Assembly: GCF_025698545.1 (NCBI RefSeq)
Contig: NC_068575.1
Span: 57,917,980 to 57,981,979, forward strand
DNA from: Gossypium raimondii
Taxonomy: Eukaryota; Streptophyta; Magnoliopsida; Malvales; Malvaceae
Length of the DNA: 64,000 nt
Direction of reading: 5' to 3'
Under the pieces are notes generated by a model that was not told the origin of the DNA, ran no database searches, and saw nothing but the letters and a program-made list of their open reading frames with translations. The translations under genes were made by a program, and so were the position numbers. Numbering within the stretch: position 1 is the first letter of the stretch; every line of letters begins with the position of its first letter. Below are positions 1 to 64,000 of this stretch, one piece after another.

Positions 1-719
1 GCAATCATCCAATTTAACTAAGTGCTGCCATTAACTGACCATTATCGAAACTAATTTGTAAAATTCAAATATTTTCGGTAGCTACAACTTCGATTCACCG
101 AAACAGATGGAATAATCATTATACCTATGGGTAGATTTTAGAAAATATTTATTCAAAATATAAGAAAAATATTTTTAAAGAAATTAAATATATTTACTTA
201 TGAATAATTTTTGATAGCCTTTCATATTGTTACAAGGCTGTGACAATTTATATACTCAAATTTGAGTGCAAATGTAAAATATAGATATATTTTTTAAACA
301 AATACGATTAAATTTTATAATTTTTTTTTACATTTTTAAAAAATAATTTCAAAGTCATATCCTTATGTCTGAAAATGCATCAGACGCGGAATTCGGATGT
401 ATGGTCCAAGTTAAGAGTTGAAACATGGGCAATCAGGAAGCATTTCAGAAACCCATCGATCACCCCAGCTCTTTTTACATCTCTAACAAATCGCGCTTAA
501 GACTTGTATTCAATTATTTTAACTTCATTTAAAAACATAAGTATTCCAATTACAAACTCATTTGTACCCAATAACCAGCGCAGTTCTAAAGTAAAATCTC
601 CTAAACCAATACTTGTAAGCAAGTATAACAGTATAACCGGACCCCGACTCTTAATATGAAGCAATCACTGTTAAAATACCAGAAAACAATAACAATGGCG
701 TTTATGACATGAAGCTATT
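1..719. other. AT-rich 3' flank of the alpha-SNAP gene
   Basis: No gene is visible. The sequence is AT-rich with several poly-T and poly-A tracts. The part next to position 720 probably holds the 3' UTR of the alpha-SNAP gene, which is read leftward. No open frame here resembles a known protein. Confidence 0.5.
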
Positions 720-3253
720 TTAGGTAAGATCATCTTCCTCCAGCTCTTTAGCTTTCAGTTTTTCCTTCACTCGAAGTAAAAGGGTTGTCTTCCATGAATC
801 CTGCAATGCATATTGTGTATAGAGAAAACACATTGTGATTGTAATTTCATCCAAGAAGCAGTTCTAATTGAGATCGACATACCAATGGGGTCATGCTGTC
901 AAATTCCTTGACAACATCTGTAAACTTCGTGACATCTTCCTCGTCCAGAGCAGAAGCAATGTCCTGTCACAGAAAGCATAAGCTCGTTACGATACCGGAT
1001 TCTTAAAATTACTACCATTTAAAGTAAATGAATTGTATAGTTGACAAGTTTTTTGGTTTGGATGTATGGCAGTAACCGGATAAACCATCAGCCAATGCAC
1101 ATGAAGGATCAAAAGAACCAAAAGGAATCTGATAAATTCCTTTAGTAATAGAAAAATAAATTCGAACAAAATAAATAAACGGTTTCCTTACGATAACTTA
1201 CAGCTAATAACCTATACTCTCGTGTTCCAGAAAAAGTTGGATCCAGATCCTGAAGAAAGCAAATGCAGATATAAGTTCAATATAACCAAATGTAAACGTT
1301 TCACAATGGAAAAAGGTCAACCTGATATCGCTCTAATGCATTGGTGATAGCAACGACATCGCCTTTGCAGAGTTGACAAAGGCCAGCATTAAGAAGATGC
1401 CCTTTAACTCCATACTTCAGCAAGTTATTGGTAAGTGACTGCCGTGCAATCTCTTCGTAGATCTCAATGGCTTTCTGGTATCTGGAGAAATATCAGAACA
1501 GAGCTATAAAATATATCTCGAATTTTACAAGGGGCGCTGTATTTATGCAACCGTGTTAGCAAGTAAAGTAATACACCAATAATTATTACAAATCATATTT
1601 AGTAGTAGATAGCACAAAATAGTTTCCCGAACAACATATATGAGAATTGAGTATGCTTACTGTTCTATCTGAGCAGCAAATTGTGCAACTTTCTGCTTGC
1701 ACTGGTTGGCAGAAGTAGATACTTCTTCACTTTGGAAGAAATCTGCAGCCTTTTCGTAATGATCAATGGCCTGCTCAATGTTTTGTTCAGACTCGTATAA
1801 TTCAGCAATTTCCTGCACACGAAAGAGGCACCAATGCGTCTATGAATAACCACAAGTAACATCATGATACAAAGTTATGGATATTGTGGAAAATCACTAA
1901 CGGTAGTACAGAAAAACATGAATGCCTAGAAGGCTTAACACCACTGGCAACAATGTGAATGAAGACTGGAAACAATAAAAATATGTCACTCGATTCTTTG
2001 TTGTTCTTGAAGCATCTGTGTTCAACATCCGTATGAGACAAGTCTACGGACATGGATATTGGACATGACCTTCTAAATACATGAAAAAACGTATTTCTAC
2101 ATCTAACACTCACGCTAACATATATAAAAATTCAATCAAAACAAAACAAAAGAAAATGAAAAGTGCTCGCTATAAGATTACTCTTGCATATGAATGAAGA
2201 AACAATACCTTATAATACCTTGCAGCCATACTGAGCCTTCCAATATCACAAAACATGTTCACTGCTTGCTGCAAGCACGATATCGCCTCTGTATAGGAAT
2301 CACAATTTAGTAACGGGTAACAATTTTCACAGTGAAACTATCTATGCACAATTCACTTACCCTTTGTCGATGTTTTCTTATAGCAATGAGCAGCACTAAC
2401 AAAAGCTTGAGCGGCTTCATGGGTGCTTTCTAACTACAAATAGAAAAAAAGGAAACAAATAGAAGGGTCAAGTTCAATCGTACAAGACAGTTTAATCACT
2501 ATGAATTGAATGCTATTTTGCCCAACTGCTTACTTTCAAATGACAATTTGCTAACTTTACATAAATTGATCCAGCTCTGTCCCCTTGAGAAAAAAAATAT
2601 AGAGTAAAATTAAAAGCTTTATTGAAAAAAAAATCAATTTAATCATATATTAAATATCTATTAAATTATAAATTAATTAATCAATAAGCTGATTTTAAAG
2701 AAACATTAAATTTCACATTCTCTGACAGAATCGAAACAACAATAATAATTCTTTGACGCAAGTGGGGTTAACCAGCAACAATAATCAATAAATTGAAAGA
2801 GAAAATAACCATTATAAGTTAGGAACAAGAAGAATAATACAAGTCTTTGATCGCGATAAAAAATAGTTTTCTAATTATGATCGCATCATTAGCAACGTTA
2901 ATGTTTCCACCACTTTTTTTCCTTCCAACAGTTGCCCAACAAACAAACATATAATCATGAATTTTAGATTACGATTTCTGTATCAGCAAAATTAATAAGT
3001 TGATCTCGAATTTTCATTCATATATTTTAATCCAGATTTTCTCGAGAAACAAACAGAAAATATATACTCTTTAAAAAATAAAAGATTAAGGAAAAAGGAA
3101 AGAAATACAGGATTTGGCGAGCTTGAAGAAATTGGCAGCTTTATCAAAGAGATCGGCGGCATCTTCATATTTCGAGCCAAAAAAGCTCCAGCTGTTTAGC
3201 TTTTTTTCTGCGTTTTTCTCGAATTCTTCTCCTCTGGTTGATTGATCTCCCAT
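720..3253 (-). CDS. ASNAP: alpha-SNAP (alpha-soluble NSF attachment protein)
   Basis: Adaptor that binds assembled SNARE complexes and recruits the ATPase NSF, so that SNAREs are pulled apart and reused after membrane fusion; it acts on the cytosolic face of endomembranes. Nine exons can be traced on the minus strand: 3109-3253, 2534-2583, 2361-2433, 2209-2288, 1661-1812, 1322-1481, 1202-1249, 883-963 and 720-800, all with GT-AG borders. They sum to 870 bp, or 289 aa, the usual plant alpha-SNAP length. The N terminus reads [19 protein letters not shown] and the C terminus ends [12 protein letters not shown], the conserved acidic/Leu tail that stimulates NSF. TPR-like helical repeats fill the middle (for example [41 protein letters not shown]). 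Intron 4 carries a short dispersed repeat (1985-2090). No lesion is visible. Confidence 0.95.
1985..2090. repeat. Short dispersed repeat in alpha-SNAP intron 4
   Basis: This intronic segment contains a GTTCAACA block followed by GGATATTGGACATG and CTTCTAAATACATGAAAA. Nearly the same words recur in MYB intron 2 (7482-7535), and related words recur in the PP2A B' intron (about 18865-19065) and at 53800-53905. I infer a small non-coding dispersed repeat (MITE- or SINE-like) with a taste for introns. Its ends were not resolved here. Confidence 0.5.
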
Positions 3254-3844
3254 TTTCCTCCTATTTTTTCTTTACCTTTGTTTGATCAGAGATCAATTTA
3301 ATAAAAAAAACATAAAATTTGAGAAGCCTTATGATTTATTGGGGAAAAAAAAGATATTTGTGAAAATTGACTGATTTTTCCTTTTTTTAATGAATTTTCT
3401 ACCTTTGAAGTAGTTAGAAAATATATTTTACACATTACATTATAATTAAATAAATATTTAATAAAATAAAAGTTTAATTTAATTTTAATACTCAAATTCA
3501 AAAAAAACAATATATAATACTCCTATATCCTGTTTAATATAAAATAAAAAGTCGAAAATTTGAATCCTTGTTAAGTTATTTTAATAATATAAAACTTAAA
3601 ATAAAATATTTAAATTTGGTATATTTAAAATATAAAATCAAATAATTATCAATTTAGAGTTCAATTAAACCAGGATTAATGATACCAAATCGATTTCTGA
3701 ATGGGTGGATGTAAGGAATGATAATTGTTCATTCCGTTTCATGTGTTGCTTATACAAAATTACCATTGTATTTTTATGTATGTCTATATATATTAAAAGG
3801 GTAATAAAATAAAAATATGTTAAAGACGTTAAATTTAAATTAAT

Positions 3845-4790
3845 TGTCTAAGCGTCTGTTTATTTCATTGAAAATGGCTTCGAAAGATAATTTATAGAAA
3901 ATAACCTTATTTTCTAAAAAATTAATATTTTCGGTATGTAGATGAATTTGTGTAAAATATTTTTATTGTTTGTAGATTTCTTGAAAATATTTCATAAAAG
4001 TTATTTTCATAAAATAAATTTATATTTTACATTGTTTTTCATATATTAAAAATATTTTGTTAAATTCAAGTTTATTACAATATCATTTTTTAGTTACATG
4101 ACTACCAAGTGAGTATTTTTATTTAAAATGTGATATAAACCAAATTGACAAAAAATTTAACAATGTTAACAATTGGACTTGATTTTCAAATATGAAAAGT
4201 AGAAGGACTAAATTATTGAAAATAAAAATACAGGGATTAAGTTCTAAATTTGTGAAGTGTACATAGACTTATGGAATATTTTAACCTTTATACTACAAAA
4301 TATTTATTATTAATATATTTATAATTGTAGAGAATATTTATTATTAAAATATTAAATTGAATGTTTTCAATAATATGTGAAGAATATTATTTAAAATTTT
4401 ATTATTAAAATAAAATTAAAATATTAAATAATTTATTAAAATGATAAATTATATTAATTGTATTAATAATTTATTATATGATTAAATATAAATAATTAAA
4501 TATGTATGTTTAATAATATTGAAAATTATAATATTTTATATTAATATTTTAAATATTTTAAAATAAAAATAAAAATTATTAAAAATATAATAATATTAAG
4601 CTTAATTTAAGTTAATTTTTATATAAAAATAAAATTAACTAGAGAGAGGTTCTTTTTCGAAAAATGACTTACGCTTTTTAAAATGGTAAGTCATCTTACA
4701 AGAAAAGTGGCTTATTTTTTGTTGACCTGTAAGTTATTTTCCATTGACCAAACTGTTTTATTTGAAACAAACACAATAAAATGTAGAAAA
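3845..4790. repeat. Candidate inverted-repeat (MITE-like) relic
   Basis: The left edge has GTCTGTTTATTTCATTGAAA followed by bases related to 'GAAAATAAC'. The right edge, read in reverse complement, has TGTTTGTTTCAAATAAAACA followed by 'GGAAAATAACTTAC'. This suggests weak terminal inverted repeats around AT-rich filler. No target duplication could be confirmed and the exact ends are uncertain. Confidence 0.3.
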
Positions 4791-5584
4791 TATTTTCTGT
4801 GAAACATGCAAGCGAACCCATGCTAAGAGGACATGTGCTGATCGTAGGAGATGATACGTATTAACATGCATGAGGTATATTTAAACATAATACGTAACAT
4901 CAAAAGGACTGAAAAAAATATTAATGAGAGGACAAAGAAAAACAAACACTCACAACTTTCCATCCAAATCCAATTTTTTTTTTATATACGAGAATTTTGT
5001 TTGAAATCATCAAGATTATGAAAATAGAAATCGTTAATAAAAATCAAATAACAAATATGAAGGTGAACAGTGGAATTTGAAACAGCATCTCAACATTGTT
5101 GATTTAGCAAAATCAGTGCTCTTGATTTTTCTATTTTTTTCTTTTCAGTTTTCTTGAGAAAAAAAGCTTTGGAAGGGTAAAACTGTGTAACAATTATAAT
5201 TATTTGATTTTAATTTGGAAAAAGAATAAATTTAATTTGCATCAAGCTCAATAAAATAAATTTGGGTATTTCTTTAAATAAAAATTTTAAAATAAAATTT
5301 GGTTAATCTTAATTCGAATGTTATATCATTGGTTGAGGAGAAATACAATTAAGCATTAATTTTAAGGTGTTCATGATCCGATCACCCCAAAACTTTAAAT
5401 AACTCAAATTGAGTCCAATAAGCTCAAATAGTATATTTCATTGTTTAAATAGTCACGTAAGCTTTTCATTAGAAAATAATTTAATTAAATTTAAAAATGA
5501 ATACCAAAGTAATAAAATGATAGCAAAATGATGAGAAAATAAATAATTATCTTAAAATTTTAAAACAAGCCTTTATATTCAGTA

Positions 5585-5835
5585 TGGAGTCAAAAAAGTT
5601 TTTGAGGAGGACGGAATTAAATTTTATATTTTTACGATAGTAAACATACAATATCATCATTTTAATAACTTATATTTTATCATTTTAAAAAGTTAAATCA
5701 AAATTTTATGATTTAGGAAGCCAAAGTGTAAATTTATCATTACAACTAATTTAAAATTTTATAAATTATAAATAGCCTAAATTAAAAATTTATCATTTTA
5801 GAAGTCATTTACTATACTCCGCCACTTTTTATAAT
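5585..5835. repeat. Diverged copy of the hAT-type MITE family
   Basis: It shares the family pattern of gene-less blocks: a 'tttttgagg' start, then 'aattaaattttatattttta', then repeated 'atcattttaa' words and 'ataaattataaa'. The same order is seen at 8568-8790, and in reverse complement at 9553-9775 and 10556-10813. The ends are too decayed for a target duplication to be called. Confidence 0.4.
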
Positions 5836-6054
5836 AATAAAGTGAAAAATTAAAAAAAAAAAAACCTTAAAAGGTGACAAAATCTTTGCAGACACCCAGG
5901 GACATCTAACTGGAGATTCTTTATTATGCCCTTCTTTTCATTTTCATGGTATCTTTTGTAAAGTCAAGTAAAATGAAATAAACCTGGACATTTTTAAGAA
6001 TGACGTGTGACAGTACAAACACATTCACAATTTAAAAGGAAAAAAAAAAAAAAA

Positions 6055-6700
6055 GATTATGGGTTGGATCGAGTTTGAGTCAGGCCAATGTTAAATTTTA
6101 GTTTCGTTTTCTAAGTTCAAATCTTGATTCGACTTAAAAAATGAGTCTAAAATTATGTCTAAGTCTGACTCAGATAAAAAACACTAAATTTAAGCTTGAC
6201 CCAGCCTGCCAGTATTAAAATTCTTTATATTATTTTTTAATAAATATAATACATCAAATACACTAAAAATATTAAAATAAATATTACTAATAAATAAAAA
6301 ATATATTTAAAAAATATTTATACTTAATAACACTAATATAATTGTAACTTAGCAAACAAATAATTCAAAAATAGTAGTAAAATTAATAATAAAATAAGAG
6401 TTATACAATATCTAGATAATAATAACAAAATAATCGTAATATATAATAGCAAAATAGTAGCAAAACAACAACAAAGCAACACCAAACAATAGTAGAAAAG
6501 AAGTTTGCGTTTCAAGCAAAGTCGGGCCAAGCCTAAGTCAAAAAAATTCTTATCCAAGGCCCGATCCTTTTAAAAAGTAAATCTTATTTTTCGTTTAAGC
6601 TCGTTTTTCGACTCATATTTTTATTTAAATGCTCTCACTTTTTGAGCAAGCCTTTGAACCTGTACAGGTGAACTAACCCATGATCAAGTCTAATTGAAAT
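6055..6700. repeat. Candidate inverted-repeat element upstream of the MYB gene's 3' end
   Basis: The left edge reads ATTATGGGTTGGATCGAG and the right edge, in reverse complement, reads GATCATGGGTTAGTTC. Inside each edge lies a segment rich in GGCC/AGTC words that mirrors the other side. This fits an old MITE with imperfect terminal inverted repeats. No coding capacity is seen; the open frame at 6333-6557 is AT-rich low-complexity sequence. Confidence 0.35.
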
Positions 6701-6933
6701 TTGACGACTTGTATTGAATTATGTATTCCAAATACATATATTTAATTTTATTTAAAATCTTTATGTACATTAAGAGTGGTTAAAAAATTGTTAAATATGT
6801 GCGAAACATAAATATCAAATATAATATTAAAAAAAATGTTGCAGACATCATCAAAATCTGAAACACTTATCTTTTTTTTTCCCTGAACTTCCTTTATAGC
6901 TAAACTAAAAAGATTTTAAGAAAGAAACTATGT

Positions 6934-7901
6934 TCAATTGCCTATTTCCCAAGAAGGAAAGAATTTATCTTCCACTTGAACAAAGCTATCCCATGAAAGA
7001 AATGAATCCACACCATCAACCCAATATTCTTCTTCAACACATGCTGTTTCACCCATTGAAACATTGTTGGATTCCTTCAACCAATCTAAATCAGAGCTTC
7101 CACATAACATCTGGTAGTTGTTCAATGGATCATTTGTTTCATCCACAGATGCTTTCATTTCTTCTGGTTTTTCAGCTTTTTTTGGACAAATTTTCATGCC
7201 ATGATCATCCTCAGGCCTTGATTCTAAGCTAATTGCTTCTTGGTTATTTGATGAACTAGAGTCTGAATTCATGTTGTTTTTATTACCATAATTTTTCTGG
7301 GATTTCTCAATCTCAAAAGGTTTTTGTGAGTCTAAACCGAGCTGCTTTAGCTTCTTCTTGATTCGAGTATTCCAATGATTCTTGATTTCATTGTCTGTAC
7401 GGCCAGGGAAATGTGAAGCAATCTTGGACCACCTGGAAAATATTCTTTCTTGTGTTACAAGAAACAAATTATTAACTGGTTCAATGTGTATTGAAACATC
7501 GGTATTGGATATGTTCCTTCTAAATACATGAAAATTAGAAAACAATCACACTCGAGTTCAAAGATATTTACCTATTTCCGAGACGTGAATGAAGTTGAAT
7601 AATCTGATGTTCTTCAGAATCTGTAAAAGACCCTCTCTTAAGGCCAGGTCTTAGATAGTTTATCCATCTTAATCTGCAACTTTTTCCACATCTTAACAGC
7701 CCTACAACATCACCATACGGCCATTAACTTTAAAGCATATGGTTATGATCATAATGTAACAAATTTACCTGCAAGCTTGGGAACCTTTCGCCAACAGATA
7801 ATACCATTGTTGAGTAAGAAATTGGTGAGCTTATGATCTTCTTCGATTGTCCATGGACCTCGCTTTAATCCAACTTTATCACAACAAGGTTGTCTTCCCA
7901 T
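6934..7901 (-). CDS. MYB40: R2R3-MYB transcription factor, MYB40-like
   Basis: DNA-binding transcription factor of the nucleus. Three exons on the minus strand: 7769-7901, 7572-7701 and 6934-7432, the usual two-intron R2R3-MYB layout with a 130-bp middle exon. They join in frame to 253 aa. The start [18 protein letters not shown] is classic. R2 spans about residues 14-61 with [21 protein letters not shown]3 spans about 67-112 with [20 protein letters not shown] followed by [16 protein letters not shown]. The [21 protein letters not shown] form is shared by the MYB20/42/43/85 and MYB40/99 group; the word [11 protein letters not shown] and the Arabidopsis neighbourhood (see findings) favour MYB40. 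The C-terminal half is acidic and Ser/Asn-rich, as in an activation or repression region. Intron 2 carries a short dispersed repeat. Exact orthology is inferred, not tested. Confidence 0.88.
7482..7535. repeat. Short dispersed repeat in MYB intron 2
   Basis: The words GGTATTGGATATGTTC and CTTCTAAATACATGAAAA match the repeat in alpha-SNAP intron 4 in the same orientation. Only this short core is recognisable here. Confidence 0.45.
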
Positions 7902-8567
7902 TTTGAAAACTCAAACAAGCAAAATCGTAAAAAGGGAAGGTGGTGTTGTAATTCATGATTGAATTTGAAAGGCAAAATTTAAGACATGAAGGGTTTGCAT
8001 GAGACAGTGGAAATGGTCCAATTTGGTTTTGGTTTTTACGTAAAAATGAAGTAAGAAAATTTATTCCTGCAACTAACGCCTATCTTCCTATTGATTTTGG
8101 AGTTTACATAAAAGAATATTTAAATCATTTGATGCGATTCTTTGGCCACTAATGCTGGCCAGTTTTGTCGTTGAAGTCACTTTTTTCCTCTGTGGAGGAG
8201 AATCAAAAAATTTTCCTCGTATTTAGATATTTGTATTTGGTAATATTATATTTTTCATTCCAATCCAGTTTATGTACTTGTCCTATCACTTGATATTTAA
8301 CTGCCTTGGGCTGAGATTCCTGCCATGGATTTACCTGGTGAAACTGTTCTACCTATTCATGCTTATAAACTTAAAAAATAATGAAATTAATTAATCAATG
8401 TTTCTCATGTTTATATGTTTTTAGCAAAGCATTAATTCAATGGGCCTTCCAGGGTTAAGTTTAGTTTAAGAAAGGTAATATTTTTTAAATTAATTTAAAT
8501 TTCAAGCATTAACTTAAACCCACAACGTCTCATTTTCAATAATATTAAAGATTTCAGAACAGGGTGA

Positions 8568-8790
8568 CCTTAGAAATTTTTGTTGAGGGAGCGAAAATTA
8601 AATTGTATATTTTATGATAATAAAATATAATTTTATCATTTTAATAGTCTATATCTTTATAATTTTAAAGGATTACATCAAATTTTTATCATTTTGAGAG
8701 ACTAAAGTACAATTTCATCATTATTAATTTATTTTTTATAAATTATAAAGAGAATTAAATAAAATATTTTCCATTTTAGGGATCGGGACA
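8568..8790. repeat. Diverged hAT-type MITE copy
   Basis: It shares the block order 'aattaaattgtatatttta', 'ttttatcattttaatag', 'tataattttaaaggatta' and 'gagactaaagtacaattt' with the better preserved copies, in the opposite orientation to 9553-9775. No clear terminal repeats or target duplication were found. Confidence 0.45.
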
Positions 8791-9552
8791 TTGTTTCAGA
8801 ATGTATGTGAGTAATCACAATATCTTCTTTTCTTTAGGTATTATGACTTTTCTTTTACATAATTTTACACTATTTTTAATGATTTTAAATTATTTACTTA
8901 AACTAAAATCGAATATTAATAATAACTAATGAATTAAATTCTCCAATTTTTGATGTGTTCTTCAAATTATATTTTAACTATATATATTTATTATTATAAG
9001 TCGAGAAAAATTAAATTTTATTAACAACATTATTATTTTTATCATTCGATCAAATTTGCCTGGAAATCATGTCAAATAACATGTTTTAATAAAAATTTCT
9101 TCTTTCCTTTCTCTATCATTTTGATTAAAAGAGAAGTCCTAATGGCTTTTCTTTCTTTTTCAATTTCAACTTATTTATTTGAAAAGGTGATATAAAATTA
9201 ATTTATTAGAGAAATAAATATTATATGCTTCAACTTTTGTATAGTACACAATTTAAAAAATAAATTCTATGAGAATAATTTACTAAAATACATTTTTAAA
9301 TCATGTTAATCGATCATCAAAATTTGACATTTCAATCGAATGAACCAAATAAAATAATATAATAAACAATTTTACATTCTAATAATTTTATAATTTTTAA
9401 TCAATTACAAAGTTTATTCAAAATTAAACATCCATAAGCATTGACTTAAAATTGTTAATGCTCTTTTTTTATTAATGTAAACAAAGCTATAAATGCTCTA
9501 ATTTTCTGTTTTTAATAGTTTTTACAATGGTATAGTTGTACGATAATATCAG

Positions 9553-9775
9553 CAGAGGCAGATACAGGGGTTGGCAAGGGCCTTAGTCCCGGGAAAATTT
9601 CTATTTAGCCTCTTGAATTTTTTTAAAATTTTAAAATAGTAAAGGTAAAATTGTACTTTGCCCCCCCTAAAATTATAAAAATTTAATTTAATCCTTTAAA
9701 AATTATAAAGATATAGACTATGAAAAATTAAAATTTCATTCGCCCCCCTAAAAATTTGTTCTAGCTTTGCCCCTG
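9553..9775. mobile_element. hAT-type MITE with perfect 8-bp target duplication
   Basis: A 223-bp gene-less element. It begins CAGAGGCAGATAC and ends with the inverse of CAGGGGCAAAGCT, that is, short terminal inverted repeats starting CAG(A/G)GGCA as in hAT elements. It is flanked on both sides by the same 8 bp, AATATCAG (9545-9552 and 9776-9783). An 8-bp duplication plus CAG ends is the hAT signature. The inner part is rich in C/G runs near the ends and AT-rich in the middle. Confidence 0.8.
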
Positions 9776-10555
9776 AATATCAGCCCTTCAAGGCAAAGCA
9801 ATAAGAAAGAAAAATAAGAACACAGATTTTATGTGAAAACCCCCTATCGATAAAAATCACAAAAAGAGGATAAGAAATTCACTAATGTTAAAAAATAACA
9901 ATATAAAAGATTTACGGTTATGCACAATTTTAAAGGTTAAACAACTCTAACATATGTGTATATATGTTTTCATTCAACATTTACTTTTGCACCCGAAAAA
10001 CATATAGTATAAAAAAATAAATTCGATATTATTATGATGGAGTTTTTCTTAAACCAAATGTCTAAGAACAAAAATTGATGATGAAACTTTAATATTCCAT
10101 TTATGATTTAATTGTTGAATAATTTTTTATAAATTTATTTTTATAATATAGTTTTTATTCACATAGTGACAAAATTTTAGTGTATATATATATATCCCTT
10201 TCTACATGCATGAATCACAATATATATGTGATTTGTTTATGCATGGAGGAATAAATATTCCTTATAATTGCACGATTATCCATTACGAACAAGTTTATAT
10301 TTTTGAGGCCAGTGCTGGCTTTGTTGGGGTTTGAGAAACTACAAGCTATAGAATATAATACAAATACTGAAATAGCATTGTTTGACATGATAATGATGGA
10401 TGAAAAATTATTATTATTTTAACATTTATGTGTTATTGGATCATTATTTATGGTTGAATTTTTAATTTTACAAACAATGTTAAAAATTGTTGTATATTTC
10501 ATTTAATTGGAGAAAAAGAATTTAAATTTACAGGTTTTAATTATATTATTATTTA

Positions 10556-10813
10556 CAGTGGTGAATTTAGGGCTGCCAAGGGTCCTAGTCTCTCTAAAAT
10601 GAATTTTTTTCATATGGCTCATTTAAAATTTTTAAAATTTAAAATTAGTAAATGTAAAATTGTATTTTGGCCCTGTTAAAATATAAAATTTAATTTAATC
10701 CTTTATAAATTATAATGATATAGACTATTAAAATGGTGAAATTGTATTTTTTTCTATTATAAAATTACAATTTAATTTCAACCCCTTTAAAAAAGATTTA
10801 TGGTTTCACCCCG
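10556..10813. mobile_element. hAT-type MITE, second bounded copy
   Basis: It has the same family structure and orientation as the element at 9553-9775, including the 'aatttaatttaatccttta' and 'gatatagacta' words. It starts CAGTGGTGAA and ends with the inverse of CGGGGTGAAA. The flanks ATTATTTA (10548-10555) and ATTATTCA (10814-10821) agree at 7 of 8 positions and form the presumed target duplication. No coding capacity is seen. Confidence 0.7.
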
Positions 10814-11491
10814 ATTATTCAAACAAAGTTCGGTGATGCTAAAGAAAGGCATTGTATAGATTAATTATGATTTAATTTGTTTATTCTTTGTTTAAAGAAA
10901 ATCTCCATAATTAATATATCAAATATAATTAACTTTTCTTGTTTTATTGTACAATTAAAAGTATCTATATGTATTAAGGGATAAACTTCAAAACTATATA
11001 TAAATTTTGGTCCAACATGCAATGTTATATCATGAACTTTAATTTTATGTCTTTTATATATGAAATGTTGTTTGGTTCAATTTTCACGCATAATTAACAT
11101 CGCTATCGATATATCATCATTACATATTATATATCAAAATAATTATACTTATCGAATATAAAAATAAATTGATGTCTTTATTTCTTTAAATGCATGAAAT
11201 TGAATCAAAATTAAAATTTCATGTATATATCTACACAAAAATCAAAGTTTTATGTACAAAATTACACCAACTCAAAGTCTATGTATTGAGTTGTATATTA
11301 AATCAAAATTTATGTATAATTTTGGTATTTATGTCAAATAACTTTGTGCCCAGTGGACTTTTCTTTTATGGGCCACTATTGGCCCAAGACCCTTTGACAA
11401 AATCCGTTAATTAATGCTCGAAATTATAGCCGTTACAAAAGCCAACAGCTCAAAACGAAATTCAAAATTTTTTGACCATAATCTCCCCCCT

Positions 11492-11497
11492 TATAAA
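11492..11497 (+). promoter_or_regulatory. TATA box of the RING-finger gene
   Basis: TATAAA follows a C-rich stretch. A transcription start about 25-35 bp downstream would fall near 11520-11530, just before the chosen ATG at 11561. This argues against using the in-frame ATGs at 11414 and 11504. Confidence 0.6.
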
Positions 11498-11560
11498 GCT
11501 TCCATGGAAGGAAACCGTTTCAGTTTCTTTCTGATTAAACCCAGAAAAAAATCCAAGAAA

Positions 11561-13121
11561 ATGGCGATAGAAGAACCAAAACAAAGATCTCAAGATTCGA
11601 AGCAAGAAAACCCTAATGAAAATATCCAAAATGTTGATGCTTTATTGTTTAGTCCCAGATTCAAATCCGCGGCTGCCATGGCTGGGTGGGACGAGGAAGC
11701 CCTAATCGTCGCTTCTCTCGTCGTCGAAGACACTCCAGGTCGACAACCTAAACACAAGAAACGCTCTGATTTTGTATTTAAAACCCCACCATCCACCAAT
11801 TCAAGAAGGTGATTTGATAAATAGATAATCCCAAAATATTATAAATCAGTCCCTTTGTTTGCTTTTTTATTTTATTTATTAGTGATATCAATTCCTCCTC
11901 CCCCCTCCCCACCAAGGAAACGTAGGGTTCAGAGAAGGAGTCCCATTTCAATTCCTGTTGCTCCATTAAAGCTTGATGAAGAAGAAAATTCACAACAAGG
12001 TGTTTAATTTGATCTTTTGCTTCTTAGAATCTTTGTTGAGAACGTAAAAGAAAACTGGGTTTTTATTGAATTATGTATGTTGTTTAAAGTGTAAGGAGGA
12101 GTCAGTGGAACAAAGAATTGATGTGAAAGCTGAGAGGAACACAGAAGTAAATGAACCATTAGAACAGACCCCTGATGTTTCTTGCTCCAGTCCAAGTCCA
12201 GCTCTTCAGTGTATGGATAAACTTAGAGAAGAGCTTTCTTGTGCTGTAAGAATCTTTAGATACTTTTCTATATTGTTCGACTTGTTCAGCTTTGATTGAT
12301 TAAAGATGATGGATTGATTTTTCTTTATCTTATTGATATTTTCTTGGTAGATTTGTTTGGATATCTGCTATGAACCAAGTACCACTCCTTGTGGACACAG
12401 GTAAAAATAAGACCCAATTTCATAATCTAATCCAGATAACCAAAATTCGATATCTGGAATGGTTTTTTGATTGACTTTTGTCTCTTTAGTGAAACCCTTT
12501 TCTCTTTAATTATAGTTTCTGTAAGAAATGTTTGAGATCCGCTGCAGATAAATGTGGGAAAAGATGCCCAAAATGCAGGCAGATAATAAGGTAAAATCCG
12601 TCCAAGGCCCCGATTTCCAGCTATAAATCAACATCATTTTAATGAACTTTGGCGCTTATATAATTCCTCTTTGCATATGCAGCAATGGAAGATCTTGCAC
12701 TGTGAACACAGTTCTTTGGAATACAATACAGCTTTTGTTTCCCAACGAGGTTTCTGAAGCAAGGAAGTCTGCTGCCGGAGCCTTAAATAGTCAGGAAGTT
12801 GAGCGTGGAAGTCCGGAGAGTGGAAGGCGAAGTAACAGAAGGGCACGAAGTGTTAGACCTCCAATGGTCATCTCTACCAGAGATGCAGCTTTGGCTTTTA
12901 GGCAGCAGAGTGAGGATCTTTCGCGGTTAGTAAGCACGAGGACAAGAAGAGGGACACCAAGCCAAAGTGAGGATGTTGCATTAGCTTTAAGGTTGCAAAG
13001 AGAACAATCCATGGAGTCTTTTCGGCGGATTCGTCAGCAAACAAGAATCCCAACCCCTCTTTCTTTAGCTAGAGCAAATTTGAGAGCAATGGCTTCTCGA
13101 GCCATTAACATTCATAGGTGA
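11561..13121 (+). CDS. RING-finger (C3HC4) protein, probable E3 ubiquitin ligase
   Basis: Probable E3 ligase that would bring an E2-ubiquitin to substrates; the substrate is unknown. Six exons: 11561-11808, about 11917-11999, about 12106-12245, 12351-12400, 12516-12590 and 12683-13121, giving about 344 aa. The border between exons 2 and 3 is ambiguous: ending exon 2 at 12001 and starting exon 3 at 12096 also keeps the frame. The RING is split over exons 3-6: CAICLDIC, then CGHSFCKKC, then CPKC, which gives the C..C / C.H..C..C / C..C ligands. After it comes a conserved-looking NGRSCTVNTVLWNTIQLLFP segment, then an Arg/Ser-rich C-terminal third without known domain. The N terminus (MAIEEPKQRSQ...) is polar and basic. 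The start is chosen from the TATA box at 11492. No transmembrane segment is visible. Confidence 0.85.
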
Positions 13122-14545
13122 GACTGGCCCGTAACTCACAATGATCAAACTTTGTAGTTAGTTCTTTCTTTCATCTTCTAAGATTTCATCCATCGTATAT
13201 GAAAAACTTATTGGATTGGTTGAGTTTAGCATTTTGCTAGTTGTTGATAGCAGCATCTTCTAGTATTATCAAAATTTGAGAAACTCAGTTGCTTTCAAAT
13301 GGTAGAAACACAGTATCAAACAGTAGCTGAAGTAGATGGATAATGTTATTAAGATGTCCCCATCAAAGCTTGAGTAGAAAATAAAGTGTCCCAAGTCTCC
13401 AACTTTAAACTGTCATTTAGTTCAAGTTTATATTCATACAGCTATTTCAACATGCTTTGAATAGGATAAGAAGTCTGCCATTGCCAAATCTTTCCTCTAA
13501 TGAAAATAACTTGGTAGCTTCAACCAGCTTTTGGTAACATACATGGCAAACACGTAGGTGATTTAGGGGGTGATTGTTCCATCAGATTGTGGAGGAGGTT
13601 TGAATCCTTGTAGTTTGTCCTCTACGTTTTTAACTCTCCCTCAAAGATGCTTCCGTTATAGGGGCGTATCAACCAGAATATCACGATTCACACCAATGTT
13701 TATAGTATTGTCCGTTTTAGCTCACTGGGGGCTTCAAGATTTTGTCAACAAAACCGCCTCGAGATACATGGCTCTTCCGTAGGATCATGACATGGGATGC
13801 GTCACTGTCCGTGGATGCATCTTTAGCCTCTCCAAGGCAGGCAAAGCTTTTGAATATGAAATGATGCAATGATGCCCGGGGTTTCTACTGGCTTGCAAAT
13901 GGTATTTAAATGAAAATTGGGAGTTTATTTCGCGGAAAACCAACAAAGGGACTGAAATAAAATTATTTTCTTGTCAACAATGGAAAAGACATTGGGCAAA
14001 ACAAAAACAACTCAGCATTGGAATGTATACAAGGTACTGCCAGCGAGGAGTTTTTAAACTTATTTTCAGCATCGGTAAAGTTACAATGTTGTAGGATTAG
14101 TTTGATGTCCTTATTCTTAAAGAATCATCCATTGTCTCCCAAACACCAATCACTAATACGTGTTTCAAAAATGTTTTTGATCATCTCTTTCAAATTTCCC
14201 CATATTTACAAGTGTTTCTCATGTCCGACACTCAACCCAAATCGAAATCCAGGTAACATAGGTGGTTGCCATTGCTATTTTAACAGAGTGGTTCATTGAA
14301 TAAAATTTTATGATGAAAAATAGTGTACATTCTAATTCACAGCTCACTAATCTATTATCATACAAAAAGAACAAAACAGGATATGGGATAAACATTACTA
14401 GATGATGAATTAGTGAAAAACAAAGAATGCACTATATTATCTCCATCCTTTGTATGGCATCCTCGCATCATTTTCTTTTTTTGACCAAAAACGGAAATGA
14501 TGCTTGGCCCCGAGTCTTTTTTTTTCTACGTTTAGAACTTCCTAC
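13122..14545. other. Intergenic region between two convergent genes
   Basis: Between the RING gene (plus) and the esterase gene (minus). It should hold both 3' UTRs. Open frames at 13570-13782 and 14018-14299 show no recognisable domain or codon pattern, and I treat them as chance. Nothing else stands out. Confidence 0.45.
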
Positions 14546-16680
14546 CTAATACGAGAACTCATGACCTCGCAATGAGATGTACTTCTTAACCCAGATGGCA
14601 ATGTCCTCGGCACAGGCCTGAGCCTGAGGTGTATTTAGAAGCATGTCAAGGGTTGCAAATTCATGAACTGCATCTTTATACTCGAGAACAGGTGCATCGA
14701 CATTTACCTTGCGAAGAGCCTCTGAGTAAGCAATAGCCCGGTCTCTCATCCAGTCATGTTCCGCTACAACCGTTAGTGTCGGGGGCATGAACTTCAAAGG
14801 GGGGCCCCTGTCTGGGACGAGTGGATTGGCAGCGGGGTGGTCGAGTCTGAACTCTTCCTCGGGGAGAAAGAGTTTCCATGCAAGTAAGCACATTGGCTTG
14901 TCATAGAAGTAGGAGTTTGCCAAATTTATTTCGGACCGTGTCGGAACATTTCCTATGAAGAATGGGTACATTAAGACCTGTGCTACAACCTTGACAGGAT
15001 CCAGAAGCCTTCCAGCCTCGACGGCTTTGCGTGCCACATAATCCGCAATGTTAGCTCCACAACTCACTCCAAGCAGAACACATCTGTTTCAACAATATCA
15101 CAATTAAAGATCAGGAAAAATAACTTTTTATAAAAGATAGAAGAGGAGAATATTGCACGGTTATAGAACACGGAACAACAACTTCAAAAGCCTCTACAAC
15201 CAACCGGAAAGAGCAATCAGGCTCGAGACACACTTCAGATATCAAAGACTTATTGCCAAATTTAAATGATACTTGAGAGCACAATCACAAGTTATGTTAT
15301 CCAGCTAAATTACTTTCGAAAAGGTTTACAACCGAAACCTCATTTACAAGTATGCATTTTACCTGTATCTATCTAACCAAATCTTACAAATTCAGGCTTA
15401 CAACAAATCACATTTCCCTAATCAAGATGTACTACTTCCTAGTCCCAACCATCTCAACCGAATAAAAGAAAGCGATGAATGCATGTTGAATCTACACCCG
15501 AATCATCGCAACAAATATAAAACCAATTAAAGATTGAAAATTTACCTACATTTCATATATCGGCATTGAACGAATTTAAGCTCAAATTTCCCTGATCAGA
15601 TTTCACTATCTAATCCCTATCCTTTTAACCAAATTGATGAATAAACACAACAAATCTAACAAAAAAACAACAATGACAATAAAAGATCACAGATTCACAG
15701 CATACATCAACTAAAAACAAAGATCACAACAGCATCACATTCGTGCCCGAGACAGATATCGTCAGATTTTTCTAAGTTTTTAAAGGATGCTTGGAGGTTA
15801 ACTGACCACTACTTTTTCAACCAAATGAACTCATTAATGAAAACAATTAGAATCAAAATGAAAACTTTTTATGAAAAAAAACCAACCTTGATGGATCTCC
15901 ATGAGCAGCCAACCATGGCTCAACCATAGAAGCCCCAAAAGCATCCACAAGATGTCTCTGAACTTGAGTCTTGGTAAACTCTGCTCCAACCCCAAGCGCC
16001 CCACTCCCCATAGACTTACTACACTCAGCTAAATTCGCTTGCTTTGCTAACCAATACAACACCTTCAATCCATCCTCAAAAGCCGCCGGATACTTATTCT
16101 CCGGCGCCAACCTGTAACCGACCGCCACGATTATAACATCGCACAGTTTCGCTATCCTCCGACAAAATATATCGTTAGCTACCGAGTCATTACTCCCACT
16201 CACCCAACCGCCGCCGTGGAACTGTAACATTATCGGCAATCTTCGACAATTTTGAGGTAATGGTGAATAACCTCGGTAGACATTATTGTCGGATCTTAAC
16301 TTCGACCCTTCAAGACTGCTCCTTCTAGAATCATTAGTCCGGGCTCCGATATTAGGATAACTATTCCTACGGTGATTAAGGGAGTCGGACTCATCCTGTT
16401 GAGATGATCCGGGCTTGGATTTGGGCTCGGGTGGGGAAAGGGACGATTCAGGGAGGAAGATCCGAACCGAAAGGGCCGTGGAAGGGTCGATGTGGATGTC
16501 TTTAGTGGCGATACCGTCAGTGAAAGAAGGGTTAGCGGCGGAAACGGATTCTTCGGGTCGGGTCGTGACACCGTACTGGTTTGATGATTCGTCGACATGG
16601 GTTTGGATACGATTCTGCAAACGGTGCTTCAAGAGGAACTTGAAGAATACACTGTATAATTTTACAGCTATGCTTGGCAT
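14546..16680 (-). CDS. CXE16: Carboxylesterase of the plant HSL/GID1-like family, CXE16/CXE11 type
   Basis: Serine hydrolase of the alpha/beta fold that should cleave small carboxylic esters in the cytosol; the natural substrate is unknown. Two exons, 15887-16680 and 14546-15083, join in frame to 443 aa (Arabidopsis CXE16 is about this length). The oxyanion motif HGGGWV is at residues 155-160. The nucleophile elbow GVSCG puts the catalytic Ser near 272, Asp near 375 (AEHDWMRD) and His near 405 (AVHEFATLD). The N terminus MPSIAVKLYSVFFKFLLKHR is the conserved start of the CXE11/16 pair, so the longer frame reaching 16923 is not used. Residues 80-140 are a Ser/Pro-rich insertion, as in that pair. 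It is not a GID1 receptor: the full catalytic triad is present. A 0.8-kb intron separates the exons. Confidence 0.92.
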
Positions 16681-18380
16681 TTCCCTTAAAGATCCACTCT
16701 TTGATGGGAAAAAAAATCCGGGTCTTGAATTTTTTTTCCGGGTTTCTTCTTGATGAATTTGCAGAAACCGGAAAATAAGACTCAAATACTTGAAATTTTC
16801 GTTCTTTCTTTTCTCCTTTAGCTTCTGAGTTGTGGAGACTGGGTTTAAGGCTGAGGTAAATTCTTGGTTTAGGAGAGGGAAAGTTTGAAACTTGAAATGA
16901 TTAGTTATTGATTGAAAATTCACATGTGAATTAGGTTATTAGGGCTTCTAAACTTGGGAATTGCTCAAGCATTGGGTTTCAAATGCCTAATTGTTGCTTG
17001 AAATTTAAATTTTTTTTTTCAATGGCAAATCACATGCAAGTAAGCAGCAACTTTTTTAAGCTGCTTTAATTTTTTAAAATTTAACTTTATTTTTAGTGCT
17101 AGGTTGCTATACCGTATGATTATTCTAGTGAAACCATGAGAAAATTTAAATTCATAAGTTGTACTCTTATGACAAAATTGACCTTAGAAGTTGAAAGTAC
17201 AACAACTAGAAAGGTGGATTTTGTAATTTGATTGTAAAACACTAAAATGTATGAAACTTGATAAGATTTTCTTGGAAAATGTTAATAGAAAACATGACTA
17301 AGAGAGAAGTAAAGACATGCCCATTTTTATTTTATGATTGATCTTTAAAGTTTTGAAAATATTAATGAATATATTAATAACACAAATAAATGCAATAACT
17401 TTTTTTTGTTTACATTTAAAAGTTTTTTCTATCCAATTTGAAGACAAGTTCAAAAACAATGAAAATAAATAAATAAATAAACTTTTCATTGGATAATAAA
17501 GTATGACTATTAGCATTATTTTAAAATTTTAACCCATTAAAGAAGAGAAATGGTGCTTCAAAATTTAAATTAACACATAAACCAGCATCATCAAGGGTAC
17601 AACATTATAGGCTATAATTTATATTATATACAATACATAAATAAAAAATGATTAGTAGAAAATATATAGGAAATAAGAAGAAAACTAATCTTAATTGTAG
17701 TTTTTCTGACCAATAAAAATAAGAGTGGATTAACAATTTGATATAATTTCATTTTAAAAAAATTAAATTGCTATTATAACCTTACAATTTGTTATTTTCA
17801 TTTCATGTTTTGATTTTTAAGTATTCTTTTAAATAAATTGGTATCATCACTATATTAAATATATCAAACGCAGTCGGTATTGGTATAAATTATGATTTTT
17901 TTATTTTTTTAAAAAAAGCCTTCTATTATTTGAATAGCCCTTCAAATATTTACATATGCAGCCATCATCAAAGTGCTTTTGAAGAGAGAAAAAACTAGGA
18001 GGAAACAAACATAAATAAGTAAAATGATATAAAACATGTGGAACCCATCCTTAAAAAAGATTATGAATGGAAAAGAAGTCTACTTTACAAGCCAAATTCA
18101 TTTGTTTCCCGTCTCCAAATCCATTATATATACACATTTTATGCATATATGAGCAGAAGGGGTTTTAGATTTTACCCCCCACATGTTGATGAATCCAAGT
18201 GACACATCAAAAAATCCAGCAAACCAGATTTTCAGAAGGTGTGAGTGAACACTTGATATGATGGAAAACTCGGCTTCATCTTCATTTCTGTTCTTGAAAC
18301 CATCATGTCCACCGACCTACGTTTCCCCGAACCGTTCTTGACATGAAAATGTCAGGTAGCTAAAACGGCAATCTCTTGTC
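16681..18380. other. Esterase leader/promoter and PP2A B' 3' region
   Basis: The right part should contain the PP2A B' 3' UTR (read leftward) and the left part the leader and promoter of the esterase gene. The frame upstream of the esterase ATG stays open to 16923 but is not conserved-looking. The rest is AT-rich with no gene signal. Confidence 0.45.
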
Positions 18381-21033
18381 CTAGCAAGACGGGTTGCGAG
18401 TAGTTGCTTTCGGGGAGACGAGCACGGGTTCATTACTTGCAGCTTTCATTGCAGCAATCTCTTCTAATCGTTTCCATGTGGCTTCGCGTTTCGATTTGAC
18501 CTCGTTCTCTTGAGCTTGGTCTTCCTCAAACTTATGCAAGCACTCCTCAAAGAGCTCAGGGTCGGTATCGGAGAAAATCTTGCGGACGTTTAGAGTCAAG
18601 CTCTGCACTGCTGGATTCCAGTGGCTTCTAGCATTCTTTTCCAAGGAGGGGAAGATAATGGGAAGTATAACATTTCGATTCTGTTTTATTAGGGTTTCAA
18701 TATGATCATTGTTCCATAAGAACAAAGCCCTCTCTGCCACCTGCAAAGAAAGTATTCAAGTTTTTTAAGCTAGTAAGGAAATAGAAAGACTACAAGAAAT
18801 AAGCACATCATCTTTACAACTTAAAAAATGCTAGTTCTATACATAAATTTAAGCGTGTATATTCGTTAGTAGCATAACCGACTCGACACTAGTTCCCAAT
18901 CTAACGTCCATGTTCAACACATACTTGGTTGTACGCATGGGGATATGATCCTCCAATGACCCTCCAAATGCATAGAAATCTTAGAGAAAAAATTGAACAT
19001 GCCCATGTCAAACACATACCCATATCCGACAATCACACACGAATCTAAGCAACATAGATATCTACAACCATGATTGAAAAGTTTTAAGTACTTAGGAAGA
19101 ACATCTTGACATTTTCAGACAACAGCATTTCGTTCATATAGAAAACCAGACAAGAAGATATTCCCTTGATTGCTATAAATCCAACCTAAGTTCAAATCCA
19201 TCCTCTTGTCGGCACATAGCAAACCAACTAAATTATAAAGGATATCAGCAAAAAGATTTACAGATTTTTACGTGGATGCTAACACGCTATAATTAAACTT
19301 ACTAAACACATACAAATCTTGTAACCACAGTTACATGCAGGTAAAGTGATGCAGAACTATTCTACTAGAGAACACCTATTAATCATAAACAACTATTTGG
19401 TAAGTTTGACAAGAGAGCTAATTACTTTCAAACACAAACCATTATTTCAACGGTACGAAGACTTCATCTTGCACGGTTATAAGCAGTCAAAGATTACAGC
19501 TTATCGTAATGCATCAGTTTCTTCAAGGACTCTTTCAGACAATCAGTAAATTACAATTGTAAAGTACACCAGCAAAAGATGAGAAAAAAGAAGATTTTAT
19601 CGTGCTAACAGGTGAAGGGATAATCAAAGGAACATAACAAGAAATAAAGAAAACCATGTCAACAAGCTGCCATTACTTTTAATGAAGTCACTTCATGTAA
19701 ACAAATAAGACTGCCTCTCCTTTTTAACTTTTGATATGCTTACATAGTTATGCTTTGTCAAGGGACTTTCACAAAAAAAAAAAGAAAAAAGTTGTAAGTA
19801 GTAGACTGACGAAATTCCTACCTGAAAATGCGAGCTACTCAAGCAACGGCCTATCTGGTGGAATAAGGGTACCATGCAGCGTTGAAACTCAGCAAGTTGT
19901 GTGGCTTCTAAAACTTCCTCCAGTTCACCCAAGAACATGACTTCTTTTGAGCTATTTGTAATGGGCCAATACTTTAGCAAGCCTCGAATAACAGAATCAG
20001 CAAGCTTGCAGTCTTTCTCCACAAACTGAGTAATGCAGTAAGATAACTGCTGATGGTACATGGGTATGCACTTTGGTTTGTGAAGTGGTATCAATGCACG
20101 AACAAGAAAGAGCTTATGTTCTTCTTTCAGTGGCAAAGCGAACCCATTGATTATACTTCCAAGTATTTCTAATAGCTCTGCGATTCCATTGTGTTTTTCG
20201 GTTTCAAAAATGAATCGGTAAAAGATGTTGTTGATCGCTTTCCTGATGAACGGACGATGGACCATAAATTTCCCATAGATGCGATGCAGAACAGTTTTCA
20301 GGTACTCCCTTTCTCTGGGGTCCTCTGAATCGAAAAGATCTAACAACCTTAGAACAAAAGAATGATCGATATATCGCTTGGCCAATTTTGCATCCGTCTC
20401 AGGTGATGCCACAAACCTTAAAAGAAATTCATAAACAACTTGTAGATGAGGCCATGCAGAATCCATTGAGGGCTCCTCCTCTTCCAAATCAAACGCTAAT
20501 AGAACCTTGTTCTCACGTGGTGCAGAAGTAAGTGCTCTAAACAAATTTATAGACACCATCTTGACAATTTCTTGCATAACGATCTCCGAAAATTTCCCAT
20601 TAGCAGATGAAACATAATCCATGATCTCTAGCAAAGTCTGCCGCTTGATATCCTTCTCTTTGACGTTTTTTGTCGGGTCAGTGAAGTCAAACACAATGCA
20701 ACATATGTTCAATTTTCTGATAAACAAGTTCTGCTTCTCGGAATTTGGAACATCTCTAAAATTAGGCAATGGCTCAAAAGAAGTAGCAACAGTGTTCCCA
20801 TTCAGCTTTGCATTCACCACTTGAGAAATCTTATTCCCTTGATTCAGCCCAGAATTTGTAGAATGAAAGCCAGAAAACGATGCACCGCTTGAGTTTGCAT
20901 AATGATTACTCGCTAAATCGCTGTTTCTTGAACTGGTGTAAGCATTTGATGATGAGGTAGAGGTTCCTCCCTCACGATTATCACTCGACTTAGATGGTTT
21001 CCGAGGGAGCCTATTAAGTATTTGTTTGATCAT
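18381..21033 (-). CDS. PP2A regulatory subunit B' (B56 family), gamma/zeta/eta/theta-like
   Basis: Regulatory subunit that joins the PP2A scaffold A and catalytic C subunits and selects substrates for dephosphorylation. Two coding exons, 19822-21033 and 18381-18740, join in frame to 523 aa, normal for plant B'. The start [17 protein letters not shown] is typical of the B'gamma/zeta/eta/theta branch; a Ser-rich N-terminal tail follows to about residue 75. The B56 HEAT-like core runs from about 85 to 480, with [54 protein letters not shown] and the last-exon part [12 protein letters not shown]. The C terminus ends TTRNPSC; I see no SSL-type peroxisomal tail, which in Arabidopsis marks B'theta. 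The single long intron (18741-19821) contains a dispersed repeat. A further 5' UTR intron between 21034 and 21850 is likely. Confidence 0.93.
18865..19065. repeat. Dispersed repeat in the PP2A B' intron
   Basis: It contains CCATGTTCAACACATAC, CTCCAAATGCATAGAAATC, ACCCATATCCGACA and 'CTAAGCAACATAG'. These words run in the order seen in the repeat at 53800-53905 read in reverse, and parts match the alpha-SNAP intron copy. This type of 'gttgctcggactc...' repeat is common in dicots as I recall. It has no coding capacity. Confidence 0.45.
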
Positions 21034-22434
21034 CTTAAACAGGAATCTCTTCTCACACGCAAATCGACCAGATGTGAAAAGAAAACCCTTTAAAGCAAAT
21101 GCACCATCAAATACCCAGAAAGGAAAGCATGGATACCGAAAACCATCAAGTCATGAACTGAAAGCCATTGATGAATCCATTCACCAATAAAATTGCAACT
21201 CCATTTTCACCAGCAGAGATATTCCTTGTTTCTTTGAACAGCAACATCAACCCAATTCATTTGTTGAAAAAAAAAATCTAAAGCACAGAAAACCAGCCCA
21301 AGCTAGAGTACATCAATCAACTATGACAAAAGGCCCCAATTAACATAGAAAATCTAAACAAAGTTCATCTTCTTTTCTCCACTTCAGTGGCAAAGCATGC
21401 ATTGTTTTAGACTTATATCCCCTAAAACCCATACACCTAAACCAGTAAAAGATAGAAAAAGAAAACCCAATCATTATCCCCATTCAAACCATAAATTCAA
21501 CTCCAAAAGCTTTAATTTCTCTAGCTGAATTACTTTAGAAGGAAAGGAACAAAGAATATTCACCTGTTGTCTCCTTGAAACTAATTTTCGTTAGCTTTCA
21601 AAGATTAGAAGAAGAAAAAAAAGCATTCAGCTAGATCAAAAGATAAAGATCTGGGTTTGATCTTAAAAACCCAATCAGCATTGTCCACCAAAAGCAACCT
21701 ACAAAATTAACAAAACAACATAAGAAAGAAAAGAGAGCTTTGGTCCCAAATGAAGAATAAAAAAAAGAAAATGAAGGTAAAATCCTACACTTACAAACAC
21801 TCTTTTCTTTCTCAGAAAGAGAAATGGAGACATTTTAGAACTTAAAGAAAAGTAATGGATTGAGGGGGGAAAAACTCATCGATCGACCTTCGTTTGTTGT
21901 TGTGGTTGATATTCTGTTTTTCTAAGGAAAATAAATGTTCTAATTAATCCCATTTCATTTTTTTAGATTTGATCTTTTTCTTCTTTTTTTCTAATCTTCG
22001 GACTTCCTCAGAAAAATTTCGCTTTTGATATCCTACGGATGAAGATGGAATTCAATTGACTAAATCACCCTTCAAACTTTTGAAGAAAACCCGCCTTTAT
22101 CAGCTTTAGGGGAAAAAGAACCGAAGGTTAAGAATGAGAAATGAAAAGAGTTATATTGAGGTGGTGGTTCTCACGCACTACTTAAAAGCGAGTGGTATTT
22201 TTGAAGACATAGGACAGATCCATTTTCACAGCCTACTGTCTTGTCAGCCCCCAAAGCTTCATAGATTACCATATCGACATCTTAGGTTTAGCACGGTTTT
22301 CCGTTGTGGTCAGGCAAACGACCCCACGTGCGTGTTCTGGCGCGTGTATAAAAACTATATTTATTTGTTTTTTTTTTGAGAAACATATAATGCATTGGCA
22401 CGTCTTTTAGTATAAAAATTTTAAAAAAAGAATT
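21034..22434. other. 5' leader and promoter of the PP2A B' gene
   Basis: The sequence up to about 21870 is A-rich on the plus strand (T-rich as transcribed) with splice-like borders, which suggests one or more 5' UTR exons and introns of the B' gene. The open frame at 22134-22379 has no recognisable domain. MULE copy 1 begins just to the right. Confidence 0.4.
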
Positions 22435-22444
22435 CACAATAATA
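22435..22444. repeat. Left target-site duplication of MULE copy 1
   Basis: CACAATAATA lies directly before the element start GGGTTTTTTTATTAATATAG. The same 10 bp follow the right end at 26421-26430. Mutator elements usually duplicate 9 bp; the extra C may be chance. Confidence 0.85.
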
Positions 22445-22800
22445 GGGTTTTTTTATTAATATAGGTTAAAAAAAGTTTACGAAAATAGTACATTTTTTGT
22501 ATTGGCGTCTATCTCAGAGGCGCCAATAAATTAAAAAATATTAATTTTTTTCTAATGGCGTCTATCTAATAGGCACCAATGTATATTTTATATTAAATTT
22601 TTTTAATAAAATATAATTAATTTTTTTCCCGGGTCAGTAAATGACCCGGTATAATAAAAAGTAGTGGCGCCTATCTCAGAAGCGCCAATGGTGGTGCCTA
22701 TCTGACAGGCGCCATTAATGGTGCCATGTTGAGAGGCGCCAATGGTCTTATTTTTCCCTGTATATACTCCCTAAACATAGACATAATTTTTAGTAGAGGA
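22445..22800. repeat. Left TIR of MULE copy 1
   Basis: Inverse of 26033-26420 with small indels. It includes GGCGCC units at about 22505-22550 and 22670-22745, then 'tatatactccctaaacatag' and TTTTTAGTAGAGGA. The right TIR has the matching TATATATA and leader in front of the transposase. The left TIR of copy 2 lacks this inner part and looks different beyond its GGCGCC zone. Confidence 0.8.
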
Positions 22801-22801
22801 A

Positions 22802-22846
22802 CGAAAATATACCCCTAGAACCACATCATCAAATCATCAATTTTAG
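22802..22846 (+). pseudogene. Remnant 3' end of a plant-mobile-domain gene
   Basis: The frame reads RKYTPRTTSSNHQF followed by a stop. This is the same C terminus as the PMD gene of copy 2 (QKYTPRTTPSNHQF at its end, 40784). Everything upstream of it in that gene is missing and is replaced by the TIR/leader. So copy 1 descends from an element that had the PMD gene. Confidence 0.75.
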
Positions 22847-23102
22847 GGGGTTTTGTAATATAAACAACCTCGTATTTTTATAATGAATTTTGTTGACATT
22901 TTATTTATCAGATTGATATAATTTTTTTTGCGTTTGCAATTTAAATAGTCAACTGTGTATTTATATAATGACTTTTTGCCTTTTATGTAAATAAAATTTT
23001 ATGGTTTTTTTTTTATTTTGCAATTTCAAATTGCTCCATAACTGCAACAAATTGTAGACAAATTTGTGATTCAAACCATCAATTTATGTAATGAACTACA
23101 TA

Positions 23103-25781
23103 TCAATTTCTACCCGATTGAGACGATTGTCCAACATGGTAGTTTCGGAGCGGGCATTTACTCCGATTATGACCGGTTAATCTGCATACGCCATACAGCT
23201 TCCCCTCAGATTTCTCCCTAATGTCCATTTCGTTATGGATTCTGGATGATTGCGGACGACCTTTCGAGTTCCTACGCAACCTTTTGTCTAGGACAAACTC
23301 GAAGGTCGACAAAGGTACCTCCCAAGTAGATAGGTCAGGAAGCACGGGGAACTTGTTTTCCCATACACGCAACGTGAGTTCGATGGTGTACACTTCATCG
23401 ATAAATTGTTCTACATTGAGCCCAACTTTAGCACAAGCTGCCATGACATGTGTACATGGATAATGAAGTGTTTGAAACCTCTTGCAGTCGCACCGTCTGT
23501 TTCGGAGATCAACTCCGTAGGACCTAGGTGATATACCGGGTCGACGACCGATGGTTTCTGTAACTCGAAACGTTTCATTATGTCGTGAATATACTTCTAC
23601 TGTCATCGACCTTGCCATCCGACGGTTTGCAACCATTGCATCCCTAACATCTTTGACAAAGACGTGTCCCGCCTCCATCTGGTTCACTTGTTGCTGACCC
23701 ATTCTTGGCATCAAGGTAGCCAACCTGTAGAACGTAGCCGAGAAGACAGATGAAATTGGAAGATGCCGTGTTTTTAATAACACAGTGTTGATCCCCTCCA
23801 CCAAGTTTGTGGTCATTTGACCATAACAAAAGCCCTCGTCAAAACTTTGAGCCCATTGCCACTGCTCCATGGTACCCAACCACTGCTGGAAAGATGTGTT
23901 GGTTTGACCTTCCATGTCACTCTCAAGTTGGGCCATTCTTTGGCGAAAAATGTGTGGCTCTAGCTCACGCGCTGCATATGTATTAAGAAAATTTAAGTTA
24001 CAGTATTGCTCTAAAATATTTTACCTTATATTGAAAAGATAAGGTAATTCTTTACCTATTCTCACAACTTGTCTCTTCCAGTCTACATTCTTATAATCTC
24101 GCTAGAAGTTAGTCGCAATGTGCCGGATGCAGTAAACAGATCTTCATGGTGTACTGGAACGCCTAATGGCTGCAATTAATCATTTCCCTCTATTGGAGAT
24201 GATGCAAATATTATCGTTGCTAATAACATACATTCGCAAGTTGGTAAGGAAGAACTCTCGTGATTCTATGTTCTCCTTATTGACGATGGCAAATGCTATC
24301 GGGAGCACGTTCCTGTTGCCGTCTTGAGCAACCGCAAGAAGTAGGATTTGTCTGTATTTTTTATATAGCCAGGTTCCATCTACTTGCACAAACGATTTGC
24401 AGTGGGGAAATGTGCGCACACATTGATAAAACGTCCAGAACATCCGATGGAAAATTTTTTTTCTCGATTGTAGTTGGTCATCCGGCCCATAATAAGATTG
24501 TGTCTACAACTCAATTACAGTCCCCGGCACGTGTTCCCTCATAGCGGCTATCCATCCCTGTAACTCATTGTACGATGTATCGAAATCTCTGTACAATTGC
24601 TCCATTGCCATCTGTTTAGCTATCCATGCCTTCTGGTATGATACTCGATACTGGAATCGTACTTGTATTTCGACAATCAGTACTGAAACTTTAATGGTCG
24701 GCATGTCTTTCACCATTGACATGATGCACGCACAGATAGTTTTGGAGTCAAGTTTTCGATGATCTTCTGTCATACGTGTTGAAATGCATGTGTGAGGCCC
24801 AACCAATTTTTGTATCTCCCACATCTGCAACTTCTGGATAAATGCAGCTTGTATCCGCCAATTGCAGCCTTCTGCCGACCTCCAACACTCTCCAATATAT
24901 AATGTTGGTTTAGACACGATGACTTTGTAATCTACTGATATATTCATGCTATACCACTTAATGGCAAATATGCATTCTTCCTTACTTTCAAATCTCTGGC
25001 CCACGAACAACTCATCTAGATCAAAATATACGGCCATTCGGTTAGCAGTTAGTATTTCAGGGTACTCCGAAAACTTGGTTGCCCGTGCCGTATCGGGGTC
25101 TATCCGAGACATGTGTGCCTCAGGATTATTGTGTATCACAATACGACGAATCTGGTTTCCGACTGAAGACGCGTTAACGTTTCTATCCTCATTCACGCCT
25201 TCGTCGTCAATATCATCAGGGACCTCGTCCACGTCAGGATCACTCTCACTATCAACTTCGTAATCAACAGGATCACTACTATAGTATACATCATCACCAA
25301 CCACATCAGTCTCGGCTGCAGCATTAAAATCAATATCAATCCCGTGTATAGTTGATTGACTATCAACATATGATACCGGAACCACCATACACGGCGCTTG
25401 AACTCTATCTTCTTCACCTAATGGAGTGGGATCTTCAGTTGCCTCCACATCGGTTAACTCAGCAAATAACTGAATCGGTGCATTTTGGTTGCTCTGAGTC
25501 CCACAATAAAGAGCGACCATTGTCTCCACGTCTTCATCGTTTACAAGTTCCATTTCGGTAAATTTTATTGGATCTGCCGAAACTGGAAACTTGTAGAAAA
25601 ATTTTGATATCCTTCTCCCACAACGTCTATAAATTTGTTCACTAAGTTTTTCCTTCATATCATCAAACGAGATATTTCTATTAAATCTCATTGCTACTTG
25701 TTTTCGACATTCAAATATACATCCCACGGTTGTCAAAATTTCCCCATCGAAATAAACGCATACAAAAAATTGATTCTCCAT
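23103..25781 (-). pseudogene. Decayed MULE transposase (copy 1)
   Basis: Mutator-family transposase for cut-and-paste or replicative transposition in the nucleus. It starts MENQFFVCVYFDGEI, with an N-terminal PB1/MuDR-like part, an acidic stretch (SESDPDVDEVPDDIDDEG), the MuDR zinc-like domain (ECWRSAEGCNWRIQAAF), the MULE DDE core with FVQVDGTWLYKKY (first Asp), and a C-terminal SWIM zinc finger (CDCKRFQTLHYPCTHV). Compared with copy 2 there is a stop where copy 2 reads Gln (about 24504, after GTVIEL), and an indel after IISNRGK (about 24180). The second catalytic Asp is Asn here (SNRG against SDRG in copy 2). An intron of about 80 bp near 23972-24055 matches one in copy 2. The changes look like C-to-T decay of methylated DNA. 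Confidence 0.88.
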
Positions 25782-26032
25782 CTTCAATACTAGATCTGTT
25801 AAAAAAAATTTAAATTTCTTAAAGCATTTTCGAAATGTAAAAATTACATAAAATTTTAATGCAAAATTTTTCATTCGAAGTTAACAAAATTAATAACCTA
25901 ACAAAATAACTTTCAAATAATAAAATTACTAATAAGACTCTACATTATATTTAAAAAGAAATAAACTAAAATACCTTATCCTTCTTCTTCTTTTCCTTTC
26001 TTTTTTTCTTCTCCCTTCCTTCTTATTTCCAT

Positions 26033-26420
26033 TCCTCTACTAAAAATTATGTCTGTGTTTCGAGGGTATATATAGGGAAAAATAAGACCATTGACACTTC
26101 TCAATATGGCACCACTAATGGCGCCTGTCAGATAGGCACCACCATTGGCACCTCTAAGATAGACGCCACTACTTTGTATTATATCGGGTCATTTACTAAC
26201 TCGAGAAAAAATTAATTATATTTTATTAAAAAAATTTAATATAAAATATACATTGACACCTATTAGATAGGCGACATTAGAAAAAAAAATTTAATATTTT
26301 TTAATTCATTAGTGCCTCTGAGATAGGCGCCAATACAAAAAATATACCATTTTCGTAAATAATCTTTCTGACGACCTATTTTAGTACTAAATTTTTTAAA
26401 CCTATATTAGTAAAAAACCC
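26033..26420. repeat. Right TIR of MULE copy 1, with transposase promoter
   Basis: Read on the minus strand it starts GGGTTTTTTACTAATATAGG, runs through GGCGCC units and the motif TATATATA, and ends in the transposase leader. It therefore doubles as terminal repeat and promoter of the transposase gene. Confidence 0.8.
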
Positions 26421-26430
26421 CACAATAATA
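26421..26430. repeat. Right target-site duplication of MULE copy 1
   Basis: CACAATAATA, identical to 22435-22444. Confidence 0.85.
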
Positions 26431-27851
26431 TTATAATATCACTTAAGAAAATTTTCTATTTTATTATCAGAATAGTGATCCTAATTATATTTTGTAATTA
26501 ATTTGTTTCGCTTTTTAGCAAGTGTATATCGTGAATTTTAATATTTATTTATCATCATTAATAATTATATATAAGCCAGCGAAGTAATTACTTTCTATCA
26601 CCAAATGACCCCAGTAATTAAAGACATTTTAGGTGAAGCGACAATGAATTTAATCATGCAATTTATAAAAGATTTAACATTTTTCTTTTTGGATTTAACG
26701 TGAAATTGTAGACTACTCATTTGACTTGACAAGCCTTGAAACACAGTATTTTCTTCAATTCAAGACAGGTCCATCTAAGCCGAATTACTAATTAAAAATA
26801 ATGACATTATTTTATTTAAAATTTATCACAAAAATATTAATATTAATATTTAAAAATATTAATATGAAATGGCTTATCAAGCTCGGCTTGATTTCAGCTT
26901 GAGCAAGGAATTTTAAAATTTTACTAGCTGCTGAACACCTTTAAATTAAATCAAGCTCCAAATGCAATACCTTTCTTTATTAATCAAAATTAAACTCCTT
27001 AGAACTTAAATTCTAAAACCATCAAAAGAAAAAAAAAACACAAAGTACACACGTAGGCATAAAGGAAGTAGTGAATTTTTTTTAGCTACTTGGAAATAAA
27101 TTAAGCATTTAAAATCCAATGAGGTAAAGAATCACAATCACAATCACTCATCACACGTCGGACTTGTATGACTATAATGAATGAAAGTTTGTCTACATCG
27201 TCAAGCACCGAACAAAAAGAAAAGAAAAGGCCAATATATCAAACCTAAAACCACAACCACCCCTAAGAGATCATTTCTAAGCTAAGCTAAAGCCTATGTA
27301 GAGCACACTCTATCCCCAATCCATTTGCACATTCTCAAAACAAATCTAATAAAACATACTAAGTTTAGTCAATAAACCTCCTTCATAAGCAATGATTGTC
27401 ACCACTATAACCTTCCACACAAATCAAAGTACTTGGAGAAAAAATATATAATGAATTTAAAGAATACTTTTGCTCGTCTCGATTTTATCTTCATATTGTA
27501 GCAAAAAATAATCAAGAAACTTCGAAGAGGGAATCTTACCACAGTACTCATCTGTACCAAAGAAGTCTTTTAACATTCAATACACACAGTATGAATAATA
27601 ATCAAATTAAAGAAGATATTAACATTATGATCTCAGTGTCGGCAAAATAAGAACTTTTGTTGAGCTTGCGTTACCTTACAAAATAATACCAAGAAGCCTT
27701 CAAGATTTCAGTGGGGGTAGCTGCTCTCGTTGTAGATCTGTCCCTTAAAGTACATACAGGTATCGTGTCAAGCAACAAAAATCAATGTGCTGCATGTCCC
27801 AACCAAGGACCAAAAGCGAAACCATCTAAACATAATTGTCCAAACTCCACC
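26431..27851. other. Intergenic region and AUG6 3' flank
   Basis: AT-rich; the AUG6 3' UTR probably covers the part near 27852. No other gene signal is visible. Confidence 0.45.
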
Positions 27852-33258
<5,407 letters not shown>

Positions 33259-33363
33259 GTCTATCTAATAGGCTCCAATGAAAAAAAGTAATTTATTTTG
33301 GTAAATATTTTTTCTGAGACTCTATTTCAGTTTTTTTTTTTAAAGTATTTATGTAAAAAACTC
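33259..33363. repeat. Solitary terminal fragment of the same MULE family
   Basis: It reads GTCTATCTAATAGGCTCCAA, then 'tgaaaaaaagtaatttatttt', then GGTAAATATTTTTTCTGA, and ends near GTAAAAAACTC. This parallels the right terminus of MULE copy 2 (about 44125-44195) closely. No transposase sequence accompanies it, so it is a relic of a third insertion. Confidence 0.65.
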
Positions 33364-33535
33364 TACTTTAGCTAAGGATAATAATTATTTGTTAGGGAAA
33401 AGTTTTAATATTAGTAGTGGAGTTAAGATTTTATGTGTTATTAAATTTTATTTTAAAAATTACAGATAATTATTTAATTATAAAAAATTCTATTTTAATT
33501 ATATAAAATAAAAATTTACAATTTAAATATTCACA

Positions 33536-34525
33536 TTAAAATTATAAACGACAAATTTAATCCCCACATTTATATAATATATTGATTTAGTTATAAATTT
33601 TAAAATTAACTTTTAAATTTTATAAATATTTTTAATTTGATCATAATTTTAAAAAATTAAAATGTATATAAATACATAAATATTTTAAAAATATAATAAT
33701 CAATTTAAAAAATAAAAAAAATATTTTAAAAAATATAATAATATTAAATAAATATAATTATATTAATATTAAATAAAATAAAAATCCCCACCCGTCCCTC
33801 TCCGTCTCCTCCACCGAACCTACCCCCACCACCGTCCCCATCTCCCCACCTCCACCTCCACCACCATCCCTACCCCTCCCCCACCCCAATCCCAGTTCCT
33901 CTCCCCCCATCTGGATTTGAACAACGAAGGCAATGGACCAATTTTTGTCACTCATGGACATGGTGAAATTGGTGAACAGTGTCAGAACCACTGTTCCAGA
34001 GTTGAATGTTGTCTCCACGACTCCACCATCCCCAAACAATGATGCTGATAATTTTTGTATGTAGAATCAATCAAGGCCATTCTAGTGGCCACAGGAGCCC
34101 TCTTCTGTTATGGATAGTTAAAGCCAGTCGAATCAGCTGATGCAAAAGCTAACTTTATATTCCTTAATTTGTAGCAGCGGCAGAGAGGGACGGGGTGGGA
34201 ATTTTTTTTATTTAATAGTAATATAATTTTATTAATTTAATATTTATTTTAAATTTATTATATTTTTAAATTATTTATTTATTTTATGTCTTGTGAAATT
34301 TTATATATTATTATTTATTGTCAACAATATTTTTTCATTTTATATATTTTTAAATTTATTATAATATTTTTTAAAAATATTTATGTACTTTTATATTTTT
34401 TTTTGAATTTTTAGAATTAAGATTAAATTGAGAATATTTATAAATTTTGAGGGTTAGCTTTTTAAAGTTGTGGCTAAATTGATATAATATGTAAAAGTTT
34501 AGGGTTAAATTTGTTATTATACTGA
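33536..34525. repeat. Large foldback (inverted-repeat) element
   Basis: Two long AT-rich arms (about 33540-33805 and 34170-34520) are imperfect inverse copies of each other. Inner arm ends read CCCCACCCGTCCCTCTCCG on the left and, inverted, CCCACCCCGTCCCTCTCTG on the right. Outer parts also pair (AACGACAAATTTAATCC against AATAACAAATTTAACCC). The roughly 365-bp centre contains a short open stretch starting MDQFLSLMDMVKLVNSV that I cannot assign. No target duplication was found. It could be a foldback or MITE with captured DNA. Confidence 0.55.
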
Positions 34526-37065
34526 TTTGTTAACTGCAACGTCAACTTATCAATTGTAATTTTAACGAGAGTGCCAAAAATGGTCGAACTATGTACCGTA
34601 AGTGCTTAAATTGTAAACATTTTTATTTCAAGTGCCTAATGTGAAAATTTTTTATAATTGGGTGACTATCTATTTAGTTTACCCAAATAAAAAGATTGTG
34701 TTAAAATTTCATATATAGATAAGATTATAAAAAGATTGTGTTAAAATATTCTCTTGATTATAATTTTAAAAATTCAAAATATATATAAATACATTTCAAA
34801 ATATTATAATAAAATTATGATAAAAATATAAAAATACATAACTTTAATGTACTAGTCAGTATTTTAACTGAAAAAATAACAAACAAAATTTGACTTTTTT
34901 ACAAGATTGAGAGGTTAATGATTAAATTTAACTTTTTTACAAGATTGAGAATAAATTTTAACTGGAAAAAAATAACAAACAAAATTGATTAATGGCAAAA
35001 ACGTTAATGATTTACTTTGACAATATATGAATAATAAAAGTCAATATTATTCCTACTCAAAGCTCCAATACCTTTCACTAAAAAAAAAAACCCTTATCCA
35101 CCACCTTTTATTTTGTTTTTGTTGTTGTGGTCGGTCATTGGCACCATCTTGAAAGGTGTTGTTTGCACTCCTATCCTCCCCTCCCCTCCCCTCTGTTTAA
35201 ACTATTATCATATCACTTTTCTCCATGTTTTGTTTCAAAAGTGTTTTAGTAGCCTTATTAGATTCAATGTCACTTGTCGTTTGACCACCTTGAGAAACTT
35301 GCCACATGTCCCTCTTATCCGACCAAGAATATTGACCATTCGGATCTCCATCCAAAGATCCCGAACAACAGGATCTGAGCATGAGATTTAGAGCATTCCA
35401 AAGCTTCATTGAACGGTCGGTTGCCACCCATCTTCGCCACTCCTTTTATCGTTTATGGTGTCAGCCATCGACCATTTTTCAACTCAAATGAGGATGATCT
35501 TTTGGAATAATAAAGTTTTTTGGGGTTCACGTGTTGGACAGTGCCCTGGCTTCACTTGTTGATAGCTATAGAATTAATGTCTCATGGTGACTCGATTTCT
35601 CTAATCCTCAGTAAAATAATTTGATTTGAGTCAAAGATGTTTTTGTTGCCACCACGACAAGGATTTGCATAGAGACTCACTATTTAAGGTTCTTTGATGC
35701 TTGAGAGTGCTTTCAATTGAGAGGGACATAAGTACATGCTGGAGTCTCTCCTTGTCCCCACTTATCGGCAAGGATGCCTAATTTCTAGTAATGGAGGCTT
35801 GTTTTCTCCTTCACTGAGTTTCAGGTTTTACTTGTCTTTTGGGATTCTGTCTTGTATGGAATTAAGGACCTCAATTGCTCTATTGAGTTTGTGTAATTGT
35901 GTTTATGATATTGTCCTCCTCTATCTATTATTCATTTTTCTCTCATGGAGTGAAATGAATATTTGATTAAAAAAGAAAAAAACAAAAGGTTAACCAAAAG
36001 GTTCCATACAAGGACGAAGGCAAAAGAAGTAGACAGACGCTTTGGTCCTAAAAATTGGTAGATTTGTCATTTAATCCTTAATTTTTTATGAAATTACATT
36101 AATATAATGGTAAAAATGTATCTTAACCTCTCAATAATTTATTATTCATCTCTGTCCCCTAAACTATTGACAAATGATCAATTAATATTTGTAACAATAC
36201 TGAGACCTTTCCCGTGAGCTTGAAGGTCGTATCTATATCAATCGAGACGTTTCCAAAACTCCGTAAATCCAATTGGGCTCTCCGCAAAGTGCAAGAGCCA
36301 AAATCCTCCGAGAGAGATAATACATTTCGTTGAGGGTTCGAGACCCAACCCCCCTCAATAGAATAGTATGTAAAAAATTCGGGGCGATTTTGAAGATTTC
36401 TTTTACTATTAAATTACATTTATACTAATATTTCAAATAAAATAAATCAATATATGTATTAAAATAATTAATTAATTCAGCAATTAAATTTATACAATCT
36501 AAATGCTGAAAGTAATAAATACTTAGCTGTGCAAATATTTTGGCATGATTGTAAGGATAATGAGTTAAGATCTTATCATAGAGCAAGATGGTGTTGGATT
36601 AAAAGAAATTTATGCTTAAATATTATATATTTTAGTGTCTAAAACACTGAATTAAAATCAAATTGAATATTAAATTAATTGAGTTAAAATCTATTGATTT
36701 AAAAATATCTTTTAATTATCTTTAAGTTTCTTTTATAATTTAAATTTTGTTTTCATATTGTAAAATAAAAATTAAAAAATAGTAATATAACACCCTCAAA
36801 ATCCCTTTAGTAGAAAATAATATGAGATAGATGTAATGAAATAATATATAAGAAAGAGTAAAGGATAAGAGATATTAGAGAAAAATGAAATAAGAAATAT
36901 GTTCTGAAATATTGATTTGAGGCAGAATCTAAATCGATTTAAGCTAGATCAAACCAAAGTGAGAATCCCTTATCTAAACCTGGATGAGTCGGTTGGAGTA
37001 TTTTGAATTGCACTTGCCACCCAGCCCTTGAACAGTTTTGTGACTTTTTATTTTTTTTGGAATAC
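34526..37065. other. Intergenic DNA, unassigned
   Basis: AT-rich with a higher-GC island at about 35100-35970. That island has open frames on both strands (35113-35391 plus, 35197-35427 minus, 35736-35966 plus) but no recognisable domain; it may be a decayed transposon or gene fragment. A second, more GC-rich patch at 36190-36350 contains GGTTCGAGACC, discussed under rejected items. Confidence 0.35.
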
Positions 37066-37074
37066 TTATATTTA
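37066..37074. repeat. Left 9-bp target duplication of the outer MITE
   Basis: TTATATTTA, identical to 44249-44257, on the two sides of the outer Mutator-type MITE although these are now 7.2 kb apart. Confidence 0.8.
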
Positions 37075-37562
37075 GGGTAAATTACACTCAATGTCATTAA
37101 ACTATTAATAAGTTTATGCTTTGATCACTTAATTTCAAAGAGTTGCAAAATGGGCATTGAATTATTCGATAATTTTTATTTAAGCAAATGGGTTATTAAT
37201 TTTCTTTTAAAAGAAAGTTTAGCTAGTAAGTTTCAAGTGACGATTCAACGATTGATATGATGATCAGTTCTCGTCGGCAAGTTGAAGAACATAATTTAGA
37301 TCTAATTTGATTTTACAATTAGTGTCGGAGATCGGTGAAGAAAGTTGTTTAGATTTTGGTTGACAAATTCATGACCTTCAAAACTATTTTGTGAAAAAAA
37401 AAACTTGTGGAAGAGAAAAAGAATTGGAGCTTTTAATTGGTATATGCGGTGCAAACATATAAGGCCATAAAACAACGATTTTAACAGCCCATCAACTTAA
37501 ATGAAAAATTTCAAATAGTTTAATAACAATTTTATAACTTTTTGAACTCGAGTGATCAAAAC

Positions 37563-37880
37563 GGGTTTTTTACCCAAATAATGTAGAAAAAAAATACTAA
37601 AATAGGATGTCAGAAAAAAAAATTACCAAAATAGGTTACTTTTTCATTGGAGCCTATTAGATAGGCGCCAATAAATAAAATAATAATTTTTTGAATAAAA
37701 TATAATTTTAATAATTTTTTAATATTTTTTAAAAAAAATACGGGTCAAAATATGGTTGGGTCGGGTCGGGTCAGGTGGCGCCTGTCTAGTAGGCGCCAAT
37801 GAAGGAGCCTGCTGGAGAGGCGCCAATGGTGCCTCTGCCCCCTGCATGTTGCTGCTGCTGCTGCCATTGAATTGTCCCTT
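37563..37880. repeat. Left TIR and PMD-side terminal region of MULE copy 2
   Basis: After the terminus it matches the right TIR in reverse through ATTAGATAGGCGCCAAT, then has GGCGCC units at about 37775-37830. Beyond that it diverges from the transposase-side TIR and contains a (CTG)n run and a leader-like purine tract (GAGAAGAAGAAGAAGAAG, about 37960-37985). Confidence 0.7.
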
Positions 37881-37996
37881 CATAAACCTTTTATTTTGGC
37901 TATAAGTAATAGCAAATGGTCCCAAACTCAGTCCACACGGTAGAGAAAAAAAAAGAGAGAAAGGAGAAGAAGAAGAAGAAGAAAGAAAGAAAAAAG

Positions 37997-38910
37997 GTAA
38001 TGTATTTTTTTAATAAATAATTTTGTTTATAATTTAAAAGGTTTATAGTTTGTGAATTTTTAGGATCTATTTTAGAAAATATTGTGAATTTTTGTTATTA
38101 ATTATTAATTATAAATTATCTATATTTAGTGTTTATAGTTTAGATTAGAATTTTGTATGAATATTTTAAATTTTTGTATGAATATTATATTTTTTATGAA
38201 TATTGTAATGTTGTATGGATATTGTAATTATTTTATAATTAAATTTGTATTTATAGTTTTGGATTAGTAATTTTTGTATGAATATTGTAATTTTGTATGA
38301 ATATTATAAATTTTTGTATGAATATTGTAATATTATAGTTTTGTATGAATATTGCAATTTTTTGTATGAATATTGTAATTTTGTAATTTTGTATGAATAT
38401 TGTAATACTATAATTTTGTATGAATATTGCAATTTTTTGTATGAATATTGTAATATTGTAATTTTCTATGAATATTGTAATGTGGGGATATATTGTAATA
38501 TTGTAATTTTTGTATGAATATTGTAATTATTTTATAATTAATTTGTTAGTAATTTGGGAAAAATTCACAATATTTTGTGTTTGTAATTATTTAAAATTTA
38601 ATTTATTAGTAATTTATGATTAAGCTATAAGTTGTTGTGTTTAGTTTAGTATTTGGTGAGTTTAATATATAAAGTTTATAAAAAAATTAAAAATCATTTC
38701 ATTAAAAGTTTAATTATAAAAAATTAAAAATCATTTTATTAAAAGTTTAATTATAACTGACTTTTTAATCATATAGTTGTTGTTAACTCATTTAATTTTT
38801 ATATAATGTAACTTTTATATAATTAAATTTTATTTGATTTTGTATTTATTTAACAAGAATTATTGATTTTTGAAACAAATTAATCAATTCATTTTTTATT
38901 GCAGATTTGC
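37997..38910 (+). other. Presumed 5' UTR intron of the PMD gene
   Basis: A purine-rich leader ends ...AAAAAAG at 37996 followed by GTAATG, and a good acceptor (TTTTTTATTGCAG) lies at about 38904, 11 bp before the PMD ATG. The enclosed 0.9 kb is AT-rich and includes a minisatellite. This is a splice inference only. Confidence 0.45.
38150..38530. repeat. AT-rich minisatellite (TATGAATATTGTAAT)n
   Basis: Degenerate tandem copies of a word close to TTGTATGAATATTGTAATTT, more than a dozen times over about 380 bp. They make a spurious open frame (38278-38517, repeated YEYCN). It lies in the presumed first intron of the PMD gene and is absent from MULE copy 1. Confidence 0.8.
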
Positions 38911-38914
38911 AGAA

Positions 38915-40784
38915 ATGGGTTCTCTAATTATTAATAATAATCACATATCAAGTACTATTAATGAGATGGTAATAAAATTTATTTTTGATATTCATGTTAT
39001 TTGTTTAATTAAATTATATTGTATTAACTATTTTGCTAATTTAATAATGTCAGAGCCCGTACCGCGCATTGAGGGGCCGTGTTAATAGTGTAGGGTTTCA
39101 GCCAGATGAACGCCTAATACCATACTTAGAGTTAGCCGGGTTCGGATCAGCGGCATTGATTCGGACTTTTGATCTGCGATACGACTTGATTTCCGCTTTA
39201 GTTGAGCGATGGCGTCCGGAGACCCACACATTTCATCTGCCGTGCGGAGAGTGTACCGTCACTCTAGAGGATGTTGCAGTACAACTTGGGCTTCCCATAG
39301 ACGGGAATGCGGTCACGGGCGTAAGTTCAATCTCTAGGCCGGCTACCCTTTGCAATGAATTACTTGGACGCTTGCCAAGTCAGGGGAAATTTACCAGTTT
39401 GAGATTTTCATGGCTACATGCCAATTTTGAGCATTTGCCAAGTACTGCTAATGAACGGGAGGTGATGCAGGCTGTTCGAGCTTACATCATGCACCTTATA
39501 GGAGGTGTACTCATGCTGGATGCAAACGGCAGTAAGGTCCACTTGATGTACTTACTCTTATTATCCAATTTGCATAACACTCGTTCATACAGTTGGGGGT
39601 CCGCAGTTTTAGCCATGCTGTATCGCGAACTTTGTCGGACAACAAATCCTTCTGCGATTGACATAGGCGGATGCCTCATACTGCTGCAGTCGTGGGCACT
39701 TTACCGGATGCCATTCTTTGCATCCATTAGTCATCAATCATATGTATTTCCACTCGTTAATAGGTGATGAATTTTTCATCATTATAATAATTAGTTGACT
39801 TTTTTATAATATATTATTCTAACAATTTGTTTTCGTAGGTGGAGTACTAATCCGGGTATCGAGAAGTCACCGTCTGTTCTGATATATCGTCTAATGATTG
39901 AGAATCATGCTGGAGAGGGGGTAAGTTTTTCGAATATAAACCTAATTTTATTATTTTATCTCACTCGACCCGCGTTAATATAACAACGTTATTAATTGTG
40001 CAGTTCATTTGGATGTCGTATTCTGCTCCAGAAATTATGGCAGTTATGCCATCATCTGCCCGCGTCCACTCAAACCTATGGTGCATTAGCGCACCCGTTA
40101 TCAATTTTAACGTAGTGGAGTGGTATCATGGCAATCGAGTACTCCGGTAGTTCGGTTGCATACAGTATATCCTGACACTGCCAGTACAATTGGGGGAGAT
40201 CCATGGGATGAGCAAGAAGGGGAGGTATGGAGATAATTGGGAAGAAGTGCACGAAGAATATATCACGATATGGAACAACCGGTTCGGGAGGGTACCTCAG
40301 ATGGATCGTGCTCCGGATTTGCAACCCTCGTTAGAGTATATAAAGTGGTACTGTGAGACAGGGAAACCATTTCTGTTTGGTGGGCGGTCGATTGTAGTCC
40401 CTCCGCATACGACACGAATTACGCAACCCCTTCGACATCTGCATCATGCACAAGAGCGAGCGAGCGAGCGAGCGAGCGAGCGAGCCGAGCGAACTACATT
40501 CTAGGGATAGTTCTTATCATCCAGAATTAGGGGGCGATGACTATTTCGTGGCTTCGTATCCACCTCAGTACTCCGCTCCTTCCGGCTAATATCTGCCGTC
40601 GTATTCCTCTCCTCCCAGATCAAGTTTATCGATGGCATTTGAGACATATGATTATTCATCTATGTTTCACACACCCCAACATACTGTTGAGGAGAATGTT
40701 GATAACCGTAATCGCCCACAACGTGAGCGTCGAGCTCCACAAAAATATACCCCTAGAACCACACCATCAAACCATCAATTTTAG
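38915..40784 (+). pseudogene. Plant mobile domain (PMD) gene carried by the MULE
   Basis: Member of the PMD family (aminotransferase-like plant mobile domain; host relatives are MAIN and MAIL1). Its role in transposons is unknown. Exons: 38915-38968 (MGSLIINNNHISSTINEM), 39054-39763, 39839-39920 and 40004-40784, with GT-AG borders. Exon 2 holds the PMD core: YRALRGRVNSVGFQPDERLI, ALVERWRPETHTFHLPCGEC, TVTLEDVAVQLGLPIDG and a long helical part. Exon 3 reads RWSTNPGIEKSPSVLIYRLM. In exon 4 an in-frame TAG lies at 40148-40150 (in VLR-stop-FGC), and a (GAGC)8 run at 40454-40485 shifts the frame near the end. Beyond it the other frame carries SSYHPELGGDDYFVASYPP, one more stop, and the C terminus RRAPQKYTPRTTPSNHQF. 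So it is a recent pseudogene with few lesions. Confidence 0.85.
40454..40485. repeat. (GAGC)8 microsatellite in the PMD gene
   Basis: Eight perfect GAGC units inside the last PMD exon, translated as repeated ERAS. Being a 4-bp unit, a change in number shifts the frame; the downstream conserved part is indeed in another frame. Confidence 0.9.
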
Positions 40785-40932
40785 GGGTTTTTGTAATAAA
40801 CAACCATTATCAATTTATGTAATGATAGTTCTTATCTAAATAAAATTACAATGGTTTAAAAATGTCTCCATAACTGCAACAAATTTTAGACAATTTTGTG
40901 ATTCAAACCATATTTATGTAATGAAGTACATA

Positions 40933-43597
40933 TCAATTTCTACTCGATTGTCCAACATGGTAGTTTCGGAGAGGGCATTTACTCCGATTATGACCGGGTA
41001 ATCTGCATACGCCACACAAATTCCCGTCAGATTTCTCCCTAATGTCCATTTCGTTATGGATTCTGGATGATTACGGACGACCTTTCAGGTTTCTACGCAA
41101 CCTTATGTCTGGGACTAGCTCGAAGGTCGTCGGAGGTACTTCCCAAGTAGATAGGTCAGGAAGCACGGGGAACTCGTTTTCCCATGCACGCAACATGAGT
41201 TCGATGGTGTACACTTCATCGATAAATTGTTCTACATTGAGCCCAACTTTAGCACAAGCTGCCACGACGTGTGCACATGGAAAATGAAGTGTTTGAAACC
41301 TTCTGCAATCGCACCGTCTATTTCTGAGATCAACTCCGTAGGACCTAGGTGGTATACTGGGTCGACGACCGATGGTCTCTGTAACTTGAAACGTTTCATT
41401 ATGTCGTGAATATACTTCTACTGTCATCGACCTCGCCATTCGACGGTTTACAACCATTGCATCCCTAATGCCTTTGACAAAGACATGTCCCGCCTCCATC
41501 TGGTTCACTTGTTGCTGACCCATTCTTGGCATCAATGTAGCCAACCTGTAGAACGTTGCCGAGAAGACAGATGAAATTAAAAGATGTCGTGTTTTTAATA
41601 ACACAGCGTTGATCCCCTCCACTAAGTTTGTAGTCATTTGATCATAATGAAAGCCCTCGTCAAAACTTTAAGCTCATTGCCACAGCTCTATAGTACCCAA
41701 CCACTGCCGAAAAGATGTGTTGGTTTGACCCTCCATGTCACTCTCAAGCTGTGCCATTCTTTGGCGAAAAATGTGTGGCTCTAGCTCGTACGCTGCATAT
41801 GTATTAAAAAAAATTTAAGTTACAGTATTGCTCCAAAACATTAAAACTTATATTCAAAAGATAAGGTAATTCTTTACCCATTCTCACAACTTGTCTCTTC
41901 CAGTCTGCATTCTTATAATCTCGCTGGAAGTTAGCCGCGATGTGCCAGATGCAGTAAACAGATCGCCATGGTACACCAGAACGCCTAATGGCTGCAATTA
42001 ATACTTTTCCTCTATCGGAAATGATGCAAATATTATCATTGCTAATCACATACCTCCGCAGGTTGGTAAGAAAGAACTCCCACGATTCTATGTTCTCCTT
42101 ATCGACGATGACAAATGCTATCGGGAGTACGTTCCTATTGCCGTCTTGAGCAACCGCAAGAAGTAAGATCTGTGTGTATTTTCCATATAGCCAGGTTCCA
42201 TCTACTTGCACAAATGGTTTGCAGTGGGGAAATGCGCGCACACATTGATCAAATGTCCAGAACATCCGATGGAAAATTCTTTTTCTTAATTGTAGTTGGT
42301 CATTTGTTCCGTTATAAGATCGTGTCTGTAACTCAATTACAGTCTCCGGTACGTGTTCCCTCATGGCGGCTATCCATCCCTGTAATTCATTGTACGATGC
42401 ATCGAAATCTCCGTACAATTGCTCCATTGCCATCTGTTTAGCTATCCATGCCTTTCGGTATGATACTCGATACTGAAATCGTACTTGTATTTCAGCAATC
42501 AGTACCGAAACTTTAATGGTCGGCATGTCTTTCACCATTGGTATGATGCATGTACAGATAGTTTTGGAGTCAAGTTTTCGATGATCTTCTGTCATACGTG
42601 TTGAAGTGCATGTGTAGGGCCCAACAAATTTTCGTATTTCACACATCTGCGACTTCTGCATAAATGCAGCTCGTACCCGCCAATTGCAGCCTTCTGCCGA
42701 CCTCCAACATTCTCCAATATATAATGTTGGTTTAGACTCGATGACTTTGTAATCTACTGATATATTCATGTTATACCGCTTAATCGCAAACATACATTCT
42801 TCCTTACTTTCAAATCTCTGGCCCACGCGTAACTCATCTGGATCAGAATATACGCCCATTCGGTAAGCATGTGGTATTTCGTGGTACTCAAAACTCACCG
42901 CCTGTGCAGACGGGATCTATCGAGACATGTGTGCCCCAGGATTATTGTGTATCACAATACGACGAATCTGGTTTCCGACTGAAGACGCATTAACATTTCC
43001 ATCCTCATTCACCCCTTCGTTGTCAATATCATCCGGGACCTCGTCTGCGTCGGGATCACTCTCACTATCCACTTCGTAATCAACAGGATCATTACTATAG
43101 TATACATCATCACCAACCACATCAGTCTCAGCTGCAGCATTAAGATCAATATTTATCCCATGTATAGGTGATTGACTATCAACATACGATACCGGAACCA
43201 CCATACACGGCGCTTCAACTCCATCTTCTTCACCTAATGGAGTGGGATCTTCAGTTGCCTCCACACTAGCTAACTCAGCAAATAACTGAATCAGTACATT
43301 TTTGTTACTCGAAGTCCCACAATAAAGAGCGACCATTGTTTCCACGTCTTCATCGTCTACAAGTTCCATTTCGGTAAATTTTATTGGATCTGTTGATACT
43401 GGAAACTTGTAGAAAACTTTTGATATCCTTCTCCCACAACGTCTATAAATTTTTTCACTAATTTTTCCTTCATATCATCAAACAAGATATTTTTATCAAA
43501 TCTCATTGCTACTTGTTTGCGACATTCAAATATACATCCCACAGTTATTGTTAAAATTTCTCCATCGAAATAAACGCATACAAAAACCGATTCTCCA
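40933..43597 (-). pseudogene. Decayed MULE transposase (copy 2)
   Basis: Same gene as in copy 1. N terminus MENGESVFVCVYFDGEIL; acidic region (SESDPDADEVPDDIDNEG); MuDR domain ECWRSAEGCNWRVRAAFMQK; DDE core with PFVQVDGTWLYGKY and IISDRGK (both Asp kept), then WRSVYCIWHIAANFQRDYKN; an intron at about 41796-41880; SWIM finger CDCRRFQTLHFPCAHV. Lesions: frame breaks near 43370 and 42900-42915, stops in the WQWAQSFDEG region (about 41660-41690), and CAA-to-TAA after NLKGRP (about 41068). There is also a 9-bp in-frame deletion relative to copy 1 near the C terminus. More of the catalytic core is intact here than in copy 1. Confidence 0.88.
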
Positions 43598-43910
43598 TTT
43601 TCAATACTAGATCTCAGAAAAAAGAATTTCAAATTTCTTAAAACAGTTTCAAAATGTAAACAAAATACATAAAATTTTAATGCAAAATTTTTCATTCAAG
43701 CTAACAAAATTAATAACATGACAAAATAACTTTCAAATAATAAAATTACTAACAAGACTCTACATTCTATTTTAAAAAAAAAACCAAAATACCTAATTTT
43801 TTTCTTCTTTTCCTTCCTTCTTTTCTTCTGCTTCCTTCCTTCTTCTTTCTTCCGTTTCTGTAGTCAAATTTATGTTTGTGTTGGGGGTATTTATAGAGAA
43901 AAATCACAGC

Positions 43911-44044
43911 ATTGGCGCCTTTCAGTATGGCACCACCATTGGCGCCTCCCAGATAGGCACCACCATTGGCGCCTCCCAGATAGGCACCACCATTGGCGCC
44001 TCCCAAATAGGCACCACCATTGGCGCCTTCCAGATAGGCGCCAA
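43911..44044. repeat. 27-bp tandem array in the right TIR of MULE copy 2
   Basis: Five units of ATTGGCGCCTCCCAGATAGG plus CACCACC, with few differences between units; the last ends GGCGCCAAT. Each unit has the palindrome GGCGCC and a near-inverse AGGC(A/G)CC half. Copy 1 has fewer and more diverged units at the same place (about 26093-26180). It lies just upstream of the transposase TATA-like element and leader. Confidence 0.85.
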
Positions 44045-44248
44045 TACTATGTATTATACGGGTTATATACTAACCCGAAAAAGTATAAAATTATATTTTA
44101 TTCAAAAAAAATATTATTATTTTATTCATTGACGCCTATCTAATAGGCTCCAATGAAAAAGTAACTTATTTTGGTAAATTTTTTTCTGACATACTATTTC
44201 AAAACACAAACTTACTAATAGTTTAGTGACCTTAAGTGTAGTTTACCA

Positions 44249-44257
44249 TTATATTTA
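44249..44257. repeat. Right 9-bp target duplication of the outer MITE
   Basis: TTATATTTA, identical to 37066-37074. Confidence 0.8.
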
Positions 44258-44294
44258 TAAACTTCCAAATGTGATCCTGCACTAATACTATTTT

Positions 44295-44643
44295 GGTAAA
44301 AAGACCTCTCCAATCCCTCTCAATTTTGATATTGAGCAAATTGGTCCATCTAAAAATTTTTGAGCAATTTTATCCCTTTCAATTTTGAAAGTGAGCAATT
44401 AAGGACAATTAGTCTCAACATTAATGTTTTTCGTCAATTGTATGTAATTTTGATTGGTATAATAACAAATTTAGCTCTTAAAGTCTAGAGATTCTGTTAA
44501 TGTGGTCCCAATTTAACAAATTTAGCTTGCAAAATTTGTGTAAATGTTGAGGTTTGGAAGGGATTAAATTGCTCTGATTTTTTTGAGAAGGGGCCAATTT
44601 ACTCAATTTCAAAACTGAGAGGGACTGAAGGGGTCTTTTTACC
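44295..44643. mobile_element. Mutator-type MITE upstream of GAPC
   Basis: A 349-bp gene-less element. The left end reads GGTAAAAAGACCTCTCCAAT and the right end inverted reads GGTAAAAAGACCCCTTCAGT; the match continues ('ccctctca(a/g)ttttga') for about 55 bp. Flanks TACTATTTT (44286-44294) and TATTATTTT (44644-44652) agree at 8 of 9 positions, fitting a 9-bp Mutator duplication. It ends about 240 bp before the GAPC start codon. Confidence 0.78.
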
Positions 44644-44768
44644 TATTATTTTCAGTTTTTTACCATTTCCAACGAATCAATCGACGGTTACTAATTTTTG
44701 TGGTCGCTACTTTCCACTAAAAATTTCCATCAATCAGTTGTTCCTTCATTTAGGTTAAAGTCCTCTCA

Positions 44769-44776
44769 TAAATAAA
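44769..44776 (+). promoter_or_regulatory. Possible TATA element of the GAPC gene
   Basis: An ATAAATAA word lies about 110 bp before the ATG, followed by a pyrimidine-rich leader with CTCTCTACTC, typical of highly expressed plant genes. The assignment is by position only. Confidence 0.4.
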
Positions 44777-44883
44777 CTACCCTTCTCTTCGTATCCTACA
44801 GTTATCACTCACTTAGCGCTTCACCCTCCGATCTCTCTACTCCTTTTATCGTCTTCATTAAGGTTTGATTTCGTTTCTCCGTC

Positions 44884-47365
<2,482 letters not shown>

Positions 47366-50300
47366 GTGATTTTCGTGTAACAGTCGTTACATCATGGAAT
47401 TTTTAGCCTCGTTCTTGAAGCTTTTAGGAAACTGAAGAGATTTTCTTGGAAATAATAGAATTGCACGGGACATATATCAGTGAACCCGTATGCATCTTTT
47501 GAAACAGTTTTTATTTTGTTTAAATTGGATTTTTATTTTGATTGTTAGCGTAAGTTCTCAACTTTTAAAGGCTAGTGATTTGAGGCTGGTGACGTTTGTG
47601 CCAAGAGAAGGTAAGAGAAAAGGTGCTGAATCAACTTTTAATGAAAACTGTAAAGATGCAGCTGACCAAGATGAAAATATCACCTATAACAACGATTACA
47701 CGTGTACAGTAAAATCATGAATTCTGCTTGTTCTTAACGATTGATTAAAACTTGTATGAATAATAATAATGGATGGTAAAAATGTTGAGAGGAAATTGAC
47801 CTGACATCATATCCATGGTAGCAATTGATATTTTGGGGGGGGGGGGTTTAATCAATTATGAAAATTTTTGGTAGAAATAAATTTTAATTTTCTATATATA
47901 TATTATCAGATAAAATTATATCATTATATGTAAATTTTTTAAAGAATATTAGATAAAGTTGGAATCAAAAGATCTGTGCTCTATTATCATGTATGCTACG
48001 ACTATCCTCTAGATTATTGGAGTCGTGGTGATGAAGGGACTCAGCCATATTCAGCCCAACTTTTTGACATTGGGTCTATTCCTTTATTGGATATGACTAC
48101 GTGAGCCATTGAGACTGAGCAATCTTCATATTTCGGTTTAAAATTCATGAGCCTAAACAAGCCCAATTTTGGTCCAGTCCAATAAAAATCAATTGATCTC
48201 CATTCAATTTTATTCCAAATCTAGAAACAAAACCATTTCTTATTTTTTGAACTCCTCCCCCCCACCCGAAATTTTTTTTTCTTATTTTAACTCTTTTTTT
48301 CCATTATACAATTATTGACATATATTTTACAGAGATGCATAAAAATCAGATCGGATGAGATCGTTGAGAAGTGTGATTATTGGCAAGGACTAGAGGAGGC
48401 AGTTAGGATAGGGCCAAGCAAGTGCAACAAATGTAGGCTGCCGACCGGGCACGCAAACCCAAGAAGGGCTCTCAAGGGGCAGCCAACGCTGCGCCAAAAC
48501 CATCAATTCTCTCAGCCGAAGAAGTCAAGTCAGCAACAGTAGTTGGTCGGGACCAATATATAATCAAGGACGGAGCAGTTCTAAAGATCATATGAGAATA
48601 GCAATGAAAAAGTGCGTCTGGACAAGGGATGATACCACTAGTTCTATAAAGTTATATAATCTAATTAAATATCGGTCGCAGTCCGATAATCCTCAACATT
48701 AAAAAAAGAACACACACGTCTGAAGAGGATTGTTGCATAGCTGCTAGTGGTACTTCTTCTATTTACATTATATTGAGCTAAAAACAAAAGATTGGAAATT
48801 ATGAGATAAAGAGTTACAGATCAAATCACATAAAATCTACTCTCTACGTTAAATATACCCTACATTTCAAGGAATCAATTGGTTGTTGTTGCATTCCTCT
48901 GTGTCTCCTCTACTCAAATCAACACATTTATCATATACAGCTACTTTCCATGTGCAATTGAAAGGTTCATTGCATCATTCAGTTGGGTCCCAAGTCTCTA
49001 ATATTTGCCATTGTAACTTTAAGTGGAAGTCAGAATCCGAAACTTCCTTTACTTTATGTATGCAATGAGACATCCAATAAGTTTTTAAAATCCCAAAGGA
49101 GATTTGAGAGATCAATTGGTGTGTTTTCTGGCAATGTGACGATGAGTTTCATAATACTGGCCATTGAAGGTAAGAAAGAGACCTGTAAGAAGATAATTTA
49201 AGAACAAAACAACAATGGTGGGAAGCATGAAAATGATACAAAAGCAAAGCAAGGGATTTGACATATCACATGCATTATTGTTGATAAAGCAGGGAACCCC
49301 ACTCCTCTATTTTCAGCCTTTTTCAATGTATTAGTAGCCATTAAAACTATATATATATTGTTAAAAAGCTGCTTTTCACATGGCATTCTTTGCTTTCGAA
49401 GCTATGAAATCCAAGTATTTTTGAGTAGTTGGACATGGTTCCACCTCACTATGTCTTAATTTTTATCTTTGAAGTAACAAATTATTCTAGTTTCAATCTT
49501 GAATTTGATCTTGCATGTTAACTTTTTTAAAGTCAACTTAAAACAAAGGTCTTGGAATCCAAAATTTACAGCAGAAGGTGACATTTTTGAAGGCTTTCAC
49601 TCTTTATGATGTAAAATTTTCAAACTTGACAAGGTTTCTCATAAACCAAACCTTCAAAACCCGAACTTCTTCTGTTAGCAGATCTGGGAAAATATATACA
49701 AATATAACTACAATAATATCATTCTTCAATACTTCCAAGTTTCTCAAGAGATCAGGTTAGAAATTTACAATTAAGTTCCTCAACTGTCAATATCATAGGA
49801 GGAGAAGAAAGCACTAACATAGTGGTAGTGGTAGGGGTTGCCCTGTTGACTTGAATCAACATTAGGCCAAATGTGTGTTAGAAGATTAACTAGATTAACC
49901 ACCAAATTAATCAATAAACTTGATGGACCATTACACAAATGGTAATTAACTAAATCTTAGATTAAAGTAAGCACAATTTACCCACTTCATAATATTTGAA
50001 GATTAACCGATATGATCTTGGAACAGTTTATTATTCCAATTGAGGAACATACCATCTTTTCATGTTCTTCACCTTTTTGTGAGACTGATCATTGGCTATT
50101 CCCTTTCATACACCATCTTATAGTTGATGTTATTTATCATTAACTCTCAAACTCTTGGCTATCAAGACCAGAAAGAAAGCATTTATTCACTGCACATGCT
50201 TTCTTGATCTACTTCATTTCTTTTCAGGGTGTTTCAATGGTTTTTGATGCTGGTAGTTCAACTGCTTGAATATTTTCATTAATGAAGCTTTAGTTTCTTA

Positions 50301-50384
50301 CAGTGGTTAGTTAAGCCTTTTTCCCTATTTGACTTGCTTTGTTGCACTGAGTCCGGTAGGGCCTTTGCTTTGTTAATCTTCATA
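47366..50384. other. Intergenic region between GAPC and the ankyrin gene
   Basis: The first few hundred bases hold the GAPC 3' UTR. A G-run sits near 47836-47847. The patch at about 48315-48542 has an open frame of 75 codons without known domain. The end (about 50200-50384) likely holds the leader, and maybe a 5' UTR intron, of the ankyrin gene. Confidence 0.4.
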
Positions 50385-52496
50385 ATGCTTCCTACATACT
50401 TCCCTCTTCGCTGGGAAAGCACTGGAGACCAATGGTGGTATGCTTCTCCCATCGATTGGGCAGCAGCTAATGGCCATTACGACTTGGTCAGAGAGCTTCT
50501 ACGGATCGATGGGAATCATCTCATCAAGCTGACCTCTTTGAGGAGGATCCGCCGGCTCGAGACTGTATGGGATGATGAAGAACAGTTCGATGATGTTGCT
50601 AAGTGTCGTTCTGAGGTTGCTAGGAAGCTTTTTATCAAATGTGAATCGAAGAAAACAAAGAATTCCCTTATCAGGTGTGGCTACGGTGGATGGCTTATGT
50701 ACACGGCTGCCTCAGCCGGAGACTTGGGTTTCATTCAAGAACTTCTTCAAAGGAATCCTCTACTTGTTTTCGGAGAAGGAGAGTATGGTGTTACTGATAT
50801 TCTTTATGCTGCTGCCAGGGGCAAAAACTCTGAGGTTTTCACGCTTATATACAACTTTGCAGTCTCACCGAGGTTTATGACAGCTAATGCAGAAGGGTTC
50901 AAAGAGCACATCGGGGAAATACCTTCTGTTTATAAGTGGGAGATCACAAACAAAGCTGTTCATGCTGCTGCTAGAGGAGGAAATTTAAAGATTTTAATGG
51001 AGCTTCTTCATGGCTACTACAAAGATGTATTGGCTTATAGAGATAAGCGTGGTTCGACCGTATTACATGCTGCCGCTGGCCGAGGCCAAGTTGAGGTTAG
51101 CCTCAAGTATTCTATGTTTATGTTAGTGGTTAAGTTTCATTACCTTGACTAATGCAAGCATTGTTTCATTTTATAGGTGGTTGAAAAGCTCGTTTCATCT
51201 TTCGATATCATTGCCTCCGTAGATGATCAAGGCAACACCGCGTTGCATATCGCTGCTTACAGGGGCCAAGCAGCCGTTGTTGAGGCTTTGATTCATGTGT
51301 CTCCCTCGTTGATCTCCGTAAGAAACAATGCCGGGGAAACATTTCTCCATTTCGCAGTGTCTGGTTTTCAGACCCCAACTTTTAGAAGAGTTGACCTACA
51401 GATCAATCTTATGAAGCGACTGGTACACGAAAAGAAGTTCAACATGGAAGACATTGTTAATGCTAAAAACAATGATGGAAGGACTGCACTTCACTTGGCT
51501 ATCATTGGGAATGTCCACACTGACCTGGTGCAACTCCTTATGTCTGCACCATCAATTAACGTGAACACCAGTGATGCGAATGGAATGACTCCGCTCGATC
51601 TACTTCGACGAAGGCCGCATTCCGCTTCATCGGATATGCTTATCCGACACTTGATTTCAGCCGGGGGAATGTTTGGTTGTAAGGACCACACTGCGAGAAG
51701 AGCCATTGCTTCACACTTAAAGATGCAGCATGGAAGCAGTCCCGGAACTTCTTTCCGAATATCAGACACCGAAATCTTCTTGCATACTGGTGTTGAGACT
51801 ACATGGGATGCTTATGATGCTAATGATCCCAGTAGCAGAGGAAGAAGTCGTTCATCCTCAATTGATTACGATTCTGGTGATGAAAACAGGAAATCATCAG
51901 TCAATATAAAACCAAGTTCGAAGAATAAGGCAGCACAGAGATTGAAAAGTGTTCTCCGTTGGCCTCATATGAAAGGGAAAAAACCGAAAAGATTGAAGAA
52001 ATCAATTGAAGGTTGCTCTGAAGAAACTCCAATCCCACTTAGACAAAGATTTTCAAAGCCTTCATCATCACTTCCTAACAACAAGAGAACACTATCCGTG
52101 AGGAGTAATCAATCCAGTCCAATTGCAAAGAAAAAACTTGCATCAGGGATTATGAAAGGTGTTATGCAAGACATGCCGCAGTTAACGATTCAGGGAAGAT
52201 CTCGATCGAGTTCGTTCTCGAGGTCATCCCTTTCTTCTCCGAGCTCATTGGATAAACAAAAGGGAATTTTCACTGAGGATATTGGTGGACCATCTTGCTA
52301 CATTCCAAGTACTGATGATGAAAAACCAAGTACAATTGAGAAGCAAGGATCAAACAAAAAGGGGTTAAAGAGACAGTATTTCTGTTTTGGAGGTTCGGGC
52401 CTGACTATGAAAACCACAGTTAGCAGGCAGAGGCCGAACCTGAACCTGAACCTGAACCAGACTACCGTAAATCCAGCCATGGCCTCAATGGCTTGA
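50385..52496 (+). CDS. Ankyrin-repeat protein of a plant-specific family
   Basis: Function unknown; ankyrin repeats serve protein binding. Two exons, 50385-51095 and 51177-52496, join in frame to 676 aa. The start MLPTYFPLRWESTGDQWWYA agrees with the conserved N terminus of this family, so the upstream in-frame region from 50334 is taken as leader. Ankyrin repeats: ASPIDWAAANGHYDLVRELL (about 20-40), YTAASAGDLGFIQELLQRNP, HAAARGGNLKILMELLHGYY, TVLHAAAGRGQVEVVEKLV, TALHIAAYRGQAAVVEALI and TALHLAIIGNVHTDLVQLL, in all 6-8 units up to about residue 430. The C-terminal 250 residues are Ser/Lys/Arg-rich and likely disordered, with GRSRSSS twice and a RLKSVLRWPHMKGKKPKRLK basic patch. There are no transmembrane helices, so it is not the ACD6/PGG membrane class. 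Confidence 0.9.
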
Positions 52497-54020
52497 TATG
52501 GTTGTCTCTGACAGGAAGAGTTGGGTCCTGAAATGATCTCAAGACCAACAATCTGAATCTATATAGGAAGCAACTTACAAAAGAAGAAAGATCAGCAATA
52601 TCTGCATCTTGCTGTCTGGTTCATATATAACAATTATATAATAAAATAAACCTGTATGTGGAAAATAAACTTTTATGTTTCTAAGCAGTTGATATGATGA
52701 AATCTGAAGTTCTCATTTTAGATTGCATATAAGCATATAAACCTTTGTATGAGAAAGGTATAAAAACCAGCCTATCTATTAACTCATTTTATTGGGTATT
52801 CGAGTCATTGGTTATAATATAAACAAGTTTGTAGTCTCTATGAATCAACTGAACTAAACATAAGGTTATAATTAAACTGACTTTTTTTCAACTAAATATT
52901 GTAAGCTGAAAAAGGCATCAGTAAGAAACTTCATGCTTGTTTTACTGTTAGAAGGTCTCAGCAGATTGATCCCAGAAACTGAAGAAATGTGGGAGAGATA
53001 GAGAGGTGTCAAATTTAAGACTGCAAATTATATGAATTAAAACAAGATACACTGTTTTTTTTTTTTTGAAAAACAATAAACATAAACATAACACGAGTAT
53101 ACAAATTGCCAAGTTAGAGTCAGCTCTAATACAAATTGAGTTAGAAGTGAGGGTAAATTCAACAAGTGAAAGAAATCTGATTAAAAAAAAAAGGGTCATC
53201 TAAATCTACAGTTACAAGAACTGGCCAACATTAGTGGCTGGAATTATTCTATGCAACCGTTAGGTGAAGATTCTTGGACTCTTTCTCTTCTCTGCAAGAC
53301 TACAACTAGAAGACACTCTTGAAGTTAATATGAATATTGAAGAACCATTCACTAAATGCACACCATGGATTCCGATAGCTCGGAAAAGAAAAACGATGAT
53401 ACTCTCTTCTAAAACCCTATTTGATCCAGCAACAAACTTCCCATGTTCTGTTCGAGGTGCCAATTCTTAAACCTACCTGCCAAACATCCCAAGAAAAGAT
53501 GTAGTACCCAATGTGAAAATGTCTCTGCATAAGTATTTGGACACTTGCCATTGTTAATAGATTGTCCTTGTTGCTCTAGGATTAAGATGCTTCTATACAT
53601 TTTTTTTAGTACATTGTAAAAGAGTCTAGAACTTCTCAAGCACCCCCATTTTTTGAACATTATTTTTTGGTTTAGTTGAATCAAGTTCATATAGACAATG
53701 GATTAATAAAGGCTGGAAGAATCATGAAATGCGATTGGTTATATGGGGACAGATGACAAAGGCCAAAGGGTGCTAGTAGATTCAATTTTTAGTTGGCCGG
53801 TGGCCATGTTACTCGGACTCGAGTGCAAGTGTTGAACACATGTACATGTCTAATATGGGTATAATTGAATTCTTTTCAAGACTTCCATGTATTTGGAATG
53901 TCCTTTTTAAGATTTCATCTGAGCAATATAGGCTGCCAGAGACAAGTAATTCTGAAGAAAGTTCATTCCAAATTAACAAGAAAATGAATTAGAAGTACAG
54001 AGGGTGAGTGGAGATACCTT
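52497..54020. other. Intergenic region between convergent genes
   Basis: Holds the ankyrin gene 3' UTR and the 3' flank of the SET gene. Open frames around 53260-53690 overlap on both strands and show no domain. A dispersed repeat is at 53800-53905. Confidence 0.4.
53800..53905. repeat. Dispersed repeat near the SET gene 3' end
   Basis: It reads CATGTTACTCGGACTCGAGT, then 'gtgttgaacacatgtacatg', then CCATGTATTTGGAATGTCC. In reverse complement it parallels the repeats in the PP2A B' and alpha-SNAP introns. The start resembles a dicot repeat that I remember as beginning 'tgttgctcggactc'. Confidence 0.5.
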
Positions 54021-57000
54021 TCATTTCAACAACAGGGCATACGGTGCAGGGCATGGAGACACAGTGTGATCAGGTAACTCATCTATCAGTTCAGTTGTTG
54101 CTTGCAGACAAGCATGGAGAATTTTCTTCTCCAACCTAACTAGCTCAGTGGCAACTCGTCTCCTGGGATTCAAGTTAGGATCTGACAACTAACATAACAA
54201 AAAAATATGTTAATCAAAACTAACATTCCATAAGTTCAGATCTAATCGTCAACTTGGTCAAGAGAACAACAAAAATCACCAATGACTCATCTTCGTTCAG
54301 TGTAGTAAGGTAGCCAGCCAGACGTCTATTGAAGTAATCAGCAAGCTGGTCTAGCACTGCTCGTTCCATACAGGGACTCACCTATTACGAAAAGTATGTC
54401 ACCAGAATTTTAGAGGAGGAAAAAGGAATTTCACTGGTTCTAAAATGATATCGGGATTTTAATTGGTCTATAAAAGGTGAAACTAGAAACAATTTTTCAA
54501 AGGAAGAAAGAGCCACTGCTGAAAACCTTTTTTTCTACAAGTAATGATCTTTCTCAATCACGTTTGTTCAGTCATCTAACTGAATTAGCCGGATTTCAAT
54601 TTGAGTAGGACATAAATCTTAGATTCAATTACGATTAAGTGATGCAGTTAATAAAGTATGCAAATAAATAGCAGTTTGCAATAAACAAACTTACTGGGCA
54701 CACTGGACCTTGAGAAGAAAGAACAGATTGCATCTCAGAAGGATCTGAAACATAGCCCAATCGCAAATATGGAAGCATATCAGAAACAGCTTCTTTTTCC
54801 TTCCCTGCATAAACCTGCAACAGGTACAAAGTAAGATCAGAAGGATAACATCCTACAATATAATCCAATTAATACGAGGTTTGAGTTAATACATGAAAAA
54901 CTTGAACTGATAGTTTGCCGTTTCTTTGAACAACCAGTCTCTTGTCCTGATATTGAGGATCTTCGGTATTCAAAGCTGCCTGAACATACAGTAAATAAAA
55001 ATATCAACATGGTTGAAAGAGAAAAACACAAAATCTCAATCTCATCAATGCCATATCGCATCACTTCAATAAATCAATTTTTCAACATATATTAGACATT
55101 CAAGCACAGAAGCATAAATATCTTTTCATTCATTAAGCATATTAGCATGGTTGACAAAGAAAACTATGAAATTGCATATACAAGTTAGAAAATCCAGATT
55201 TTACCTCAACAACCAGGCGATCATAAGAATTATCATCATCAACAAATCCGTAGTTGATGAGCAGTTTTGAATTAGGCTGTGGTCCACACCTGAATAGACA
55301 ACAAATTCACCAATGTCAACTTTTGTTCTGAGTGATAAAGTTTCATTGCTTTGATGCTAAAGCATGACAGAGAGAAATCAATGTTATGGACAAATAATAA
55401 GACTTTATATGTTTATATTTATACCAGACAACAATGGGTTCCCCAGCCTTACATGCGCGATCAACCACTAGTTCAACAGCACCATTAACAGCACTTAACA
55501 TTGCCTTGCAATTGCTTCTGTAAGCTAGCAATGGGGGTCCAAGAGGAACCAATGCAAATCTCTGAGCCAAAGGTACTTTCTGAGTAAAAACAAGTTTTCA
55601 GTTTATCATTCAAACATATTGTTTCAAAATTTTCAAGAAAGGAGAAAAAAAAGAGGGTTTTGGTATACGCAAAGCTATCAAGAAGGTTTAGCCAATTAAG
55701 TTTTTAAAATTTTATAAAACGCGAACCATAAAGAATACTCCCAGAGAATAAGTCAGTCATGTCCACAAGGGTTGAAAACATATTTCTCGAAAATTAGGGG
55801 AAATTGGAAATGTTTATAACCATCTAGAGAGAAAATGACCTGTAAATGCACCACACAAGACTGAACAGCAACAAAAGCTTGTTTGAAAATCTCAAACGGA
55901 AAAGCCTCAGTAGGTATATCATATGGATATTGCTGCAATGCAAAGAAATAAGAAAACATTTACGATCACGCTCTGAGCTCTAAGATTCAGAAATGAAAAA
56001 CGAAAAAAGGATGAAATACAATACCTGAAAGAGAGACCCAGCCATAAACCAGACAGTATCAAGCTCATTATACTCTCTTTTTATTCCTTCAGCCCTTTCA
56101 AGAACTTCGGCCTAACTTATGCACAATATAGAACACAGTCATGAAACAGTAAATCGGGTATAGAAAAGGGAAAGCAGATAAAAGAAATTTGTGTCGTCCT
56201 TGGTACCTTAGTGGGGCTACCAGTTAGGTAAGCCAATTCTTCTTCTGACCATAGAAGGGGAGATTCCACAGCCAGCTGGCCCCTTCCTCGTTGGCGATCG
56301 AGCTCTCTAATATAGGGATACCAGAATGATTTCTTTCCTTGCTTCTTCTCATACATTAAATATAAAGCTAAGCATGCCAATTCGGACAACTTGTTCGTTG
56401 TCAAAAGTTCAGCTGTAGGCAAGTAAACATAATTACAAAACCAAATCAAGTTGAAAAAGAAATTTGAAGCAGTTTGTGTTCTCCCTTTTCCACTCAATTT
56501 AAATCTATAGTTAAATATAAACATAAATGCATAGATGTTCCACAAGTACTGCAAAGACACGTAAGCTTGCAAAACAATTAAATCCTACTTTATAATTTCT
56601 TGTTTTGAGAAATTTACATGGAAACTGTTGTAACAACGGTCTAGTGTCATGGGTTGCGCATGGGAGCCCGCAACCATGACACATTCGTGCGATCCATCAA
56701 GTGGGAAGGAGGTCATTTGGCCCGATCGGACTGACCATTACTTGAAGAGATTGAAGGCCAATCTACAAGCTTGTCACATATGGAAATATAATCTTCGAGG
56801 ATATGCAATCGCAGATATGATATGTAATCTTAGAAAATATGATTTTGTAATCTTAGAGATTTGATTTGTAGATACCTTTCGATCTTAGCCGTTGATATAC
56901 TTGATCTGTACCGTTGGATTTGGGGAGACTCAACTATAAATAGAGATCTCTCCCCTCATTGTAAATCACTTGAGTTTTGAAGAGTAATAAGAATTCTTAA

Positions 57001-60000
57001 AAGTATTCGCACAAACTTCTCTCTTTGTGTTCTTGATATTCTGAGGCTTGTTCTTATTTCGTTCTTCGTTCATCTCTGTTTGATCCTTGAGTTGCTTTCG
57101 TTTGTGTTGGTTTTCAAAGGGGAATTCTCTTGAATCCTCAAATCGTGAGAGTTAGGCTGACTTAGGCGTTTTTGGGAAGCAAGAAACTGCCTAAGGCCGC
57201 ACAAATCGTGAGGCGAAAATTCTAAATCCGTGACAGTTGGTATCCGAGCCAGTCTTACGAAAGCACTATTGAAGGATGTCGAAAGAAGTTGGTGAGAATG
57301 AGCCAATGGAGACTCGTGGGAGGGCTAGAAAGGCTAGTCGATCGAGGAACATGTTGTCGAGCTTGGAAAATCGAGTGGTCAATCTTGAGGAGTCTGTTGG
57401 TGACATGAGGGAGACACTTGAAGTGGCCCTGACCCGTATGGAGGAATTGAGGGAAGACAGCAAAGAATTTATGCTGGATACTCTTAGGTCCACTTCGGAC
57501 AAGTTGACGGTAAGGGACGAAGCTCCTGAGGCCCTGGTGACTGCCATGAAAGAGGAGATTGCTGAGCTTAAGGGGGAGCTCACAATCTGTAAAGCTGCTC
57601 TGGGAAGTGGGATGTTGGCTTCGGGACCGAAGCAACGTCATGTGGATGTTCCAAAATCCGAGAAGTTCAAGGGGGCTAGGTCCGCAAGAGAAGTGGATAA
57701 CTTCCTGCGGGAATTGAAGCAATATTTTTGAGCAATGGGCATTGAGGATGATGCTACTAAGGTAAACACTGCTTCGATTTACTTTACTGATGTTGCTCTC
57801 TTGTGGTGGCGACGTAGGTCCACGGATGAGAAACGTGGAGGAACGACTATTGAGACTTGGGAGGAGTTCCAAAGAGAGTTAAAGAAGCAGTTTTATCCGC
57901 AGCATGCTGAAAAGGAGGCTCGTGCTAAGTTGCGTCGACTTACGCAACAAGGCACCGTTCGAGATTATGTTCGGGAATTCAGTGAGTTGATGCTTCAGAT
58001 CTCAGACTTGAATGAGAATGAAGCATTTTATTGATTCGAGGATGGGCTGAAAATGTGGGCTAAGCAAGAGTTACATCACCTAGGTATCACTGATTTGATC
58101 GTAGCCATGACTGAGGCAGAAAATTTCTACGATGTTGGGGGGAGAAAATTTGATAATAGTGAGTCTTCCAAGCCCAAACCAAGACCCAAAGGCAATGGTG
58201 GGGGAGACAAAGATCAAGCAGAAAAGAATGGCGAAGGCCCAAGGGCTAGTCAAGGTAGACCGTGGGATAAAAAAGGGCCATGAAATGCTATCTTTGTCAA
58301 GGTCCACATAGGATGAGGGATTGCCCAAAGAAAGTCGCGTTCAATGCCATGGAAACGAGAGAAGAGGCCGAATACGACACCAAAAGTCTTAGCACGATAT
58401 TGGGTGGTGTCAAAGACAATGCGAGTAATGGACTGATGTTTGTGGACATTATCGTGGCGGGCAGAAGATTGAATGCCCTTATTGATACTGGTGAATCTGA
58501 TTTATTTATATCCAAAGAGATGGCGAAGGAACTCGATCTCAAAATAGAGGAAGATTCGGGTCGAATTAAAACGGTAAACTCGAAAAGCATTCCCATAGCA
58601 GGTGTGGCTAAAGGAGTGGAACTCAGGCTTGGCGAGTGGATCGGCAAGGCAACCATTAAGGTAATCCCACTCGATGATTATGATTTTGTGGTTGGATTAA
58701 GCTTACTTGATCGACTTAATGCGGATATTTATCCTTCTGAGAATTACATGACAATCTCCGATTCGAACCATCGATATATGGTGCGAGTGAAAAGAAAGGG
58801 AAGCATGGAAGGAAAAACATTGTCGGCAATCCAATTTGCCAAAAGAGTACGTAGAAATGAAGTCTCTTATTTAGCCACCTTAAGGGACAATGTGGATGAG
58901 AAATTCGAGGGGGAAATTCCAAAAGAAGTGAAGCAGTTGCTAGAGTCATTTCAAGATGTGTTGCCCATGGAGTTGCCCAAAATATTGCCACCTAAGAGGG
59001 AGGTGCATCACAAGATTGAGTTGTTGCCCAATACTGAGCCGCCAGCAAGGGCACCATATCGAATGTCTCCGCCTGAGTTGGAGGAGTTACGGAAGCAGTT
59101 AAGGGAACTTTTAGATGCCGGGTTCATTAGACCTTCCAAAGCCCCATTTGGTGTGCTAGTGTTATTCCAAAAGAAGTATGATGGGTCATTGAGATTGTGC
59201 ATTGACTATAGGGCCTTAAACAAGATCACTGTGAAGAACAGGTATCTCATTCCTCTTATTGCAGATTTGTTCGATCAACTTGGTAGCGCAAGATGGTTTA
59301 CTAAGTTGGATTTGCGATCGGGGTACCACCAAGTGAGAGTAGCCAAAGGGGATGAGCCCAAAACAGCCTGTGTGACTCGGTACGAGTCTTTTGAATTCCT
59401 AGTGATGCCGTTCGAGTTGACAAATGCTCCGGCCACGTTTTGCACCCTAATGAGTAAGGTATTGCAACCCTTCTTAGATCGCTTTGTGGTTGTTTATCAC
59501 GATGACATTGTGGTGTATAGTAAGACGCTTGAGGAGCACGTGGGACATTTGAGGGAGGTGTTCCAAGTCCTACGGGAAAATGAGTTGTATGTCAAAGAGG
59601 AAAAATGCTCATTTTCCCAACGAGATGTGTCATTTCTAGGCCATATTGTGGGAGGTGGCACGATCCGAATGGATGCAAGCAAAGTTCGAGCAATTGCCGA
59701 TTGGGAGCCACCAACCAAGGTAACGGAGTTGCGGTCCTTTCTTGGGTTAGCAAACTACTATCGACGTTTCATTGAAGGCTATTCTAAGATCACTGCACCC
59801 TTGACGGACTTGTTGAAAAAGGGTAAAGTATGGGACTGGGACTCTCGGTGCGGAAAAACATTCGACCAAGTAAAGCAAGCAATGATGAGTGAACCTGTAC
59901 TTGCTTTACCGGACTTTTCAAAGGCGTATGAGGTACGTACAGATACTTCAGACTATGCAATTGGGGGAGTATTGATGCAAGAGGGGCATCCAATTGTTTT

Positions 60001-63000
60001 CGAGAGTCGAAAGTTTAATGAGACGAAACGGAGATACACGGTCCAAAAAAAAGAGATGACTGCTGTGGTGCATTGTTTGCGCACATGGAGGCACTATTTG
60101 CTTGGTTCCAAGTTCATGGTATTCACTGATAATGTCGCAAATAGTTATTTCCTAACCAGAATAAATCGTCCCTCAAACAAGCTCGTTGGCAGGTTTTCCT
60201 AGTGGAGTTTGATTTTAGCATGGAGTACAAGCCGGGGAGTGCCAACACCGTGGCTGATGCGCTTAGCCGGAAGATGGAATTTGCAACGATAAGCCAACCC
60301 AATAGTCCCTTATTGGAGCGCATTCAAGAAGGGTTGTCCCACGATCCCACGGCCAAAAATTTGATTGAGCTTGCCAAAGATGAAAAAACGATGCGATTTT
60401 GGCTCGAGGGAGAATTACTATACACCCAGGGATAACGTCTATATGTGCCTCAACATGGGAACTTGCAAAAGGAAGTCATTAAAGAATGTCATGATTCAAG
60501 ATGGGCTGGTCATTCAGGCATACATCGCACTTTGGCTCTCTTAAAGGATCGGTTTTATTGGTCTCACATGGGTGACGATGTGGAGACTTATGTGAAGACT
60601 TGTTTGGTGTGCCAACAAGATAAAATCGAGTTGAAGGCTCCTGCTGGCTTGTTACAACCTTTACCTATTCCGGAACGCCCATGGGAGAGTTTATCCATGG
60701 ACTTTATTGTAGGTTTGCCTAAATCTAACGGATTTGCAAGCATTTTTGTTATGGTGGACAGGTTTTCGAAGTATGCAACCTTTATCCCCGCAACCAAGGA
60801 GTGTCCTGCTAAGGAGGCTGCTCGCTTGTTTCTTAGACATGTGGTGAAATATTGGGGAGTGCCGCAGTCTATCATCAGTGATCGAGATGGGCGATTCACA
60901 GGACGATTCTGGACGGAGTTGTTCAAGTTAATGGGCTCGAACTTAAACTTTTTCAACCAGCGTGCATCCACAAACTGATGGGCAAACTGAACGAGTGAAT
61001 GCGTTGTTGGAGATGTATCTTCGGCACTATGTGAGTGCCACACAAAGGGACTGGTCAAAGTTGTTGGATGTGGCTCAATTTTCATACAATTTGCAAAGAA
61101 GTGGGGCGACAAACCAGAGTCCGTTCGAGATAGTGACAGGGCAACAGCCACTTACACCCAATGCTGTTGCAACTCGTTATGCGGGATCAAATCCAGCAGC
61201 TTATCGATTTGCGAGAGATTGGCAAGAGCAAAACGATTTGGCTAGGGCTTGTCTACACAAGGCAAGTAAGCACAATAAGAAGTGGGCGGATCATAATCGA
61301 AGGGATGTGCAATATCAGGTTGGTGAATCAGTCCTTGCTAAACTACACTTGATTTTGCGACACAATGGGTTGCATAAAGGGCTTGTGCGACGATATGAGG
61401 GACCGTTTCGAGTGGTGAAGAAGGTAGGCAAGGTGGCCTACAAGCTTGAGTTGCCTAAAAAACTCAAACTCCATCCAGTGTTCCATGTGAGTATGCTTAA
61501 GCCATTCCATGAAGATGGGGAAGACCCAAAACGGAATGAGTCCAAACAAGCACCAATGGGGGTAAAAGTCGCCTATGATAGAGAGGTTGAAAACATCGAG
61601 GGGGATCGTGTGATAAGACGGAAGTACTATCGACCACGGCTTGAATACTTGGTCCGATGGAAGGGATTTCCCAATAGTGAGACAAGTTGGGAACCCGCTG
61701 AAGCCTTGTGGCAATTCCAAGACAAGATAGATCAGTACCATGCGGAGGATGCGACAAGGGCGTCGTTAGATTCGGTGGGGGAGAATGTCATGGGTTACAC
61801 ATGGGAGCCCGCAACCATAACACATTCGTGCAATCCATCAAGTGGGAAGGAGGTCATTTGGCCCGATGGGACTGACCCATTGCTTGAAGAGATTGAAGGT
61901 CCATCTACAAGCTTGTCACATATGAAAATATAATCTTTAAGGATATGCAATCGTAGATATGATATGTAATCTTAGAAAATATGATTTTGTAATCTTAGAG
62001 ATTTGATTTATAGATACCTTTCGATCTTAGCCGTTGATGTACTTGATCTATACCGTTAGATTTGGAGAGGCTTAACTATAAATAGAGGCCTCTCCCCTCA
62101 TTGTAAATCACTTGAGTTTTGAAGAGTAATAAGAATTTTTGAGAGTATTCGCTCAAACTTCTCTCTTTGTGTTCTTGATATTCTGAGGCTTGTTTTTATT
62201 TCGTTCTTCGTTCATGTCTGTTTGATTATTGAGTTGCTTTCGTTTGTGTTGATTTTCAAAGGAGAATTCTCTTGAATTCTCAAATCGTAGGAGTTAGGCT
62301 GATTTAGGCATTTTGGGAGCAAGAAACTGTCTAAAGCCGCACGGATCGTGAGGCGAAAATTCTAAGCCCGTGACACTAGACTATCATCCAAGGCCATAAT
62401 CAGCTTTACAAGTTGAGAGAAAAGAAAAACAAAACAATGTCTATATATGAACCAAGTTTCCAATATTGAAAAGAGCATTCAGTGCTTTATAAAATGTTCA
62501 ACAATTTATATAGTGCACCTTACCAACAGTCTCGTTTCCCAGCACTCTCTCAAGCGTAACAACCAATGAATTGGGCACCGAAAACGCCACATCACCTGCC
62601 TACAAAACCCAGAACAGGAAACGCGAATTTTACAAAACCCCATCAATAAAAACAAAGAAAAAAAACCAAAAAAATTAAGCTATTTTAATTACCCGAAGAT
62701 CCTCACTGGCAGCAACATAATGTACAGGCATATGCTTCTCATCGTGTGAAGTGCTCTCATTGAGCACAACTTTACAACGGGGCAAGCCATTTCTGTGCAT
62801 CCAAGATTTCAAGTCCCCAAATTCATCATCTTTCTTGCTGCCAAGTTCCTTTATTGAACTAGCCACAACAGTATCCGAAGCCGAAGCTAGAAAAAGAATG
62901 TTTATTTTTCGAGGGAAGATTCTGGGGTTAGGGTTCTTGAAGAATGGACGTGAAAGGTGAGGTAAAGAAGGAAATTTGAATTTGTTATGCAAACAAGTGA

Positions 63001-63007
63001 GCTCCAT
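54021..63007 (-). CDS. SET-domain protein of the Rubisco LSMT-like family, with a retroelement in intron 2
   Basis: Related to plastid protein-lysine methyltransferases; substrate unknown, possibly an inactive or altered enzyme. Eleven exons: 62693-63007, 62524-62599, 56207-56412, 56025-56111, 55840-55932, 55425-55579, 55205-55289, 54893-54979, 54695-54814, 54280-54381 and 54021-54188. They total 1494 bp and close in frame at 497 aa. The N terminus ([20 protein letters not shown]..., Ser/Pro/Lys-rich, few acids) looks like a chloroplast transit peptide. The split SET part includes [37 protein letters not shown] and [12 protein letters not shown]; the C-terminal Rubisco-LSMT substrate-binding domain includes [20 protein letters not shown]. 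The usual INHS motif of SET is not seen where expected. It resembles Arabidopsis At5g14260 from memory. Intron 2 (56413-62523) would be about 0.4 kb without the inserted element; its splice sites are intact. Confidence 0.9.
56645..57235 (+). repeat. 5' LTR of the retrotransposon
   Basis: Starts TGTCATGGGTTGCGCATGGG and ends in CCGTGACA. It contains a TATAAATA promoter word at 56935-56942. Its partner is 61786-62375. Confidence 0.93.
57238..57250 (+). other. Primer-binding site
   Basis: TGGTATCCGAGCC, two bases after the 5' LTR. It resembles the TGGTATCAGAGC type complementary to the initiator Met tRNA that many plant LTR elements use. Confidence 0.75.
57276..58340 (+). pseudogene. gag region of the retrotransposon fossil
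   Basis: Contains a coiled-coil-like acidic/basic start, a retrotransposon-gag capsid part ([31 protein letters not shown]) and a CCHC zinc knuckle ([13 protein letters not shown]) near its end. It is decayed. Confidence 0.85.
58340..61780 (+). pseudogene. pol region of the retrotransposon fossil, ending in a chromodomain
   Basis: In order: aspartic protease ([11 protein letters not shown]), reverse transcriptase ([15 protein letters not shown] and the [10 protein letters not shown] active-site block), RNase H ([16 protein letters not shown]), integrase (zinc-binding H/C part, then [11 protein letters not shown] and IISDRDGRF) and a chromodomain ([18 protein letters not shown]). It is decayed; no functional polyprotein is implied. 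Confidence 0.9.
61774..61785 (+). other. Polypurine tract
   Basis: GGTGGGGGAGAA lies directly before the 3' LTR, the expected place for plus-strand priming. Confidence 0.75.
61786..62375 (+). repeat. 3' LTR of the retrotransposon
   Basis: Starts TGTCATGGGTTACACATGGG and ends CCCGTGACA. It is the partner of 56645-57235, with scattered, mostly transition, differences. Confidence 0.93.
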
Positions 63008-64000
63008 TAAGAAAGTCTCTTGAGAGAAGTAAAAGTAAAAGTAAAAGCTAGGATTTTAACTTACTGAAGATATTATAATTGGAAGAAGGATTTAGGGATA
63101 AGAGAAAAGAATGGGGTCTGAGGTTTGAGATAAAGTGGATTGAATTGGAGGGAAGCAAAAAATCTTTGGGCGTTTTTGTGTGTTTTGACCGGTAGATTTT
63201 GAAGCTACTCAAAATACCAAGAAACTACTTCCGACTGGGTTTATCACAAATTAACTAGCCATTTGAAAAATAATTATTTATTTACAAATAATAAATATTA
63301 AATTAAAAGTATTTTATTTTATATAAAACTTTTAAATATTTTTATTGCACCATAAGTTTATCATAATCTGCTTTTTCTATTTATTTATTAATGCAATTGA
63401 AATTATTATTTCTTCATTAATCGCAACTATTCATTTCCTATGGAATTTTAATTAGATTATGTGGCATGATAATGATATGGGTAAGAGAAAAAATTTATAT
63501 TAAAATTTATGTAAAAACTAAATGAATAAATATTTTATAAATACTTTTAATATAATTTTATAAATAAGTAATGTTAAACATTAGATGGTCACATCATGAT
63601 ATGTGTGAACTTTTTAAAAGAGTAATAATATAATTTATTTTATAAAAATAATAATTTTTAATTATCTTCCAGTTGGATTTATACGTAGCTTGAGTGGTGG
63701 ATTTGGTGGCTTTCTTTTAATGTTTTTTTCCTTGGGATTAATATGGTAGGTACTCTTTCTTTAATTTGTATATCTTTGAGTTTAATTTCAATGTATTGAG
63801 ACTTTTCTTCCTTTCTTTGTAAAAGTTTACAAATCAATTAATACAGTTCATCTTTAAGCTAAAATATTAAACAAACCATAACCCTGCGAATCAGAGGTTA
63901 AGTAGCGCAGATAAGCTAAACAAAAAGATATTTATAATTTATGTTGGGATTAAGCTTTGTTTACTCAAGCTTTATAGAAAATTATACTTCATCTTGTTGA
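63008..64000. other. SET gene promoter and AT-rich flank
   Basis: The first 200 bp are purine-rich leader and promoter of the SET gene (read leftward). Beyond that the DNA is AT-rich with no gene signal up to the window edge. Confidence 0.45.

What the first reader, a model, noticed from the sequence alone, without database searches (positions are those of the whole stretch)
37563..44196. Two-gene Mutator element: a plant-mobile-domain gene convergent with a transposase gene
Seen directly: within one pair of GGGTTTTTTA ends lie a spliced PMD gene on plus (38915-40784) and a MULE transposase on minus (40933-43597), with stops about 150 bp apart. MULE copy 1 keeps the tail of the same PMD gene in the same place, so the pairing is a property of the family and not a single capture. 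Known: PMD proteins occur both as host silencing factors (MAIN/MAIL1) and in plant transposons. Inference: the PMD protein is an accessory factor (DNA binding, anti-silencing or transposition helper) co-inherited with the transposase, comparable to mudrB or VANC beside mudrA or VANA.
Basis: partly seen in the sequence, partly recalled or inferred. Interest (0 to 1): 0.75.

Follow-up and report, generated by a model that had tools for sequence, protein, structure and literature searches.

The report
Mutator transposon with convergent PMD gene
This is a decayed copy of a large plant jumping-gene family that carries, beside its transposase, a second gene related to plant silencing proteins; the layout was already on record, but the second gene turns out to have been kept working by selection while the family spread.

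Summary
The finding is real. The window holds a degenerate MuDR-type MULE (37563-44198) with a four-exon PMD gene (+) facing a SWIM/CCHC transposase gene (-). Its right terminus is missing (about 35 bp), so it does not lie between two GGGTTTTTTA ends, and both genes carry stops. Siblings with both ends have 9-bp target duplications. The convergent pairing is a family property: 31 of 32 listed PMD/transposase pairs and, in a divergent family, 49 of 51, against 0.5-0.7 pairs expected by chance. On internal tree branches PMD shows purifying selection (missense 0.46 and nonsense 0.23 of the neutral expectation); on terminal branches it is near neutral (0.90, 0.80). The transposase behaves alike. 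So PMD is a maintained element gene, not a passenger. The two genes are not strictly co-inherited: between subfamilies PMD synonymous divergence is twice that of the transposase, suggesting cassette exchange. The architecture is in print: Dupeyron 2019 Table 1 gives 'PMD in antisense for most' of its MUDR group, and Ikeda 2017 proposed capture and anti-silencing. New leads: the selection test, the exchange signal, and a weak but recurrent match of these PMDs to DUF1985, a domain of VANC anti-silencing proteins. Function remains inference.

The parts
37563..44198 (.). degenerate MULE copy; left terminus GGGTTTTTTACCC at 37563, right terminus truncated
37615..37692 (+). left TIR core, 94% complementary to 44108-44185
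44108..44185 (-). right TIR core
37556..37562 (+). left side of the target duplication: TCAAAAC, also present on the right
   Evidence: uninterrupted site found 66 times in the genome with up to 3 mismatches
44199..44205 (+). right remnant of the target duplication (TCAAAAC)
38151..38528 (+). AT-rich tandem array, 21-bp unit TTTTGTATGAATATTGTAAAT, upstream of the PMD gene
38915..38968 (+). PMD gene exon 1 (18 codons)
   Evidence: read; donor kept in 7 of 7 copies
39054..39763 (+). PMD gene exon 2, PF10536 positions 1-188
39839..39920 (+). PMD gene exon 3
   Evidence: read
40004..40784 (+). PMD gene exon 4; in-frame TAG at 40148-40150 and GAGC run 40454-40492 break it in this copy
40933..41792 (-). 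transposase 3' exon: SWIM zinc finger, then a CX2CX4HX4C knuckle read by eye; stops at 41668-41670, 41674-41676 and 41071-41073
41793..41877 (-). transposase intron; donor GT in 7 of 7 and acceptor AG in 5 of 7 aligned copies
41878..43474 (-). transposase 5' part: MuDR DNA-binding domain and MULE catalytic domain; frame difference near 42917; an N-terminal stretch up to 43695 also aligns in siblings
43910..44043 (.). 27-bp GGCGCC-box tandem array near the transposase-side end, 5 copies
22445..26420 (.). copy 1 of the same family, both termini present, PMD deleted except for a 60-bp tail (22801-22860)

Best explanation
It is a dead copy of a MuDR-type MULE family whose propagating form encodes two convergently transcribed genes: a transposase and a standalone PMD protein. 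Shown: the pairing recurs in two subfamilies (A, B) and a divergent third family (C) of this genome, insertions make 9-bp target duplications, and PMD was under purifying selection in the propagating lineage (A and B tested) and decays after insertion. Inferred: the PMD protein helps the element, most likely by countering host silencing at its own noncoding DNA. That could be by acting on the tandem arrays beside the genes, as VANC proteins do in VANDAL MULEs, or by entering the host MAIN/MAIL1/PP7L pathway. PMD cassettes seem to be exchanged between subfamilies, as expected of a fast-turning arms-race module.
For: Pairing: 31 of 32 listed pairs convergent, 30 of them within 3 kb. Convergent partner at 14 of 20 sampled transposase hits (of 79 without a listed PMD) and 13 of 20 sampled PMD hits (of 118 without a listed transposase). 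Third family 49 of 51; of 150 listed PF03108 hits 25 have a listed PMD nearby and 25 of 25 are convergent. Target duplications: 5 of 5 fetched elements with both ends, one of them 8 of 9 bases. Selection. Exchange. Weak DUF1985 match: 16 of 19 at E up to 1, best 9e-5; 0 of 5 reversed. Element-borne array: 29 of 68 loci from the 100 listed places lie by a listed family hit against 0.4 expected. Different arrays upstream of PMD in family C.
Against: No expression, methylation or binding data. In the sampled hits without a listed partner, 6 of 20 and 7 of 20 had none at the expected place. DUF1985 scores 17.6-20.5 bits against a cut-off of 35.1 in the eight matching proteins scored singly; three genic-like PMDs do not match at all; another domain, DUF7745, also matches weakly in 2 of 19. 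The host-target DOWN motif CATGCAGTTT is absent from the window element and six siblings. Three family C copies lack the 21-bp unit; the corresponding stretch of family B was not fetched. 39 of 68 array loci were not near a listed hit. Both AlphaFold models failed, so there is no structural support.
Confidence: 0.45

Rival explanations
1. PMD is a transposition or integration helper, comparable with MURB of maize MuDR, acting on the transposition complex and not on silencing.
For: Second gene opposite a MuDR-type transposase; selection on PMD parallels selection on the transposase; mudrB is reported as needed for insertion in maize (PMC6446971 and PMC9168764, passages).
Against: Host PMD proteins act in silencing and transcription. 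PMD and transposase divergence are uncoupled between subfamilies, which is odd for tight partners in one complex.
Confidence: 0.25
2. PMD acts as a dominant-negative or competitor of the host MAIN/MAIL1/PP7L complex and so relieves silencing in general, not by binding its own element.
For: MAIN, MAIL1 and PP7L form a complex needed for silencing (PMC7156037, passages). Within this genome the window PMD is 39% identical over exon 2 to L005, a PMD copy whose nature (host or transposon) was not established.
Against: No interaction data. A broad effect would harm the host. Three genic-like PMDs (L001-L003) are only 18-22% identical to the window PMD.
Confidence: 0.15
3. PMD is a passenger: a host gene fragment captured once, Pack-MULE style, and carried along without function.
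For: MULEs capture host genes (Ikeda 2017, passages); 28 of 42 PMD exon-2 copies carry a stop.
Against: Internal-branch missense 0.46 and nonsense 0.23 of the neutral expectation against 0.90 and 0.80 on terminal branches (single run). The same layout is kept in a family with 46% identical PMD.
Confidence: 0.05

Closest known systems
MULE groups 42 and 45-50 of Dupeyron et al. 2019 (PMC6446971, Table 1), above all group 50 MUDR and group 49 MUDRAVI2
   Same: MuDR-type transposase with SWIM finger, 9-bp target duplications, TIRs, PMD in antisense to the transposase; group 50 is said to include Gossypium raimondii elements
   Different: The passages I saw give no selection test, copy statistics or test of co-inheritance; I did not place this transposase in their tree
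PMD-C / MULE fusions of grasses and Amborella (Ikeda et al. 2017, PMC5418596)
   Same: MULE transposase and PMD in one element; capture and anti-silencing role proposed there
   Different: There a fusion protein; here two genes on opposite strands
VANDAL MULEs with VANA and VANC (PMC5735166, PMC10398659)
   Same: Transposase plus an accessory gene, tandem repeats in noncoding DNA; weak similarity of PMD to DUF1985 of VANC
   Different: DUF1985 cut-off not met; clear TIRs are present here; no hypomethylation data
Maize MuDR (mudrA and mudrB)
   Same: Two-gene Mutator element with the second gene opposite to the transposase (PMC9168764 passage)
   Different: Second gene is PMD; similarity to MURB was not tested

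Membership tests
Mutator-like element (MULE) | MULE/DDE transposase domain, MuDR DNA-binding domain, SWIM finger | tested here: met
   PF10551 2.8e-17, PF03108 1.1e-9, PF04434 3.2e-7
Mutator-like element (MULE) | terminal inverted repeats | tested here: met
   94% over 78 bp; terminal ~35 bp missing on the right in the window copy, both termini in five siblings
Mutator-like element (MULE) | 8-11 bp target-site duplication | tested here: met
   9 bp in L040, L041, L043, L044; 8 of 9 in L042; copy 1 exact; L039 not testable (one end outside the fetched stretch); 7-bp remnant in the window copy with uninterrupted sites elsewhere
MUDR group 50 with antisense PMD (Dupeyron 2019) | transposase falls in that clade | not tested
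MUDR group 50 with antisense PMD (Dupeyron 2019) | PMD in antisense | tested here: met
PMD family (PF10536) | match over the curated cut-off | tested here: met
   173.8 bits against 34.9
PMD-A, PMD-B or PMD-C clade (Ikeda 2017) | position in the PMD tree | not testable with these tools
   no named plant PMD sequences to anchor clades; within this genome the MULE PMDs lie apart from L001-L004
VANC anti-silencing proteins | DUF1985 over its curated cut-off | tested here: not met
   17.6-20.5 bits against 35.1 in eight proteins; best E 9e-5 among 19
VANC anti-silencing proteins | target motif arrays in noncoding DNA of the element | tested here: inconclusive
   arrays present and element-borne; binding unknown
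VANC anti-silencing proteins | causes loss of methylation of family copies | not testable with these tools
   needs plants
Pack-MULE (non-autonomous capture) | lacks transposase and carries a host fragment | tested here: not met
   transposase gene present; PMD under selection

The most novel reading that the evidence does not exclude
PMD and the DUF1985 domain of VANC are one family of transposon-encoded chromatin factors. MULE PMDs would be sequence-directed anti-silencers acting on their own tandem arrays and swapped as cassettes between elements, and the host silencing proteins MAIN/MAIL1 would be tamed relatives of the same kind of weapon.
Probability: 0.15. Interest if true: 0.85.

Novelty: new member of a known kind. 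Interest (0 to 1): 0.45.

Why it matters
Antisense PMD genes in plant MULEs were tabulated but, in the passages I could read, not tested. The branch-wise selection result shows that the gene was maintained in the spreading lineage, so its function is worth assaying. If it counters silencing, then the same domain serves both sides: host PMD proteins that silence transposons and transposon PMD proteins that escape silencing. The exchange signal and the DUF1985 lead make that directly testable.

Tried and rejected
A single capture or passenger was rejected. Fusion with the transposase was rejected: the genes are on opposite strands. The DOWN motif was tested only as the one instance printed for the MORC1 promoter (CATGCAGTTT); it is absent from the window and six siblings, and an 8-base part of it occurs in 2 of 30 TIR loci. 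Structure prediction of the window exon and of a genic PMD gave mean pLDDT 39.7 and 39.4 and was not used; no fold search was run. No solved PMD structure was seen: three chance-level hits at E 0.6-0.9 for L007. DUF1985 in this genome: no match, with the tool's warning that nothing rang anywhere. The right-end TIR query did not complete. The 2006 paper that I recall as the first on PMD is not held under the identifier I tried. The PF10551 list was not used for pairing. Nearest-neighbour agreement of the two genes is low (7 of 30; A 2 of 16, B 4 of 13); I put this down to star-like trees with long tips and rest on the distance correlation, which is only weak in subfamily A (r 0.35, p 0.039).

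Limits on the counts: genome searches list only the best-scoring hits. The copies used for selection (42 PMD, 30 transposase) were picked from hits most similar to the window copy, which favours less damaged copies. For the A-B comparison one copy of 30 (L107) was left out. The transposase tree included some intron columns; rebuilt it without them and repeated the count over 10 resolutions with the same result. The script meant to merge very short internal branches, but still counts 40 internal branches for 42 tips, so I take it that none were merged. Parsimony undercounts synonymous changes on the saturated A-B branch, which makes the internal estimate conservative.
Full report
What is in the window. 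The stretch 37563-44198 is a Mutator-like element. Its left end is GGGTTTTTTACCC; family copies elsewhere in the genome begin at or within about two bases of the same place with unrelated flanks (plus-strand loci). The inner TIRs match at 94% over 78 bp (37615-37692 and 44108-44185). The right end lacks its last ~35 bp: no such terminus is found there (a 3-edit match at 44307 belongs to another inverted repeat). The element sits in a small dispersed repeat. A 37-base pattern that joins its two flanks occurs 34+32 times in the genome with up to 3 mismatches, none of them exact, against 0 for the backward control, and a 7-bp TCAAAAC remains on both sides of the element. I read this as a true insertion whose right tip was later lost.

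The two genes. On the plus strand a four-exon gene encodes a Plant Mobile Domain protein (PF10536, E 7.5e-51). The exon borders are mine; the splice dinucleotides are kept in 7 of 7 aligned copies at four of the six sites and in 6 of 7 at the exon-2 and exon-4 acceptors. On the minus strand lies a transposase gene with PF03108, PF10551 and PF04434, one intron (donor 7 of 7, acceptor 5 of 7), and a CX2CX4HX4C knuckle near the end that I read by eye. Both genes are broken in this copy. At the PMD exon-4 stop 6 of 6 siblings have a sense codon.

Family property. Protein searches of the whole 750.8-Mb genome listed 150 PMD and 111 transposase hits; 32 pairs lie within 12 kb, against 0.5 expected, and 31 of 32 are convergent, 30 of these within 3 kb. 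The lists hold only the best hits, so I sampled those without a listed partner. A convergent PMD sits at the expected place in 14 of 20 of the 79 unpaired transposase hits (two of the 14 are partial), and a convergent transposase in 13 of 20 of the 118 unpaired PMD hits. One fixed stretch per hit was inspected, so the 6 and 7 misses include partners placed elsewhere as well as true losses. Taken together this points to roughly three quarters of listed genes having the partner. Six elements were fetched whole or nearly so; five were chosen because they were listed pairs, and the sixth (L040), chosen without a listed transposase, also has one. The five with both ends in the fetched stretch show target duplications: four exact 9-mers and one with 8 of 9 bases. 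A more distant family C (PMD 46% identical to the window copy) repeats the layout: 49 of 51 list pairs are convergent, and the other two are cross-pairs of two neighbouring elements. Its facing frame is a MuDR transposase, since 31 of 150 such frames are followed at 454-495 bp on the same strand by a listed PF03108 hit. Of 150 listed PF03108 hits, 25 have a listed PMD within 9 kb and all 25 are convergent; the other 125 have no listed PMD.

Selection. I aligned PMD exon 2 of 42 copies and the transposase core of 30 copies (subfamilies A and B) and counted changes by parsimony (alignments and trees; searches counts). Against an expectation from the observed mutation spectrum including CpG sites, mean of 10 resolutions, internal branches show missense 0.46 and nonsense 0.23 for PMD, and 0.33 and 0.11 for the transposase. 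Terminal branches show 0.90 and 0.80 for PMD, and 0.94 and 1.08 for the transposase. The internal-terminal contrast has Fisher p 2e-7 (PMD) and 2e-17 (transposase) with plain site counts. Both genes were therefore maintained in the lineage that spread and decay after insertion; PMD is somewhat less constrained. Between A and B the pairwise dN/dS is 0.16 for PMD and 0.18 for the transposase. The copies were chosen from the best-scoring hits, a bias towards better preserved ones that should affect tips more than internal branches.

Not a rigid unit. Between subfamilies A (16 copies) and B (13 copies; one intermediate copy left out) PMD has dN 0.237 and dS 1.46, the transposase dN 0.118 and dS 0.66, whereas within subfamilies the two genes have similar dS (A 0.137 and 0.178; B 0.245 and 0.205). 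PMD exon 4 is at least as diverged as exon 2 (44 and 41 of 78 pairs saturated in its two parts), while the transposase end next to it has dS 0.74 (6 pairs, one B element). The simplest reading is that one subfamily received its PMD from another lineage, with the switch between the two gene ends. Gene distances still correlate (Mantel r 0.92 overall, 0.78 in B with p 0.0002, 0.35 in A with p 0.039), but the nearest neighbour is the same in both genes for only 7 of 30 copies.

Function. Host PMD proteins MAIN and MAIL1 act with PP7L in transposon silencing and gene expression (PMC7156037 and PMC9899485, passages). Ikeda et al. (PMC5418596, passages) proposed that MULE-borne PMD serves anti-silencing. 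Two observations of mine point the same way but are weak. First, MULE-type PMDs match DUF1985 below its cut-off in a constant place (PMD residues about 134-198 against DUF1985 74-140): 16 of 19 alignment members at E up to 1, best 9e-5 (DUF7745 2 of 19, four other families 1 each); and 7 of 10 proteins at E 0.0005-0.0031, where the three misses are the genic-like L001-L003. L005, of unknown nature, matches too. 0 of 5 reversed sequences match anything. DUF1985 is marked as a domain of VANC in a figure legend of PMC5735166, and no held paper has both 'DUF1985' and 'plant mobile domain'. Second, the element carries noncoding tandem arrays: a 21-bp AT-rich array upstream of PMD (13.9, 15.1 and 7.0 copies in the window copy, L041 and L043) and a 27-bp GGCGCC array by the transposase end (unit counts in six siblings). 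VANC targets are tandem repeats in noncoding DNA (PMC5735166, PMC10398659, passages). The 35-base array pattern occurs 289 times with up to 2 mismatches against 0 for the control; of 68 loci among the 100 places I used from the list, 29 lie by a listed family hit against 0.4 expected, and 39 do not. Three family C copies lack this unit, and the two run through the repeat finder have different arrays upstream of PMD.

Known or new. Dupeyron et al. 2019 (PMC6446971; outline and passages including Table 1 rows) list PMD for several plant MULE groups, 'often antisense' in group 49 and 'in antisense for most of them' in group 50, which includes a diploid cotton. So the architecture is known and this is a new member. 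My searches of the held library, of which I saw listings and passages, showed no test of selection or co-inheritance for MULE PMD genes; most subscription papers are not in that library and no preprints are held.

Noticed in passing
37076-37124, 37481-37562 and 44199-44247: The element is inserted in a small repeat with GGTAAATTACAC-type ends; the uninterrupted site occurs 66 times in the genome with 1 to 3 mismatches.
   Followed up: partly
33261-33363: A lone terminus of the same TIR family (about 100 bp, 84%); no partner end was looked for further.
   Followed up: no
L040 (both ends), also C4:45870448/45876133 and C3:61405977/61411757 in the genome: Some family members carry the 21-bp array near both ends in opposite orientation, as if the PMD-side noncoding DNA had been copied to the transposase side.
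   Followed up: no
40454-40492 and siblings: A GAGC or AGAGCC run in PMD exon 4 varies in length and sequence among copies; in VANC proteins variable regions also hold tandem peptide repeats (PMC5735166).
   Followed up: partly
44884 onwards: A gene resembling glyceraldehyde-3-phosphate dehydrogenase starts about 700 bp right of the element (recognised by eye, not searched).
   Followed up: no
L001-L003: Three long intact single-frame PMD proteins (651-887 aa frames), apparently host-type genes, which do not match DUF1985 and are only 18-22% identical to the window PMD.
   Followed up: partly
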